Position numbers and translations under genes: made by a program
Part shown: piece after piece, positions 1 to 64,000 of the stretch
Layout of the letters: the number at the start of each line of letters is the position of its first letter
Position numbering within the stretch: the first letter of the stretch is position 1
NCBI RefSeq assembly: GCF_020623625.1
Contig: NC_060201.1
Span: 1,054,001-1,118,000, forward strand
Length of the DNA: 64,000 nt
Origin: Saccharomycodes ludwigii
Taxonomy: Eukaryota; Ascomycota; Saccharomycetes; Saccharomycodales; Saccharomycodaceae
Direction: 5' to 3'
Notes under the pieces: generated by a model
The model's input: only the letters and a program-made list of their open reading frames with translations
What the model was told of the DNA's origin: nothing
Database searches by the model: none

Positions 1-365
1 GTTTTAGGAAAACGGCTAAATTTCCTTTTTCCCGCTTAATCTTTTACTAACTGTGACATAATCATCTATTTATATTTTTGTACGAAGATATTCGAGGATC
101 TATAAGACCGAATGTCCGATTAAAAACATACACACAATTTTTATAGAACGTATTCTTGTCTTTCTTCTACTCGTTCTTTTGTAAAATATTATTGGGTCAA
201 CTTTTTTTTTTTTTTTTTTTTTTTTAACATGCTTTTGCTTAGTTCTATCAATCTTGTCATTTCTTTAAGTCCAAGCAGATTTACAAATCTCAAAACAAAA
301 AAAAAAAACTTAAAAAAAAAAAACATAAAAAAAAAAAAATTAAAAACATCAAATACCAGGAAAGT
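1..365 (+). promoter_or_regulatory. HOG1 upstream region
   Basis: No gene is seen here. The stretch holds a TCCGAT motif at 115-120, a T24 tract at 202-225 and several A-runs at 297-344 directly before the HOG1 start. An ATG at 229 opens a 64-codon frame that runs past the HOG1 ATG in another frame. It would act as an overlapping uORF only if transcripts begin upstream of 229. The poly-T tract probably marks the nucleosome-free promoter. Confidence 0.5.
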
Positions 366-1841
366 ATGGCTACTAAAGAAGAATTCGTTAGAACCCAGAT
401 TTTCGGAACAGTCTTTGAAATAACTAGTAGATATACCAATCTAAACCCTGTTGGTATGGGTGCATTTGGCCTAGTATGCAGCGCTCTAGATACATACACA
501 AACCAACAGGTTGCTATTAAAAAAATCATGAAACCCTTTTCTACAGCTGTATTATCCAAAAGAACATATAGAGAACTAAAATTAATGAAACATTTAAGGC
601 ATGAAAACTTAATATGTTTAGAAGATATTTTTTTAAGTCCCTTGGAAGATATTTATTTTGTTACTGAACTACAAGGCACTGATCTACAAAGATTATTGCA
701 AACCAGACCTTTGGAAAAGCAGTTTGTACAATATTTTTTATACCAAATATTAAGAGGGTTAAAGTACGTTCATTCAGCAGGTGTTATTCACAGAGATTTA
801 AAACCCAGTAATATTCTAATTAATGAAAATTGTGATTTGAAAATATGTGACTTTGGTTTGGCAAGAGTTCAAGATCCTCAAATGACTGGATATGTAAGCA
901 CTAGATATTATAGAGCCCCTGAAATCATGTTGACCTGGCAAAAATATGACATCGAAGTGGATATTTGGAGTGCGGGCTGTATATTCGCTGAAATGATCGA
1001 AGGGAAACCCCTATTCCCCGGCAAAGACCATGTACATCAATTTAGCATTATAACAGAGCTATTGGGCTCTCCACCTACAGACGTCATCAATACAATTTGC
1101 TCCGAAAATACTTTAAAATTTGTCACTTCATTGCCTCACAGAGATCCAATTCCGTTTACTGAAAGGTTTAAAAATATGGAGAACGAAGCTGTTGATTTAT
1201 TGGCCAAAATGCTAGTTTTTGACCCTAAAAGAAGAATTACCGCCACTAAAGCTTTATCGCATCCTTATTTATCTCCATACCATGATCCGACTGATGAACC
1301 TGTTGCAGAACATAAATTTGATTGGCATTTTAATGATGCAGACTTGCCCGTTGATACTTGGCGTGTTATGATGTACTCGGAAATTTTGGATTTCCACCAA
1401 ATGGCCACCGGCAATTCCAACATAATACTCTCTGATGGTGCTGACAGGAACAATATAACGGCAAACGATCAAAATAATGGTGCTAGTATTAACAGTTTTC
1501 AGAATCAAATGATTGTTGATCCTAATGCTGCATTTGACGATCAAGTCGCTGTCGCCACCGCTGCTGCTCAAGCTGCTCAAGCTGCAGCTGCGCTGAATAA
1601 TAATAGTCATGGTAGCACAGCTATTACTCCTTCCATTCCTATTAAAACGACTACTACTGCTGCTGCACCAACTTCATCTCCCATAAACCCACCCATCGCC
1701 GTTAATAATAACAGTAACAATAATGGTCTTCCAACGGTTAAAAACAATGACAACACTTTTCCAGGAAATCCTCCTGTAGATAATAAGACTTTAAACTCTT
1801 ATTCTAAACAAGCCAATAATTTTACAAATGAGTTTCAATAA
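366..1841 (+). CDS. HOG1: Stress-activated MAP kinase Hog1 (p38 family)
   Basis: This is the terminal kinase of the high-osmolarity glycerol pathway, a Ser/Thr kinase activated by Pbs2-type MAPKK that moves from cytosol to nucleus. The 491-residue protein shows a Gly-rich loop at about 30-37, the catalytic Lys at 52 (VAIKK), HRDLKPSN at 142-149, DFG at 162-164 and the p38/Hog1-type activation motif TGY at 174-176, at the same numbering as S. cerevisiae Hog1. The kinase domain ends near residue 320. The C-terminal part is an Ala/Asn/Thr-rich tail longer than the S. cerevisiae one. The ATG at 366 starts immediately at the conserved N-terminus. The next gene, YCF1, is convergent. Identification is firm from the domain order, the TGY motif and the synteny. 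Confidence 0.97.
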
Positions 1842-2385
1842 ATAACCTTTATATACTTTATATAACTTTTAAATTCTATTATATATGTATATTGGGGGGG
1901 GGGTTGTAGCCAATAGAATAATCGATAAATTTTGCAAATTTTTTTTTTTTTCGTTTTTTTTTTCTTCCTTTTGAAACAAAAAAATTATATCACATATAGT
2001 AACTATGCAGGGCCATGCATATATTTATAATATTGCCAGTTTCTGCCAGAATAATAAGCCCATAAATTGCATACAAATACCCTGCTATTTCTGCCACGGC
2101 AGCTGATTCTCTATTGCTGCAAATGGCCAATTAATCCAATTTAGAATTTAAAATTTTATTTTCGTTTTTACGATTGTGATACATCCGACATTTATTAGAT
2201 AATTGCGTGATCATGATGAATACAAAGGGAAAATTCTTTTAAACATATAGATAGCATATGGTATATAGATCAATATATAATTAATTTTTTTTTAAATTAC
2301 TAAATAAATAAATAAATAAACAAAAAAAACAAAAAAAAAAAAACAAAAAAAAAAACAAAAAGAATAATAACAAATTATAAAGGAA
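1842..2385. other. Convergent HOG1-YCF1 intergenic region
   Basis: No ORF of note. It contains a short G-run at about 1895, mixed A/T tracts, and at about 2005-2140 a patch with more GC and complexity than its surroundings. The patch includes two copies of TTTCTGCCA and the inverted pair CTGCC-AC-GGCAG at about 2091. A 3' UTR structure or small RNA is possible but unproven. Confidence 0.4.
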
Positions 2386-5300
2386 TCATGCTGTTGCCAA
2401 ACCTGCTTCCTTACACAACCCATAAAATATTGTGGATTTGTCCTTCAATAAGTTGTCTGGTGAATCAAATTCTGCAACTTTGCCCTGCTCCAAAACAATT
2501 ATACGATCGCTATCCATAATCGTATTCAATCTATGAGCAATAGTTAAAATGGTTCTGTCTTTAAATGCAGTTCTAATCGTCTCCTGTAAAACTTGATCAG
2601 TTTCCACATCAACCGCTGCAGTAGCTTCATCTAGAACCAATACTTTAGATGGAATTAACAAAGCACGTGCCAAACACATTAATTGTCTTTGACCAACCGA
2701 CAAGTTACCACCGCCCTCGCTTAATTCACTATCCAATCCTCCAAGTGTTTCAACATGTTGCTTTAAGTGGCTTAGTTCCAAAGCTTCCCAGATTTGTTCA
2801 TCACTGTACAGGCCAGTTGGATCGATATTTTCCCTAATCGAGCCTTCAAAAACTTGAGAGTCTTGTGGAATAATTGATAGCTTATGTCTTAAATCTGCCA
2901 ATCCAATGGTACTCGTGTTTATACCGTCAATTTCAATATGTCCGCTGCTCGCTTCAATGATTCTAAATAATGCCAAAGTTAGCGATGACTTCCCCGCGCC
3001 TGTTCTACCAACAATACCTATCTTTTCCCTTGACTCGATACTCAAATTGATGTCGTGCAAAACTAGTGGCAACTCTGGCCTATAACGTGTAGAATAATCA
3101 ACAAATTTAATCTCACCTTTATCTGGCCAGCTTTCTGGAGGCCTGTGGCCTGGGATTATGGCTGGTGCTTCAGATTTCAAATTGGCATACTCTTTAACTC
3201 TTTCCACGGAAACAATATTGGATTCAACCTCCACAGACATCCTAACAATCCAGTTTAAACTTTGGGTAATCTGCAATGCATAGCTTAAACTTAAACCAAT
3301 AGCACCTGCACTTAAAGTACCCTGTCTTAACCTGAAAACCGATAACATGGCAGCACAAAAAATAATGAACGAACCAATGGTTTCTAACCTAAAGGCTAGC
3401 CAACGATTGGCATTAATACTTGGATAGTACGCACTCATGTTGTTATCAATAAAGCATCTGTTTAAATGAATAAATCTTGTTTGCTGACCATAGCCCCTGA
3501 TTGTGGTAATACCCCCCAATGTTTCTTGGAAATGAGCATATACTGGCGATCTGGTAACTGAGTCCAAACGACGCAATTCTCTAGAAGTCCTTAGATAATA
3601 CTGTTGATAATAGATGTACAACATGCCGATTGGAATAACAAAAAAGATAAATTGCCATGTAGTAAAACATATAACCAAAATTGTAAAGGAAACTTTAATT
3701 GAATTGTTGAAAAATTGAGAAAAAGACCGGCCCAATACCTCATCAATCTTATAAATGTCATTAGAAAATCTGTTTAAAATTCTACCAATAGGTGTGGTTT
3801 CAAAAAAACTCATCGGTGCTCTTAGAACACTGGCAGCCATTCTATCATGTAAAATCCTAGAACCACTAATAGTGCAGAAAATCCATAAAATAATAACACT
3901 AGCCAAAGTTGCTAAAGCAGACCCAATACCGAAGGAAAAATAAATACCTAAATACTTGCTAATGTTAGGGTTGTAACCTAATCTCGTGTTAACTTCAGAC
4001 CAATGCTTCAACCAAAAATTACCAGCAACGGATAATACCATATTTAAGATAAGAAAAATAATAAAAACAACAACAAATTTAGGATTACACGAACGAGCAT
4101 ACTCAAAGTAAATATCCCATTTAACTTTACCTTGTTCACGGTGTTCCCTTCTGGAAACATCAACATCACCACCGTCTTCACCGGATGGGAAAAATCCAAT
4201 ACTGCGCAGTGTTTCATCAGAAGCTTTCCGTAAACTGCTAGCATAAAAATCTTCATCAGTGTCAGATAAATCGCCAGTAACCAATTCTTTCAAATCAACT
4301 TTAGAGTCACCCTCATTTTCTTTTTTCCTATTGCCGAACTCTTCAATCAATTTAGCCAAAGCACTATTTTCGTTCCCAGTTTTCAAAATACTCTCGTATG
4401 AACCATGCTCAACAATTTGTCCTCCTTCCAACAAACTAATACAATCCGCGATCAGTAATACCGATATTTTGTTCGTGACTAAAACTCTAGTTTTGGAGTG
4501 TAAAAGACCGTTTGGTCCCAATACATGTTCCACCAAATGTTTAGAAACATGTTCATCCACAGCAGCTAACGGATCGTCTAATAAGTAAACATCTGCTCTC
4601 GCATACACAGCTCTAGCTAAAGATAAACGCGCTTTTTGACCACCACTTAATGAAATACCCTTTTCGCCAACAATGGTCTGATCTCCCTTTGATAATCCTG
4701 CAAAATCAATGGTCAAAGCACACGCTTTAATGGTCTTTTCATAAAAATCTGGATCATATTTGTGACCAAATAAAATGTTTTCCTTTACTGTGCCGTTCAT
4801 AATCCAGGCTAATTGAGATACATAAGCCACATTACCATGAACAATCGCTTCACCTTGTACTCGGTATAAATCGCCCAAGATAGATTTAATCAAAGCCGTT
4901 TTACCAGCACCAACTTTACCTACCACACAATTTAGTTGACCCTTGCGAGCCTCGAAATTAATATTAGATAGGGCAATCTTGTATTCCGGTTTACGTTTCC
5001 ATAAGAAGGTAGCGTCAGATAATTTCACAGAAACATCTCCCACTTTTGTGACCGATGGTTCATGTTTTACAGCATCCTTTTGTAATTCTTCATTGTTTAA
5101 AAATTTAGACAATCTGTTTACAGAGATCGAGGCTTCAACGAAAGAAGTGATTGCCATTGGAACAACAGCCAAGGGGAAAGCTAACAAATTGAATAAAGCC
5201 AAAGCGGGGAAAACCAAATCAGTAGTCAATGGCTTACCATTGTTAGTCAAAACGAAAGTTGCAAAAGTGGAGCACGAAACTAAAAATGGAACTATATTGA

Positions 5301-6936
5301 ATTGGAAGTTGGAAATCGCTTGAACAACACCAATCTTTTTCAAGTTTCTTAATTCTTTATCATTTCGAACATGATCTAGTTTTGCCTTGTATGGAATTTC
5401 CCAAGCGTAGAGTTTTAGAGATTTAATGTTGTTTAGAATTTCACTAGTGATCCTGGTTCTTTCATCCTTGTTTTTCATTTGAGTTTTTTGCAATGTCTTT
5501 TGCTTACGAACAATAATAGAGTTTAATGGAATCATAATAAGCATAATCAGAACACCCACCCACATACAATTGCCTAGTAATTTATAAAGAGAAATCAAAC
5601 ACAAAATAATTTGAAAAGGACCAGACCAAATAATATGGCCCCATTGATTTAGATCTTGTAATCTTTGAACATCAACACTCATTAGATTTACAATATCTCC
5701 TGTAGATGACATATCACTGGCTTCATTCGACAAGTTCAACGCTTTTTGATATACAATCGATGTCAAGCCACTCTTAATATTCATACCAGTATCATATGAA
5801 GTTAAGAAGTATTGGTGCAAAATACATGTTTGAATAAAACCAACCAAGAACATACTAATGGCTAAAATGAAACCTTTCACAATTGGGTAATTTTCAGGAT
5901 CATTTCCTTCATTTTTGTTTTGATTATAGTCCGTTACAAACTTAATCAACAACCTTAATAATTGAGGTTGAGTAAATGATAGAATGTCATAAACAATTTT
6001 AAAAGATGCGCCCAAAACAATTTTAGGCCAAAATTCTCGAAATAGGGATAAAGCCAACGACACAGTAGGGTTTTTATTCATGATACTGGACATTTTATTT
6101 GAAATTTCAGCACTACCAAAAGAATTAGGCAACTTATACAAGTCATCCTCACTTAAAAACTTTTCATAGCCGGTCTTCATCAGTCCAGTCATCCAAGAAA
6201 AGGAAATTTTAGAAAAAATATTGGCCTCATCATATGGACTTTTCTTTTTTTTCAAATATTCCTGTTGCATTAGATTTTGATAGGGCAAGGTTGGTTTTCT
6301 TGGCAACCATTCTAGAAGCAATATAAAAAAGGCATTGGTAGTTTCAAAAATCCTTAAAACCATGAAATTTTTGCTGTCATTAAACCAGTACCCCTCATAA
6401 TCATATCTGATATAAATATGGAGCAGCAAAGAGGCTTGGAAAAACGTTTCGAAGAGCCAATAGAATAACAACACTCCATTTGATAGCTTACTCTTGTTGT
6501 ATTCAATCCAATGTAGATTCAAAGCCACGAGTAATGATAACAAAGTTAAAATTTCCTGGAGCATAAAATCAAGGGAATTGTTATTTCTAATAATAATTAC
6601 GTTAATACCAATGAAAACAAACTGTATCAATATTAAAGTAATTCTACTAAAGATCAACCAGTTTCTCCTGTATTTATATATATTTTTGCTTTTATTCAAT
6701 TGAGAAGTTTGATATGACCCTACGATAATCATTAATAGTGCAGACAAAATTAACAACAAATTATTAAAGCACAATGTGAAATCACCATATTTATTGGAGA
6801 TTGGCCCAAATTTTTCACCATTGCCGCATAAACAAAGTTTTACATGTGATAGATTATCTTGAGGATTAGATATTAAAGTATTATTATTGGTTGCTCCAGA
6901 AATATAAAACCTTTGGAGATTAAATGGAAGAGTCAT
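2386..6936 (-). CDS. YCF1: Vacuolar glutathione-conjugate ABC transporter Ycf1 (ABCC/MRP)
   Basis: This is a full-length ABCC transporter that in yeast pumps glutathione conjugates, including Cd-(GS)2, into the vacuole. At 1516 residues it matches the family length. Visible parts in order: an N-terminal TMD0 membrane bundle, the first membrane domain, NBD1 with Walker A GKVGAGKT near residue 670 and signature LSGGQ followed by LLDDP, a regulatory linker, the second membrane domain, and NBD2 with Walker A GRTGAGKSS near 1310 and signature LSVGQ followed by LDEATAAVD. The linker carries RKASDETLRSIGF near residue 908, corresponding to the phosphorylated Ser908/Thr911 region of S. cerevisiae Ycf1, and the following EHREQGKVKW is Ycf1-like. 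It shares a 747-bp divergent promoter with RGP1. Paralogues such as Bpt1 are less likely given linker and synteny. Confidence 0.95.
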   Translation of the reverse strand: MTLPFNLQRFYISGATNNNTLISNPQDNLSHVKLCLCGNGEKFGPISNKYGDFTLCFNNLLLILSALLMIIVGSYQTSQLNKSKNIYKYRRNWLIFSRITLILIQFVFIGINVIIIRNNNSLDFMLQEILTLLSLLVALNLHWIEYNKSKLSNGVLLFYWLFETFFQASLLLHIYIRYDYEGYWFNDSKNFMVLRIFETTNAFFILLLEWLPRKPTLPYQNLMQQEYLKKKKSPYDEANIFSKISFSWMTGLMKTGYEKFLSEDDLYKLPNSFGSAEISNKMSSIMNKNPTVSLALSLFREFWPKIVLGASFKIVYDILSFTQPQLLRLLIKFVTDYNQNKNEGNDPENYPIVKGFILAISMFLVGFIQTCILHQYFLTSYDTGMNIKSGLTSIVYQKALNLSNEASDMSSTGDIVNLMSVDVQRLQDLNQWGHIIWSGPFQIILCLISLYKLLGNCMWVGVLIMLIMIPLNSIIVRKQKTLQKTQMKNKDERTRITSEILNNIKSLKLYAWEIPYKAKLDHVRNDKELRNLKKIGVVQAISNFQFNIVPFLVSCSTFATFVLTNNGKPLTTDLVFPALALFNLLAFPLAVVPMAITSFVEASISVNRLSKFLNNEELQKDAVKHEPSVTKVGDVSVKLSDATFLWKRKPEYKIALSNINFEARKGQLNCVVGKVGAGKTALIKSILGDLYRVQGEAIVHGNVAYVSQLAWIMNGTVKENILFGHKYDPDFYEKTIKACALTIDFAGLSKGDQTIVGEKGISLSGGQKARLSLARAVYARADVYLLDDPLAAVDEHVSKHLVEHVLGPNGLLHSKTRVLVTNKISVLLIADCISLLEGGQIVEHGSYESILKTGNENSALAKLIEEFGNRKKENEGDSKVDLKELVTGDLSDTDEDFYASSLRKASDETLRSIGFFPSGEDGGDVDVSRREHREQGKVKWDIYFEYARSCNPKFVVVFIIFLILNMVLSVAGNFWLKHWSEVNTRLGYNPNISKYLGIYFSFGIGSALATLASVIILWIFCTISGSRILHDRMAASVLRAPMSFFETTPIGRILNRFSNDIYKIDEVLGRSFSQFFNNSIKVSFTILVICFTTWQFIFFVIPIGMLYIYYQQYYLRTSRELRRLDSVTRSPVYAHFQETLGGITTIRGYGQQTRFIHLNRCFIDNNMSAYYPSINANRWLAFRLETIGSFIIFCAAMLSVFRLRQGTLSAGAIGLSLSYALQITQSLNWIVRMSVEVESNIVSVERVKEYANLKSEAPAIIPGHRPPESWPDKGEIKFVDYSTRYRPELPLVLHDINLSIESREKIGIVGRTGAGKSSLTLALFRIIEASSGHIEIDGINTSTIGLADLRHKLSIIPQDSQVFEGSIRENIDPTGLYSDEQIWEALELSHLKQHVETLGGLDSELSEGGGNLSVGQRQLMCLARALLIPSKVLVLDEATAAVDVETDQVLQETIRTAFKDRTILTIAHRLNTIMDSDRIIVLEQGKVAEFDSPDNLLKDKSTIFYGLCKEAGLATA

Positions 6937-7221
6937 ATTTTGTTCCCTCTGGATTATCTCTTGATATTATTTTTTTTTTTTTTTGGGGGGAGGAGGGGGC
7001 AAGGAAGAGTTTTGTATGATTTATTTTCTTTGGTTGCTAATATTAATTAATAAGATACTATAAGTAGTAGAGATGAATGAATTAAAAAAAATATTCGGTA
7101 GGATAATATTGTTGTTGGCGAGATAAATCCCAACTTGATTGAATTCCAAGGGAGCGGCGAAAGGAATAAAAAAAAAAAAAAAAGTATTAGTAATCAATGA
7201 AAATTATAATTAATTATTATT

Positions 7222-7269
<48 letters not shown>

Positions 7270-7683
7270 TGTCCGCGGATTTTATGATTGCACGTTTTCG
7301 GCTTTAGATATTATTTAGAAATTATCCGAATACAACATAATCCGAAAATATAATTTTGCTGTTCAAAGTCGGACACAATTATTGAATGTAATTTTATACG
7401 AAATCAAATATTGAATTTTGTTGTACTTTTCAATTTTTACCTCCACGAAACCAAAAAAAAAAAAAAAAGATAATATAATTGCCTTGAATGAAAATTTCAA
7501 TTATTTTCAAAATTTATATTAAAAGTTTAATCAATTTTGCAATTCCTTCTATAGCTTTAACTTCGAATAGTTTACCTGCAAAAGAAGAATATTATTCATC
7601 TAAGGGTTTAGAATTTCAAAATTTCATTTAAATAACAACACAAAGAAAAGGTGTTTACCAAAGGGGGGAAAAAAAAAAAATAA
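6937..7683. promoter_or_regulatory. Divergent YCF1-RGP1 promoter with A39 tract and TCCGA motifs
   Basis: The 747 bp hold no gene. An uninterrupted A39 tract lies at 7226-7264. Beside it, within about 110 bp, sit GTCCGCGGA (7271), TCCGAA at 7325 and 7341 and TCGGACA at 7369, i.e. several copies of a TCCGA-type motif seen in other promoters of this window. A cluster of zinc-cluster-factor half-sites (CGG) next to a nucleosome-excluding tract is the simplest reading. Confidence 0.5.
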
Positions 7684-9465
7684 ATGAATCAGCATAGAAT
7701 TGAAAGTTTCTTAATACAAGAAAACTTGTTATTAGATATTCTTTTTGAATCTGCCACATTTTACAATGGTGATAATATCAGACTAGTACTACGACTAAAA
7801 CATTTAGGTACTAAGAATAAATTAGACCTATTAAAAGATGAATATGCAAACATAACAAACGAAATAAATGAGTTAAAAAAGCAAGATTCTAAAGGTCAAT
7901 TTATTGATATTGACGACAATAACGATATTAAAATGACAGAAGGAGGAGAAAAAGAAAAAAGTAGCTTTAATAGTGATAGCTTTTCTTTAAGTTCATTTAT
8001 AACGTCCAGGTTTAAAGATAGCAATAAATTAGAAGAGAATTGGAAAACTTTGATCACTAAAAAAAGAGATATTGGGATGAAATTAAAATATCATCAACCC
8101 CTAAATTTATTTTCTTGTAATTGTTCTTTAACTGGCTTTTTTAAATATGATAAAGAACTTTTAAATTCTTCAAAATTTGACGAAATATCGATATTACCAG
8201 ATTCATTTATGCAAACCGAATCTGCTGATTCTTTGTATGGATCAATACCACTATTTTTAATTCCTCAATCATTAATATTCACAGAATATAATTTAGAACC
8301 CGAACAAATTTTAACTTACAAAATCAAATCTCCTAAAAAGTTGCCAACCGACTTACCACCTACATATCAACAAAACGGAACTTTTAACATTGAGTATAAC
8401 TTTAATTTTGATGTGATGATTCAACATAACAATTGTTTACCGGAAAAGTTTAATTATTCAGTACCAATTGTAATTTATCCATTTCTGGATAAACAAGGAC
8501 GACAGCCAGTTTCAAAATTAGATAATAAGATGGTGATTTTTGAACCTTTTACGGTTAGAAGGATCGATGATCTATCAGATTATTCAAATACATTGAGATC
8601 TAGAAGGAGAAGTAGTTTAGGTAGTATTGACCTTACAACAGGCAAAACCCCCGATGGAACCCGCAGAAATTCATTGCTCTTATCCAATAACGGCGCATCT
8701 TTCAATGAAGATTTGATGAACTTGAAAAATAAATTTAAAGCATTAGCAGAACAGTTAGAAATTGGGGAACAAAGTAATGAAGATGTATTAGTATCCGAAC
8801 TTTTCGAATACCAAAAAAATGATTTTTTTTTAAAACATCGCCACAAGCCATTAAATGATATGGCAAATGAGTCAGTAAGAGGTAATATTAGATACATTTT
8901 TGAAAACAACTCCATTATTGAGTCCTTTAATAGTGCAAGTTCAATTTTTAAAAAAGAATTCATTATTAACCGTAATGCTGTTCCTTTAATCAAAATTCGC
9001 TTGAATAAAATATGTTTTAGCACTACAGACGACATTGATGTTACTCTAACATTTTTGGATAACCCCAACTTTAAGCCTACCTCCGTGTTATCAACTTTAG
9101 AATCTTTTGAAATCCTAAACCCTAACTTTGCATTATCTCCACCAAATGACCAAGAAACTCCTAATGGTTTTACCTGTTTTGAAATTCATTCAATTTTGTT
9201 TGATCAATCTGATTCATTATCATTAAAGATTATTCCCTACGCATCTACTGTTTCTAATTTAATAGCACCTCAATTTAAGACAAACTTCTTTCAACTCAAG
9301 TATATGCTCAAATTTAAAATTGTTTTAGTCAATAAAGACACAAAATTATTACAACCGTTAATTGATAGTGATGATAGAAATGGAACAATATTAAGCTGTT
9401 TGAAGAATTTAGAGGGCCAAGAATTTTCATTCTACATACCTATTTTAATTCTACCATCTTATTGA
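7684..9465 (+). CDS. RGP1: Rgp1, subunit of the Ric1-Rgp1 guanine nucleotide exchange factor for Ypt6
   Basis: In yeast, Rgp1 pairs with Ric1 to activate the Rab GTPase Ypt6 at the Golgi for retrograde traffic from endosomes. This 593-residue protein starts IESFLIQENLLLDILFES and continues with an arrestin-like beta-rich Rgp1 domain. A second conserved segment near residues 430-590 ends FYIPILILPSY. A hydrophilic Ser/Arg-rich stretch (about 300-345) is probably unstructured. The length is a little below the roughly 660 residues of S. cerevisiae Rgp1. The call rests on the N-terminal pattern plus its position between YCF1 and HPR1 orthologues, as in S. cerevisiae YDR137W. The sequence is divergent, so synteny carries real weight. 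Confidence 0.85.
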   Translation: MNQHRIESFLIQENLLLDILFESATFYNGDNIRLVLRLKHLGTKNKLDLLKDEYANITNEINELKKQDSKGQFIDIDDNNDIKMTEGGEKEKSSFNSDSFSLSSFITSRFKDSNKLEENWKTLITKKRDIGMKLKYHQPLNLFSCNCSLTGFFKYDKELLNSSKFDEISILPDSFMQTESADSLYGSIPLFLIPQSLIFTEYNLEPEQILTYKIKSPKKLPTDLPPTYQQNGTFNIEYNFNFDVMIQHNNCLPEKFNYSVPIVIYPFLDKQGRQPVSKLDNKMVIFEPFTVRRIDDLSDYSNTLRSRRRSSLGSIDLTTGKTPDGTRRNSLLLSNNGASFNEDLMNLKNKFKALAEQLEIGEQSNEDVLVSELFEYQKNDFFLKHRHKPLNDMANESVRGNIRYIFENNSIIESFNSASSIFKKEFIINRNAVPLIKIRLNKICFSTTDDIDVTLTFLDNPNFKPTSVLSTLESFEILNPNFALSPPNDQETPNGFTCFEIHSILFDQSDSLSLKIIPYASTVSNLIAPQFKTNFFQLKYMLKFKIVLVNKDTKLLQPLIDSDDRNGTILSCLKNLEGQEFSFYIPILILPSY

Positions 9466-9483
9466 GACATATGTGTTTAAAAA

Positions 9484-9488
<5 letters not shown>

Positions 9489-9514
<26 letters not shown>
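9489..9514. repeat. (TA)n microsatellite in convergent RGP1-AVL9 spacer
   Basis: A 26-bp perfect TA dinucleotide run just after the RGP1 stop. The 291-bp spacer (9466-9756) otherwise shows only AT-rich 3' UTR-like sequence for two convergent genes. Confidence 0.8.
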
Positions 9515-9756
9515 CATGCATCTATATATATGACTTAATGCTGATATAATTATTTATCTGAAGAAAAGTATACAGTTAAAAACACCGACTATAACAGACT
9601 AAAGGTGACTCTGCATTTTTATTCTTATTGTTAATTATATGGCTATAAAAATACAAATATTACTATACAAACATTGAAAACCGAACACATTTTTTGAATA
9701 AAATGATATATTCCTTCTATTATTATTAAGTATTGATTTTATTTTTATTAATATAT

Positions 9757-12423
9757 TCATTGATTGTTATCTTTTTCATTACCTGCTTTCTTCAGATCCA
9801 AGGTTTCATGCTGAGTATCACCATTGTTGAGGTTATTGTGCGATTTAATATGATTTTCAGTTTCATTAGTGCCATTTAAATTTAAGCTTTGACCGTTTTC
9901 CTCATTATGACCACCATTTTCATTGTCTTTTTCAAAATCTATGTCGTCCTCGATTTCATCTTCAGATTCATTCCCAGAATCTTGTCTTTCATTAGATATT
10001 TTATCTAATGGTGCCATGTTGGATGACTTAATCGGGGTTCTCTCCAGAGAAGTTAGTTCTTTTTTAACCATAATTGCGGGTGCATTATTTACAAAAATAT
10101 TTTCGTTGGCTAAGATATCCCTATCTGACTCAATATCTGGTGAGTTACTCTTTGCAATTTTCTGTCTTTCTTCTGGTTGTTGCTGTTGTTCTCCATCGCT
10201 TATGTTTTCTTTTTTTTCTTCATCAGTATTGACATTTTCTGTTTCAACCATTTCTTTTTTTTCAAAACCATTTATTTCTTGCTCTTGTTGCTGACTGTTG
10301 GTTTCCTTACTTGCAATACTAGTCATATTAACAGGAATGACAGGTACCGATAGGGCTAAAGAAGATAGAGCATTTGAAATAGCATTATTAGTCGAGGCAT
10401 GCTCAAGTATAGAAGTGGTGGCTATGGTACCGTTTTTAACATTATTTTTATGTGTTTTGTCAGCATCTTTAGTTGTAGTATCAACAATGCTATTAAAATC
10501 TTTGGCAGTATTTTCAGAAGCCTTAACAGTATCGGTGTTTTTAACAGGGGTTGTTGGTTTCTTTGTAAAATAATCTCTCCAAGTATCCCACGCCGATTGT
10601 TTCTTAGTGGGTGAAATATGTGTTTCATTTCTTTCTGCTTTTTCTTGTCCTTCTCCTTTCTTATCCACATTAAAATCTTCCAGATCCTTCGTTTCATGTT
10701 TAGTAGTGCCAATAATATCAGAGTCGTCATTCATTTCGTTCCTACCATCATTGTTAGTATTGTCATTATCATTATTGTGTGTTCGTATCCTAGTTTCTTC
10801 AGTATCAAATTTAGTATCTGTACTATCATTTTTAGTATCTGTAGATATTTTCGATACTCCCAATGTATTACTAGCTGCGCTTTCTGCAGAGCTAATTGTG
10901 GGCCTTCGGTATTTAGAGAAAGTACTAACAAATTTTTTTTGGAATGCAGAAACTGGCGAATAATCTGCATAAATATGTTTTGGCTCAAACAAGTCAAATA
11001 TACGATCATCGGTAAAAGTCATAAATATTTTGTAATTTTGAGTTAAACTCCATTCGTTAAACCAGTCCATATTGAAAAAAGTTAGTTGCTTTTCACTATT
11101 AATCTCCATGGGACAAATTTCTGGTTTGGTCCTTTGTAAATAATATAACTTGACTGTGGATAATAATCCCGTTAAATAATCTTCAAATTGGTTTCTTATG
11201 TAATCTTCACTACCTTCAAACCTAGAATTAGTAGGCGTATCAGGAATCTCCTCATTCCAAGTAGATTTAACGTTTTCATAAATATTTTCAATCCATTTTT
11301 TATCTTGATAACTTAAATACAAAGTCTTTTCGGGCAAACTCTTTTTATTTAATACTTCTACGGTACATTTATCAACATTTATTAATAGATCGCACATTGG
11401 CAGATCCTCCTTCTCATTGTTAACTAAATATAGCCCGTTTGAGGTACCCATCATATAAAAAGCTGTATTATTTATCACGTCATCCATTTGTTGTAGTGGT
11501 GTGTAAGGTGAAAACATACCACCCTTCCCAAATATTTGTAATGGATAACCTAAAAATTTCCAAATACTTTTCTTATCGCTTGATTTAAAATGATCCACTA
11601 TTTTCAAATGCTCCACATTTTTATTCAACAACGGGGAACCACAATCATGTAAATTACTTAACAAATCGGGAATCAAAGATATAAAGCCAAATTGTAAATT
11701 ACACATTTTCTCTACATCGTTGCCAAAAAAACATATTTTCTTCTCTAACAAAATGGCTTTTAGAATGGTTAACATATCTTTCTGAAAATCCATTACTATT
11801 CTCCTCAAGCATAAACCTAGATATAATGGTGTTTTTGGTGTATTAATCAGTGTGAAATTTTCATTGGTAGCAGTAGCAGTATAGGTAGAACTTAGATTTT
11901 CATACAATGAATCTAATAGGCTTTTGTCGCTGAAATCCTTCTGTTCAAAATATACATTTGTTACAATACTTAATTTATCCTTAATTTGACCAAAAATTGG
12001 CTCTTTAGCGATGACAACACAGCTTTTCTGTACAGTAGATCTTATAATGTCGTCTGTTTTGTTAATCAAATCCTTGGAATCAATTTGTATAGAACAAGAA
12101 ATAGCAAACACTGTTGTATAATCTTGCAATTGGTCATCTGGAATTGAAGTGGCATCCAGACAGCTGGTTTTCAATTTGGGATTATATAGCAAGGTGAAAT
12201 AAGTAAAAGTTTGTTTAAAAGAATGAGCTCCATCAGGCAATGCCTGAAAGGGTAAATATGGGAATAATGTAGGCGGTTTATTAGTTACTGAATATTCTAC
12301 CTCAGGGCCTCTTGTATGATGGAAATTAACCAAACATAAATCTATTATTAAATTATTATTATCATCGGCAATAGTAGCAATTTTATCATCTTTGATAGTA
12401 GAATTATTATTTAACTCATTCAT
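9757..12423 (-). CDS. AVL9: Avl9-family exocytic transport protein (DENN-like)
   Basis: Avl9 acts in late-Golgi exocytic transport and belongs to the DENN-related Avl9 family. The 888-residue protein opens its domain with LCLVNFHHTRGPEVEY (about residues 30-45) and LPFQALPDGAHSF (about 57-69), both hallmark Avl9 segments. The conserved part continues to about residue 500 (EKKICFFGND, GGMFSPYTPLQQMD). The remaining 380 residues are low complexity: Asn, Thr, Asp, Glu and Gln rich, with acidic runs, so probably disordered. The family member in S. cerevisiae is about 760 residues, and the extra length lies in this tail. It is divergent from HPR1. Strand and position match YLR114C. Confidence 0.92.
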   Translation of the reverse strand: MNELNNNSTIKDDKIATIADDNNNLIIDLCLVNFHHTRGPEVEYSVTNKPPTLFPYLPFQALPDGAHSFKQTFTYFTLLYNPKLKTSCLDATSIPDDQLQDYTTVFAISCSIQIDSKDLINKTDDIIRSTVQKSCVVIAKEPIFGQIKDKLSIVTNVYFEQKDFSDKSLLDSLYENLSSTYTATATNENFTLINTPKTPLYLGLCLRRIVMDFQKDMLTILKAILLEKKICFFGNDVEKMCNLQFGFISLIPDLLSNLHDCGSPLLNKNVEHLKIVDHFKSSDKKSIWKFLGYPLQIFGKGGMFSPYTPLQQMDDVINNTAFYMMGTSNGLYLVNNEKEDLPMCDLLINVDKCTVEVLNKKSLPEKTLYLSYQDKKWIENIYENVKSTWNEEIPDTPTNSRFEGSEDYIRNQFEDYLTGLLSTVKLYYLQRTKPEICPMEINSEKQLTFFNMDWFNEWSLTQNYKIFMTFTDDRIFDLFEPKHIYADYSPVSAFQKKFVSTFSKYRRPTISSAESAASNTLGVSKISTDTKNDSTDTKFDTEETRIRTHNNDNDNTNNDGRNEMNDDSDIIGTTKHETKDLEDFNVDKKGEGQEKAERNETHISPTKKQSAWDTWRDYFTKKPTTPVKNTDTVKASENTAKDFNSIVDTTTKDADKTHKNNVKNGTIATTSILEHASTNNAISNALSSLALSVPVIPVNMTSIASKETNSQQQEQEINGFEKKEMVETENVNTDEEKKENISDGEQQQQPEERQKIAKSNSPDIESDRDILANENIFVNNAPAIMVKKELTSLERTPIKSSNMAPLDKISNERQDSGNESEDEIEDDIDFEKDNENGGHNEENGQSLNLNGTNETENHIKSHNNLNNGDTQHETLDLKKAGNEKDNNQ

Positions 12424-12750
12424 TTCCTGTCACTATTGCTTTATTTTAATTCTGTGTGGATGTATATGGATGGATTGTTATTAGTAGCTAGAATTGGATG
12501 GGAGAGGAAAGAAAGGGAAAAAATGGTATCTTAAGTTCATCAAAAAAAGAAAAAAGAAAAGCATTGCTGAATTAACGTATAATTTACTCGTGCGTTTCAT
12601 GTTTTTTTATCTTCAAGTCCGCATTTAAAGTATATAAAATCTCGGATAAAACAGTTATAAGGACATACAATACAAAAAATATTTTATAAATAATATAATA
12701 CAATATATACAAATTTATTTTTTATATTATATCTACATAAAACATTTATG

Positions 12751-12793
<43 letters not shown>

Positions 12794-12808
12794 CTTCTTC
12801 CTCTTTTA
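12424..12808. promoter_or_regulatory. Divergent AVL9-HPR1 promoter
   Basis: The 385 bp contain TCCGC at 12618 and TCGGATAAA at 12642, a pair of the recurrent motif separated by about 20 bp. An AT-rich stretch and a trinucleotide repeat just before the HPR1 ATG follow. No gene is seen. Confidence 0.5.
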
Positions 12809-12819
12809 ATGTCAATTGA
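12748..12819 (+). promoter_or_regulatory. Poly-Thr uORF overlapping the HPR1 start codon
   Basis: An ATG at 12748 opens a 23-codon frame: Met, fifteen Thr codons, then SSSFNVN and TGA at 12817-12819. It is +1 relative to HPR1 and ends past the HPR1 ATG at 12809. Because the repeat unit is three bases, repeat length changes keep the overlap. It matters only if the mRNA begins upstream of 12748. Confidence 0.4.
12751..12794. repeat. (ACA)n trinucleotide repeat in HPR1 leader
   Basis: A 44-bp perfect ACA/CAA repeat ending 14 bp before the HPR1 ATG. Unstructured CAA repeats are typical of well-translated yeast leaders. Confidence 0.9.
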
Positions 12820-15091
12820 TAATACCATATCTAAGTATATTGACTATTTAACCAAACAATTCGATCATATAGAATGCACCGAATCAATTTTATCCTATCC
12901 ACTAGATAAAGAATATTTCTCTCCAGATTTATCGGAGGGAGAATGGTTAGTTGAAGAGCACAATGTGAAAGAGTCAGCTATATCCACACTTAAGGTTTTG
13001 GCTATAGAAGCTCTCTTTATTGAATGGTTTAACAATTACAAAAAGAGCTGTTCTGCCAATACTACTCAACAAGAAAAAAATATTGACACTTTTGATCAAC
13101 CACCAACAGAATTAAGATTAATGTATAAGTTTTGTGGTATTTTAGACATGATTTATTACTGTAGATCAAATTTAGCCACATCAACGCCCATATCCAAAGT
13201 GGTTGATCCATGGACAACTTTATATTTTCAGAGTATAATAACTGTTTTCCAGTTATTCCCAAATACTGAACATCAATTAATCTTTATAAAATATGTTTTT
13301 TCTAGAATAGAATGGTTGAAACAGGGCAAAGAAACAACCCCCCTAAAATATGGGTTTAATAACCTAAGCGGTATTAGAGCGCCATTGTCATCATTTTTAT
13401 TGGAAATTAATAATTTTATTAAAAAACTTTCTGTAAATAATAAATTCAATACTTTATTGGACAATAGGTTAGTTATGCAATTTCAATGGTTAATATCCCA
13501 GTTGTGTACATTAGATGAGGGTGTTAATACCAACAAAGAATGTTTAGTTGCAAAGAGTAACGCCTCTACCAACGGCATTGATGATACTACCGCTACAGAA
13601 AATAATATCACCCAAGGTAATAGTGTTGTTACTAATGATGCTAAATTACCACCATTTATCTATGATTATTTACATATTAAGACAATGATTTTGGATAATC
13701 CATTCAATGCATTTACCAAGCTAGAACACGACGTTTCAGGACAGACAAAATACAAAAGTTTTTCGAAAAGATTAAATGACTTTATTAAATTTTTAATTGG
13801 TAAAGAGAGAACATTTTACGAAACTGTGGAAAGAAATAAGCAAGATTTTTTTAGTATACAAAATGCACTAAACAAACAAATTTGTAGTATTGGCTGGAAA
13901 TATGAAAATATGCGTAAACCTTTACCGCCTAACATCGAACTTTACAAAATTTACGAAAATGCAATAATGAACTCCTTGTTTGATGTAGATGTCAAATTGG
14001 ACAAGAAATCTTTGGATTTCAACACATTGTTACAGAACTCCAAGTCTGATTTTCATAGAAAATATATTATCATTAGGTTATTTAATGTTTTGTTTTTTTA
14101 CAAAAATTTATATGAACATGATGATCTTGCATCAATATATTTGAGTAAGAACTTGGATTTGGAGGAAAAGTTAATGGTTGATAAGAACTCCAAAATAATT
14201 TTTGAACATTTAAAGGAGTTATCACTTACAAATATTAAAACTATTTCGGATTTTTATAGACACTATGATCCTGTTTTTATTGAAAGATTAGAAAAACTAT
14301 TTACTTTTGAAAGTAAACATCTATTGATGGAGAGATTAAATTTTAATGCTAGCACTGCCATACCTAGCGATATGAAACCCAGTACTATGATATGTCAAGA
14401 TATTATTGGCACATCTATTGATGATTTACCTCGAATAAATTATTCATTTAAAAAAAAATCCTTTATTAAACTAGGTGATAGCAAAATAAATAATATATGG
14501 AAAATTGGTTATGATTTGGATTCAGATATTACAACAACTGGTAACAATGATGATGTAGATGTTCTGTTATACAACGAATTAAAGAGTAAGTATGATTTCA
14601 ACCAAGAAGGTGCAGGTGATAGCAAGAGCCAAAGTGATGATAACGATAGTGCACTTCAAGATTGGAGATATTTAAGACTGTTGAGAAACAAACATTTATT
14701 TGAATTTAACCAAGTCGATGAACGGACTGGTATTAATGGGTTGTTTGATTCTAAATTGATTGAACAAAGTATACGAGATGATTTGGATAACCAAGCCCAC
14801 TTAGATAAAGAACAAGAAATGAAAATAAAGGAAGCACAAGGATATATTGAAACAATTAGACAAAGAGGTATCCAAACACAATTGGAAAAAGTAAGGAAGC
14901 ATTTGAGATCTAATAATACTTCTACTGCCACTGCTAGTCTTATCTCTAGAAGTAATACAACAACGCCGGAACCAAGACAGATGGTAATGAGAAAACGTAA
15001 AATAATGGAAGATTTATATGACGATGATGATGTATATAGATCAAGAAATAAAAAAGTTAAAGTGGAACCAGACGAAAAAAAAAAAAATTAA
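12809..15091 (+). CDS. HPR1: THO complex subunit Hpr1
   Basis: Hpr1 is the THOC1 subunit of the THO/TREX complex, which couples transcription elongation to mRNA export and suppresses R-loops in the nucleus. The protein has 760 residues, the usual length. Recognisable Hpr1 segments are FIKLGDSKINNIWKIG near residue 550 and WRYLRLLRNKHLFEFNQVDE followed by GINGLF near 620-645. The helical body is poorly conserved. The C-terminus is basic with RKRKIME and a Lys/Asp-rich tail. The ATG at 12809 follows the CAA repeat leader. Neighbours and strand match YDR138W. Confidence 0.92.
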   Translation: MSIDNTISKYIDYLTKQFDHIECTESILSYPLDKEYFSPDLSEGEWLVEEHNVKESAISTLKVLAIEALFIEWFNNYKKSCSANTTQQEKNIDTFDQPPTELRLMYKFCGILDMIYYCRSNLATSTPISKVVDPWTTLYFQSIITVFQLFPNTEHQLIFIKYVFSRIEWLKQGKETTPLKYGFNNLSGIRAPLSSFLLEINNFIKKLSVNNKFNTLLDNRLVMQFQWLISQLCTLDEGVNTNKECLVAKSNASTNGIDDTTATENNITQGNSVVTNDAKLPPFIYDYLHIKTMILDNPFNAFTKLEHDVSGQTKYKSFSKRLNDFIKFLIGKERTFYETVERNKQDFFSIQNALNKQICSIGWKYENMRKPLPPNIELYKIYENAIMNSLFDVDVKLDKKSLDFNTLLQNSKSDFHRKYIIIRLFNVLFFYKNLYEHDDLASIYLSKNLDLEEKLMVDKNSKIIFEHLKELSLTNIKTISDFYRHYDPVFIERLEKLFTFESKHLLMERLNFNASTAIPSDMKPSTMICQDIIGTSIDDLPRINYSFKKKSFIKLGDSKINNIWKIGYDLDSDITTTGNNDDVDVLLYNELKSKYDFNQEGAGDSKSQSDDNDSALQDWRYLRLLRNKHLFEFNQVDERTGINGLFDSKLIEQSIRDDLDNQAHLDKEQEMKIKEAQGYIETIRQRGIQTQLEKVRKHLRSNNTSTATASLISRSNTTTPEPRQMVMRKRKIMEDLYDDDDVYRSRNKKVKVEPDEKKKN

Positions 15092-15300
15092 ATGAATAGC
15101 TGACTAACTCTCTTTATATTTTTATGTTTTTTTTTTTTTTTCTAAAAATTTTATTGATGTTAAGTATTCAAACTATATATCTAGATATAATTCTGCGTCC
15201 AAATCCTATAAAATGTAAAAATTATATGTGTAATTATTTTTATAACCTAAAAAAAAAAAAAAAATTTTATTTACTTATTTTTTATTTATTTTTTTCCATA

Positions 15301-17346
15301 CTAAATTCTTTGCTTTTTGTTTGAAATAGAATTGCACCAACTGTCACTGACACTTAACCTCCTTGAAGTTTGTACACTATTTCCATTAAATAACCTGTTT
15401 TTTCTAAATGATGATGGGTTAATGGGCCAAAATATATCGTAATCACTTATTGCATATTCTATATTGTCTTCGTGATTCTCATCAAGATTTGTATCCTTTT
15501 TCGGATCTGAACCTAAATTTGGATTGCTAATTGTATTATCTCTGTAATTTTTATGTATATTTTTATCTATATTTCCCATTGCACCTAATGCGAATCTGTT
15601 TATTACATTATACCTATAAATAGATTTGATTTCTTGTTTAAAAAAAGTAATAATATCACTAGAATCGGAGGACACTATAATGTTAACTTGGAAAGAAGGT
15701 ACTGGTTTACCATTGTTATTAAATAATATTACTTCTTTGATGAATGAAAGATCTGACCCGACAATAATATTAAAGTTTTCAACTCTGACGTTTAAATTAG
15801 CAATTAATTCAGAACAATTACATATATATTTGGAATCTATTTTTGCTGAAGCATCTTCATGGTACATTAATTTAGGTTCTATAATGAACGTGTGAATTTT
15901 GTTCAAAAAAAAATACCGAGTGTTGTTTACCCTGGTTAATAATTTAGATAGATCGTAGTAGGTATTATATTGGAAGTGAATAACATGCAAATCAATGAAT
16001 TTGTCGTTGTTTAACATATCTAGGTCATCTAGGGATATTAATTTTAAATAAGTGACATTTCTAAAACAGATATTATCACCAAGAACAATATTTGAGTAAT
16101 CATAATTTTTGGAAACGGTGAGTGAAATAATCTTTGGGAAGTAGCAATTGTTAATACAAATTTCGTCTGAAGAGTCTTTTAATATGTTTAAAACTCTTAT
16201 AGAAGAGATAAATGTTAAATTCTGTTCCACTAGGGAGCCATCAATGTAAAATAAAGTTTTTGCGTTAGTATTGCTATTGCACTTAGCAAAATAATTTATG
16301 TTTAGCCCAATTTCCTCTAATTTGGGTAGCTTAATCGTAATGGTAGTTTGTTTAATGGTATTAGTTGTCTTAAAATTCATATCATTATCGTCGATTATAA
16401 GTAATTCGTTAATTTTCCTTAAAAGAGGACATCTTTTGAAAAATAATGCCAATTCGACGATAGAACAAGATAAGGATTGAATATGGAGTTCCAATTTACC
16501 AATCTCTTTTAAATTTGGAGCAGTAAGCTGCGTTCCAATTTGAGCAGCATAACAACAGGAGGCGTCATTGTTTTGATTGAAGTAGTTGACTTTTAAACAG
16601 TATATCTTAGCAATTTCATTTAGATATGTATTTTGAAAAAGTAACTCTATGTTTGTAGACATGATAGTAGGTCCGAAAATATGTAATTCATTTAAGCGTT
16701 CCAAATTATTATTATTATTATTATTAATAGTATTGTTGAGGCAGCGTAGTTTATTAAAATACAAATTATTTAAGTATTTTGATTTTGAATTTAAAATAAT
16801 CGAAAAGGGGGTAGTTGGATATAACAGCAAAAATGATATCAAATAGGTTATTACAGTTTGAAAATTATTATTATCTTTAGTATTACTCGAAATGTTTGAT
16901 AAGAAATATCCATAATCTTCTTGATTTATTTTTTTATCATTATCCTGCTCCTGCTCCTCCTCATTATCATTATTATTAGCATCGTTTGTGTTAATCACTA
17001 ATAATAAAGAAGAATATTTTTTACGAAAATTTTTAAAGGATTCATAAAGCCTTCTAGCATATACAATATCACGACCGCTACCATTCAACCAATCCTCATC
17101 GGCTCGTTTGCAATTAATTTCCATAACGTTATTGGACCCTCTGAATCCATTAAACTTAGGAATTTGAATATCACCAGAGCAGAATTCATTGTTGTCACTG
17201 GTTTCATGGATTATGATGATTCCTAAATTTACATGGACTACATTTTTATAAAAATCTGGTATGATCTTACTCCATGCAAGATTGGTCGTGCAGTTAGATA
17301 GATCAGACCTAGATATTTTATCTATAATTTCAAAAGGTAGATTCAT
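15301..17346 (-). CDS. F-box-like, leucine-rich protein of unknown function
   Basis: I do not recognise an orthologue. The 681-residue protein begins LPFEIIDKISRSDLSNCTTN, which resembles an F-box start at the extreme N-terminus. It continues with many Leu/Ile/Asn-rich strands in a leucine-rich-repeat-like rhythm (for example LNELHIFGP, LKEIGKLELHIQSL, LPKLEEIGLNINYF). That layout suits an SCF substrate adaptor, but the F-box match is weak. Asp/Glu/Asn-rich runs lie near 120-150. No signal peptide or membrane span is seen. It sits between HPR1 and CFT2, where S. cerevisiae has RUB1 on one of its two blocks, so it is an addition to the ancestral order. The frame is open and the codon style matches the neighbours, so it is probably a real gene. 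Confidence 0.6.
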   Translation of the reverse strand: MNLPFEIIDKISRSDLSNCTTNLAWSKIIPDFYKNVVHVNLGIIIIHETSDNNEFCSGDIQIPKFNGFRGSNNVMEINCKRADEDWLNGSGRDIVYARRLYESFKNFRKKYSSLLLVINTNDANNNDNEEEQEQDNDKKINQEDYGYFLSNISSNTKDNNNFQTVITYLISFLLLYPTTPFSIILNSKSKYLNNLYFNKLRCLNNTINNNNNNNLERLNELHIFGPTIMSTNIELLFQNTYLNEIAKIYCLKVNYFNQNNDASCCYAAQIGTQLTAPNLKEIGKLELHIQSLSCSIVELALFFKRCPLLRKINELLIIDDNDMNFKTTNTIKQTTITIKLPKLEEIGLNINYFAKCNSNTNAKTLFYIDGSLVEQNLTFISSIRVLNILKDSSDEICINNCYFPKIISLTVSKNYDYSNIVLGDNICFRNVTYLKLISLDDLDMLNNDKFIDLHVIHFQYNTYYDLSKLLTRVNNTRYFFLNKIHTFIIEPKLMYHEDASAKIDSKYICNCSELIANLNVRVENFNIIVGSDLSFIKEVILFNNNGKPVPSFQVNIIVSSDSSDIITFFKQEIKSIYRYNVINRFALGAMGNIDKNIHKNYRDNTISNPNLGSDPKKDTNLDENHEDNIEYAISDYDIFWPINPSSFRKNRLFNGNSVQTSRRLSVSDSWCNSISNKKQRI

Positions 17347-17539
17347 TACTAGTTTTTATGTTTAATTTTATTTTTGTAGCCACATAGCAGCTACTAAGGT
17401 GTATTATCCTCTTTTCTTAACAAAAAAAAAAAAAAGAAAAAAAGGGAAAAAAGAATGCTTATTTTTTGATACATTTGTAGATATTTTATAAAAAAGGGGA
17501 AGAAAAGATAAGGGCTAAGTTTGTTATCAAATTGACATG

Positions 17540-17574
<35 letters not shown>

Positions 17575-17885
17575 GCGAGAAAAGAAAAACAAACATCCGT
17601 GCATAAAGACAACAAACTATATTTCCGACTTTCGGATAAAACATATAATTGGACATTAAGTCCATTTTTTATTTTTTTAAAGAAACAAAAAAACTTTTTC
17701 TTTGTTTTTCCTCAAAAAAAAGAAAAACAAAAAAAAAAAAAACAATGTACCACATTTAATGACAATAAGTACTAACAATAAGTACCAGCAACAAGCACCA
17801 GCAACAAGCACCAACGCCCAAAGAGAATAGATAGATAAAACATATAAAGAAATTGATACACTTAAAAGGGTACTAACGTATAAAA
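17347..17885. promoter_or_regulatory. Divergent promoter with T31 tract and inverted TCCGA pair
   Basis: The 539 bp hold no gene. There is a T31 tract at 17542-17572, a TCCGT at 17596, and a perfect inverted pair TCCGA-CTT-TCGGA at 17624-17636 followed by TAAAACAT. Such a CCG-N5-CGG arrangement is typical of a dimeric zinc-cluster-factor site. Two GCAACAAGCACCA-like short direct repeats occur at about 17785-17815, near the CFT2 start. Confidence 0.5.
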
Positions 17886-20687
17886 ATGACATTTACTCTT
17901 ACATCTCTATGCGAAGTAAAGGACGACAAAAATAACACCTTATCTTTTCATGGTTCTTTATTGAAATTTGAAAATGTGACTATACTATTGGATCCAGGTT
18001 GGTTCTACACTAATTCCAAAAATCAAGTAAATACCGAGGAATTTGAAGACTCTGCCACAATTTCTAACAAATTAATCGAATTTTGGGAACCTATAATATC
18101 TGATGTAAATATAATTCTAATTTCACAATCTTCTATTGATTGTTTAGGGTCATATGCTTTTTTATTCACCCTTTTCACTTCAATTTTTTATAACAACCAA
18201 ATCTTGGTTTATTCTACACTACCAATAATAAGTTTGGGGAGAGTTTCAACGATTGAATTATATACCGATTGTAAACTTATTGGGCCTTTTATTGAATCCC
18301 AGTTAGATTTAGAAGATATAGAAATTGCCTTTGATTATATTAGATCTGTTAAATATTCTCAGACAATTGATTTGAAAAGTATTACTTTCACCGACGTTGC
18401 TACCAACACTGAAAATAATGATAAATTCGATGGATTGTCATTTGTTGGTTTTAACTCGGGACATTCCATTGGTGGTGTTATCTGGTGTGTTTCCTATTTT
18501 CAAGAGGAAAAATTAATTTATTGTCCACGTTGGAATCACACAAGAGATACTTTAATTAATGGTTCACAAATGATAGATACTGGCACTTCAAAACCAATAA
18601 CTGCATTGCAAAGACCAAGTGGAATTATTGCATCCACTAAATATACGGTTAGTAGCCAAAATTCGTTATCATGGAGGAGAAAATTAGATCTTTTCAAAAA
18701 GATATTGCAGGAATTCCTTAACAGTTCCAACAGTAATACCATTTTAATACCGACTACTATTGGTGGCAGATTTTTGGATTTAGTTGCATGTGTTATGGAC
18801 TTTATTTATGAAAATAAAACATTGAATCGTAAAATGGCAACAGCTCCTCCAATATACTTGCTTTGTTATTCAAAAGGTAGATCTTTGACTTATGCGAAAA
18901 GTATGCTCGAATGGCTATCCAACTCTATTGTGAAAACATGGCAGAGTAGGGACAATAAAACACCATTTGATTTGAACATTAAAATTGTGACACCAGAAGA
19001 ACTAAAACAAAATAAAAACAGAAATAAAATGTCGATGGTTAATGGTGGAATATATTTTATATCAGATTCGGAGTTATTATTTAATCAAGCTCTTTTATCT
19101 GTAACCGGGAAGTACTCTATTTTGTTGACTGACCAATTTATTCAAACTCCTGTATTGAAAGATATGATCACTTATAAACTGTCATCTAATACCTACAATA
19201 ATGGTAAACCAAGTCATTACAGCAAGGATATTTTCTTGAAGATATCGAAACAAACCAATCTAGATGACCAGAATCTTGTTAAGTATAAGGATATTATAAA
19301 AGAAAGAGAACTTAAGAGGACAACTTTACAGTATGAATGGGAAAATATTCAGCAAGAAAACAAAAAAAGATCCTTAAATGGATTAATTATGGATGATTCA
19401 AGTGATGAGGATGATGATGACCAGAATGTAGAGGATAACAACCAAAATGGTAAATTAGGTAATGGGGAGGTTTATAATAGTGAAAAACAGTTGCTTAACT
19501 TTAAAGTACCGATGGATACAATAATCACAGCGAATATGACTATAAAACAACAAACATTTCCATATAAACAACCCAAATCATTGACTAAGAAAGATGAATA
19601 TGGTGAAATTGTAGATTTTTCACAATTTATTCCTATTGAAGAAGAAGATGACATATATATTCCCGAATTACAAAAAAGATTAAATTCAGGTTCAGACTCT
19701 GATGGTGACGATGACGATGACGATAATTATGACGATGACGATGGTAACAAGGAAGAGCAAGAAGAAGAAGAGGAAGAAGAGGAAGATGGTGACGATTATG
19801 ATCCAGCAATGGTTACAAAATTAACCAAAAAAGTAGCTTTAAAAAAGAAAAATAAGAACAAAAATAGGAATAATAAAGGTAAGAAGGACAATATTAAAAG
19901 AAGACAATCCGTTGAACAAAGAGAAAAAATATTATTTGATGATATATCGTATTTGAATCCATTGGGATCCATGCCTACTAAATCAGAAATAGAAGTGAAA
20001 AAATTTAAAATTGATTGTAACCTTGCATTCATAGATATGTCCTCATTTGTTGACCAAAGATCAATGGAAATTATCTTGCCCTTATTAAAACCCAAAAAAA
20101 TGATATTTATTGAATCAGAAAAAGCTTTTAATGTAAAAGGCATCATGGGAACATCAAAGCTAGTACCTTCCTCCGCTTCTACTTCATTTTCCACGAACAA
20201 TGGGGTAGAGATTGTCTATCTTAATGACCAAAAGGAACATGAGTTTGCAACGAGTTTTAAAAGTTTAGATATTTTTATTTCCCCAGAGTTGGAAAAGACT
20301 TTACATTGGCAAAAGATATTAAATGGAAAATACAGGATTACTGATGTTCAAGGGAAACTAGTTAAGAGCGAAGAAGATAATACAAGACATAGATTCAAAT
20401 TTGTATTGCAACCGTTACATGATAATATGGACATTGACTCAAAGTACTCAACAGCCCAGCATTATAACAACAATATACATATCGGAGATGTGAAATTAAC
20501 TGATTTAAGAAGAATTTTAAACGCAAGGAATTATAAAACCGAATTTAAAGGCGATGGAACATTAGTGGTGAACGATAAGGTTGCTATTAAGAAAATAAGT
20601 GATAGTGAAACTATCGTTGATGGAAAACCAGATAAATTATTTTACGAAATTAAAAAGATTGTTAAAAACATGTTAGCTACCTTTTGA
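17886..20687 (+). CDS. CFT2: Cft2/Ydh1, CPSF100-type subunit of cleavage and polyadenylation factor
   Basis: Cft2 is the inactive metallo-beta-lactamase/beta-CASP partner in the CPF complex that recognises and processes mRNA 3' ends. At 933 residues it is longer than S. cerevisiae Cft2 (about 860). The fold starts with VTILLDPGW (31-39). The place of the zinc-binding HxHxDH reads SQSSIDCLG (80-88), so three ligands are replaced (Q81, S83, C86), as expected of a CPSF100 pseudo-enzyme. Other conserved Cft2 parts: CPRWNHTRDT, SKGRSLTYAKSMLEWLS, EYGEIVDFSQFIP and the C-terminal DVKLTDLRRILNARNYKTEF. A long Asp/Glu run followed by Lys/Asn basic repeats (about 600-680) is an expanded linker. MSL5 follows in the same direction, as in YLR115W-YLR116W. 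Confidence 0.96.
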   Translation: MTFTLTSLCEVKDDKNNTLSFHGSLLKFENVTILLDPGWFYTNSKNQVNTEEFEDSATISNKLIEFWEPIISDVNIILISQSSIDCLGSYAFLFTLFTSIFYNNQILVYSTLPIISLGRVSTIELYTDCKLIGPFIESQLDLEDIEIAFDYIRSVKYSQTIDLKSITFTDVATNTENNDKFDGLSFVGFNSGHSIGGVIWCVSYFQEEKLIYCPRWNHTRDTLINGSQMIDTGTSKPITALQRPSGIIASTKYTVSSQNSLSWRRKLDLFKKILQEFLNSSNSNTILIPTTIGGRFLDLVACVMDFIYENKTLNRKMATAPPIYLLCYSKGRSLTYAKSMLEWLSNSIVKTWQSRDNKTPFDLNIKIVTPEELKQNKNRNKMSMVNGGIYFISDSELLFNQALLSVTGKYSILLTDQFIQTPVLKDMITYKLSSNTYNNGKPSHYSKDIFLKISKQTNLDDQNLVKYKDIIKERELKRTTLQYEWENIQQENKKRSLNGLIMDDSSDEDDDDQNVEDNNQNGKLGNGEVYNSEKQLLNFKVPMDTIITANMTIKQQTFPYKQPKSLTKKDEYGEIVDFSQFIPIEEEDDIYIPELQKRLNSGSDSDGDDDDDDNYDDDDGNKEEQEEEEEEEEDGDDYDPAMVTKLTKKVALKKKNKNKNRNNKGKKDNIKRRQSVEQREKILFDDISYLNPLGSMPTKSEIEVKKFKIDCNLAFIDMSSFVDQRSMEIILPLLKPKKMIFIESEKAFNVKGIMGTSKLVPSSASTSFSTNNGVEIVYLNDQKEHEFATSFKSLDIFISPELEKTLHWQKILNGKYRITDVQGKLVKSEEDNTRHRFKFVLQPLHDNMDIDSKYSTAQHYNNNIHIGDVKLTDLRRILNARNYKTEFKGDGTLVVNDKVAIKKISDSETIVDGKPDKLFYEIKKIVKNMLATF

Positions 20688-21029
20688 ATTGGACTACTAA
20701 GTCCGATGTCCGAGATTAATAGAAACAAGGACAAGTTTTTTATTTTTTATTTTTTTTTCTTTTCTTTTGCTTTCTTTTTATATTATTATTATTATTATTT
20801 ATTTCGTGGAGAATTTAAACTTTATGACCTCCATTTGTATAATTCTCTCTCTTGAACAATTTCTTTTCTATTCTTTTTTACTTTTTTGTTTAAAGCTAAT
20901 TTGGACTTAAAGTATCCATTTTCATATAAAAACCAATATCACATTTAGAATATCAAAAAAAAAAAAAAAAGTAAACAAAAAGAACCATCCCCCCCTCGAA
21001 AGGAAGGAAAAACTTGTTATATACAAAAG
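20688..21029 (+). promoter_or_regulatory. CFT2-MSL5 intergenic region with paired TCCGA
   Basis: The 342 bp contain GTCCGATGTCCGAG (two TCCGA, 20702 and 20709) right after the CFT2 stop, then T-rich tracts and an A-run before the MSL5 ATG. No gene is seen. Confidence 0.45.
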
Positions 21030-22013
21030 ATGTCTAAAGATGTAAGTAGTGATGGGTTGTGGACGAGATCACTACCACCAACTGAACGTAATTATCAAAA
21101 TAACAATACTCTACCAAAAAAAATAATATCTAGTATGATCACCCCAGAACAAGCTATATGTTACCAAGTTTATTATAGAATAGAAGAAATAACTAATATT
21201 TTAAACAATAATATTATCGATTATTGCCATCTACCACAAAGGGAAAGGTCGCCCTCACCGCCGCCAATTTATGATGCAAAGGGGAGAAGAACTAATTCCA
21301 GAGAACAAAGATTTAAAAAAAAATTAGAAGATGAAAGACATAGATTAATAGATATTGCATTAAAAATGATTCCTCATTATAAAGCCCCATTAAATTATAA
21401 AAAACCAAATAGTTTTAAGGACAAGTATTTTATCCCAGTCGAGCAGTTTCCTAATGTAAACTTTGTGGGACTACTATTAGGACCACGTGGAAATACATTA
21501 AAACAGTTGCAACAAACTTCTGGTTGTAAGATTGCTATTAGAGGAAAAGGCTCAGTCAAGGAGGGGAAAACGGCAGCTGATTTACCAAAGGGTGCCATGA
21601 ACTTATCAGAACCTTTGCATTGTGTGATTATCGCAGATTCAGAAGAAAAATTGGCTAAAGGCATTAAAGCCTGTGAATCAGTGGTAATTAAGGCAGTTAC
21701 ATCGCCTGAAGGGCAAAATGATTTGAAGAGGGGACAACTAAGAGAATTGGCAGAACTAAATGGAACCTTAAGAGAAGACAATAGGCCTTGTGCAATCTGT
21801 GGATTGAAAGGACACAAAAGGTTTGACTGTCCTCAGAGAGAAAACTATGCTAATAAGATTATTTGTGAGAAATGTGGTCAACCTGGACATGTTGCCCAAG
21901 ATTGTATTATTCTATCTAAAGCTAATCAACGGAATAACAATAGTAGCACACTTGGCAATTATAATCGAAGCACTATTAACAATTACAATAATACTATTAC
22001 CACTATTAAACAA

Positions 22014-22084
<71 letters not shown>

Positions 22085-22604
22085 CAACAACAACAACAAC
22101 AATCCCAGTAACAAAAGATTCTCACCTTCTAATGATGTTATTGAAAACTACAATAATACTCATAAAAGAAGGCATTTAAATAATGGACCACTAAAACCTC
22201 AACCCCAGCAAAATAACAGATACCTGCAAGAGGTTAGTAGGTATAATACTCAAGTTAGAGGAGGTAAAAAAGATGAAACTCGTGTTCAAAATAATAACAA
22301 GACTATTGTAAAAAGCATTAATATCGTAAGGCAAGAATCCAAACCGACTCCAAATATCTCGATTAACCAAAATGTTAAAACGCCGTTGCCACCAGGCTTA
22401 GATTTGACTAATACCTCTTCTACACCATTATCACCACCACCACCACCACCACCCACTATTTTTGATGAAGATATGAATAAAGAGCAAGAAAACTTTGACG
22501 AAGAGGAAAAACAATTTTTTCCATTGCCACCGGGTATGTCCTTGGAATCATTGAATAATACGTCCCAGCTGCCACCCGGCTTGAGTGGTCCTCCTGGTTT
22601 ATAA
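21030..22604 (+). CDS. MSL5: Branchpoint-binding protein Msl5 (BBP/SF1)
   Basis: Msl5 binds the intron branchpoint UACUAAC in the commitment complex and bridges U1 snRNP with Mud2. The 524-residue protein shows the SF1 helix-hairpin region with RSPSPPP (73-79), a KH-QUA2 domain at about 143-250 with the GPRG loop at 151-154, and two CCHC zinc knuckles: C254-C267 ([14 protein letters not shown]) and C279-C292 ([14 protein letters not shown]). The C-terminal half is low complexity: an Asn homopolymer of about 30 residues starting near 330, then Pro-rich PPGL repeats and a proline run, as in other fungal BBPs. The Asn run is coded by AAT/AAC repeats and is the main length difference from S. cerevisiae. 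Confidence 0.96.
22017..22101. repeat. (AAT)n/(AAC)n repeat encoding poly-Asn in MSL5
   Basis: About 85 bp of in-frame AAT triplets ending in AAC triplets. Expansion or loss would change only the length of the Asn run. The junction from AAT to AAC suggests growth from two seeds. Confidence 0.85.
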
Positions 22605-22919
22605 ACTAAAAGAAAGTGTTTTTTTTGTTTTTTACCCCCCGCCTCTTTTTCCCTTTCTTTTTCTACCATTTTGCTTTATGTGTATATTTAGAATTACTAG
22701 ACTATATATTTGTTTATATAATTGGAAAGCACACATTATTATGTTTACACAAATTTATGTTGTTAAAATTCTCTATATGTAGAAGAATTTTTCACATTTA
22801 TGTCAATTACAACTAAAAGGAAAACTTCTTTATAAGTATGTATTTATGGGTATGTTAGCGATAATAACAAAGAAAAGAAAGAAAGAAAAAAAAAAAAATT
22901 AAATTGTGATCCATCACAC
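22605..22919. other. Convergent MSL5-CLF1 spacer
   Basis: The 315 bp of T-rich and mixed AT sequence between two convergent stops show no gene, motif or hairpin that I can support. Confidence 0.5.
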
Positions 22920-25100
22920 TTATCCCTGATATTGCTGTTCCTTCCATTCTTTTGCTTTTGTTAGTAATTTTAACATTGGGTTACTTGACGCTAAGTTTTC
23001 CTCACTTTCTTGGTTTTCTTCGTCCTTTTTTCCATTAGAGAGGTTTGCATCATCAGGAAACTGGTATTGAATGCTATCTTTTTCAATTCCATTTTTTTTC
23101 AGTAATACATGTTTAATAATCGGCAATCTAGATTGTATATGCTTCAAATGTTCATTAGTGCCATAGGTCTTTTCAAATATCACATATTTTTTTAAAATAG
23201 CAAGCCTTTTTATTGGATCTCCACGGAAGTTAACCAATGCTTTTTCTAAAACTTTACGTCCATTTTCAATGTTTTCTTGAGTAATATCAAAATTTATCAT
23301 ATCCTCACTTTCAGAATCCTCGTTTTCATCACTATATTTGTCCAAGACTTCTAATTGAGAATCAGTAGGTGCCGAGCATTCCCAATAAGCCCAATTAACC
23401 CATATTTGAGTTTCTGTGTCCCCCACTTTATTACAGAAATCATTCCACAGTTTTCGGGCTTCCGTATATTCACTTTGCTCGGTTTCAAATTTAATGTATT
23501 CATTATACCATTTCGGTAACAATTTTTCGTCCCTTTTTTTTTCTTCATCAGTTGAGATAAACACTTTCAATCCAGCATTAAAAATACCATGACATCTCTC
23601 TATGTCGCCCAAAGTGTCCTCCAATTTTACATAGTCCAGCCAGGATTGAAGATTTAATGGTTCAAATTCAATTAATTTTTCATATAGTTTCCGTGCACGA
23701 TCAAATTCCTTTAAATCACATTCCAATTTAATATATTTATGAAAAATTGACTTTTTCGGGTATCTTCCCAGGGCATATCCTAAGGTTTTTCTAGCCTTTT
23801 TAACATCCCCAAGATTTCTTATTAAGTATTTAGCATACATTACCCATATCTTACCAAAGGTAAACTTTTGAATCTTCTTCAAAACTTGATTAACCAAATA
23901 CTCATATTTTGACGTCGTGTGCCGAACTCCATATTTTAACTCAGACGTTGTCAAAATTCTAATCCATATCCATATATATTGTTTCCATTCATCAGTTTTC
24001 TCCAAACTGTTTGGTGTGGATGAAATTCCCTCAAACAATTCAAACGCTTCTTTTAAATTATCAGTATTAGTACTAGTATTTTCAAGTAAATCAAAATAGA
24101 TCCACCATACTGTATATAAAGTTGGATTATTTAATAATTGCTCTCTGTATTGGGCTGCCCTTTTATCTAATATGAATTCTTTGTCACCGAATTGTTTAGC
24201 AAAAATAGCGTAGAAATTTTTCAACAGTGCATTATTAGGCCATTGTTTTAGACAAATTTCGTACAATTTTGAAGCCCTTTCCATTTCACCTTGCTCACAT
24301 TCCCAATTGGCAAAATGGGATACAACTTTAGCCAGAGCATTGATTTGATTGCCATTATTTGCCAATGTATCTACAGCCAATGAATATACATTCCTTACAT
24401 TAGAAACGCTCGAATAATTTTGTTCAAAATTGACGCATTTTAACCAAGATTCTGCGTTGGAATGTTTTTTAAGGTAATGGTTGCTAAAAAGTTTTCTAAC
24501 ATTGTCATAATTTTGATGCCGTATTTCAAATTCAACGTAAGAATCCCAATCTGTTTCATTGGACGTTACTTCCATCCATTTGCGGAAAACTTCTCTTGCT
24601 AATTCAATTTGTCCCAACGCCTCTTCCACATAAACGTATTTATACCATAATTTACTAACCTGCGGTAAAAGAGTAGTTGCTCTATCTAATAAATTTCTTG
24701 CATGATTAATACTTTTATTTTTCAACTCTACGTCAATGTAATGAATCCATAGAGGAATATTTGCATTATTCACTCTTAACGCTCTTTCAAATATAGAGCG
24801 AGCTCTTTGTATATCTCTTTGTTCAACTTCATAATCTGCATACCTTATCCACTGTGGTCCATCAAGTCTATTTCTTTTCAAATATTCTTCAAATTCTCTT
24901 CTTTTTAAATTTTGAAAATATTTTAATTCTTCTAAATCCAAAATATCTATGTGCAATTTTCGTTTATTTTTTGATACATTTTGTTTTAGTTCTTTTTGTA
25001 TATAAGCATCTCTAATCAACTTCATTTCACTATCCACACCATCACCAGCATTGCTGTCTGTAGCCAAATTTGATATATTATTAATTTCGCTATTATTCAT
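22920..25100 (-). CDS. CLF1: Pre-mRNA splicing factor Clf1/Syf3 (Crooked-neck HAT-repeat protein)
   Basis: Clf1 is a scaffold of the Prp19/NineTeen complex needed for spliceosome assembly and activation. The 726-residue protein is built of tandem HAT (half-a-TPR) repeats through nearly its whole length, seen as repeats of W-x2-Y or W-I-x-Y patterns with ERAL/RARxIFERAL. It opens with FEEYLKRNRLDGPQWIRYA and RSIFERALRVNNANIPLWI, the classical Crooked-neck N-terminus. An acidic tail follows the last repeat. Length is slightly above the 687 residues of S. cerevisiae. Strand and neighbours match YLR117C. Confidence 0.95.
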   Translation of the reverse strand: MNNSEINNISNLATDSNAGDGVDSEMKLIRDAYIQKELKQNVSKNKRKLHIDILDLEELKYFQNLKRREFEEYLKRNRLDGPQWIRYADYEVEQRDIQRARSIFERALRVNNANIPLWIHYIDVELKNKSINHARNLLDRATTLLPQVSKLWYKYVYVEEALGQIELAREVFRKWMEVTSNETDWDSYVEFEIRHQNYDNVRKLFSNHYLKKHSNAESWLKCVNFEQNYSSVSNVRNVYSLAVDTLANNGNQINALAKVVSHFANWECEQGEMERASKLYEICLKQWPNNALLKNFYAIFAKQFGDKEFILDKRAAQYREQLLNNPTLYTVWWIYFDLLENTSTNTDNLKEAFELFEGISSTPNSLEKTDEWKQYIWIWIRILTTSELKYGVRHTTSKYEYLVNQVLKKIQKFTFGKIWVMYAKYLIRNLGDVKKARKTLGYALGRYPKKSIFHKYIKLECDLKEFDRARKLYEKLIEFEPLNLQSWLDYVKLEDTLGDIERCHGIFNAGLKVFISTDEEKKRDEKLLPKWYNEYIKFETEQSEYTEARKLWNDFCNKVGDTETQIWVNWAYWECSAPTDSQLEVLDKYSDENEDSESEDMINFDITQENIENGRKVLEKALVNFRGDPIKRLAILKKYVIFEKTYGTNEHLKHIQSRLPIIKHVLLKKNGIEKDSIQYQFPDDANLSNGKKDEENQESEENLASSNPMLKLLTKAKEWKEQQYQG

Positions 25101-25249
25101 CTCTTTTTTTTTTAGGCTTATTAGTTTAATCTAATGAGCTTTATTCGTTGTGATTATTGATACAATTTGTTTTTCTTGCAAAATTGGGAAGTTGACAAAT
25201 AACATTGCTTTACGAATAAGCAATACAATTTGTTAAAAACACACGCTTT

Positions 25250-25286
<37 letters not shown>

Positions 25287-25368
25287 AAAAATTTTAAAGG
25301 TTTCATATTTTAATATATTATAAAATAAATACAGAAAAAAAAAAAAAACAATAATAATAACAACTGCT
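25101..25368. promoter_or_regulatory. Divergent CLF1-MTQ2 promoter with T31 tract
   Basis: The 268 bp contain a T31 tract at 25252-25282 with a nearby run of A before the MTQ2 ATG. No TCCGA motif is seen here, unlike several neighbouring promoters. Confidence 0.45.
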
Positions 25369-26061
25369 ATGCTAGCCACACCATTATATAATTGTGATTA
25401 TGATAGGGTATATGAACCAGCAGAGGATTCATTTCTTTTATTAGATTCTTTAGAATCTGAATTATCCTTTTTAAGATCAATCTTTGAAAAAGACAACTAT
25501 TTCCCCATCATATTAGAAATTGGTTGTGGCTCAGGAATTGTAACCACATTTTTACATCAACATGCTATACCAACAAATAAAGGATTGTATTTGCCAGTAG
25601 ATATAAACCCATGGGCCATCGATGCTACCTTACAAACCATAAAAAAAAATCCCCCAACTAAAGATCTACAGACAACAACTATAGTGGATCCGCTTCTTAT
25701 GGATTTGGTTGCAGGCTTAAAAAGTAATTCGGTTGATTTACTGGTTTTTAACCCACCTTATGTGCCAGCAGAAGCGGTACCTAACTTACCACCTGGCACA
25801 AATGATGAAGGTTGGTTAGACTTGGCATTGCTAGGAGGCGAAGATGGATTAGTTGTTACAAATAAACTACTAAATAATCTACACAATATTTTATCACCCA
25901 AGGGAGTAGCATACATTCTATTTTGTGCTCGAAACAAACCCCAAGAGATCCAATTGAGAATGGAAGGGCATGGTTGGAAAGTCGATTTGATAGAGAAAAG
26001 AAAGGCAGGTTGGGAGGTACTTAGTGTATACAAATTTCAGAAAATAAAAACAAATTTTTAA
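25369..26061 (+). CDS. MTQ2: eRF1 glutamine N5-methyltransferase Mtq2
   Basis: Mtq2, with activator Trm112, methylates the GGQ glutamine of release factor eRF1 using S-adenosylmethionine. The 230-residue protein matches family length. It starts with [20 protein letters not shown], typical of HemK2/Mtq2, then SAM-binding motif [11 protein letters not shown] (49-58) and the catalytic NPPY at 128-131 that positions the glutamine amide. The start at 25369 gives the conserved N-terminus directly. The gene diverges from CLF1 and converges on DOP1, from which it is separated by 56 bp. It matches YDR140W. Confidence 0.95.
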
Positions 26062-26117
26062 AAGTAAAAGTTGTATTATACATACATAAATACAGGCTAT
26101 ACTAGTCAACAACTTTA

Positions 26118-29100
26118 TTACAAATCACAGTATTCAAATAAATCATTAATCGAATCTTGAATAATCTCTTCTTCTTCTACTTTATCAATAGATCCATACA
26201 AAGATTTATATGTAGCACAGCTTATTTTTGAACAGAACTTATTTAGATCGGAAAAACTAGCGATTTTGTGGATTCCAACTAACATAGGAACTTTATTTTC
26301 GTTATATTCAATCGAATTTTCATTGCTGTTTATCTTGTCTTCCTTTTCTTTGTCGTCACAGTCTAGTTTTTCAGCCAAAGTGTCCATTAATGCTACGAAT
26401 GGTTCAGTTTTATAAATACAGTTTATTGTATCGATAACAAATATCCATTCTTGAGTGGAATTAAATTCTTCATTGTTTAAAACCAACAAAGTATCTAAGG
26501 TTTTGCACATTTGGAAAAATAATTGCAAATCTTTATCATTATTTTTAACACCCTGATCGTATATTTTTTGGAAGTTACTTTGTAAAATAAAAGTGATTGT
26601 ACTCCAACTGTTTAGAAAATGCATCGGTTGAAACTTTAAAAAAATACATCTTAACAAAAGAAATCCCATGGACTTAACTATAGGCTCAATATTATCACTC
26701 AAACAACATCTTTCAACTTCACTAACCAGATCCAAGAATTTTAGCATGTATTGATCCTGTGGCGAAATTAATAGTAAATAACACATTTTAAAATAAGCAC
26801 GACCTTTTGAACCAACCTCTGATTTCGACCAAGAATTGAATGGATTGGCAGATGATGTCGATACCGTGACTAACAATTCATCAATTATTTTGGTCTTATT
26901 TTCAGAGTATTGCGACCATTCAAAAATAATTTTTTGCCAGCATTTGCTGTTCTCTCTACTAAAAGTGAAAAACATTTTATTGTTCATAAATAAGTCGGTT
27001 AATAATAATTTCCAGCTTTTGATCTTAGCGGCATATGGTGCCAAAACTACCAGAAATTCTACTATATACGAGGGTAACTCCGTAGGGTTTTTGAAAAAGG
27101 GAGTAACATAGGTAGCTATTAAGGCAGATAGTGTGGCGTTAAATTTGTCTGATGAATTCTCATCACAAACAATATATTCCATCCTTTGGACAACAAATTT
27201 TAGGGCCTCAAAAGTTTTTCTGTTTTTAATAATACGAGGTTCAGTTTCCACAGATAAAATATACTTATTAAATAAATCAGAATATTCTTTTCGAACTTTT
27301 TTGTCAATACCAAACTTAGAATGCTTGATTTTTTCACATACTAGTGCAATAATTTGCAAAATCTTAATCGAAATCATGTCGTAGAAATGGCTATTGTTAA
27401 CAACATCTTTAATAAAAGACAAAAACTCTTTATAAAAATCTTCAATGGCAGAATATTCCAAGGTGGCGATATATTTTAAAACAAATTCAATTATATTAAC
27501 AAGTTTAAACGAAATATTCGTAGATGAAATAATCGTTTTGCTATGCTCATCTAAATAGTTGGACGTCGGATTACATCTGAAAACAATCATTTTGAACAAA
27601 TGTGGTAGGGTTAACATTGGTCTGTTGCCATCTAAAGCGTGGACCACTTTAAAAATGGAAGAATCATTGTTATTTTCTTCAATCAAACAAACTAAAACTT
27701 CAATGGGCTCCAAATTGAACAAATTTTCCATTAATTTTCTGCTCTTATACTTATACTTGCAGGCCTGATGATATTTTGATTCTGCAAATGGATCATCATC
27801 AACTTTAGTGGCAAGGGTAGTCGTATCCACCGTACTATTCCAAATATTATAACAATATTTAACAATTGTGTCAAAAGACTGCAAAACAACTTGTCTACGA
27901 ATTAGTAATTTTTTAGCTTCATCCTCGGTGCCTTTGTCAGAAGAAAAAACATTTGATACAACGTTTTGCAAAAAATCACTGCTGCGAATACTTAACAAAT
28001 TGCTATTTTCTTCTGCAGCTAGATAGCTATGTGAAACTTGGATCAACTCCTCGATGCCATCCAGGATACATGCAAACTGTTCATAGTTGCTGTATTCATT
28101 TTTCGAAAAATATTCTTTGTCAAATAACGTTTTAGCGCCTTGGATCATAGCAGTTGCCAGAGGTAAAATAATATTGAAAACACCCTTTTGAAAATATAAA
28201 ATACTTTCGGTTAACAATTTGACGTACGAGGATATTATTGATGGTGAATTAATAAAGGATATGGAAGTAACCAAAAAATCAACATATTTCAAATGCGCAT
28301 CTGAATTGTCAAAAATATCCAATTCAATATTCTTTGAATGTGACAACGCCAAAACGTTCGATAAGATATCCAACAAGGATACAGTAATTAATTCTTCCTC
28401 CATGTTGGATGAGGAGGACATAATATATTCGGACGATAGATCCAAAAATTTAGTTACGATATTTTTAAAGTTGTATTCTGTTCCATTCAAAACCAGTTTG
28501 AAAAAACTTAAAACAGTTCTTACGCTTTTAGAATTTGAGTTGGATTTGACATCCAAAAAGTTCAAAAATATCTCAACAATAATATTCTTGTAGGTAGACA
28601 AATCTAAAGTCTTGGTGATTCCAAATAGTTCAATACATCTTTGTGAGGTGGCTTCTGTATTTAAAACATTTAAACCAACAACCTCATCGGTTGTCAACAC
28701 ATTAATTAAAGTTTGAGTGTAATAAGTGAAAATCTCAATATCATCAAATTGATAAAATGATTTCTTATTGATAAACTGAAAACTCAATAGACAGGTTGTT
28801 AAATATTCTAATAACTGATTACTTGATTTAGATACCGATAATACATTAACAACCCACTTTGACACTGGCAAATAATTTGAAGATTGTTTATCAAATAGCT
28901 CATCCAAAACTAACTCTAACGGTTTCGAAACAACACCCATAGCAGAGCTTTCATCGACCAAATTCCATAAACATGTTAGAACGGTCAATCTATTATAGAT
29001 TTGAGCTTCTTCAATAAAAACAGCAGACAAAGAACTTTCCAAATATTGTCTGTCTATGTTTCTAATCAACGTTCTTAAATGGTTCATAGCCTCCAACTGT

Positions 29101-31214
29101 CTATTTTGATTAATTAGATATGTCCATAAATATTTTATTATAACTCGTAAATTTTTAGATATGGAAATTTTATCCAATTTTGACAAAAGGCAGTGAATAA
29201 ATAAATCAATTATACCAAACACAAATGGAGCTCCAGTTTCTACAGATGGTTTGAGTTCCATAATTTTAGTTGCCAAAATATCAGCATCAATCACCAAATC
29301 AGAAGAACTCAGTTCAGGAATTTTCGCATATAATTGGACAAAAATAGTGGAAATTTTATTCAAATTATTATCTGGTGTTTTAAAAGCTTCGAGTAATAGG
29401 TCATAAATTGACATAATAATGATCTTGCTTAAATCCTCTGGGCTATACGGTAAAAAAATATCTGATGTAGTGGAACTGGTCTTATTAGCATCTTCTCCTT
29501 GTTCTCCTATGCCATAATAATGAACTATTTGTGCGACAATTTCTTTAATAGATGGGATTTTAGTTATTTTAGAATGCTGGATGGGTAAGAATGCTCTTTC
29601 TGGGATAATCCTCACTAAAGAGTCGCATAATTTGTAATTTTTTGGGCTAATATGCAATAAAAGTAGTAATATCAACGGCAAATGTCTTATAATTATTTCT
29701 TGGTCATTATCGATATGGAAATTTTCCAAGATAAACTCTAATACCAAATAATCAGGAGTTGGTGTATCCCGTAAATTATTAAACTCGGATACAGAACTTT
29801 GTCCAAAAATCAAGGTTTTTGAAACATTACCCCATATAATAAAAGTATCTACATTATCGAAAAATTGAGAGGCGCAAGTGACAACCTTTTGGTCATCCCT
29901 ATTTGCAATAACGCATTTCATCAATTTTAAAAACATTTTATCAGTAACCAAGCATCCCATTTCCCACCTATCCATTAAACTTTGCGTGATCTTCAAGGCT
30001 TTAATTAGATTTCCATTTTCGGCAAGATTTTCTAGACCTTGAAGTAAAGTATTCAATCCATTTGTTTCGAAATATAGCTGTTGAGGAGAAATTGCATTGA
30101 CATCTCCAGTGTCATTGGTATTTACAGTGTTTGTTACACCTGTAGCAGTGTTAGACTTTAAAAACCAGCTCCATATTCTTCTGTTCAATGACATATCTTT
30201 TTTTAACAATAATTCACATAAACTCATAATCATAAGGCTTTTATCATTTTCAGAAGCGATATAAATAAATATCGGAGAATCCAAATGCAATCTTTGCAAC
30301 AATAAATCTAGTATCCCTCTTTGAATTAATATTCCATCATCATCGTGTAAACAATTAGTAAAGCATCTAATTAATAAACCAGCCTCTAATGTAACCAAAG
30401 GAGCTGCAGTGGGGAGAAGCAAACTTAATGCGTATTTTTCCATTGCCTCCCTAGAAGAAACTTTGATTGGTGCTTTATTATCTGCACCATCAGCAATGCT
30501 TTTATTAACCAAATGGGGAACCGCATTTAAAGATGGCATTTGTTTTGTTAGCCACACCAAACCGCCTAACCTGTGTTCCTTACTTTGAATCATGATAAGA
30601 AAAAAACTTTGCCAAAATAAATTATCGTTATTTAAATTAGTCTTTAAAGTTTCTAACAAATTGAGAATCATTGGTTGAAATTCACTACTTTCATCATCTA
30701 TACCAGGTAATAAGCTGGCAATCATTGGCTTTGCTAAAATCTCAAGCGTTGAAGAACTTAAATTTAGTAAGTAATTTTCATACAAATCAATTAATTGAGG
30801 TTTAATAGAGATGGATGCATAATTCATTAGAGGTAGGATCCCTGGCACCCAAATATTACATTGTTGGTTCAAAGTGTCCAGGCCTATTTTCGAAAAAATA
30901 ATAGTGTAAACTTCTAATGTTTTGGAATGAACACCTGAGGGTAAATCTGGAGATAGAGAGGAAGATAGTCTCCTGGCAACATGATATGGGTGAGGAACAT
31001 AATACCTAACATTTGCAAATTTTGGTGTCCAGCTCGTTAAAGCTTTTAACAACTTACCCAATCTAGAAATATAATCTGCCCAATCATCAACATAATCAAA
31101 TTGTTGCAAAGCCTTTTCTACGCTAGATCTGAATTGTTTTTCTTTGTGATCTAAATTATTTTTACTAGTAGTATTATTTTTATCAGTTACTATAGGCAAT
31201 AAGGGTAATGACAT
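26118..31214 (-). CDS. DOP1: Dopey-family protein Dop1 (endosome-Golgi membrane traffic)
   Basis: Dop1 is a large essential peripheral protein that works with Mon2 and the flippase Neo1 in endosome-to-Golgi recycling. The ORF of 1698 residues is uninterrupted and of the expected size. The N-terminal Dopey domain is clear: EKALQQFDYVDDWADYISRL, LGKLLKALTSWTPKF, HPYHVARRLSSSLSPDLPSG and VHSKTLEVYTIIF within the first 120 residues. The rest is helical HEAT-like sequence. The C-terminal part contains a leucine-rich stretch typical of the family. It converges with MTQ2 and diverges from SRN2. It matches YDR141C. Confidence 0.96.
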   Translation of the reverse strand: MSLPLLPIVTDKNNTTSKNNLDHKEKQFRSSVEKALQQFDYVDDWADYISRLGKLLKALTSWTPKFANVRYYVPHPYHVARRLSSSLSPDLPSGVHSKTLEVYTIIFSKIGLDTLNQQCNIWVPGILPLMNYASISIKPQLIDLYENYLLNLSSSTLEILAKPMIASLLPGIDDESSEFQPMILNLLETLKTNLNNDNLFWQSFFLIMIQSKEHRLGGLVWLTKQMPSLNAVPHLVNKSIADGADNKAPIKVSSREAMEKYALSLLLPTAAPLVTLEAGLLIRCFTNCLHDDDGILIQRGILDLLLQRLHLDSPIFIYIASENDKSLMIMSLCELLLKKDMSLNRRIWSWFLKSNTATGVTNTVNTNDTGDVNAISPQQLYFETNGLNTLLQGLENLAENGNLIKALKITQSLMDRWEMGCLVTDKMFLKLMKCVIANRDDQKVVTCASQFFDNVDTFIIWGNVSKTLIFGQSSVSEFNNLRDTPTPDYLVLEFILENFHIDNDQEIIIRHLPLILLLLLHISPKNYKLCDSLVRIIPERAFLPIQHSKITKIPSIKEIVAQIVHYYGIGEQGEDANKTSSTTSDIFLPYSPEDLSKIIIMSIYDLLLEAFKTPDNNLNKISTIFVQLYAKIPELSSSDLVIDADILATKIMELKPSVETGAPFVFGIIDLFIHCLLSKLDKISISKNLRVIIKYLWTYLINQNRQLEAMNHLRTLIRNIDRQYLESSLSAVFIEEAQIYNRLTVLTCLWNLVDESSAMGVVSKPLELVLDELFDKQSSNYLPVSKWVVNVLSVSKSSNQLLEYLTTCLLSFQFINKKSFYQFDDIEIFTYYTQTLINVLTTDEVVGLNVLNTEATSQRCIELFGITKTLDLSTYKNIIVEIFLNFLDVKSNSNSKSVRTVLSFFKLVLNGTEYNFKNIVTKFLDLSSEYIMSSSSNMEEELITVSLLDILSNVLALSHSKNIELDIFDNSDAHLKYVDFLVTSISFINSPSIISSYVKLLTESILYFQKGVFNIILPLATAMIQGAKTLFDKEYFSKNEYSNYEQFACILDGIEELIQVSHSYLAAEENSNLLSIRSSDFLQNVVSNVFSSDKGTEDEAKKLLIRRQVVLQSFDTIVKYCYNIWNSTVDTTTLATKVDDDPFAESKYHQACKYKYKSRKLMENLFNLEPIEVLVCLIEENNNDSSIFKVVHALDGNRPMLTLPHLFKMIVFRCNPTSNYLDEHSKTIISSTNISFKLVNIIEFVLKYIATLEYSAIEDFYKEFLSFIKDVVNNSHFYDMISIKILQIIALVCEKIKHSKFGIDKKVRKEYSDLFNKYILSVETEPRIIKNRKTFEALKFVVQRMEYIVCDENSSDKFNATLSALIATYVTPFFKNPTELPSYIVEFLVVLAPYAAKIKSWKLLLTDLFMNNKMFFTFSRENSKCWQKIIFEWSQYSENKTKIIDELLVTVSTSSANPFNSWSKSEVGSKGRAYFKMCYLLLISPQDQYMLKFLDLVSEVERCCLSDNIEPIVKSMGFLLLRCIFLKFQPMHFLNSWSTITFILQSNFQKIYDQGVKNNDKDLQLFFQMCKTLDTLLVLNNEEFNSTQEWIFVIDTINCIYKTEPFVALMDTLAEKLDCDDKEKEDKINSNENSIEYNENKVPMLVGIHKIASFSDLNKFCSKISCATYKSLYGSIDKVEEEEIIQDSINDLFEYCDL

Positions 31215-31459
31215 TCTATACCTTAATTTATTTTTTTTTTTTTCTCCTTGTATAATATTATCTATTCTCCACCAAGCAGTTGATAATATACAACAATTGT
31301 AAAATGAAAAGTGACTTAAAAATAAGGCAAAAAAAAAAAAAAATTATTATTATTATTATCATTATTATTATTTGTTTTTTTTTTTTTTTTTTTTTCTGTT
31401 TATAGTTTTTTAAAGGCTCTTATCCGAAAGTACTGAATTTCCGGCCAATCGTAAAGTCC

Positions 31460-31492
<33 letters not shown>

Positions 31493-31640
31493 CTTTTTTT
31501 TTTTGGCTTGTGATAAAAATATTTATTTATCTGCTGTTCTCATTTTGTATTTTTTTTTATCAAACAATTAATCAACTGATTGTTTCCTTAGAAACTTATG
31601 GTTCTCAAAATATTACAAAATAAAATTCAAAGAAACAAAT
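31215..31640. promoter_or_regulatory. Divergent DOP1-SRN2 promoter with T32 tract
   Basis: The 426 bp hold TATCCGAAAG (TCCGA at 31423), CCGG at 31441, GTCCG at 31456 and a T32 tract at 31461-31492. Again the TCCGA-type motif lies directly beside the longest homopolymer. No gene is seen. Confidence 0.5.
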
Positions 31641-32327
31641 ATGACTAATCAATTATCAACATCTCCTAAATTACCTCCCAGAATACCACTTAATTTGAGT
31701 AGTTGTACCGCTACTAATAATAGTTATGATACAACAACTGAAACACCTGTATCTTCAACCTTTAGTAATAATAACAGTAATACAATAAAGGGACCTATAA
31801 GCTTAGAGGGAAATGATTCGGATAATAATAAAACCTGGCCATTACCACCTAATATTAATTTATTATCTATAACCCAGTTACTGAATCTTACTCAAAACAC
31901 GGAAAGGTTAGGCCAATACATACATGAATTGCTTGATCCCGAAATAAACAAAAAAGCGCAATTTGAACTACGGTTGTGCCAAGACAAATTAAAAGAATTA
32001 ATGAAGAAATTTGAAGAAATCTTTGAAAATCAAACCAAGGTAGATATTCAGTATAAGGAGTACAAGGAGAATTACAATCAATTATTAAAGCTAAGGAACG
32101 AGGTGGTTTCATTATTCAATGAAAATTTAAGTAAGAAGGCTTTAATAAAAAGATATCAAAGTGAAATACAAGCTTTGTCGGATTTATCAAACAACAACAA
32201 TACTGAAATAGTGGAAATGCAATTTTTATTGACTAATGAGAAGGTATTAAATGAATATATTTCGGCACGGACAGATTATCACATAGAATCCCAAAAATTA
32301 CAACTCTGGCAATCTCAAAAACCATAA
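31641..32327 (+). CDS. SRN2: ESCRT-I subunit Srn2/Vps37
   Basis: Vps37 is the coiled-coil subunit of ESCRT-I that sorts ubiquitinated cargo into multivesicular bodies. The 228-residue protein has an unstructured Ser/Thr/Asn N-terminus (1-65) and then a Mod(r) domain: PLPPNINLLSITQLLNLTQN, LGQYIHELLDPEI and a long charged coiled coil to the end. Size fits S. cerevisiae Srn2 (213). Sequence identity in this family is low, so the call combines the Mod(r) pattern with position: SRN2 (YLR119W) is the expected next gene after CLF1 on that ancestral block. Confidence 0.85.
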   Translation: MTNQLSTSPKLPPRIPLNLSSCTATNNSYDTTTETPVSSTFSNNNSNTIKGPISLEGNDSDNNKTWPLPPNINLLSITQLLNLTQNTERLGQYIHELLDPEINKKAQFELRLCQDKLKELMKKFEEIFENQTKVDIQYKEYKENYNQLLKLRNEVVSLFNENLSKKALIKRYQSEIQALSDLSNNNNTEIVEMQFLLTNEKVLNEYISARTDYHIESQKLQLWQSQKP

Positions 32328-32439
32328 ATAAACAAATAAATATTATTATGTATAACTAATTATTGTTGCTACCATTCTTTTTTTCTTTTCTCCCGCTCCC
32401 CCTGCACCTCCTTTTTTTTTTTTCACCTTTTTTTTTTTT

Positions 32440-33465
32440 TTAACGTAAAGCATTCCATATGAAGACATTACCATCCCAGCCTGTTGTTGATACAAATCCA
32501 GGACTACCCCATAAACTCCAATCGCAACCAGTCACAAATTCTGTATGTTTATTGAAAAGTTTTCTACATCCACCATTTGGGTCTACAGCGTTTGTAACTG
32601 CTATATTGTGAGCTCTGATATCATTCCATACCCTACAGGTCATATCATAAGAAACACTTAATAGAACATCATCCAAATGTGGGGACCAGCTAACTTTTTT
32701 AATGGCTAATTCATGTCCAGTTAATTCATTAATACTCATTGGCTGAAATCTTGGATTCTTCTTTATACTTCTCATGTCCCATATCCGAATCAATTTGTCT
32801 GCACCACCAGAACAAAAAATATGTGGTCTATATTTATTAAAATCAACAGTTAAGCTCTCCATTCCATGATGGCCTATGAAACTCAGTACATGATTACCTG
32901 GTTGACGTAAATCTTTCAACGATATATGAGAGGTGCCTGAGCACGACAAAATTAAATTTGGATCATGTGGTGAAAACTCCACTTGATAGACACAAGATCT
33001 ATTTGTGTTTGTTTTTGCGGTGTTAGGCACTGGTTGCCATGTTAGTAAGCTTTGTTTTCTTACCGGACTCCATATTTTACAGGTACCATCCCATGAAGAG
33101 CTTACAAAATTCTGTTTATTCACTAAGTTCCAGTTACAGCTATAAACTTCCCTTTTATGTTCTTGAAAAATTGCGACAGGATATTTCTGCAAGTTTATAT
33201 CAAATAATCTTAAGGTACCATCCCCTTGTGCCACTAGCACTTGATTTTCGTTTAATTCGTTCCAACTTAAATCAAATAGTCCGTCTCTTGTTAAGAAAGC
33301 ATTTGATGGAACAATTTGACCTGAGGGTTGAATAGTTAATATAAATAGTTTACCATTACCAACTAGTCCATAGTTTGCACCAGATGCTACAGCTAATTTA
33401 TTATCGAAAAAGGGCGAATATTGAACGGAGTATCCGCTGAAATTTTGCATGTGATAAGCCAACAT
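32440..33465 (-). CDS. PEX7: Peroxisomal PTS2 receptor Pex7 (WD40)
   Basis: Pex7 is the cytosolic receptor that carries PTS2-containing proteins to the peroxisome. The 341-residue protein starts MLAYHMQNFSGYSVQYSPFF, a Pex7 signature, and folds into WD40 blades: LFDLSWNE, VYSCNWN...SSSWDGTCKIW, VEFSPHDPNLILSCSGT, CSGGADKLIRIWDMR, KKVSWSPHLDDVLLSVSYD and the last GCDWSLWGSPGFVSTTGWDG. The length is a little below S. cerevisiae Pex7 (375). It is convergent with SRN2, with a 112-bp spacer, and SAN1 lies upstream in the same direction, matching YDR142C-YDR143C. Confidence 0.95.
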   Translation of the reverse strand: MLAYHMQNFSGYSVQYSPFFDNKLAVASGANYGLVGNGKLFILTIQPSGQIVPSNAFLTRDGLFDLSWNELNENQVLVAQGDGTLRLFDINLQKYPVAIFQEHKREVYSCNWNLVNKQNFVSSSWDGTCKIWSPVRKQSLLTWQPVPNTAKTNTNRSCVYQVEFSPHDPNLILSCSGTSHISLKDLRQPGNHVLSFIGHHGMESLTVDFNKYRPHIFCSGGADKLIRIWDMRSIKKNPRFQPMSINELTGHELAIKKVSWSPHLDDVLLSVSYDMTCRVWNDIRAHNIAVTNAVDPNGGCRKLFNKHTEFVTGCDWSLWGSPGFVSTTGWDGNVFIWNALR

Positions 33466-34193
33466 TTTGCACAGAGTGGTCTTTATTGTCTTGAGTTTTA
33501 TAGAATTTTATAAAAAAAAAAAAAAAAAGAATTAAAAAGGAATACGAGGTTATTGAATTATAAATTAATTCGAATGTGAGGTTATTGGATTGAATGAAGG
33601 ATATAAAGAACTCGAATCGTATATTTTAAAATCTCTTATCATTTTGGGAGAAAGAGAAAGAGAAAGAAAGAAAGAAAGAAAAAAAAAAAAAAAAAAAAAA
33701 TAACTATAGGGGAGAAGGGACAACTCGGATCTATGGAACAGAGTGGGGGCAAAGGAGAATATGTCACGTGGTACAATTTTACACGAGCTTGTCATCACCA
33801 CCAATTGTCCGAAGTACGATTCTTCTGCGTTTTCGGATTAAAAAAGATGGATAATGATCAAAAAAAAAAATAAAAAAAAAAAAAAATCAAGTTTGTTTTT
33901 TGTTAGTGGCGCATTCTTGGCATATTTAAATTTTACATCTATATATCTTATATGACGTAATAAAACAAAAACATTGGGTTTAAAGATAACTTCTGTAAGA
34001 TAACTATATAAATAAATTTAAAAAAAAATTAAATTCAATCTATCAATAATATATCTATCATAGAATACTGGAAAATAAATATATAATTGAAAATGGATAT
34101 CTTTTTTTTTTTTTTTTTTTGTTTTCTTTCTAAAAAAAATAAAGTATTTAATTCATTTAAATTTAGTCACGTTTTTCCCCCTAAAAAAGGTTA
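33466..34193 (-). promoter_or_regulatory. PEX7 upstream / SAN1 downstream region
   Basis: The 728 bp hold no supported gene. They contain TCGGAT at 33725, a perfect GTCACGTG E-box (about 33763, a Cbf1-type site), TCCGAA at 33808 and TTTTCGGATTA at about 33831, plus A-runs. The cluster lies 260-370 bp upstream of PEX7. A GA-rich stretch at 33645-33700 precedes an A-tract. Confidence 0.5.
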
Positions 34194-36533
34194 TTAAGCA
34201 TCATTATGATTAGTGCTATTATTGGTGGAAGATTCAGTGCTATCTCTATTACCAGTACTTTGATCAATATCTGTATTAGACTCGGTAGCTGCCCTGTTAG
34301 CCCTATTTCTAGCTATACTTTCTTTAATCATTTTATTCAACTCACTTGTACTAGTAAAACTGTTATCATTATGTGCATTATTTTCAGTTAAGTTGGTATT
34401 TGTTCTCCTATTTATCAACGGAGATCTAATGTCAGATGATGAAACGTTACTAACATTAGATGTGCGATTGGTAGCACTGTTCAATGATTCACTTGTGTTA
34501 AGGTTCACAGTTTCGATTCCAGTTTCTGTCCTGTAGCTGGCTAATCCGCTTCCAAATAATTGATCTGCAACATTTAATCTGTTCCTTACATTTTCTAATA
34601 CATGTCTTAAGGAAGAAACCGCATCTCTGTTACCATTTGTATTACTATTACCAGCACTGTCATTATTATTATTATTATTATTATTGTTGTTGGTGTTGTT
34701 GGTGTTGGTAGTAGTAGTGGTAGTAGTAGTAGTTCTGGTATCATTATTAATGTTATCTTCATTGGTAGCAATAGCATGGCTAGTGGTATTATTGGTAGTG
34801 TCATTATTATTATTATTATTATTATTACTATTACTATTACTACTAGGAGCAACAGTGGTATCACTCATAGTAGTATTGTTTGTACTATTATTGTTGCTAG
34901 AGACATTATTATCTTCATTATTTTCACTGACACCACTAGTGCTGCTAGTGTTGCGATTCCTTACATCGCTATTCTCTAGGTTAGTATTATTGTTGGTGTC
35001 GGATTGTCCCGTACTTCTAAGATTGTTAGCACCAAACAGGGTATCTAAAGTTCTGGTAATAAAATTTCTTGCCTGATTTAAAGCAGCTATGTCCATACCA
35101 CTGCCAGTATTAGTGTTATTGCCACTATCATTATTAGTACTAGTGGTATTGGCAGCCGCAGTCACAACATTAGCAGTATTATTAGTACCAGTAATGCCAG
35201 TAGCAGCATTATGATTTCTTCTTGGAAGAGTAATAGTTCTCAATCCTGTTAAAGGTAAAGTTGATGATGATGCAGTAATACTTCTCCTTAACGGATGGTA
35301 TTGATGTTGTTGTTGAGGTGCATGTAAAATCAAAAAATTCGGCATAACCCTATTTGTGTTGCTATCATTTCTCTGAACAGGAGTATTTCTGGACTGTGGT
35401 TCTGTCGTATTACTGCTGTTTTCATTAACATTGGCATCAGGGCTATTATTGGTGGTAGTATTATCATTGCCGTTAGGAGCTGTGGTTGTAGTGGTGGTGG
35501 TTGTAGTAGTAGTGGTAGTTGTAGTGGTATTAGCAGGATTAGGCCCATATAATAATTGTCTAACTGTTTCAAAAGACATGTTGTCATCTTCGCGGATATT
35601 ATCCTCAGAGCGGATTAAATTATCGGGTTCAACAATTTTGGATCTACAAATAGGACATGAATTATGTTCTTTAGTCCATTCATAAATACATTCCCTACCA
35701 AAAACGTGGCCGCAAGGCAAACCAGTGGGACAATGATCATATACTGGTTCAACAGGAGGTTTTTTAGTGGTTTCAGTTCCAACATTATTACTATTGGTAA
35801 CTCCTAATGAATTTTCATTTTCGTGTTGGTTAGCGTGTTGGTTAGGGTGTTCGTTAGCATGTTCGTTAGCGTTCCCATTTCCATTCCCACTTGCGTCTAC
35901 ATGCTCTTCTCTCACTTCTCCCTGTTGTTCATCTACTTTATATTTTTTGGTACTATTATTTCCCTTATTATCATGTTCTTCATCCGAATGACTTCTTTTT
36001 TTCAAATTCTCCTTGTGCTCCTCTAAATCTTCATAGCAAATACTGCACAGTCGATCTTCTTTTCTCAAATCGCTTAATTTTTTAATGGGTAGCTTTTCAA
36101 AAGCTTCTTTTTTCAAACCATAAACTCTACGAAAAGATCTAGTTAATCTGTTCATAGCAATCTGTGCGGCCATTTGCATAATATCGTTAAATCCCTCTGG
36201 TGATGTATTTTGTGGCAAATCTGTGAAATTTAAATAAAAAGTACCCGCTCTTGGCGTACGTGTAGCAAAATTTACTATTGCAGGATTGTTATTATTATTC
36301 GCATTGTCTCCAGTCTCATGAGCATTATTATTGTTATTATTATTGTTTTCAGTGGTGTTTTCAACATCATCATCTTCCGCTTGTACTACATAATTAATAG
36401 CTACCACTACGTTATTGGTAATATTCATGGGAACATTTGGTCTATCACCAGCTGTATTAGTATTTTCTCTTTCATTGTTGTTGCCACTGTTGTTAGCATC
36501 ATCAGAATTGCCATTATTATTTGCTAAACTCAT
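34194..36533 (-). CDS. SAN1: San1-type nuclear quality-control RING E3 ubiquitin ligase
   Basis: San1 ubiquitinates misfolded nuclear proteins, recognising them through its own disordered arms. The 779-residue protein matches that plan: a RING starting CSIC (C163, C166) and finishing LPCGHVFGRECIYEW (C274, H276, C282) and CPIC (C293, C296), surrounded by low-complexity Asn, Thr and Ser-rich sequence. About 107 residues separate the first and second metal-binding pairs, including a repeat of NEHxNQH units near 224-240, an expanded RING loop. The tail contains Thr runs (from ACx repeats) and Asn runs, both larger than in S. cerevisiae (610 residues). Location next to PEX7 agrees with YDR143C. 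Confidence 0.92.
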   Translation of the reverse strand: MSLANNNGNSDDANNSGNNNERENTNTAGDRPNVPMNITNNVVVAINYVVQAEDDDVENTTENNNNNNNNAHETGDNANNNNNPAIVNFATRTPRAGTFYLNFTDLPQNTSPEGFNDIMQMAAQIAMNRLTRSFRRVYGLKKEAFEKLPIKKLSDLRKEDRLCSICYEDLEEHKENLKKRSHSDEEHDNKGNNSTKKYKVDEQQGEVREEHVDASGNGNGNANEHANEHPNQHANQHENENSLGVTNSNNVGTETTKKPPVEPVYDHCPTGLPCGHVFGRECIYEWTKEHNSCPICRSKIVEPDNLIRSEDNIREDDNMSFETVRQLLYGPNPANTTTTTTTTTTTTTTTTAPNGNDNTTTNNSPDANVNENSSNTTEPQSRNTPVQRNDSNTNRVMPNFLILHAPQQQHQYHPLRRSITASSSTLPLTGLRTITLPRRNHNAATGITGTNNTANVVTAAANTTSTNNDSGNNTNTGSGMDIAALNQARNFITRTLDTLFGANNLRSTGQSDTNNNTNLENSDVRNRNTSSTSGVSENNEDNNVSSNNNSTNNTTMSDTTVAPSSNSNSNNNNNNNNDTTNNTTSHAIATNEDNINNDTRTTTTTTTTTNTNNTNNNNNNNNNNDSAGNSNTNGNRDAVSSLRHVLENVRNRLNVADQLFGSGLASYRTETGIETVNLNTSESLNSATNRTSNVSNVSSSDIRSPLINRRTNTNLTENNAHNDNSFTSTSELNKMIKESIARNRANRAATESNTDIDQSTGNRDSTESSTNNSTNHNDA

Positions 36534-36534
36534 C

Positions 36535-36566
<32 letters not shown>

Positions 36567-37069
36567 AAATGTGTTGATATTATTATAATTGAATTAAATA
36601 TATTGCTCTTTTTGTTTTGTTTTATAAAACAGCTTATTTTAAAAAGAGATAAATCCAACAACTATTATAATAATACAATGCCAAAAAAATCTGGGAGAAA
36701 ACTTAATGCTAAGTAGTCAAAGTTATATAGATAATGTATATATATATATCCTATTCTTTTAGATAATTTGTGTAGTTTACTTTTGAAAATGTTTGATTTG
36801 GAAAAGCAGAATAGTGATAATAATAAATGAAAAGATTTGGGTGATAAGTAATTAACTTTATAAAATTAATATGCTTTTAGAATTGAATTTTTTCTTTTCT
36901 CCTTCAAAAGAAAAAACGAGAAAGAAAAAAAAAAAAAAAAATTAAAAAGTTAAAGTTTATTTTTACTATTTTGTCCGAGCACACTTGGAATTTATCCGAT
37001 AGTCCGGAAATATAAAAAAATGTTGCAATAAACTTGTGTAAATGGCCAATGAATTTCTTATTATTAATT
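36534..37069 (-). promoter_or_regulatory. SAN1 upstream region, also a synteny breakpoint
   Basis: The 536 bp between SAN1 and RAD28 contain a T26 tract (36535-36560) directly before the SAN1 ATG and, about 440 bp upstream, TCCGAG (36974), TCCGAT (36995) and TCCGGA (37003) in 35 bp. Conserved gene order from the YDR143C block stops here and an unrelated ancestral block begins. No gene or repeat explains the join. Confidence 0.45.
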
Positions 37070-38242
37070 TCATTTCCATTCGATTATGCTCTGATCATTT
37101 AATCCAACCAATAAAGTACTGATACTGTCATTGAAATCCATACATGTTACACTTGGAATTAATGTACTAGTAGTAATATTGCCATCACGGTGTTCTTGGC
37201 TAGTAGTTGATTCAAAATCCATCTGGTATTTCCCATCTTTACTACTATAAAGGGATATTCCAGTGTTGTGTCTACAAAATACCAAGTCTAAATTATCACT
37301 GTCAGCAGCAGTGCCAGTAACATAAATTTCTTTGGCCATAGATTCGCCGACATGCTTGAAATTTTTGATAAAAGTTGGTGTGGCAGAGTCTGGCCAGAGT
37401 TGAACAATTCTATTAAATCCATAACAACACCATATTGTATCTCTATCGCAACTAATACTTTTAATTTGACCATTCCCTATTTTTGTTTTAGAATATGGGG
37501 AATTCGGTTTTCTTATGTCCCATATTTTCAACATCCCATCGATATGTCCCGTGGCAACGTCATGTTCATTTATATATATAGATTTACAAGTTATAGTTTC
37601 ATTATTTATAGTCCCTGAAATATTGGGCTGATTGATATCGTTATATTTACTCGCTTTCCTTTCTCTCAACTGAAGCTGTGCAGTCATTGTTTTCAAGTCA
37701 AATATTTGATCATTTAATAAGATCTGGTCTCCAAGAGTATCAAATTCATAGATGTGATCACTATTACCATTTTCAATAACGGGGAACTGGTAGACACAAC
37801 TCATCGAACTTGTATCCCAAATACTTATTCCACTTAAAGAGCTCTGGAAAAATAGCCCACTATCTATAGTATACCACTTAAGACATAGGCAGGTATCGTA
37901 TTCTTTTACAGTCACGTGCCTTTTATCCATTAGTTGATCATTGCTTTCGTAGTCAATAAAAGAGGGGTTTTTCTTTTTATCATTAAATTTCCATAATGTT
38001 ATGTTGCCATTACTTTGACCCTGTAAAAACCATTGGTAATCTATCGGGTTAATTGAAATCGAGGTGGTTGGGAACTGGATGTGATAATTATTGGTATTAT
38101 TTGTTGAAAAATTACTTTTTTTTCTTTTATAAATCCTTCTGTTATATACTGAATTTAAAAATAATCGAGCTTTTATATTTTGCTCTACGGATGAAAAATT
38201 ATTGCTATTATTAGATATATAATTCAGCCATTCTGATTCCAT
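37070..38242 (-). CDS. RAD28: Rad28-like WD40 protein (CSA/ERCC8 family)
   Basis: Rad28 is the yeast relative of Cockayne syndrome protein CSA, linked to transcription-coupled repair. The 390-residue protein has an N-terminal helical segment with YNRR and KSNFST, then degenerate WD blades: ITLWKF (about 75), LCLKWYTIDSGLFFQSS...ISIWDT (about 120-145), DVATGHIDGMLKIWDIRKP (about 230-250) and a final MDFNDSISTLLVGLNDQSIIEW. The pattern WY-x-D-x-G-x-FF before the second blade matches Rad28. It is shorter than S. cerevisiae Rad28 (506). The call is strengthened by the adjacent MIX14, since YDR030C and YDR031W are neighbours with the same strands. Confidence 0.75.
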   Translation of the reverse strand: MESEWLNYISNNSNNFSSVEQNIKARLFLNSVYNRRIYKRKKSNFSTNNTNNYHIQFPTTSISINPIDYQWFLQGQSNGNITLWKFNDKKKNPSFIDYESNDQLMDKRHVTVKEYDTCLCLKWYTIDSGLFFQSSLSGISIWDTSSMSCVYQFPVIENGNSDHIYEFDTLGDQILLNDQIFDLKTMTAQLQLRERKASKYNDINQPNISGTINNETITCKSIYINEHDVATGHIDGMLKIWDIRKPNSPYSKTKIGNGQIKSISCDRDTIWCCYGFNRIVQLWPDSATPTFIKNFKHVGESMAKEIYVTGTAADSDNLDLVFCRHNTGISLYSSKDGKYQMDFESTTSQEHRDGNITTSTLIPSVTCMDFNDSISTLLVGLNDQSIIEWK

Positions 38243-38622
38243 TGTGAATAATTTTTATTAAAAGAAAGAAGGGAAAAAAAGAGAGAGAAAAGAGGATTAT
38301 TATCTTAATTGAAGATGACTTTTGTTATTTATAAGTTTGTGTGGCATTGCCAAAAATGTCCAGCTTTTTATTTATTTGGATACTCAAAAAATTAGCCAAA
38401 AAAATTAGCCAAAAAAAAAGAAAAAAAAAAAAAAAAAAAAGGAAAAAGGAGCAAAAAATTTAATGTCACTTTTCCTTAATCAAGATTATCTTCAAACTTT
38501 CTAAAAACATTCTCAATTTAGCTAATTAAAAACGTACATATATATATATATATATACAAACACATCCCATTAATATAGTTAATAGAAGCCCAATATAGAA
38601 AAAAAATAATTGCACACCAACA
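38243..38622. promoter_or_regulatory. Divergent RAD28-MIX14 promoter
   Basis: The 380 bp are AT-rich with A-tracts at about 38411-38440 and a (TA)n run at about 38536-38556 shortly before the MIX14 ATG. A tandem AAAATTAGCC pair occurs near 38387-38410. No gene and no TCCGA motif are seen. Confidence 0.45.
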
Positions 38623-38976
38623 ATGAATGATAGTAATGTATTAGACCAAATAATTATGGAGGATGTTGCTAGGTTCTGTCCCAATGAATTCATGGAATAC
38701 CACAAATGTATAAAAACAAACCATGAAGATCCAAGTCAATGTGTTTTCAGACAAGTAGATTTAAGCACTTGTATTAAAAAAAACGTGCCATCTGTACAAA
38801 AAATCATGGCCGAGTGTGGCAGTATAATGCAAAACTATGAAAATTGTGTTAGAGACAACATGGAAACAAGAACCATTAATGAAAATTGCTTAGGTTTATT
38901 GGCTGACATGAGGAAATGTGCTTCAAATCAAGTGGATCTAAGTAAAAGACCATTGAATGAAATGATTGAAAAATAA
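38623..38976 (+). CDS. MIX14: Mix14/Mic14, mitochondrial intermembrane-space twin CX9C protein
   Basis: Small twin-CX9C proteins are imported into the intermembrane space by the Mia40-Erv1 relay. This 117-residue protein has four CX9C motifs: C19-C29, C40-C50, C65-C75 and C89-C99, so eight paired cysteines. Length agrees with S. cerevisiae Mix14 (121). The molecular role of Mix14 is poorly defined; a link to respiratory growth is known from yeast. The neighbour RAD28 supports orthology with YDR031W. Confidence 0.92.
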   Translation: MNDSNVLDQIIMEDVARFCPNEFMEYHKCIKTNHEDPSQCVFRQVDLSTCIKKNVPSVQKIMAECGSIMQNYENCVRDNMETRTINENCLGLLADMRKCASNQVDLSKRPLNEMIEK

Positions 38977-39154
38977 GTATTTGATACAATTGATCTAATT
39001 ATTTATGTATATACAACTTTATATCCACCATCTTTGATATATATTTCAAATAAACCTTCTTTTTGTTCATAATTTATTGGTTATAGATATATATTACGCT
39101 CTAAATACATATTCATTAAAAAATTATATCTAATACTAAGTTGGAACTATTTCT

Positions 39155-40264
39155 CTAAGCAGTTTCGTCTTTATTACTGGCAAAATACTTTTGATTATTG
39201 GTCAATACAAATCTGTACTTGACGTCACCACGTTCCAATCTCTCCCAAGCTTCGGTAACGTTATCTGCATTAATATCCAAAGTTTCAACCCATGGTTTGA
39301 TATTATGTTCGGCAGCAAATTTTAACATAAATTCAATCTCATGAGGATGACCAACAGCAGAAGCACCAACGCTGTAATCACCCATTAGCATTGCAAAGGG
39401 GCTTAAAGTCAATTTTTCAGACAATGGAGGAGCAGTAATGAAAATAATTTTACCGCCTGGCATCAATAATTTTAAATTTTCATCAAAATTGACGCCAGAA
39501 AAGGAAGAAGTGGTATAAATAATAAGATCCAAAGAATCACTAAACTCGTCCGTGTATCCGTCCTTAGAAGTGGTGATATAATGGTCGGCGCCCAATTTGA
39601 AAGCATCTTCCCTTTTCCTGTCAGATCTGGAAATTGCAGTGACCTCAGCGCCTAGAGCTTTGGCAAACAAAATGGTCATATGACCGATACCACCTATACC
39701 CACAATACCGACTTTTGTACCTTTGCCAACTTTAGCGGTTAGTAATGGTTTGAACCCAGTCATACCACCACACATCAATGGAGCAGCATACTTGGATTCT
39801 AGATTGTCCGGGATCTTAAATATAAATCTATCGTTGCATCTAATACGATCCGCATAACCACCCTGAGTGCCTTCTCCAGTGATTGGGTCTGGGGAGGAGT
39901 AGGTTTGGATCATCTTTTTACAGTTCATTTCTTTATGAACTAAACATCTTGTACATTTACCACAACAATCCTTTTGAGGACCAACACCAACTCTATCCCC
40001 CATCTTAAATTTATTGGCATCAACTAACTTACCCATCTTGCTAATTTTGCCGATAATTTCGTGGCCAGGTGCAGCTGGTAAGAAGGGTCTACCCCAGTCA
40101 CCGGAAGCATAGTGTAAATCACTGCCGCAAACAGCACATAATTCAATCTCAACTTCAACATCGTGGTCATTTAAAACGGTTGGGTGGTACCCAAACCTTT
40201 TTGGATGTATCCAATCTTTGTCATCCGCGACACCTAATGCTTTAAAAGTAGTTTCTTTGTCCAT
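39155..40264 (-). CDS. NADPH-dependent zinc alcohol dehydrogenase (Adh6/Adh7, cinnamyl alcohol dehydrogenase type)
   Basis: Adh6/7-type enzymes reduce a broad range of aldehydes (cinnamaldehydes, fusel aldehydes, furfural) with NADPH in the cytosol. The 369-residue protein has the catalytic zinc ligands C46, H68-E69 and C165, the structural zinc set C101, C104, C107 and C115, the Rossmann GxGxxG at 189-194 and SRSDRK at 212-217, the Ser/Arg pattern that favours NADP(H). The ending WERLERGDVKYRFVLT is typical of the subfamily. S. cerevisiae has two close paralogues at subtelomeric or other loci, so I do not pick a symbol. This gene has no counterpart in the neighbouring ancestral block, so it may be a lineage-specific insertion. 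Confidence 0.93.
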   Translation of the reverse strand: MDKETTFKALGVADDKDWIHPKRFGYHPTVLNDHDVEVEIELCAVCGSDLHYASGDWGRPFLPAAPGHEIIGKISKMGKLVDANKFKMGDRVGVGPQKDCCGKCTRCLVHKEMNCKKMIQTYSSPDPITGEGTQGGYADRIRCNDRFIFKIPDNLESKYAAPLMCGGMTGFKPLLTAKVGKGTKVGIVGIGGIGHMTILFAKALGAEVTAISRSDRKREDAFKLGADHYITTSKDGYTDEFSDSLDLIIYTTSSFSGVNFDENLKLLMPGGKIIFITAPPLSEKLTLSPFAMLMGDYSVGASAVGHPHEIEFMLKFAAEHNIKPWVETLDINADNVTEAWERLERGDVKYRFVLTNNQKYFASNKDETA

Positions 40265-40527
40265 TTGTTTTTTTTTTTCTTTTTATTGGTTGATTGTTAT
40301 TCTATTTGTTTCTTTTTTGTTTCATATTATAATAGCAAATAATAATAAATAAAATCAAATAAATAACTATTCAGAATGGAAAAATCAATGCTGAACAGTT
40401 AAATTTCTTGCTTTTATACGTTTTTTTGTTTTCCATGTTCTTGATCGATGCCATATCAATTTTGCAACTTCTAAGTAAAATTGAATAAAAATAAATAAAA
40501 AAAGGCATTAAAAAAGGGATTACATTC

Positions 40528-40641
40528 GTGATGTGTATATCAAGTAATGAGACAATATGGCTATTAGTAATACAACTACGATATGATGGATGACGGTGAT
40601 GTGTATATCAAGTAATGAGACAATATGGCTATTAGTAATAC
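40528..40641 (+). repeat. 46-bp perfect direct repeat with 22-bp spacer
   Basis: Two identical 46-bp copies at 40528-40573 and 40596-40641, period 68 bp, both beginning GTGATGTGTATATCAAG. The spacer differs. This looks like a recent local duplication in the shared ADH-MEU1 promoter and would double any factor site inside it. Confidence 0.9.
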
Positions 40642-40942
40642 GATTGAAATACAGTAGCTGATAGTGATTATATATCAGAAATAGAAGTTGTGGTAAAACT
40701 AACAGTAAAAATATCCATGATAATAATGAAAAAAAGAAACGAAAAAAAAAAAATTTTGTTCGGCCGGATTATTATTAATATCGTGCCGTGAGTTCCGTGG
40801 AAATGCTCAGTGATTATTTTACTATTAATAAACTTACAAATCGAAGCAATCACTTTCGCTTAATGCCTCCTTTTTTATCTAGCAGATCTCTTACGAAAGT
40901 TGAAAACAAAAATAAAAGCAGAAGGAATCATCATCATCATCT

Positions 40943-40957
40943 CCCCCCCCCCCCCCC
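40943..40957. repeat. C15 homopolymer directly before the MEU1 start
   Basis: Fifteen consecutive C bases ending one base before ATG at 40959, preceded by CAT repeats. In an AT-rich genome such a tract is conspicuous and prone to length change and to sequencing error. Confidence 0.85.
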
Positions 40958-40958
40958 A

Positions 40959-41882
40959 ATGACTATCAAAGTACCATCGATTGAATTGGCTATTATTGGA
41001 GGAACTGGATTCTATCGTTTGCACACACACTCTAAACTTTTAGAATTAAAGCAAACTATCCCCGTCGCAAAAACTCCATGGGGTGAAACTTCATCTCCAA
41101 TAGAAATTTATCAAGTTTCAAATACAAATCTGCATGTTGCATTCTTGTCAAGACATGGCGAAGATCATCAATTCCCACCCACAAAAGTGCCATTTGCCGC
41201 TAATTTATCATTTTTAAAACATATTGGTGTTAAAAGTATCTTAAGCTTTAGTAGTGTAGGTTCTCTAAGAGAAGAGATTAAGCCCGGTGATTTTGTATTA
41301 CCAGATCAAATAATCGATCGTACAAAGGGCGAAAGGCTTTCCAGTTATTTCAATGAAGTCGGCTTGGTAGGGCATGTTAGTTTTGGTGAACCCTTTTCAC
41401 ACGATTTGCAAAAATTCATCATTGATAATGTCAATTGTGTGGACTTCCATGTTAATGGCACACTGATTTGTATGGAAGGGCCTCAATTCTCCACTAGAGC
41501 TGAAAGTGTAATGTACAAAGATGCCTTTAAAGCTTCTATCATCAATATGTCTGTTGTCCCAGAAGCTAAATTAGCTCGAGAATTAGAACTGCCCTATCAA
41601 ATGTGTTGTATGTGTACTGATTATGACTCTTGGCGTGTTCATGAAGATGTTGTTACCATTGATGAAATCAAAAAAACTCTGCATCAAAATTCTGTAAATT
41701 CCATTAAAGTTGTCACTCAATTTATCGAAGCTTTAATCAGTAACCCGCCATCTTTTATCACTACCAAGAACCCATATAAAGGTATGACTAAGCGTAGCAT
41801 TAGTACTAAAACCAGTGACGAATATATTACCCAGGATTTAAAACAAAAAATTCTTTACATTTTCCCAGATTGGTTTATTTAG
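40959..41882 (+). CDS. MEU1: Methylthioadenosine phosphorylase Meu1
   Basis: Meu1 phosphorolyses 5'-methylthioadenosine, a polyamine-synthesis by-product, to adenine and methylthioribose-1-phosphate for methionine salvage. Conserved parts: LAIIGGTGFY at the N-terminus, FLSRHGEDHQFPP (phosphate site), SVGSLREEIKPGDFVLPDQIIDRTK, EGPQFSTRAES, INMSVVPEAKLARE and CTDYDSWRVHED. I place the start at 40959 (307 residues), where homology to MTAP begins. The frame stays open upstream with ATGs at 40803 and 40863, across the C15 tract. A longer form (up to 359 residues) with a basic Ser-rich, acid-poor extension is possible. Order with POM34 matches YLR017W-YLR018C. Confidence 0.94.
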   Translation: MTIKVPSIELAIIGGTGFYRLHTHSKLLELKQTIPVAKTPWGETSSPIEIYQVSNTNLHVAFLSRHGEDHQFPPTKVPFAANLSFLKHIGVKSILSFSSVGSLREEIKPGDFVLPDQIIDRTKGERLSSYFNEVGLVGHVSFGEPFSHDLQKFIIDNVNCVDFHVNGTLICMEGPQFSTRAESVMYKDAFKASIINMSVVPEAKLARELELPYQMCCMCTDYDSWRVHEDVVTIDEIKKTLHQNSVNSIKVVTQFIEALISNPPSFITTKNPYKGMTKRSISTKTSDEYITQDLKQKILYIFPDWFI

Positions 41883-42070
41883 TGTAATCTTGTATATGTT
41901 AACCAATTAGTATCATTATAATGTTTTTATTTGATATTTATATATATATATATGTATATGTATATGTATATGTATACTAAAATAAAGAATATTTTTTTTT
42001 TTTTTTAGCCTTTATTTTTATCTGTTTTTTTTTTGTATACCATTGGGTATCATACCGACGGATTATTATT

Positions 42071-43039
42071 TTAGATTTTTCTTTTTAATGAGGGAGAATC
42101 CATCATTTTATAAGCATATTTATTACTGGGGATATAACCACTGCTCTTAATTGGTGTAACAGGTAATGATAAGCTAGATGCAGAATATTTGTTTAACATA
42201 ATTTTACTGATATTAGTATCACTTAATAAAGCATTGGAAGATTTTTCAACATTAAGACTTTTCAATGGAGTAGATTCAATACCTTTAAATAGATATGGTA
42301 CTTTATCGATAGACTTACCTTGTGGTATTCTATCAATTCTTGAAGACGTAGAAAAACCATCATCTTTTTTATTCTCCGAAATAGAAGTAGAATCAACATC
42401 TCTGGAAGCGATCGGTGTTTTAAGCACATTACGAATATTATTGTCGTTTTTTTTTGTATTAACAATCTTCTCCTCTATAATTCTAAATCTTCGATATTGG
42501 ATCAATTTATATAAAGAAATAGAAATGTTTAAAAGCAATAATCTAAAAATCCACTTTTCAATATTAGGCAATGTCAAAACGTTTTTTAAATAAAAAAAAC
42601 AAACATTAAACAAATATGCAATAGTACTATTTTTCAGGAAATATTCTTCAAAAATAATATCCAAATTCAATTTTAGTACCAACCCTTGGGATTTCCAAAT
42701 TATTAATTCAATAAATTTCACTACTAAATGAACAGCAAATATTGTAACGACACTCCAAATTAACCTCCTCGTTTCTCTTTCTACATTGATTTTGGGTATT
42801 TTCAAAGTAATATTGGCACTGTTCCCTGGCGCAATTTGTTTTTGCGATTTATTCTCAGAAAAATGACTTGTAACACCTTTTTGAGAATCATTCATTAAAT
42901 CGATGGATTCTCGCAGTGATTTTGGTTGTTCATGGGTTTTTTGAACTATAGGCGTTGATAGTATTTGGGTTTTTAAAAAATTTAAACGGTCATCAGTTAT
43001 AGGTTTTCTTGGGGTGCAAAATATAGGATCAACATCCAT
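42071..43039 (-). CDS. POM34: Nuclear pore membrane protein Pom34
   Basis: Pom34 is one of the integral membrane nucleoporins, partnering Pom152 and Nup170-type scaffolds. Starting at the first ATG (43039) the protein has 322 residues, near the 299 of S. cerevisiae. It shows FCTPRKP at the start, two hydrophobic spans around LIWSVVTIFAVHLVVKFIEL and WIFRLLLLNISISLYKLI, and flanking Ser/Thr-Pro-rich nucleoplasmic tails (for example LSLPVTPIKS). The family has low sequence conservation, so position is important: it is convergent with MEU1, exactly as YLR018C is with YLR017W. No ATG exists upstream in frame. Confidence 0.8.
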   Translation of the reverse strand: MDVDPIFCTPRKPITDDRLNFLKTQILSTPIVQKTHEQPKSLRESIDLMNDSQKGVTSHFSENKSQKQIAPGNSANITLKIPKINVERETRRLIWSVVTIFAVHLVVKFIELIIWKSQGLVLKLNLDIIFEEYFLKNSTIAYLFNVCFFYLKNVLTLPNIEKWIFRLLLLNISISLYKLIQYRRFRIIEEKIVNTKKNDNNIRNVLKTPIASRDVDSTSISENKKDDGFSTSSRIDRIPQGKSIDKVPYLFKGIESTPLKSLNVEKSSNALLSDTNISKIMLNKYSASSLSLPVTPIKSSGYIPSNKYAYKMMDSPSLKRKI

Positions 43040-43720
43040 GGCTTGTAGTTTATAATTACGGATTCCCTTTTTTACTTGCTTTGTTTTTATAAGTTTTATT
43101 ACACAGTCTTTATTAGAATGAAGAAGAGAAAATACCAAATAGACATTTATAGTATACGAAGTACATAAACAAAAAAAAGAAGAAAAAAAAAAAAAAAAAA
43201 GAAAAAAAGTAATTCTACAATATCATTGTCATTCGTACAAAGAGATAAATACTGGTTGACTACTTAACCCAAAAAAAAAAAAAAAAAAAGCACATTGGTA
43301 GAGTATATCTTTTTTTTTAAAGCTCTGGGCAAAGCTTTATGATCATCGACAGTTTACAATCTTAAATTGCTAGCTATTTATATTAGCAATATAACAACTT
43401 ACAGAGTAGAATCATATTAATATAAAAGATAAAGCTTATCAAAAACAATATTCTATACTAGCTGAAAAAATTTAAATTTTTCCTATCTAATGGGCTTATA
43501 ACTTAGTAAAATTCTAGTACTTCCACTCTCCAGTTGGCTTTTGGTGTTTTACTTAATATGATTGAGCTACACGTAAAAGAAACTACAAACTAATAATAAT
43601 AATAAAATTTAAACATATTTTTATTTCAAACTTTTTTTAAATAAAATATCATCATCATCATCTCCTCTTTTGAGCAATGTTGTAATTGTGATGAAATAAA
43701 AATAAAAATAAAAAATGAAC
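43040..43720 (-). promoter_or_regulatory. POM34 upstream region and yapsin 1 3' flank
   Basis: The 681 bp contain A-tracts (about 43182-43206 and 43269-43289), AT-rich sequence and a CAT-repeat near 43650. It is a synteny breakpoint, where the MEU1-POM34 block meets the yapsin cluster. No gene or terminal repeat is visible that would explain the join. Confidence 0.4.
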
Positions 43721-46700
43721 CTAAATGAAAGCAGCCAATAATAAAGCTATTAATGTCCAAATAGTACCCCAGCCAGCTACAGATTTATTACTACCATTAC
43801 CAGTCTTAGAACTCGAGGTAGTGGTGGATGAAGTAGCAGTAGTTATTGAGCTAGATGCAGAAACAGTTCCACTAGCGGTAACACTTCCACTAGCATTAAC
43901 AGAAGAACCGCTTGAAGTAGCGTTCACACTAGAAGATCCAGCACTAGATGATGCTGCTTGGGTAGTAACAGTAAAAATATTACCACCGGTGTTATAACCA
44001 CTAGCAAAGCTAGACCAACTATTAGAGTAGTTTGGTGCTTTAATAGCAGAGGGAACAGATGATTTAATAACATCAATATTCTCCTCGCTATTACTATAAT
44101 CCGCCTCGGCCAAAGAAATCTCCAAGTTGTCTAAATCATAAACAACATAAGCAGTTTGCAAGAACGAATCACCTAAAATGATATAGTCATCATCAGAAGG
44201 AATAATACCAAATGCACATAATGTGTCACTATTGGTGGAAAAAATAAAATTATTCAACGGAGAGTTGATAAGGAAACCACCAAAATCAAATACTAAATTA
44301 TCGCTGTCTTCAACAGAGTTGCAATCCAACAAATAGACTCCCAATTCAGAACTGTAAGTAGCACCTAAACCATCAGCAACAATTTCGGCCAAAGCCTCAG
44401 GGAAGTACACCATGGTGGTACCAGAATCTAACAAGGCTGGCACTTTAGTAGTTGAATATGTAGAATTCTTTTTACCATTGGAGAAACCAATACCTTGCAA
44501 AGTAATATCAAACTCGATAGCTGAATTAATATTCTTACTCGAATAAATGTTAACGATTGGTACAGTATACAATTGTCCTGAATATTTAGAATGATCAACT
44601 GCACCAAACAAAATCGATCCTGTGGAAGCTGTATCATTATTCAAAAACAAAGAATAAGCTGTGACATCAATATCACCACTGGACTTCAAAAGTGCCGGCA
44701 AATTATTGTATGTATAAGATTTACCAACAGATTGAGCAGTATAGCCAGTATAAGTGACTTCCAGCCCCTGTAAACCAATACCCAAAACACCAACAGTGGA
44801 ATTAGTAGTATTTGCAACCGCAAAAGTTAAACCATCTAGACTAACACCATTGATACCTACAACATCTGTACCCCAATTCCCTAATGCAAAGGAATCATCA
44901 CCGTAAACAATGTAAAAATCCGTATCGTTAGATTTAAAAGTATCGGAATTATTAGGATTAAAAGTACCATATAATTTACAATATGTATAGTCACTAGAAC
45001 TAGAGGTGCTACTGACACTACCTACAGTCGTTGAGGCTTGGCCTAAAGTCTGGCTTGCTAAGAAAGTGGAAAATTCACTCCAAAAATCAGATACTGCATC
45101 TTTTTCCACGCCCTCGACGCTATTTGTGACAGACCTTTTGTCCGTATGTATACCTAGTCCATTTTCAATAAGATCAATAATATCCTCTCTCTTGAAAATA
45201 TCATCTAAAGCCTTTTCAGCAGTCTTGTCACCCTTGGTGATCTTGTCCTTGGCCTTGTCAAATCCTTCATCAATACCACCTTTAATATCATCTCCAAGAT
45301 CACTAAAGAAACTTCTCTTAAAAATATCATCTAAAGCTTCTTCAGCAGCTTTGTCACCCTTGGTAATCTTGTCCTTGGCCTTGTCAAATCCTTCATCAAT
45401 AGCATCACCAAGTGCCTTAAATAAATCTCTCTTGAAAATATCATCTAAAGCCTTTTCAGCAGTCTTGTCACCCTTGGTGATCTTGTCCTTGGCCTTGTCA
45501 AATCCTTCATCAATACCACCTTTAATATCATCTCCAAGATCACTAAAGAAACTTCTCTTAAAAATATCATCTAAAGCTTCTTCAGCAGCTTTGTCACCCT
45601 TGGTAATCTTGTCCTTGGCTTTGTCAAATCCTTCATCAATAGCATCACCAAGTGCCTTAAACAAATCTCTCTTGAAAATGTCATCTAAAGCCTTTTCAGC
45701 AGTCTTGTCACCCTTGGTGATCTTGTCCTTGGCCTTGTCAAATCCTTCATCAATACCACCTTTAATATCATCTCCAAGATCACTAAAGAAACTTCTCTTA
45801 AAAATGTCATCTAAAGCTTCTTCAGCAGCTTTGTCACCCTTGGTAATCTTGTCCTTGGCTTTGTCAAATCCTTCATCAATAGCATCACCAAGTGCCTTAA
45901 ACAAATCTCTCTTGAAAATATCATCTAAAGCCTTTTCAGCAGTCTTGTCACCCTTGGTGATCTTGTCCTTGGCCTTGTCAAATCCTTCATCAATACCACC
46001 TTTAATATCATCTCCAAGATCACTAAAGAAACTTCTCTTAAAAATATCATCTAAAGCTTCTTCAGCAGCTTTGTCACCCTTGGTAATCTTGTCCTTGGCT
46101 TTGTCAAATCCTTCATCAATAGCATCACCAAGTGCCTTAAACAAATCTCTCTTGAAAATGTCATCTAAAGCCTTTTCAGCAGTCTTGTCACCCTTGGTGA
46201 TCTTGTCCTTGGCCTTGTCAAATCCTTCATCAATACCACCTTTAATATCATCTCCAAGATCACTAAAGAAACTTCTCTTAAAAATATCATCTAAAGCTTC
46301 TTCAGCAGCTTTGTCACCCTTGGTAATCTTGTCCTTGGCTTTGTCAAATCCTTCATCAATAGCATCACCAAGTGCCTTAAACAAATCTCTCTTGAAAATG
46401 TCATCTAAAGCCTTTTCAGCAGTCTTGTCACCCTTGGTGATCTTGTCCTTGGCCTTGTCAAATCCTTCATCAATACCACCTTTAATATCATCTCCAAGAT
46501 CACTAAAGAAACTTCTCTTAAAAATATCATCTAAAGCTTCTTCAGCAGCTTTGTCACCCTTGGTAATCTTGTCCTTGGCTTTGTCAAATCCTTCATCAAT
46601 AGCATCACCAAGTGCCTTAAACAAATCTCTCTTGAAAATATCATCTAAAGCCTTTTCAGCAGTCTTGTCACCCTTGGTGATCTTGTCCTTGGCCTTATCA

Positions 46701-47734
46701 AATCCTTCGTCAATACCACCTTTAATATCATCTCCAAGATCACTAAAAAAACTTCTTTTATTTAAACTTTCATCAATTAAATTAATTAAATCTTCTTTGT
46801 TTTGCAACTGTAAACGAGTTAAACCTAAATCAACCAAATTAACGACATTTTTTCTTTTTTCTAATAATAGTTTATTATCCTTGTTGGTGTTATCTAATTC
46901 GTCAATATAGTGAACCAAATCAGCTCTGTTTTTAATTTCTTGAGATACAAAGTTCAATAAATTCTCCCTTTTTTCTAATTTTAAATCAATTTTATCTAGA
47001 CCTTGTTCAATAACATCAATTATATCTCTTTCAGAATATAAGGAGGGAGAGTCTTTTATTTTCTCATCAATAAAACTTAATAAGTCTTCCCTCTTGGTGG
47101 AATCCAAATAATTAATATCATCCTCAATTAAATCAATTAAAGTCTGTCTCTTGTGTAAATCGTCTAAGTTAAATGAAATTGTTTCAATCAACTCACTCCT
47201 TTTTTGTTTCATTTTGTAATCATCTTCAATTAAATCAATAATATCATTTCTATTGTCGTTAACAATAAATCTGAAATCATCATTATCTAATTTCCTAAAT
47301 TTCTCATTATCCATGCTACTAATAGCGGAAACGAGTTCATCAATGCTAACTTCTTTACTACTGTTGTTACTACTGCCCTCTTGACAGTATGGATTGTTGC
47401 TACCAACAACCCACAAGTCACTAGACCCAGTATCTAACAAAACAGTAACATTTTGGGAAGGGGTACCAATGGATAATTCGACTGAATAAAAACTTTGTTG
47501 ATTCTTAATTTCAAACAAAACTTCACTACTATCGTCTCTTTTACGTAAAAGACCATATGGTTTGTTATTGGCACTACTATCCTCATATGAGTCACCAATG
47601 AACTTATCAAAATCTAGTTTAACATATCTTTTGCCTGTTTTATTGATTGGAAAAGCATCAGCAATGCCATTATCAATTGAACCACCTAGTGATAAAATAG
47701 AAACCAGCAAAGACGCCTTACTACTAATCTTCAT
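43721..47734 (-). CDS. Yapsin-type GPI-anchored aspartyl protease with a giant Lys-Arg-delimited repeat insertion
   Basis: Yapsins are cell-surface aspartyl proteases that cut next to basic residues and shape the cell wall. This 1337-residue protein has a signal peptide, a propeptide ending at Lys-Arg (65-66), the first active site DTGSS (101-105), the second DSGTT (1103-1107), a Ser/Thr-rich stalk and a C-terminal GPI signal after GNGSNKS. Between the loop cysteines C117 and C919 lie 801 residues, where a normal yapsin has far fewer. They comprise degenerate KR-ended segments and then 13 highly regular modules (residues 328-849). Everything outside the loop looks like an ordinary functional yapsin. 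Orthology is to the YPS1/YPS3/MKC7 group; which member cannot be said. A peptide-precursor role for the insertion is inference. Confidence 0.9.
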   Translation of the reverse strand: MKISSKASLLVSILSLGGSIDNGIADAFPINKTGKRYVKLDFDKFIGDSYEDSSANNKPYGLLRKRDDSSEVLFEIKNQQSFYSVELSIGTPSQNVTVLLDTGSSDLWVVGSNNPYCQEGSSNNSSKEVSIDELVSAISSMDNEKFRKLDNDDFRFIVNDNRNDIIDLIEDDYKMKQKRSELIETISFNLDDLHKRQTLIDLIEDDINYLDSTKREDLLSFIDEKIKDSPSLYSERDIIDVIEQGLDKIDLKLEKRENLLNFVSQEIKNRADLVHYIDELDNTNKDNKLLLEKRKNVVNLVDLGLTRLQLQNKEDLINLIDESLNKRSFFSDLGDDIKGGIDEGFDKAKDKITKGDKTAEKALDDIFKRDLFKALGDAIDEGFDKAKDKITKGDKAAEEALDDIFKRSFFSDLGDDIKGGIDEGFDKAKDKITKGDKTAEKALDDIFKRDLFKALGDAIDEGFDKAKDKITKGDKAAEEALDDIFKRSFFSDLGDDIKGGIDEGFDKAKDKITKGDKTAEKALDDIFKRDLFKALGDAIDEGFDKAKDKITKGDKAAEEALDDIFKRSFFSDLGDDIKGGIDEGFDKAKDKITKGDKTAEKALDDIFKRDLFKALGDAIDEGFDKAKDKITKGDKAAEEALDDIFKRSFFSDLGDDIKGGIDEGFDKAKDKITKGDKTAEKALDDIFKRDLFKALGDAIDEGFDKAKDKITKGDKAAEEALDDIFKRSFFSDLGDDIKGGIDEGFDKAKDKITKGDKTAEKALDDIFKRDLFKALGDAIDEGFDKAKDKITKGDKAAEEALDDIFKRSFFSDLGDDIKGGIDEGFDKAKDKITKGDKTAEKALDDIFKREDIIDLIENGLGIHTDKRSVTNSVEGVEKDAVSDFWSEFSTFLASQTLGQASTTVGSVSSTSSSSDYTYCKLYGTFNPNNSDTFKSNDTDFYIVYGDDSFALGNWGTDVVGINGVSLDGLTFAVANTTNSTVGVLGIGLQGLEVTYTGYTAQSVGKSYTYNNLPALLKSSGDIDVTAYSLFLNNDTASTGSILFGAVDHSKYSGQLYTVPIVNIYSSKNINSAIEFDITLQGIGFSNGKKNSTYSTTKVPALLDSGTTMVYFPEALAEIVADGLGATYSSELGVYLLDCNSVEDSDNLVFDFGGFLINSPLNNFIFSTNSDTLCAFGIIPSDDDYIILGDSFLQTAYVVYDLDNLEISLAEADYSNSEENIDVIKSSVPSAIKAPNYSNSWSSFASGYNTGGNIFTVTTQAASSSAGSSSVNATSSGSSVNASGSVTASGTVSASSSITTATSSTTTSSSKTGNGSNKSVAGWGTIWTLIALLLAAFI
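45188..46753 (-). repeat. In-frame tandem array of 13 peptide modules (7 x 42 aa, 6 x 38 aa; 240-bp period)
   Basis: Module A (42 residues) starts SFFSDLGDDIKGGIDEGFDK; module B (38 residues) starts DLFKALGDAIDEGFDKAKDK. They alternate A-B-A... with seven A and six B copies, each ending DDIFKR. A+B is exactly 80 codons (240 bp). Translated A copies are identical to one another and B copies likewise. Nucleotide differences that I saw among copies (Leu TTA/TTG, Asp GAT/GAC, Lys AAG/AAA, Phe TTC/TTT) are all silent. Each module is predicted to be mostly charged amphipathic helix, and every boundary is a Lys-Arg site. Confidence 0.95.
46754..47362 (-). repeat. Degenerate KR-delimited modules preceding the array
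   Basis: Residues about 125-327 of the same protein contain diverged segments such as SELIETISFNLDDLHKR, QTLIDLIEDDINYLDSTKR, EDLLSFIDEKIKDSP and NLLNFVSQEIKN. They share a DLIxLIDExL-like core and most end in Lys-Arg. One further module, EDIIDLIENGLGIHTDKR, lies on the far side of the array. They look like older copies from which the uniform array may have grown. Confidence 0.7.
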
Positions 47735-48589
47735 TTATATATATATTCTATTTTTCCTGTATATTTTTTTCTTTTTCAAGTAGATTGCAGTAACAGGATA
47801 ATTTTGAAAAAGAGTTACCAAGCCTAGTAGAAAAAACAAAAAAGAAAAAAAGAAAAAGAAGGAGACTTTAGCAAAGCTAGAAGATACAAGAATATGTGTG
47901 CGAGAGAAGAAAGAAAGAAGACCAAATGAAGGATATTTTTCAAGGAAAATGAAGTGTAATGAAGGAAGATAGGATAAAATAAGACAGAATAAAATAAAAA
48001 TAACTTTTGAAATTGTTTTGCTGTTTACTTTAATTTTAACGTTAAAATTCCGCTTAAAATTTTCTCGCTTTTTTTCTTTTTCTTTTTCTCTTTTTTCACT
48101 TTTTTAACATTTGTTTCTAATTAAAAATAGGTTGATCTGTATGCGGGGTTTTCTGTGTTTTCCTAAAATTAAAAATAAAAAAAAAAAGAAAACTCCCCCG
48201 TGCACTTTATTAGATTTATAATATTCCTTCCCAAACGCCATGCACCCATACAAAAAATAAGAATTGGCACGTTTCTGCGGGAAAAAAGATAGAAAAAAAA
48301 GAAAAAAAAAAAAAAAGCCTCTGAAAAATAGGGACAATGTTGTCCTCATAGATATTAAATTCTAAAAATAGCTGCCTATCCGAATTCATTCGTCATTCCA
48401 GCGCATTACGGACCCTTTAAATCTAAATATCTTTGTTTCCATTAACAACAGTTGTAATCGTGAGGCAGTTTGTTTACATTTTCAAGATAATGAAAACATT
48501 GCACCATTTCAACTTTTTATATGGGGGGGGGGGGAGGGTTTTTTACCTATAATATAAATTCAAAAAATATATTAAAAATATTAACACGT
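47735..48589 (-). promoter_or_regulatory. Yapsin 1 upstream region
   Basis: The 855 bp include a purine-rich (GAAA) stretch at about 47830-47960, a perfect 18-bp palindrome AATTTTAACGTTAAAATT at 48032-48049, TCCGAA at 48379 and a G12 run at 48523-48534 close to the tRNA gene. No coding region is supported. Confidence 0.45.
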
Positions 48590-48613
48590 TGCGAATTCTG
48601 TGGATCGAACACA

Positions 48614-48655
<42 letters not shown>

Positions 48656-48662
48656 AATCCGC
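48590..48662 (-). tRNA. tRNA-Phe (GAA), intronless
   Basis: The 73-nt gene reads GCGGATTTAGCTCAG... with D-arm GCTC/GAGC, anticodon stem-loop TCAGA-CTGAAGA-TCTGA (anticodon GAA), T-arm CTGTG-TTCGATC-CACAG and acceptor end AATTCGC plus discriminator A. CCA is not encoded. A- and B-box sequences are intact. Short T-runs (T5 and T6) within 30 bp downstream on its strand can serve as pol III terminators. S. cerevisiae tRNA-Phe genes carry an intron 3' of the anticodon; this one has none. Confidence 0.97.
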
Positions 48663-49357
48663 AAACTATAAAAGTGATTAAAAATGACGGGGTAACCTCT
48701 AAAGTATGCAAATAAAATGAATAGGCTAATACTAGAGATTAACTACTAATTGTATTATCATACAAGTTATTATATGCAAAGGAGAAAGATAATCAAGGAT
48801 TAAGAATAAAAAGATACTACATAGGTTGCCTAGAGACATAGTTCTGCGATAAAACAGGTCGAAACCGCTTAAAGTAACATTCTACATCAAATAATGCTCA
48901 ACCATATTTATTCAACATTAATTTCTTTTCATTCTCTCTTTTAAATATGATAGTTAATTATATAAAATGTAAATTTATTTAGGGAATATAAATAAATCAA
49001 AATAAAACTGCCTTAGTCAAACCTGATTGCAAATCTTTTATCCTAGAAATGATTTCGTGCATATATTGTCAATTACATTAAGAGGTTGGTTGGATATGAT
49101 GCACTACGGATAATTTTTTAATTCTTAGATTTAGAGTGGGCTGTTTTGTGAAATAAATAGTAGTAATAATTAAAAATTAAAAGTAGCAAATTTTTATACA
49201 TAAAAGCAGGGGGGGGATAACTGAATAATAACTTAAAATTAAAAAAAAAAAAAGGGAAGAAGCAATTGAATAATAATAACTAAAAACAAATCAGAAGAAT
49301 TCATTTCTTTCATAAATTTTATATTATGTATATCCTTTCCATTTGGATGCAACCTAC
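48663..49357. other. tRNA-Phe to yapsin 2 intergenic region
   Basis: The 695 bp hold no long ORF. I looked for terminal-repeat (TG...CA) pairs common near yeast tRNA genes and for C/D-box pairs, and found none I would defend. A G7 run occurs near 49210. The final part is the 3' flank of yapsin 2. Confidence 0.35.
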
Positions 49358-51634
49358 TTACATTAAGCTAATAACCACACCAAGTAATAATGACATTAAT
49401 CCAAAGATAGAAGCATTGCCATAGTGAGTGTTTACAGCACCATTCTTACTGGTCGTACTGGTAGTGCTATTACTGCTATTGTTAGTGGCTGCCTTGATTA
49501 TATACGTGGCAAAAGAATGGTATTTCTTATGGCCTGTTTCATAAGACCTGCTGGTTTTACTGCCAAAAGCTCCAGTCGATTTGTAGGTCGAGGATGAATT
49601 AGTTGAAATAGAAACAGTTGGGAAATAATTATTTGTAGCATTGAAAATAGTAAAAATATTACCGCTAGTATTAAATCTTGTAACAAAATCAGTCCAAGTG
49701 TTTGAGTAACCTGGGGCCTTGATGGCACGTGGTATGGTGGTACCAATAACTTCAATATTGTTTCCAGTTGCATAACTATATGAAGCAGACAAAGTATTAG
49801 TAATATTATTAACACTGCTGCTGCTGCTGCTGCCGCTGCTACTATCTTTACTTTTATTGTCACTACTGCTACTGTTGCTACTAGCAGTTGTATGTTTTTT
49901 TTGAACCTCTGCATCTTTGTCCAAATTGGAAACATTGTCTTCACCTTCCACCATGGATAAAGATAAAGAAGAGGAAGAGGAGGAATTAGCTGGAGCCATG
50001 GCAATTTCTAAATTGTCCAAATCGTAAACAACATATGTAGATCTCAAAAATGAATCGCCCAAAATAGCATTGTTCAAATCACCACTACCAGAAATACCTA
50101 ACACACAAATATCTTCATCATCAGTAGTTAAAACAAAATCAACAAATGGAATATTAATGTGAAACCCACCAAAATCAAAAACCATATATTGATCATCAGA
50201 AACTTTATCGCAGCCAATAATATAAAGACCCAAGTCTTCCGTATAATAAGCGGAAAAAGAATCAGCTATGTATTCAAGTAAATAGTCTGGTAAATAAAGT
50301 AAAGTGGTACCAGAATCTAATAGAGCTGGAATCTTGGTGTTTGTAAAAGTATAGTTGTTGTCACCATCTACAAAACCTAACCCTTGTAATGTAACATCAA
50401 ATTCAGTGACATTCTTGATACCATATTTTTTGTAGATATTGATTAAAGGTAAAGTATATAATTGACCTAAATATTTCGAATGGTCAACAGCACCAAATAG
50501 TACAGTACCTGAAGAAGAATCAGAATCATTCAAGTATAAGGAATACGATGTTGAATTAATAATACCGTTCTGCTTTAGAACAACTGGTAGGTTTGGATAA
50601 GTGAAGTTTTTACTTTGATGTAGAACAGCAGATGCATCAAATTCGGTAGCTTCATCAGTCATCAAACCAATTCCTAGTACACCAGTACTAGAATCACTCA
50701 TATTGGCAACAGCAAAAGTTAAACCATCAACTTCAAGACCATCTACATATACTTTATCAGTAGCCCAATTACCCAACGCAGATGAATCGTCACCATAGAC
50801 AATATAGAATTCTGTATCATTCTTCTTAAAGGTCTTAGATTTGTTCGAGTCAAAAGTACCATATAACTCGCAATCGGTTGCAATGGTATTATCATATGTG
50901 GAAGTGTAATCATTATAAGTTTGGGTATAAAAACCATCAATAGCAGAAGTATAATAATTCCAGATATCATCTGAATAAGAATTAAAAGCATCGCTAATGG
51001 CAGAATCAATATCATCACCATCATCATCGCCACCACTATAAACATCTCTTTTAGGGAATTTTTTTTTTTCCAATTCGTCAGAAATAAATCTTTTACCAAC
51101 TAAGTTATCAAAGTCTTCAGTAGTAATGACAACTTCTTTTTCGTCCACATCTAATCCAATATCATTTTCATCCAAATATTCAACAAATTCTTCGTCATAT
51201 TCCTCTATGTCTGAACTATCCAAATCAAAATTGGCATCACAATATGGATTATCACTACCTACAACCCACAAATCGCTAGACCCTGTGTCTAATAAAACCG
51301 TAACATTTTGTATCTCCGGACTACCAATCCCAATCTCAGCTGCATAAAAGTTAATTAGATTAACTATTTCAAAGGAAACATCTGTGTCATTAGAATTAGT
51401 AGGAGTGTTTTTGTTGGTAGTTTTGGCAACATGTTTAATAACATATGGCTTAGAATGTTTGCTTTGGTCGACTGGAATAGCATTTGCGTAATCTACACCT
51501 ATTTTCTTTTGGAAATTCAAGGACGCATAGTTCCCATTTTTAGCACTAGAAACCAATGATGCATTGGTGAAAAGTGGAAGTGATAATAGTAGTAAAAAAA
51601 GCAAAAAAGAAATATTTTTTCGGTGTTGTGCCAT
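49358..51634 (-). CDS. Yapsin-type GPI-anchored aspartyl protease with medium loop
   Basis: The 758-residue protein has a hydrophobic signal peptide (8-25), propeptide, first active site DTGSS at 116-120 and second DSGTT at 440-444. The disulphide loop has 122 residues between its cysteines. It is acidic (EEYDEEFVEYLDEND) with basic cut sites GKR and PKR, so like S. cerevisiae yapsin 1 it could be processed to two chains. A long Ser/Asn-rich stalk and a C-terminal hydrophobic GPI signal follow (YGNASIFGLMSLLLGVVISLM). It is closely related to yapsin 1 upstream: VYGDDSxALGNW, TGVLGIG, ILGDSFL and the KAPGYSNTW segment are shared. Confidence 0.93.
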   Translation of the reverse strand: MAQHRKNISFLLFLLLLSLPLFTNASLVSSAKNGNYASLNFQKKIGVDYANAIPVDQSKHSKPYVIKHVAKTTNKNTPTNSNDTDVSFEIVNLINFYAAEIGIGSPEIQNVTVLLDTGSSDLWVVGSDNPYCDANFDLDSSDIEEYDEEFVEYLDENDIGLDVDEKEVVITTEDFDNLVGKRFISDELEKKKFPKRDVYSGGDDDGDDIDSAISDAFNSYSDDIWNYYTSAIDGFYTQTYNDYTSTYDNTIATDCELYGTFDSNKSKTFKKNDTEFYIVYGDDSSALGNWATDKVYVDGLEVDGLTFAVANMSDSSTGVLGIGLMTDEATEFDASAVLHQSKNFTYPNLPVVLKQNGIINSTSYSLYLNDSDSSSGTVLFGAVDHSKYLGQLYTLPLINIYKKYGIKNVTEFDVTLQGLGFVDGDNNYTFTNTKIPALLDSGTTLLYLPDYLLEYIADSFSAYYTEDLGLYIIGCDKVSDDQYMVFDFGGFHINIPFVDFVLTTDDEDICVLGISGSGDLNNAILGDSFLRSTYVVYDLDNLEIAMAPANSSSSSSLSLSMVEGEDNVSNLDKDAEVQKKHTTASSNSSSSDNKSKDSSSGSSSSSSVNNITNTLSASYSYATGNNIEVIGTTIPRAIKAPGYSNTWTDFVTRFNTSGNIFTIFNATNNYFPTVSISTNSSSTYKSTGAFGSKTSRSYETGHKKYHSFATYIIKAATNNSSNSTTSTTSKNGAVNTHYGNASIFGLMSLLLGVVISLM

Positions 51635-52422
51635 TTTTGTTTTTGTTATCTTATTATTTGTAGTATTATAGGCAAATGGTTGTTTTACCCTGTGATTAGT
51701 TAATTGGTTGAATAGACTGTAAAGCCTAAAAATGAAAGCTTAGAAATGAAAGAAAGAAAGAAAGGAAAATAGATTGTGTATCTAGTATAGTTAAAGTGAA
51801 CAGGATAGGTTTGATTTAAACCTTGAATTGATTGGAATGTGAATGAGTTTTATATTAGCAAAAGAAAGTAACAGATGGTTATGTTAGCTAGGTTATTCTT
51901 TTATTGCCACTATTAATATATATATATATATATATATATAAAACGCCACAATGAGGTTACTTTGATATTTATTTTTAGATTTATACAAATAATACGTACT
52001 ATATATATATATATATAAATGTTAAAAAAATGGCTTAATGGAGTAAGTTTATCCCGCTAAGAAAGAAAAAAAAAGCCAAATTTCTTAATTTAATTAAAAT
52101 GAGCAAATAGTCAAACAAATATTTTGTTTAGCTTCGTTTTTCTCTCTCTCTCTCTCTTTTTTTTTTAATTACTACGACAAACACGTGATTATCTCTATTA
52201 TAAATTTAAGCCTCTGTGGTAAATCTTTGCACGTCAGCAACAAAAAAAAAAAGGAGGAGAAAACGCCAAGATAAAACCCCGTGGAAAAAGTTGATGTAAC
52301 TTTGAAAAATATGACAGCCATAAACTAAACTATTGTTGTTGTTTCTACTCATCATTTAAATTGGCACGTGCAAGGCAAAATAAACAGTTAACTATCCCCT
52401 TATTCATTCATTCATTTACTAA
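51635..52422 (-). promoter_or_regulatory. Yapsin 2 upstream region
   Basis: The 788 bp contain (TA)n runs (about 51915-51941 and 52001-52017), a GAAA repeat at about 51745-51770, a CT-run near 52141, and two CACGTG cores (about 52181 and 52363). The latter are candidate Cbf1/bHLH sites. No coding region is seen. Confidence 0.4.
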
Positions 52423-54198
52423 TTATAATAGTAATAAGACTATCAATAATAATGGCATCAATATTACACTGCATTTATAAGAATAATAACAACCTCTCAT
52501 GCCTCTGTTGTTGTAAACATTATCAAATGCAACTTCCCAGGTATGACTACCAGTAACACTACCATCCATACTTAATGATTTCTCAAGTCCAATATTCTTA
52601 GCTACATTATAATAAACGACCGATTTAATGATTTTATTCCAACTAATTCTACTACCACTGTTTCTGTTATTCACTGTATTAACTTTCACATTACCTATAG
52701 ATATATGAAAATTTTTTAAATCAAATATAGTGTAAACTTTTTTCATAAAAAGTTTTCCTAAAATTATAGAATGTAATTTTTCATTGGGGAAAACACCAAT
52801 TATATATTCAATTTGAGTAACCCTACTAATGCTAGTATTAGCAATGGTGGTGGTACTGGTGAGCGGATCTGCGACCAATATAGGTATATTTTGTAATAGT
52901 AAATCGCTTAATTTTATAGTTATATTATGATATGAAGAAAATTCAATTTTGAGTTCCATTTGTTCTAATTTGTTATAATCTTTTTCGGTATTATTAATTC
53001 TCAAATAGCAATAGGGCCCATTTTTAGAAGTACTTCCAGTAAACTCACCCGTGTTACTACTGGTACCATCGCTGATATTAGAATACCGTATTGCATCATC
53101 ACCAAATTCTCTTTTAACCAAGTGTACCAAACTATCAAATGCCACTTGTGGGAAATGGTTAAATGTAGAACCGGTATCTAAAATGCATCCTATAAATTTT
53201 TTATTTCCTTTATTACTATCTTTTGTATCGCCAATACTACTGATACTATTGTTGCCTAGATATATATTGGTTAATGGGATTTCTAACTTAAAAGGTGGTA
53301 AACTAGGATTTTCTGAATTTATCATTTTAAATGTTTTCAATGTACCAATTTCATATTTGGAATTGTCAACTGCACCAAATAATATTTGTGAACTTTCTAC
53401 ACCATCACCATCATAATCATAATCATCATTAACTAGATATATTGAATATAATGGCCATTCAATTAACCCCTTATTATATAGTCTCATTGGTAAATTTTCC
53501 GTTTGATATGTTATTTGAAATTTTTTATTGTCTGTTTTCGAGTGCCTGGGTATTCCTATTCCTAGTACACCTACAGTGGAATTAGAATCAAACCCGACCC
53601 CGAACGGTAAATCTAATATGTAATCATCGCTATTTCCACCTTGAAGCCAAAATTTATCAATCCCCCATATCCCTTCCACTCTAGTATCATCTAAATATTC
53701 GACCAGGTATTTAGAATTGGGTATAGTAATAAAACTTTTTGATTTATTTACATCGAATGTACCATATTTATTACAATTTATTTTATTCGTGCCGATTTCA
53801 ACGGTTGAAGTAATTTCTTTGCAATACTTATTATTATGACTCATAATCCATAAGTCACTTGAGCCGGTATCTAGCAAAACGGTTACTTTTTGACATTGTG
53901 GCTGGCCAATACATAAATCTATCGAATAAAAACTTTCCTGGGATTCTATAAGTTTGAGCACATAATTTGATGTAGTATTATAATAATGCCTTTTATTGGC
54001 ATCTGCATGGGTGGTGCTACCCCCGGAATTCCCATTTATCTGATCCATATCGAATTGTATAAACTTCACAGTACTGTTATACCCTGTGTCTTCATTTCTA
54101 CTGCCAAAATTCATGAGTTTGATATTAAGCACGCTATATAGGACGGTTGTGCTTATTATAATAGCCAATAATATTAATTGTATTTTTTTTGAATTCAT
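52423..54198 (-). CDS. Divergent yapsin-like aspartyl protease with short loop
   Basis: The 591-residue protein has an N-terminal hydrophobic segment (6-23) that may be a signal peptide or anchor, DTGSS at 110-114 and DTGST at 341-345, so both catalytic aspartates are present. Only 15 residues separate the loop cysteines, and no basic cut site lies there. It lacks the Ser/Thr-rich stalk of its two neighbours. It ends CYYSYKCSVILMPLLLIVLLLL, a hydrophobic tail that could direct GPI attachment or act as a membrane span. The sequence is clearly more diverged than the other two. It may be the oldest duplicate or one with a separate role. Confidence 0.85.
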   Translation of the reverse strand: MNSKKIQLILLAIIISTTVLYSVLNIKLMNFGSRNEDTGYNSTVKFIQFDMDQINGNSGGSTTHADANKRHYYNTTSNYVLKLIESQESFYSIDLCIGQPQCQKVTVLLDTGSSDLWIMSHNNKYCKEITSTVEIGTNKINCNKYGTFDVNKSKSFITIPNSKYLVEYLDDTRVEGIWGIDKFWLQGGNSDDYILDLPFGVGFDSNSTVGVLGIGIPRHSKTDNKKFQITYQTENLPMRLYNKGLIEWPLYSIYLVNDDYDYDGDGVESSQILFGAVDNSKYEIGTLKTFKMINSENPSLPPFKLEIPLTNIYLGNNSISSIGDTKDSNKGNKKFIGCILDTGSTFNHFPQVAFDSLVHLVKREFGDDAIRYSNISDGTSSNTGEFTGSTSKNGPYCYLRINNTEKDYNKLEQMELKIEFSSYHNITIKLSDLLLQNIPILVADPLTSTTTIANTSISRVTQIEYIIGVFPNEKLHSIILGKLFMKKVYTIFDLKNFHISIGNVKVNTVNNRNSGSRISWNKIIKSVVYYNVAKNIGLEKSLSMDGSVTGSHTWEVAFDNVYNNRGMRGCYYSYKCSVILMPLLLIVLLLL

Positions 54199-55026
54199 TT
54201 TTTTTTTTTATTTTGCTTAGCCAATTTTGTCTTTGTGGTGTTTTATGTTTTTTTTGTTTGGTTTTTCAGGAAAGAAAGTAAGTACTAATTGTATAACTTT
54301 ATATTTAAATATTGACATATCTTTAAATTTTCAAAATAATATAGGTTATTTTTTTTATTTTTTTTTTTTACTGACATTTATTTTTTTTCATTGACATTTA
54401 AGTTTTTTTTTTTTTTTTTTTTTTGCTTTTTTGTTTTATAAACCTTAATTATAAAATAGAAAATATGTTAAATATTTAGCGTAAAATAATTAAAAGTATT
54501 TGTTTCAACTCTTTGGAACATTCCTGACCATTAAATATCAAATTGCATTGTAGCAATATAAAAGTTATTTTATACAGGAATTGTATCAAAGCTCAGTAAG
54601 AAAAATACACATAATAATAAAAATATATTGCATGTCCTCGCTAACTACTAGTGCCTTTTTTTAAAAAAAAATAGTTGTGATAAAAAAAAAAAAAAAAGTC
54701 AACAATAATAAACTAATGCTGTCATACCAAATAATATTTTATATATAATCACAAATAAAAGTGTTCAATAAACACTAATACTGAATCAAAAAGAATATTT
54801 GTGTATCATATTTACAATAAGGAAAATATACAGGGACTTTATACCCTTTAATAAATGTTTATAATAATAATAATAATAATCACAATACATAGTAACCAAA
54901 ACCCCTTTTTTTAAAAAAAAAAAAATACTGAAACAGAAAAATAATTAAGATATATCCTAAGTATTTTTATAAATAAATAGATCTTCATTGTATTTATATA
55001 TTCTGTTTTTTGCTACTAAAACTATT
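54199..55026 (-). other. Yapsin 3 upstream region
   Basis: The 828 bp are very AT-rich with T-tracts (T22 at 54403-54424) and TGACATTTA repeated at about 54372 and 54392. A CTTTGG/TTCC-containing patch near 54510 has no clear meaning. No coding or RNA gene is supported. Confidence 0.4.
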
Positions 55027-55824
55027 TCAGATTTCACCTTTGAATAATTTCAAAATGTACTGTGCAAAAAGCGCTCCTTGACTTTCCATTCTTAAAGTAT
55101 CTAACAAGTTTTCATACTCATCGTCGTTTAACATTCCATCTTTTTTAGCTACTTGTAACAATTTTTCATTTATAGCGTTACTAAATTCGGGATGGCCTTG
55201 GACTGTCAAAATCCTGTTTTCCGAATAAAACCCCTGATATTGACATTTATTAGTACTGCCCCAAGAACGAAACTCAGTGGGTTTCTCTACTACAATATCA
55301 TTATGAAATAAATTTAACCTCAAAGTATCTAAACCTGCAAATATTTTTTTTCCAACTTTACTGTCCAACTCCACGTTAATTACACCACCTTCAAACCCTT
55401 TTGGATTCCGTATAACTTTGCAGCCCAAACTACAGGCAATAATTTGGTGTCCAAAACAAACCCCTACAATTGGAATTCGATTATAGTATGATGTTTCTTT
55501 ATTAGAAAAAAAATTAGATAGCCATGATCTTAATTTAATAATCCACTCGTGTTCAGTGCTAAAAGAGTCATAGTGGGAACCAGTGATATAAATCCCAATA
55601 ATATCAGCAGATAATTCGTTGGGTAATTCATTATTTATGACATTGATTTTTTCGTACTTATCAACATATTTATCTTGGTCTGCAGTTGATAATAACCTAA
55701 TGCCCATATCAGCATAATCGCCATAATCGTCAACTAGGTAGTCTTTTGGATAATCACAGTTGAATATAAGAACTTTACGTATCTTGTTTTTTTTTGCCAG
55801 AAACTGTTTTTCGTTTTGAGTCAT
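55027..55824 (-). CDS. Class I glutamine amidotransferase-like protein (YLR126C family)
   Basis: The 265-residue protein carries the class I glutamine amidotransferase triad: Cys123 in VGVCFGHQI, His211 and Glu213 in VQGHPEF. Length fits stand-alone GATase-like proteins such as S. cerevisiae YLR126C (251 residues), whose physiological substrate is unclear though iron and copper homeostasis links were reported. The N-terminus KVLIFNCDYPKDYL and TGSHYDSF are typical of this group. It lies just before APC2, as YLR126C does before YLR127C. No acceptor-domain partner is fused. Confidence 0.9.
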   Translation of the reverse strand: MTQNEKQFLAKKNKIRKVLIFNCDYPKDYLVDDYGDYADMGIRLLSTADQDKYVDKYEKINVINNELPNELSADIIGIYITGSHYDSFSTEHEWIIKLRSWLSNFFSNKETSYYNRIPIVGVCFGHQIIACSLGCKVIRNPKGFEGGVINVELDSKVGKKIFAGLDTLRLNLFHNDIVVEKPTEFRSWGSTNKCQYQGFYSENRILTVQGHPEFSNAINEKLLQVAKKDGMLNDDEYENLLDTLRMESQGALFAQYILKLFKGEI

Positions 55825-56160
55825 GCTCTTTATTTTTTTTTTTTTTTTCTTTTTTTTTTAGTATAATATTTTCGAATTATATTAATCTTTTTTTATTTTT
55901 ATTTGTCACAAAATATATATATATATATGTATGTATAATTACACCCACTGCAGATATATACGCGATAAATTTAAACACAGGCCTATTACAATTAATGGTT
56001 TAAGCGTTTAAAATAGAACAAATTTATTATGACCTATTAAAAGTGCTGCATGTGTCTCTTATCATTTGTAACATATAGCGTTCTTAACTCTTACCAAACT
56101 GACATCCTGTAAAATGCAAAAGTGCACCTTTTTAAATATAAGATAAGAGTAAAGTAAGAG

Positions 56161-56192
<32 letters not shown>

Positions 56193-56304
56193 AGGCTGAG
56201 GAATTGTATTTAGTCGAAAAAAAAAAAGTTATCTATGTGAAAAGATAAGCAAGACATTACATAGACATCCTAGTCTATCTGTTTTCCTAAAATTCCGTAA
56301 ATTA
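55825..56304. other. YLR126C-like upstream region / tRNA-Ser 5' flank
   Basis: The 480 bp contain a (TA)n run near 55914, an A30 tract at 56161-56190 and no ORF or motif I can support. The A-tract sits 115 bp before the tRNA gene. Confidence 0.45.
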
Positions 56305-56409
56305 GGCAACTTGGCCGAGTGGTTAAGGCGAAAGATTAGAATTTTAGTTGTAAATTTCCTAAGCATCTTTTGGGCTCTGCCCGCGCAGGTTCGAGTCCTG
56401 CAGTTGTCG
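56305..56409 (+). tRNA. tRNA-Ser (AGA) with a 23-nt intron
   Basis: Exons are 56305-56341 and 56365-56409, the intron 56342-56364. The mature sequence has acceptor stem GGCAACT/AGTTGTC, anticodon loop TTAGAAA (anticodon AGA), a type II variable arm (TGGGCTCTGCCC) and T-loop TTCGAGT, with discriminator G. It is nearly identical to S. cerevisiae tRNA-Ser(AGA), where the gene has no intron. The intron sits one base 3' of the anticodon, the canonical place, and its removal restores the stem AAAGA/TCTTT. A T9 terminator follows at about 56420. Confidence 0.95.
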
Positions 56410-56595
56410 AATCTTCTCATTTTTTTTTCTTTTTTGGAGGGAGAAGTTTTTGATGTTTCTGTTAAATCCCTCAAATTTCAGTTTTAGCTTAATAGTTTTA
56501 TTCAATATAACAATAAAATATACATTTCCAAAAATAAACTTTTGCAAAATAATCAAAATATAAATTATTACTAAAATGGTTCTACTGTTATTAAC

Positions 56596-59412
56596 TTACT
56601 TATTTAATTTATATGTACCATTGGTGTTAATTGTTAATTTTTCCTCGTCAACTAAGTGGTTTAAATATAATTCTAACTGAGAAACTGTATAATTATAACC
56701 AATATCTTTTGGAACTGCCATTCTCAAAAATGAATGTATTTTATCAGGCTTTAAAGAACCCAAATTAGTTAACATACCTTGAATAAACGGATAAACTTTA
56801 TTCATATTATTGATTAATTCGTCAGTCTCTGAACCACCACCAGTTTCTTCATTTGTTTCCAAAAGTAGATCTTTTCCTCCATTCGGTTTACCATTTTTAA
56901 TAGACACATCTAAATCACTGCTTCCCAAAGAAGTATTATAATGATTTTGGAATTTATCCAAATCCTTTAGATTTTCCAATATAGCATATTTTTTTAAAGA
57001 GTTATTGTAATATAAAATACCAATCTTTACTAGATATTTTATTGCATAGGTAACTAGCTGCTCCTTCAAGTGGGTCGTCTTCACAATGTCATTTATTGTG
57101 TTTGAAACGACATCCTGAATGTCATTGGACGAGAAACAGTTTAAAACTAAAAAAACAGGAAGTGGTATATTCAGCTTTAAAAATCTACCATCTTGAAATG
57201 TAATATTTACGTCAACAGTCCCTTTGTCACTATACATTCTTAATTTTCTACCGTGTTTAAATGTATGGAATCTTTTATTTAAATCATACAATTCGGCATT
57301 AAGCCAATCAGGCAAAATCACATCGGACAAACTATCCCCATCGCCAGTATCACTGTTCATATCCCAGTATAAATAGGAAATTATTTTAGGCACTAACGGG
57401 GAGGAATCATTCACTATTCCCTGGTGATACATGATTTCGCTCTGCTTAATATCATGAAACATAACATCTAAGTTAGTAGTTGACACCCCATCTACATCAT
57501 TCTCAACGTTTTCTAAAGTATTATTCCTTTTCGCTGCTGCTGCTGCTGCTGCTGCTGTTGTTCTTGTTGTGGTTCCTGTTGTTGCCAATGATGATTTTCC
57601 AAAATTCTGTTTTTTCAATTTATTTTTCAAATACACCATATTTTTAATCCATTTTATATCCAACTTATAATATTTCAAATTTAACAATATTTGTTTAAAT
57701 ATTTCAGTCACATCGTGCATCAATTTATTTTTATTATTACGAAATATAATATCCAATACCGCATCAAATCCATCTTTAACTTTTTTGATATTATTATTGC
57801 CATCTTCAGTATTGGTAAAGGATCGAGAAGCTACCCCAGTCATAATATGGGAATCAAATGATAAACCCACATCGCTAATCGCACCATGATTGTCCAAACC
57901 AAAAACAGACTGAATGGGCTCTGGTGACCATGAAATATATCTATCATAAAACCAACCACCCCTTCGCTGTTCAACACTTGTACTAACATCACCATTATTC
58001 GTATCTTTAGCATATTTTATAAACAAACTCGCCTTCAATTCTTTATTTATTTTAGTCAAAATTTCATAATCTTCTTGTAAAGCGTTATTGTTTGTTGAAA
58101 TAGATGCCGTCCCTCCATTACTATTATTACTATTAATTGCTGCTATTTCTTTTGGTGTTAATTCAAATAACGAATATAACAGAATTTTACTTATATCTAA
58201 TCTATCTCTCAAAAAACTGGCTGTTTTGGATAATACTGTTTTTGCCATTGTAGTGGATCTATCCAAAAATAAAATTGCCTTAAATAAAAGCAAATAAGAG
58301 TATAATATTGTAGTAGTAGGGACTGTCACAAATAATAAGTTCTTATTTATTTGTTTGCTCAATTCTAGCCCAAATTTATATTTTAAATTAGGATACGGCT
58401 CTAAAATTAGACTTAACTCCCATAGCGATGGCAAAGTCTTGGGAAAACTCTCTACACATAATTGAAAGCTTTGTAATGCTCTTTCATTGGCATAGTGTTT
58501 TATGATCAATAACTTAATCTCTTTAATAAATTCATACTCTTCAGTATTATTATCCTTGATGTTTAAAAGATGTTTATATACAACGTTCCAATAATTTTCA
58601 ATAAAAATCTCATATATCTGCAAAGTCACATTATCCTGATACCATGATTTTTCATCCTTACAAAAATCATGAACAATTTGTCCAATTTTTTCCATCAAAA
58701 AATCTACAATCAAAGTTCTACTTTCAGTAACATTATTAATCCATTGAAACACTTTTTCCAACTGATTGAATTCATCTTCTTTATTATAATTTTGCAAAAG
58801 AATACGTAAATTTTTCCAGAAAAGGGCATTTTTGTTTATTAAATATTTTCTCAACACCAAAATCTCAGACTTGAATAAATTATGAAAGGTCAGAAAGCAA
58901 TACTTTGAAGGAAATGTATATAGTGATTCTAGCTTGAAAGCTTGTCTTAGAGTTTGAATTTTATCATAATGTGAAAAAAAATGTTGGCGTACCCTAATAA
59001 AATATATATTTAAAATTAATTGTTCAATAGCAGCACCAGTAGAAAATATTTTATTTATTGATTGTTTGATTCTCAAAGAGGGTGGTTTGAAATTATGAAA
59101 AGATGCTCCATCGTTAGGGTCCATCCAGCTTAGCACTATTTCAAGATCATCTTTATCGAAATCACATTTCAAGTTGCCGCCATAATTGTTAGCCAGTTTT
59201 TTATTATTGTGAGAAGCTTCTATTGATTTCTCTTTTTCTTCCCCTTCTTCTTCGTCGTCATCACTTAAACTTAGCTGTGTATTACTTCTAATGTTAGAAA
59301 ATATTTTTTGAGCATTATTCCTATTAAAAGTAGGGGGATTAAATCTATTTTGACCTAATAAAGTGTATATCAGGTTGATCTTAGTGTAAACCTCTTTTTC
59401 TACCAAACTCAT
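56596..59412 (-). CDS. APC2: Anaphase-promoting complex cullin-like subunit Apc2
   Basis: Apc2 is the cullin scaffold of APC/C and binds the RING subunit Apc11. The 938-residue protein is of family size (853 in S. cerevisiae). The cullin homology region starts around DRSTTMAKTVLSKTASFLRDRLDISKILLYSLFEL, and the C-terminal winged-helix domain is seen at GMLTNLGSLKPDKIHSFLRM and LELYLNHLVDEEKL. An inserted AAAAAAAA run (about residue 620) and an acidic stretch near 55-65 are lineage features. Gene order YLR126C, YLR127C (APC2), YLR128W (DCN1) is conserved, and it shares a 192-bp divergent promoter with DCN1. Confidence 0.92.
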   Translation of the reverse strand: MSLVEKEVYTKINLIYTLLGQNRFNPPTFNRNNAQKIFSNIRSNTQLSLSDDDEEEGEEKEKSIEASHNNKKLANNYGGNLKCDFDKDDLEIVLSWMDPNDGASFHNFKPPSLRIKQSINKIFSTGAAIEQLILNIYFIRVRQHFFSHYDKIQTLRQAFKLESLYTFPSKYCFLTFHNLFKSEILVLRKYLINKNALFWKNLRILLQNYNKEDEFNQLEKVFQWINNVTESRTLIVDFLMEKIGQIVHDFCKDEKSWYQDNVTLQIYEIFIENYWNVVYKHLLNIKDNNTEEYEFIKEIKLLIIKHYANERALQSFQLCVESFPKTLPSLWELSLILEPYPNLKYKFGLELSKQINKNLLFVTVPTTTILYSYLLLFKAILFLDRSTTMAKTVLSKTASFLRDRLDISKILLYSLFELTPKEIAAINSNNSNGGTASISTNNNALQEDYEILTKINKELKASLFIKYAKDTNNGDVSTSVEQRRGGWFYDRYISWSPEPIQSVFGLDNHGAISDVGLSFDSHIMTGVASRSFTNTEDGNNNIKKVKDGFDAVLDIIFRNNKNKLMHDVTEIFKQILLNLKYYKLDIKWIKNMVYLKNKLKKQNFGKSSLATTGTTTRTTAAAAAAAAKRNNTLENVENDVDGVSTTNLDVMFHDIKQSEIMYHQGIVNDSSPLVPKIISYLYWDMNSDTGDGDSLSDVILPDWLNAELYDLNKRFHTFKHGRKLRMYSDKGTVDVNITFQDGRFLKLNIPLPVFLVLNCFSSNDIQDVVSNTINDIVKTTHLKEQLVTYAIKYLVKIGILYYNNSLKKYAILENLKDLDKFQNHYNTSLGSSDLDVSIKNGKPNGGKDLLLETNEETGGGSETDELINNMNKVYPFIQGMLTNLGSLKPDKIHSFLRMAVPKDIGYNYTVSQLELYLNHLVDEEKLTINTNGTYKLNK

Positions 59413-59604
59413 TGTCTATGCTTTTAATTTTGATTCTTGATCTAGCTTACTAGTTTAAAATAAGATTTTAATTTTTTTTTTTTTTTTTTTTATTTATTTT
59501 CCGAGTTTTTAAAAGTCTTGACAATATAAAGTTTTTTTTTAAATATTGAACACAAAAAAAAAAAAAAAAAAAAAAAAATTATTAAGGAATATATATATAT
59601 ATAT
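59413..59604. promoter_or_regulatory. Divergent APC2-DCN1 promoter
   Basis: Only 192 bp. It holds a T20 tract (59472-59491), an A25 tract (59554-59578) and an (AT)n run that leads straight into the DCN1 ATG. There is no room for a UBA-encoding exon. Confidence 0.6.
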
Positions 59605-60342
59605 ATGTCTATTTATTCATATAGCCAAACTGAATTTGTCATGAAGGAAGCGTGTGATGACTTAGATGAAAATAAGGTACCTATAAATGAGCAACTAAAA
59701 AAGCTGTTATTTGATACTTTACTTTCTTGCTCTACAATTGGTATTTTAAGACAACGAGAATTATTACTTTTTCAAGAAGTAGGAATAAAGTTAAATCATC
59801 ATGATGATTTATTTGTTAAATTATGTGTCATATATGAATTTAAAGATAAAAATATAGAAACGAACAGTATTACTGAGAAAACCATTCTTGAAGTTTGTGA
59901 TAAAAATCATTGGTATACCCTTAATGATTTCAAAAATAGTATTAAATATTTAGTTGAAATTAAACTGCATAAAGACTTTAAATACCTTTTTGAAATTTAT
60001 AAGCTATCATTTAAATTATATGTCAATTTAGAAAATGACAATGAAAATAAAAATATTTTAGATTACGAAATGGCTGAGAACCTTTGGAACGCACTGCTGT
60101 TGTCATATAAAAATCATATAGTCATGAACCGATGGTTTGAATTTTACCGAAAGCGTCTAGACAATATTGATAGTAGTAGTAATAAGAGTAGCATAAATAA
60201 GCACATAGGAATCAATTATGATTTATGGGTGATGTTTTATAAGTTTATTTCAAAATATCCAACCATCGAATTAATCAAATCAGGTTATAACCATATTGAA
60301 TCTTGGCCTTTAATAATTGACGATTTTGTAGAAACGCTGTAG
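59605..60342 (+). CDS. DCN1: Dcn1-like cullin neddylation E3 (no UBA domain)
   Basis: Dcn1 promotes transfer of Rub1/Nedd8 onto cullins. The 245-residue protein contains the PONY/DCUN1 domain: YLVEIKLHKDFKYLFEIYKL, the AENLWNALL segment and the ending YPTIELIKSGYNHIESWPLIIDDFVETL, in the order of S. cerevisiae Dcn1. The N-terminal UBA domain of S. cerevisiae Dcn1 is absent, and the N-terminus starts directly with a different, acidic segment. The upstream spacer is too short for a hidden exon. An (AT)n leader runs into the ATG. Order agrees with YLR128W after APC2. Confidence 0.85.
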   Translation: MSIYSYSQTEFVMKEACDDLDENKVPINEQLKKLLFDTLLSCSTIGILRQRELLLFQEVGIKLNHHDDLFVKLCVIYEFKDKNIETNSITEKTILEVCDKNHWYTLNDFKNSIKYLVEIKLHKDFKYLFEIYKLSFKLYVNLENDNENKNILDYEMAENLWNALLLSYKNHIVMNRWFEFYRKRLDNIDSSSNKSSINKHIGINYDLWVMFYKFISKYPTIELIKSGYNHIESWPLIIDDFVETL

Positions 60343-60464
60343 CCACGAAAACGTCGGACTTTCCGTACACGCGGACAACGGACTTTTTCATTTTTTTTTT
60401 TTTTTTTTCCATTAGGCTCCGGCCAACGCGCTTATTTTGCACATTCAAAACTTGGAAACTTGGA

Positions 60465-61042
60465 AACTTCATTTTTAGGTCCAAAATCCCATAGAAAAAT
60501 TGGTATAAAAAAATGGCTAACTTGTAGTTGAACATGTTGAAGCTGGAATCTCAACTTAGTTTTGAAATTTTAATAACTTCAGTTCTAACTTCAATAAGCC
60601 TATATTTCAGTACCAAAAATTAGTTATTTAAATAGTACTTTTCGAGAGGATTATAATTCTATAATTTTTATTGTTTTTAAACTATATATATTTGGTTTTT
60701 TCAAGCGTTAAACTTCTTCAATGAAGTTGGGATCAAATACGACTAGTACTTCAAATTGGTTTTTTTTTGAAAAAAAGTGAAAACTTAGATATATTTTTAA
60801 ACCATCTTAAACTGGAGTTTATATATTAAAAAGTACATTAATTGAAAGTTCATAAAGTAAACCTTATGAATATACAATTTTTAGACAAGATATTTGGATA
60901 TTATGGCTCTCTAACGAAGTTAGAAATTTTTGTTTTGAAGTTCGTCTAAAAAAATTGGTCAACTAAGTCGGTAAAAAATTTTTTTAATTAAAATCAAGCT
61001 GGCTATGAAATTTTCCAACTTCAAAATCAGAATATCAACTTC
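60465..61042. repeat. AACTTC/GAAGTT subterminal repeat cluster
   Basis: Nine copies of the hexamer AACTTC (either strand) in 578 bp, at 60465, 60576, 60588, 60711, 60723, 60916, 60937, 61017 and 61037. Most carry flanking A/T bases (consensus close to AACTTCAA). Chance expectation in this base composition is below one. It lies between the putative transposon end and the transposase gene. Confidence 0.75.
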
Positions 61043-61134
61043 AATAGAAACATAAAAGGATTTTATCCTTAAGCACAATAAGATTCTTATAACGAAATTA
61101 ACTACATAAGATCCCATGGAAAGCATTAGGTAAT

Positions 61135-62883
61135 ATGAATAACTCTATACATAGAAGAAGAGTGATGCAAATATTGTTTTTATGGCGTTCAATAAAACAT
61201 TTGTATCAAAATGAAAAAGAACTTTTAAGACTAACAGAGGTTTTTAAAAAATTATCAAAGATCAAGGAACTAAATAAATTAAACAAGCATTCTACAGTCA
61301 TAAATACTATACATTTCCTAGAGAGTATTTTGTGGTTTTCTATTGTTATTGATAAATATTTGGATGATTACGTAAAAGATATGAATAAAGAAAGCTTTCC
61401 TCTTCTTAGTTATCTATTACAAAACCCAGAAAATGTTCTATCCAATTCTGCCTCTATTCCAGCATATGTTTATCAGGAAAATTTTCATTATTTACCTCAA
61501 ACCATTAATTGGCTAAATGATTTATTAGAGAAATATTTGGTTATTAATGGTTACGAACCTCTGATTTTCTACACCTATAAATTTATAGCAATTTATATTT
61601 TAAAAATAACTGATAATCAAAGCAATAAAATTATTGCTAGAATAGCACAAATTAGTTCGTCGTCTGTTAAAAACTATTTTAAACTTATGGTGGACTTTTT
61701 TCAATACTGCAAGTGCTCCACAGAGTACAACAATTTGAATATAAACTATAATATAATCGCTGATTTTGATGAATTTAAACAACAATCTATTCTTAATAAT
61801 CGAATTTTCAAACTGATTATAGCGTCATGTACAGATGGAACTTTAATAAATATTAGTAGAAAAGGTATTAAAGAATCGGAATATCAATATTTCTATTCAT
61901 ACAAAAAACAGCTGCAAATAACAGGTTTTTATTTAACCAATTATAATCTTCAGTTTGTTGCATACATACTAGGATTCCCAGGCAATTGTAATGATTTTAC
62001 ATTGCAACTATATGCCCAATTTTGTTATCCAAATTGTCTACCCAAGAAAGGGTTTGTTTTAGGGGATGCTGGTTTCAAATTGGATAGTTTTATTTTAACG
62101 CCATATCGTGGAGTGAGATATCATTTAAGTGATGGTATAAATTTTGACAATATAAAAGATCGCAAGGAGGCTTACAACTATTATCATTCATCAAATAGAA
62201 TCTCCATCGAAAGAACTTTTGGTCTTCTTAAAAAAAGAAGTAAAATTTTAAGTCAGACAAATCCTAACTTTGATCTCAAATTTTACACAAAAATTTTAGA
62301 TTCCTGTCTTATAATTCAAAATATAGACAGGCACTTTAAACTTTTAGAAGCCACAAATAAAAATAGTCAAAATAATAGTATAGATGATAGAGTTGATACT
62401 GAAAATGGACAAGAAGCTGAAAACACTAACGACATTCCATCGCATTCTCATTTGGAAATCAATCAAATAGGGAACACACATGGAGGCTGTTTTGATAATA
62501 GCGAAATATTTGAAGCCAAATCTAACATTTTTTTTGTTTATAATGAGCTAAATAACAGAATTATTGCTGGATTAAACTCTCTCTTAGATTATAATAATGT
62601 TGAAATACAGCAAAAATTAATCAATTCTTATTTTGACAAGGACCTATTATTTGATAAATTTAAAGGTATCAGAAAATTGTCAGCAGAAATTGGAAATTAT
62701 GTTAGATTTTCTATATCTAAAATTTTTGAATATAATATATTAAAAAATGACCCTGAAAAAGAATGGCTATTTTTAGAGGACGATTATAATTTGATTAATT
62801 TTAATAAAGAAGAGATTATTCAAAGATTAGATTCTGAAATAGAAAATTTGAAAAATGATGTTAGACAAATTCTAGGGGACTAG
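61135..62883 (+). CDS. PIF/Harbinger-type DDE transposase
   Basis: The 582-residue protein has an N-terminal helical region, a helix-turn-helix-like segment around IARIAQISSSSVKNYFKLMV, and the nuclease core with D234 (CTDGTLI), D311 (VLGDAGF) and E359 (RISIERTFG). Between them lies the family hallmark YKKQLQITGFY...YILGFPGNCNDFTL; after the glutamate comes LLKKRSKIL. The reading frame is unbroken, and none of the three acidic residues is lost, so the element may be recent or the gene domesticated. A polar tail from about residue 400 is element-specific. Transposase genes of this class in yeasts are uncommon. The start at 61135 is the first ATG of the frame. Confidence 0.88.
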   Translation: MNNSIHRRRVMQILFLWRSIKHLYQNEKELLRLTEVFKKLSKIKELNKLNKHSTVINTIHFLESILWFSIVIDKYLDDYVKDMNKESFPLLSYLLQNPENVLSNSASIPAYVYQENFHYLPQTINWLNDLLEKYLVINGYEPLIFYTYKFIAIYILKITDNQSNKIIARIAQISSSSVKNYFKLMVDFFQYCKCSTEYNNLNINYNIIADFDEFKQQSILNNRIFKLIIASCTDGTLINISRKGIKESEYQYFYSYKKQLQITGFYLTNYNLQFVAYILGFPGNCNDFTLQLYAQFCYPNCLPKKGFVLGDAGFKLDSFILTPYRGVRYHLSDGINFDNIKDRKEAYNYYHSSNRISIERTFGLLKKRSKILSQTNPNFDLKFYTKILDSCLIIQNIDRHFKLLEATNKNSQNNSIDDRVDTENGQEAENTNDIPSHSHLEINQIGNTHGGCFDNSEIFEAKSNIFFVYNELNNRIIAGLNSLLDYNNVEIQQKLINSYFDKDLLFDKFKGIRKLSAEIGNYVRFSISKIFEYNILKNDPEKEWLFLEDDYNLINFNKEEIIQRLDSEIENLKNDVRQILGD

Positions 62884-62980
62884 TCAAACAAATTTTTTTT
62901 AAAGAAAAAATATTTTTACCAAAATTTAACCATTCTGTATTGTGTTTTTACGGTTCTTAATTGTATTTTGTTCTATTTCA

Positions 62981-64000
62981 TTATCCAGTTTTCTTTTTAG
63001 TTACTCTTTTTGTAGCCTTAAATGATATCTGTACTTCCTGGTTGTTAGAATACTGTGTTTTTGATCTGGTTTTAACTGGAGTACTTCTTCTATCATTTAA
63101 AGCTTCAAATCTGTTTGAGTTAGTGGTAATATTGGAATTAACAGCGCCTATTAATGAATTTTTTGCAGTTCTGGTAGATGTTTCAGAGACAGAAGTCATT
63201 GAACGAGCAAAGGATATGTTTGATTTTCCTTGACTATTCCTACTGGGTGTGATATTTTTAGTAATATTACTGACACAATTCTCAGCTACTTGTTGGAATC
63301 CGTTATTGTCTTCATCATTTACATTAGTATTGGAATTATCAACATCACTATTAAAATTTACAGGCGCTTCTTGAGCTCCTCTGGTCATATTTCCAGTTTC
63401 TTCCTCTTCATTGTTTTCAACATTTCCATCTTTGGCAACATCATTTTCGTTCGGCTGCATAACACCAGGAGACGACTCGTGAATACTCTGATCTAAACAG
63501 TTATCATCGTTATTTCCGTCAGGCTCTTCCAAACCTTCTTCTATTATTAAGGAGGACCGGATGATATCCAAAGTGTGCTCTATTAATTGTTCAGAATCTT
63601 GCTCATTCGTGTTTATATTTTCATCAATGTCAGCGTTATTGAGATACTCATTTGTATTTTCTAATTCATTGAATGTATCTATATTCGAATTAACCCTATT
63701 AATATGAGAAGTTAAAACTGAAAAATTATTAAAATCTGGATAAATAGCTTTTAACTCAGTTACAATCGAACGTAAAAAATTGACCACGTTGTCTCTTTTT
63801 GTGTAATCATTCTCTGTTGCAAAAAACCTTCTTCTTTTCTTATTAATTGTACATAGCTCAATGTTATAATTGTTATCAGTATCACTTACAATATCATGCA
63901 GCAAATTGTATTCGTATCTGTTAATAAATCCAGACTCCAAAAATTTACAAATCATAGTAAAAGTATCAGTATCTTCTGTTCTATTCAAAAAGGATTCGAC
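62981..64000 (-). CDS. Second transposon ORF, partial (runs off the right edge)
   Basis: The frame is open from its stop at 62981 to the window edge; codon 63986-63988 is TTG, so no start is visible and the gene continues beyond 64000. The visible 340 or so residues start from the edge with acidic, Asn-rich sequence, a basic KKRRRFF patch, a long Glu/Asn-rich middle and a basic tail ending KATKRVTKKKTG. I do not recognise a domain. It converges on the transposase gene 97 bp away. By analogy with other PIF/Harbinger elements it could be the Myb/SANT-like partner needed for DNA binding, but the diagnostic part would lie upstream, outside the window. Confidence 0.55.
   Translation of the reverse strand, partial: VESFLNRTEDTDTFTMICKFLESGFINRYEYNLLHDIVSDTDNNYNIELCTINKKRRRFFATENDYTKRDNVVNFLRSIVTELKAIYPDFNNFSVLTSHINRVNSNIDTFNELENTNEYLNNADIDENINTNEQDSEQLIEHTLDIIRSSLIIEEGLEEPDGNNDDNCLDQSIHESSPGVMQPNENDVAKDGNVENNEEEETGNMTRGAQEAPVNFNSDVDNSNTNVNDEDNNGFQQVAENCVSNITKNITPSRNSQGKSNISFARSMTSVSETSTRTAKNSLIGAVNSNITTNSNRFEALNDRRSTPVKTRSKTQYSNNQEVQISFKATKRVTKKKTG

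Follow-up and report, generated by a model that had tools for sequence, protein, structure and literature searches.

A Lys-Arg-delimited repeat array in the 801-residue N-entrance loop of a predicted yapsin from Saccharomycodes ludwigii

Results and discussion

A yapsin with a giant loop

The gene YPSa, on the minus strand of the window (the whole 64,000-nucleotide stretch of Saccharomycodes ludwigii DNA that was analysed), is best explained as encoding a yapsin of the Yps1 type with an N-entrance loop enlarged to 801 residues. Between older units of this loop, an A-B pair spanning 80 codons would recently have been amplified to 6.5 copies, and the loop would be cut out piecemeal by yapsin and/or Kex2, freeing peptides of 36-42 residues. 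This reading as a whole is given a probability of roughly 0.6. Its direct support comes from the anatomy of the protein, the single genomic place of the modules, the excess and phase of basic sites, the silent-only variation of the array and the amphipathic character of A and B; we infer that YPSa is cut, that peptides are released and that they may have a function. The features of the gene, in window coordinates, are as follows:

43721..47734, minus strand: YPSa, yapsin-type aspartyl protease with a giant loop, 1337 aa (ORF; Pfam Asp PF00026)
47537..47734, minus strand: N terminus resembling a signal peptide (by eye), then a propeptide with RKR66 at its end, residues 1-66 (from sequence)
47384..47536, minus strand: N lobe as far as C117, containing DTGSS101, residues 67-117
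47249..47383, minus strand: start of the loop, before the older units, residues 118-162
46754..47248, minus strand: nine older units, diverged and 14-24 aa long, residues 163-327
45188..46753, minus strand: 13-module array A-B-A-B-...-A (7 x 42 aa, 6 x 38 aa), residues 328-849
45134..45187, minus strand: tenth older unit, ending KR867, downstream of the array, residues 850-867
44981..45133, minus strand: last part of the loop, before C919, residues 868-918
44090..44980, minus strand: remaining catalytic domain with DSGTT1103, residues 919-1215
43724..44089, minus strand: Ser/Thr-rich stalk and hydrophobic GPI-type C terminus, residues 1216-1337 (from composition)

The open frame was read in the standard code, the window contains no N, and the signal peptide and GPI signal were called by eye from the sequence. 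As expected of a yapsin, YPSa possesses an aspartyl protease domain (Pfam Asp PF00026, E 1e-68, split over two stretches) in which both catalytic motifs, DTGSS101 and DSGTT1103, are intact, and a loop with basic sites between cysteines of the N lobe. This loop, C117-C919, holds 20 KR in its 801 residues. Outside the loop, 461 counted residues contain no KR and no Arg, and a wider count (residues 67-117 and 919-1337) likewise found neither. The scarcity of Arg outside the loop is in part shared by the family: four paralogues have 4/546, 5/465, 5/427 and 4/678 Arg in the corresponding parts. Bare residues 67-1337 have a computed mass of about 139 kDa. No sequon for N-glycosylation begins anywhere from residue 125 to residue 927, and Ser and Thr together make up 6.5% of the array and 32% of residues 850-918.

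Two further yapsin-type genes lie in tandem with YPSa:

49358..51634, minus strand: YPSb, sister yapsin of 758 aa; its 122-aa loop has 2 KR
52423..54198, minus strand: YPSc, yapsin-like, third in the tandem, 591 aa; its 15-aa loop lacks KR

YPSb is 48% identical to YPSa across the aligned piece. In S. cerevisiae Yps1, the N-entrance loop of 68 residues is reported to be cut at basic sites to give two chains, the cutting being autocatalytic and the loop restraining shedding activity, and the propeptide is fully removed after KR67 (Dube et al. 2015, PMC4353680). The same report states that the role of the loop and its cutting was not clear before that study, and leaves the trigger of the cut open. 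YPSa resembles Yps1 in that the loop starts after C117 (C117-C186 in ScYps1, C117-C919 in YPSa), the active-site residue is the same D101 and basic sites lie inside the loop; it differs in the length of the loop, 801 versus 68 residues, and in its 20 KR and its repeats, and the cutting of its loop is predicted.

The 13-module array

The earlier note had described 13 alternating modules of 42 and 38 residues, each ending in KR, in the C117-C919 loop of a GPI-anchored yapsin, and both the array (to the base, on the minus strand) and its location were borne out, with a putative GPI-type end judged by eye. Tandem Repeats Finder reports positions 45186-46760 with a period of 240, 6.6 copies and 99% matches. 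The seven A modules are identical to one another in protein sequence, as are the six B modules, and all 13 end in KR; the copy number is that of one assembly. An open frame of 634 aa on the plus strand (45006-46910) was set aside and taken as a by-product of the repeat: when the period is divisible by three, one and the same frame stays open from copy to copy.

The six A-B pairs show 0-5 differences per 240 bases, and three of the six are mutually identical. All seven variable sites among the copies are synonymous, where the expected fraction for transitions is 0.346 (p 0.0006 if the sites are independent); the first A copy carries three of the silent changes and the last B copy two, which may reduce the count to four events, for which p is 0.014. 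From this pattern, the protein sequence of the modules is apparently under purifying selection. Both A and B are computed to be amphipathic.

A search of the A-B unit against its own genome gave seven matches at E<=10 among the best-scoring candidates, all within the YPSa open frame. Origin of the module from a foreign source or by duplication from elsewhere was rejected, there being no second genomic place and no bacterial or archaeal relative: of 591 pattern matches in a collection of bacterial and archaeal genomes, none was confirmed, and this collection, which has no yeasts, is uninformative on other yeasts.

Older units flanking the array

The array is flanked by KR sites and older units that the earlier note had not mentioned. 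The loop outside the array has seven KR versus 1.02 expected by shuffling, a number reached in 2 of 100000 shuffles. Of the nine upstream older units, eight have Arg as their last residue, preceded by Lys in six cases to give KR, and the remaining one ends in Lys. The ten older units begin directly after a basic residue and have a fixed hydrophobic pattern, which was picked after inspection of the sequence: 34 of the 40 test positions are hydrophobic versus a mean of 14.5, and none of 20000 permutations scored as high. The nine upstream segments have 30/36 such positions in phase versus at most 20/36 when slid by 1-6 residues. A hydrophobic-moment test on the whole region of older units was negative (P 0.31 and 0.34).

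Four kinds of KR codon pair occur in the older units (AAAAGG, AAGAGA, AAGAGG and AAAAGA), and the older part of the loop matches only itself in its own genome. A and B may derive from older units, although each fits the older hydrophobic pattern at only two of four positions.

Cleavage sites and proposed processing

Sites were scored for Kex2 with a published P4-P3 matrix (PMC2515848). The 13 IFKR sites of the array score 0.28, the same as the two YKKR sites among the genome's three alpha-factor sites; to that extent, the earlier reading of the array KR as Kex2 sites is supported. The older KR sites score low, 0.05-0.13 in six of seven. Kex2 is reported to favour acidic residues at P1', P2' and P4', and structural constraints to block it at good sites (PMC2515848); the sites that precede A modules lack acidic residues at P1', P2' and P4'. 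A Kex2-type P domain was found in an 872-aa open frame of the same genome.

During maturation, many of the 20 loop KR would be cut, whether in the Golgi by Kex2, at the cell surface by the yapsin itself, or by both, and the halves of the enzyme would remain joined via C117-C919. The peptides set free would be acidic, amphipathic and 36-42 residues long, at most seven A and six B from each enzyme, along with shorter pieces from the older units. A and B peptides would start with SFFSDLGDD or DLFKALGDA and end in DDIF or DDIFKR, with computed average masses of 4351.7 or 4636.1 Da for A and 3914.3 or 4198.6 Da for B.

Comparison with peptide precursors and excised inserts

Kex2-processed repeat proteins (KEPs), such as alpha-factor, have been defined by at least four fragments after KR/RR cutting, of which at least three are alike, with repeats covering 15% or more of its length (Le Marquer et al. 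2019, PMC6339444). YPSa gives 22 fragments and a C-terminal piece, among which the seven A and six B are identical within type (counted without FIMO), and A alone covers 22% of the protein and A with B 39%. Like KEPs, YPSa has at least three similar fragments bounded by KR over more than 15% of the protein; unlike in KEPs such as alpha-factor, its repeats, of two alternating motifs, are housed in the loop of a yapsin-type protease; two motif types were reported in 77 of 1193 KEPs (PMC6339444). The hydrophobic C-terminal end of YPSa could lead to its rejection by the TMHMM filter of the KEP search, which also calls for a signal peptide. Unlike precursors processed by Ste13, A and B do not start with XA or XP after KR.

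The proposal that the array is a peptide precursor is upheld as far as the layout of KR-delimited modules goes. Cutting on its own would not indicate a precursor: the Yps1 loop at the same place is cut at basic sites too, and KR cuts in YPSa would add to a maturation step already known. The further statement that such an array inside an enzyme is not known to have been described has a partial precedent in some plant aspartic proteases, where an insert of 100 residues is reported to be excised and antimicrobial (Droserasin PSI; PMC7407137, PMC4154668), although in these sources it is a precedent without repeats. The array is likewise an insert in an aspartic protease, and excision and an activity of its own are features of the plant insert; the latter, however, is saposin-like, has about 100 residues and lies in the C-terminal lobe, whereas YPSa has repeats in an N-lobe loop and no saposin family appears among the Pfam matches (E up to 10) for three pieces of the loop. 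Among the matches listed from titles and abstract openings of the open-licence literature, none describes a yapsin loop with repeats or an enzyme that contains peptide repeats.

Alternative explanations

The closest competitor, with chances a little short of even, is that the loop is regulatory only, its length and number of cut sites setting how long the active site is shielded, as proposed for Yps1, and its fragments being waste; its probability overlaps with that of the preferred reading, the cutting step being common to both. Replacement of the ScYps1 loop is reported to raise shedding activity strongly, with loop cutting accompanying shedding (PMC4353680), and in seven of the eight aspartyl protease genes of this genome, the first pair of Cys that follows the active-site motif is separated by varying numbers of residues (801, 122, 15, 12, 5, 4 and 1). 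Regulation alone, however, accounts neither for the silent-only change in module sequence beyond KR nor for the amphipathic A and B. The near-identical 240-bp units with patchwork SNPs, a residue of recent unequal exchange or slippage, and their single genomic place would also suit a neutral minisatellite, in which replication slippage enlarged a tolerated, cleavable loop and repeat number and sequence are irrelevant. This is improbable, given that 7/7 variable sites are silent, that the older units use four different KR codon pairs and that their pattern is phase-locked. An artefact of assembly, such that the true repeats are fewer or more, could arise where A-B pairs differ by just 0-5/240 bases in one assembly, but some copies carry distinguishing SNPs, the array lies in one open frame and the published assembly of Sd. 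ludwigii NBRC 1722, if of the same strain, is reported to be from PacBio long reads (PMC8567612), which makes this a very slim prospect.

Going beyond the preferred reading of piecemeal excision, YPSa might be a self-processing precursor, a convertase-type protease whose activation loop houses the peptides that it sets free, so that opening of the enzyme and peptide release would be one cell-surface event; this is a speculative and rather unlikely extension. If true, as many as about twenty peptides (the 13 A and B and the older units) would be discharged in a single burst, linking a protease of the wall with a peptide that serves as a secreted signal or acts on membrane or wall. Should the peptides be functional, enzyme inserts would be a hunting ground for precursors that may be missed by pipelines that discard membrane-type proteins. 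With more than ten times the length of the Yps1 loop and 23 units ending in basic residues, the YPSa loop offers a direct test bed for whether such fragments are waste, timer or product.

Homology, structure and composition

Three loop pieces were searched against Pfam up to E 10 and all matches fell below cut-off, the best being DUF5610 (E 0.0025, 18.7 versus 26.4 bits). Against the PDB, the loop had no match below E 0.1; for the A-B pair, neither a solved structure nor a Pfam family at cut-off was matched. By these two results, a known peptide family and a self-inhibitor helix, the latter an idea prompted by the presumed analogy of the yeast proteinase A inhibitor, were rejected. When the whole of YPSa was searched against Pfam, L27_1 (35.4 bits, cut-off 29.7) and CcmF_C (31.1, cut-off 28.7) passed; no single stretch of either passes alone, and both are taken as summed weak matches over repeated copies. 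Two AlphaFold models are of a low confidence (pLDDT 38.6 and 46.2) that makes placement of the loop impossible, and they hint that the units may lean to helix. Third-position GC amounts to 33% for the array, against 26% for the remainder of the YPSa gene and 28% for 18 other open frames of the window, the overall GC of which is 31%.

A repeat array in the loop of a yapsin-type protease

The catalytic domain of YPSa, a yapsin-type gene product with a giant loop, is that of an aspartyl protease (Pfam PF00026, E 1e-68), with DTGSS (101) and DSGTT (1103) as its catalytic motifs, and its top solved-structure match is 3fv3, a secreted yeast aspartic protease (E 5.4e-53). The loop, C117-C919, spans 801 residues and carries alternating modules, A and B:

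43721-47734, minus strand, open reading frame of YPSa, 1337 residues
45188-46753, minus strand, array of 13 modules, order A-B-A...A, 7 x 42 aa + 6 x 38 aa

The earlier note had claimed 13 alternating modules of 42 and 38 residues between these cysteines, each ending in KR, and both points were borne out: all 13 (7 + 6) were located at 45188-46753, and KR closes 13/13. The protein sequence is identical across all seven A copies and likewise across all six B copies; the final 29 residues are common to A and B bar two substitutions, and the starts of the two modules differ. The A-B pair is the repeat unit (period 240 bp, 99% matches), with 0-5 differences among the six pairs, and 7/7 of the scored own-genome matches to it lie within the YPSa reading frame. 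A plus-strand ORF of 634 aa (45006-46910) is antisense to the array and probably stays open merely because the period of the repeat is divisible by three.

C117 and D101 have identical numbers in YPSa and S. cerevisiae Yps1, placing the array in a Yps1-type loop. Extracts of PMC4353680 describe autocatalytic cutting of loop C117-C186 in native GPI-anchored Yps1, giving two subunits with one catalytic Asp each, with KR133 as a site determined on a truncated soluble form; they also report that pepsin lacks a loop of this type and that swapping out the Yps1 loop raises shedding activity.

Loop length among the aspartyl proteases of the genome

A Pfam search of the genome gave 10 aspartyl protease places, falling in 8 genes. 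YPSa, YPSb and YPSc lie in tandem on one strand (43721-54198) with loops of 801, 122 and 15 residues, a natural loop-length series within one genome. YPSb, the sister of YPSa (48% identical over the aligned piece), has 2 KR in its loop and YPSc has none. Other paralogues have loops of 12, 5, 4 and 1 residues (7/8 genes counted), measured from the first to the second Cys that follow the active-site motif; in the 1-residue case these two are perhaps not the loop pair. The eighth gene, on contig C3, has 3 by eye.

Three further aspartyl-protease-like genes on contigs C1 and C6 (L003 1075-2661, L006 1345-2796 and L008 673-2856) show, by eye, no standard D[T/S]G at either catalytic position (FDTEAADTW/FDNTETT, LDLLTADIF/LDTTSDF and VDLGQPYVW/IDSRYTF, respectively), and so look like inactive yapsin paralogues.

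Older units flanking the array

The array sits within an older field of units with basic ends, which the earlier note overlooked. Outside the array the loop contains 7 KR against 1.02 expected from shuffling (2/100000 shuffles reach 7). Cutting this part after each Arg gave 10 segments of at least 12 residues with an Arg just before them, nine upstream of the array and one downstream; three upstream pieces were omitted ahead of counting, 118-147 (no preceding Arg), 148-155 and 156-162 (<12 residues). Positions 3, 4, 6 and 7 of the segments are hydrophobic in 34/40 cases against a mean of 14.5, and 0/20000 permutations reach 34, an optimistic value given that the pattern was picked after viewing the sequence; the fairer control is offset, where the nine upstream segments score 30/36 in phase and at most 20 at offsets of -6 to +6. 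As finally drawn, slightly unlike the Arg cut, the ten units have 14-24 residues, one ending at Lys313. Over eight codons aligned by eye, with unit 313 one residue off register, their average identity is 51% for bases and 25% for residues, indicating that they are old. The starts of A and B match the hydrophobic pattern at only 2/4 positions each, so descent of the array from these units cannot be shown; the feature common to both for certain is the basic end. Two windows of the YPSb loop (148, 222) match the pattern in full, neither preceded by a basic residue.

Candidate cleavage sites

The YPSa loop contains 26 Arg and 20 KR, whereas the 461 residues counted outside it contain neither. Low Arg there is partly a yapsin trait, Arg numbering 4/546, 5/465, 5/427 and 4/678 in four paralogues and 11/492 in YPSc. 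In the published P4 x P3 Kex2 matrix (Table 1 of PMC2515848; random mean 0.19), the 13 array IFKR sites score 0.28, on a par with both YKKR sites in the alpha-factor gene of this genome, whose third site, TRKR, scores 0.10; of the seven other loop KR, including one preceding the first module, one scores 0.51 and the rest 0.05-0.13. The same extract gives acidic residues as preferred by Kex2 at P1', P2' and P4'; some occur at sites before B modules and at 849, and none before A modules. From residue 125 to 927 there is no start of an N-glycosylation sequon, and Ser+Thr content of the array is 6.5%. The genome encodes a Kex2-type P domain, in an 872-aa open frame. Given the known behaviour of the yapsin family and the YPSa sequence, the loop is likely to be cut at several KR sites.

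The alpha-factor-like precursor (L020 1156-1614, 152 aa) has three near-identical peptides that end in WGEPMY, with a KR in front of each; its alpha-factor matches fall under the Pfam cut-off, yet the repeats are plain in the reading frame.

Probable constraint on the modules and possible fate of the fragments

Across the 13 copies there are seven variable sites, all silent third-position transitions. As 34.6% of transitions in the A-B unit are silent, 7/7 has p = 0.0006 if the sites are independent; three of them belong to the opening A copy and two to the final B copy, and counting four events gives p = 0.014. Exchange that homogenises the copies would not be expected to prefer silent changes over others, so module protein sequence is probably under constraint, for which the four different codon pairs encoding KR in the older units also speak.

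Without KR, the A and B peptides would be acidic (net charge -4 and -5), and treated as helices both are amphipathic, their mean moments having P 0.0004 and 0.001 relative to shuffles; the same test on the older loop region as a whole was negative (P 0.31). The A-B pair matched no Pfam family at cut-off, no solved structure and no genome in a bacterial and archaeal collection. Two whole-protein Pfam matches in YPSa exceed the cut-off, neither with any stretch passing alone. Loop models, mainly helical and of low confidence, prove nothing.

By type, YPSa carries an array like that of Kex2-processed repeat proteins nested in a Yps1-type loop, a combination of known parts. The earlier note had seen no description of such an array inside an enzyme; none of this combination was found in the literature titles and abstract openings listed. 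The cut loop itself is known from Yps1. The fragments may be a product. The main rival, that they are waste of a regulatory loop, has a little under an even chance; constraint tilts modestly towards the modules mattering and fits a loop obliged to rest on the active site as well as functional peptides. In plant aspartic proteases, the plant-specific insert, which extracts of PMC7407137 and PMC4154668 describe as cut out and active on its own, offers a precedent for an independently active insert.

Transposase gene in the window

A 582-aa open frame at 61135-62883 possesses a DDE_Tnp_4 transposase domain, which we take to be of the Harbinger type, and has three more genome matches of equal score (C1:1750141, C1:2516317 and C4:148702).
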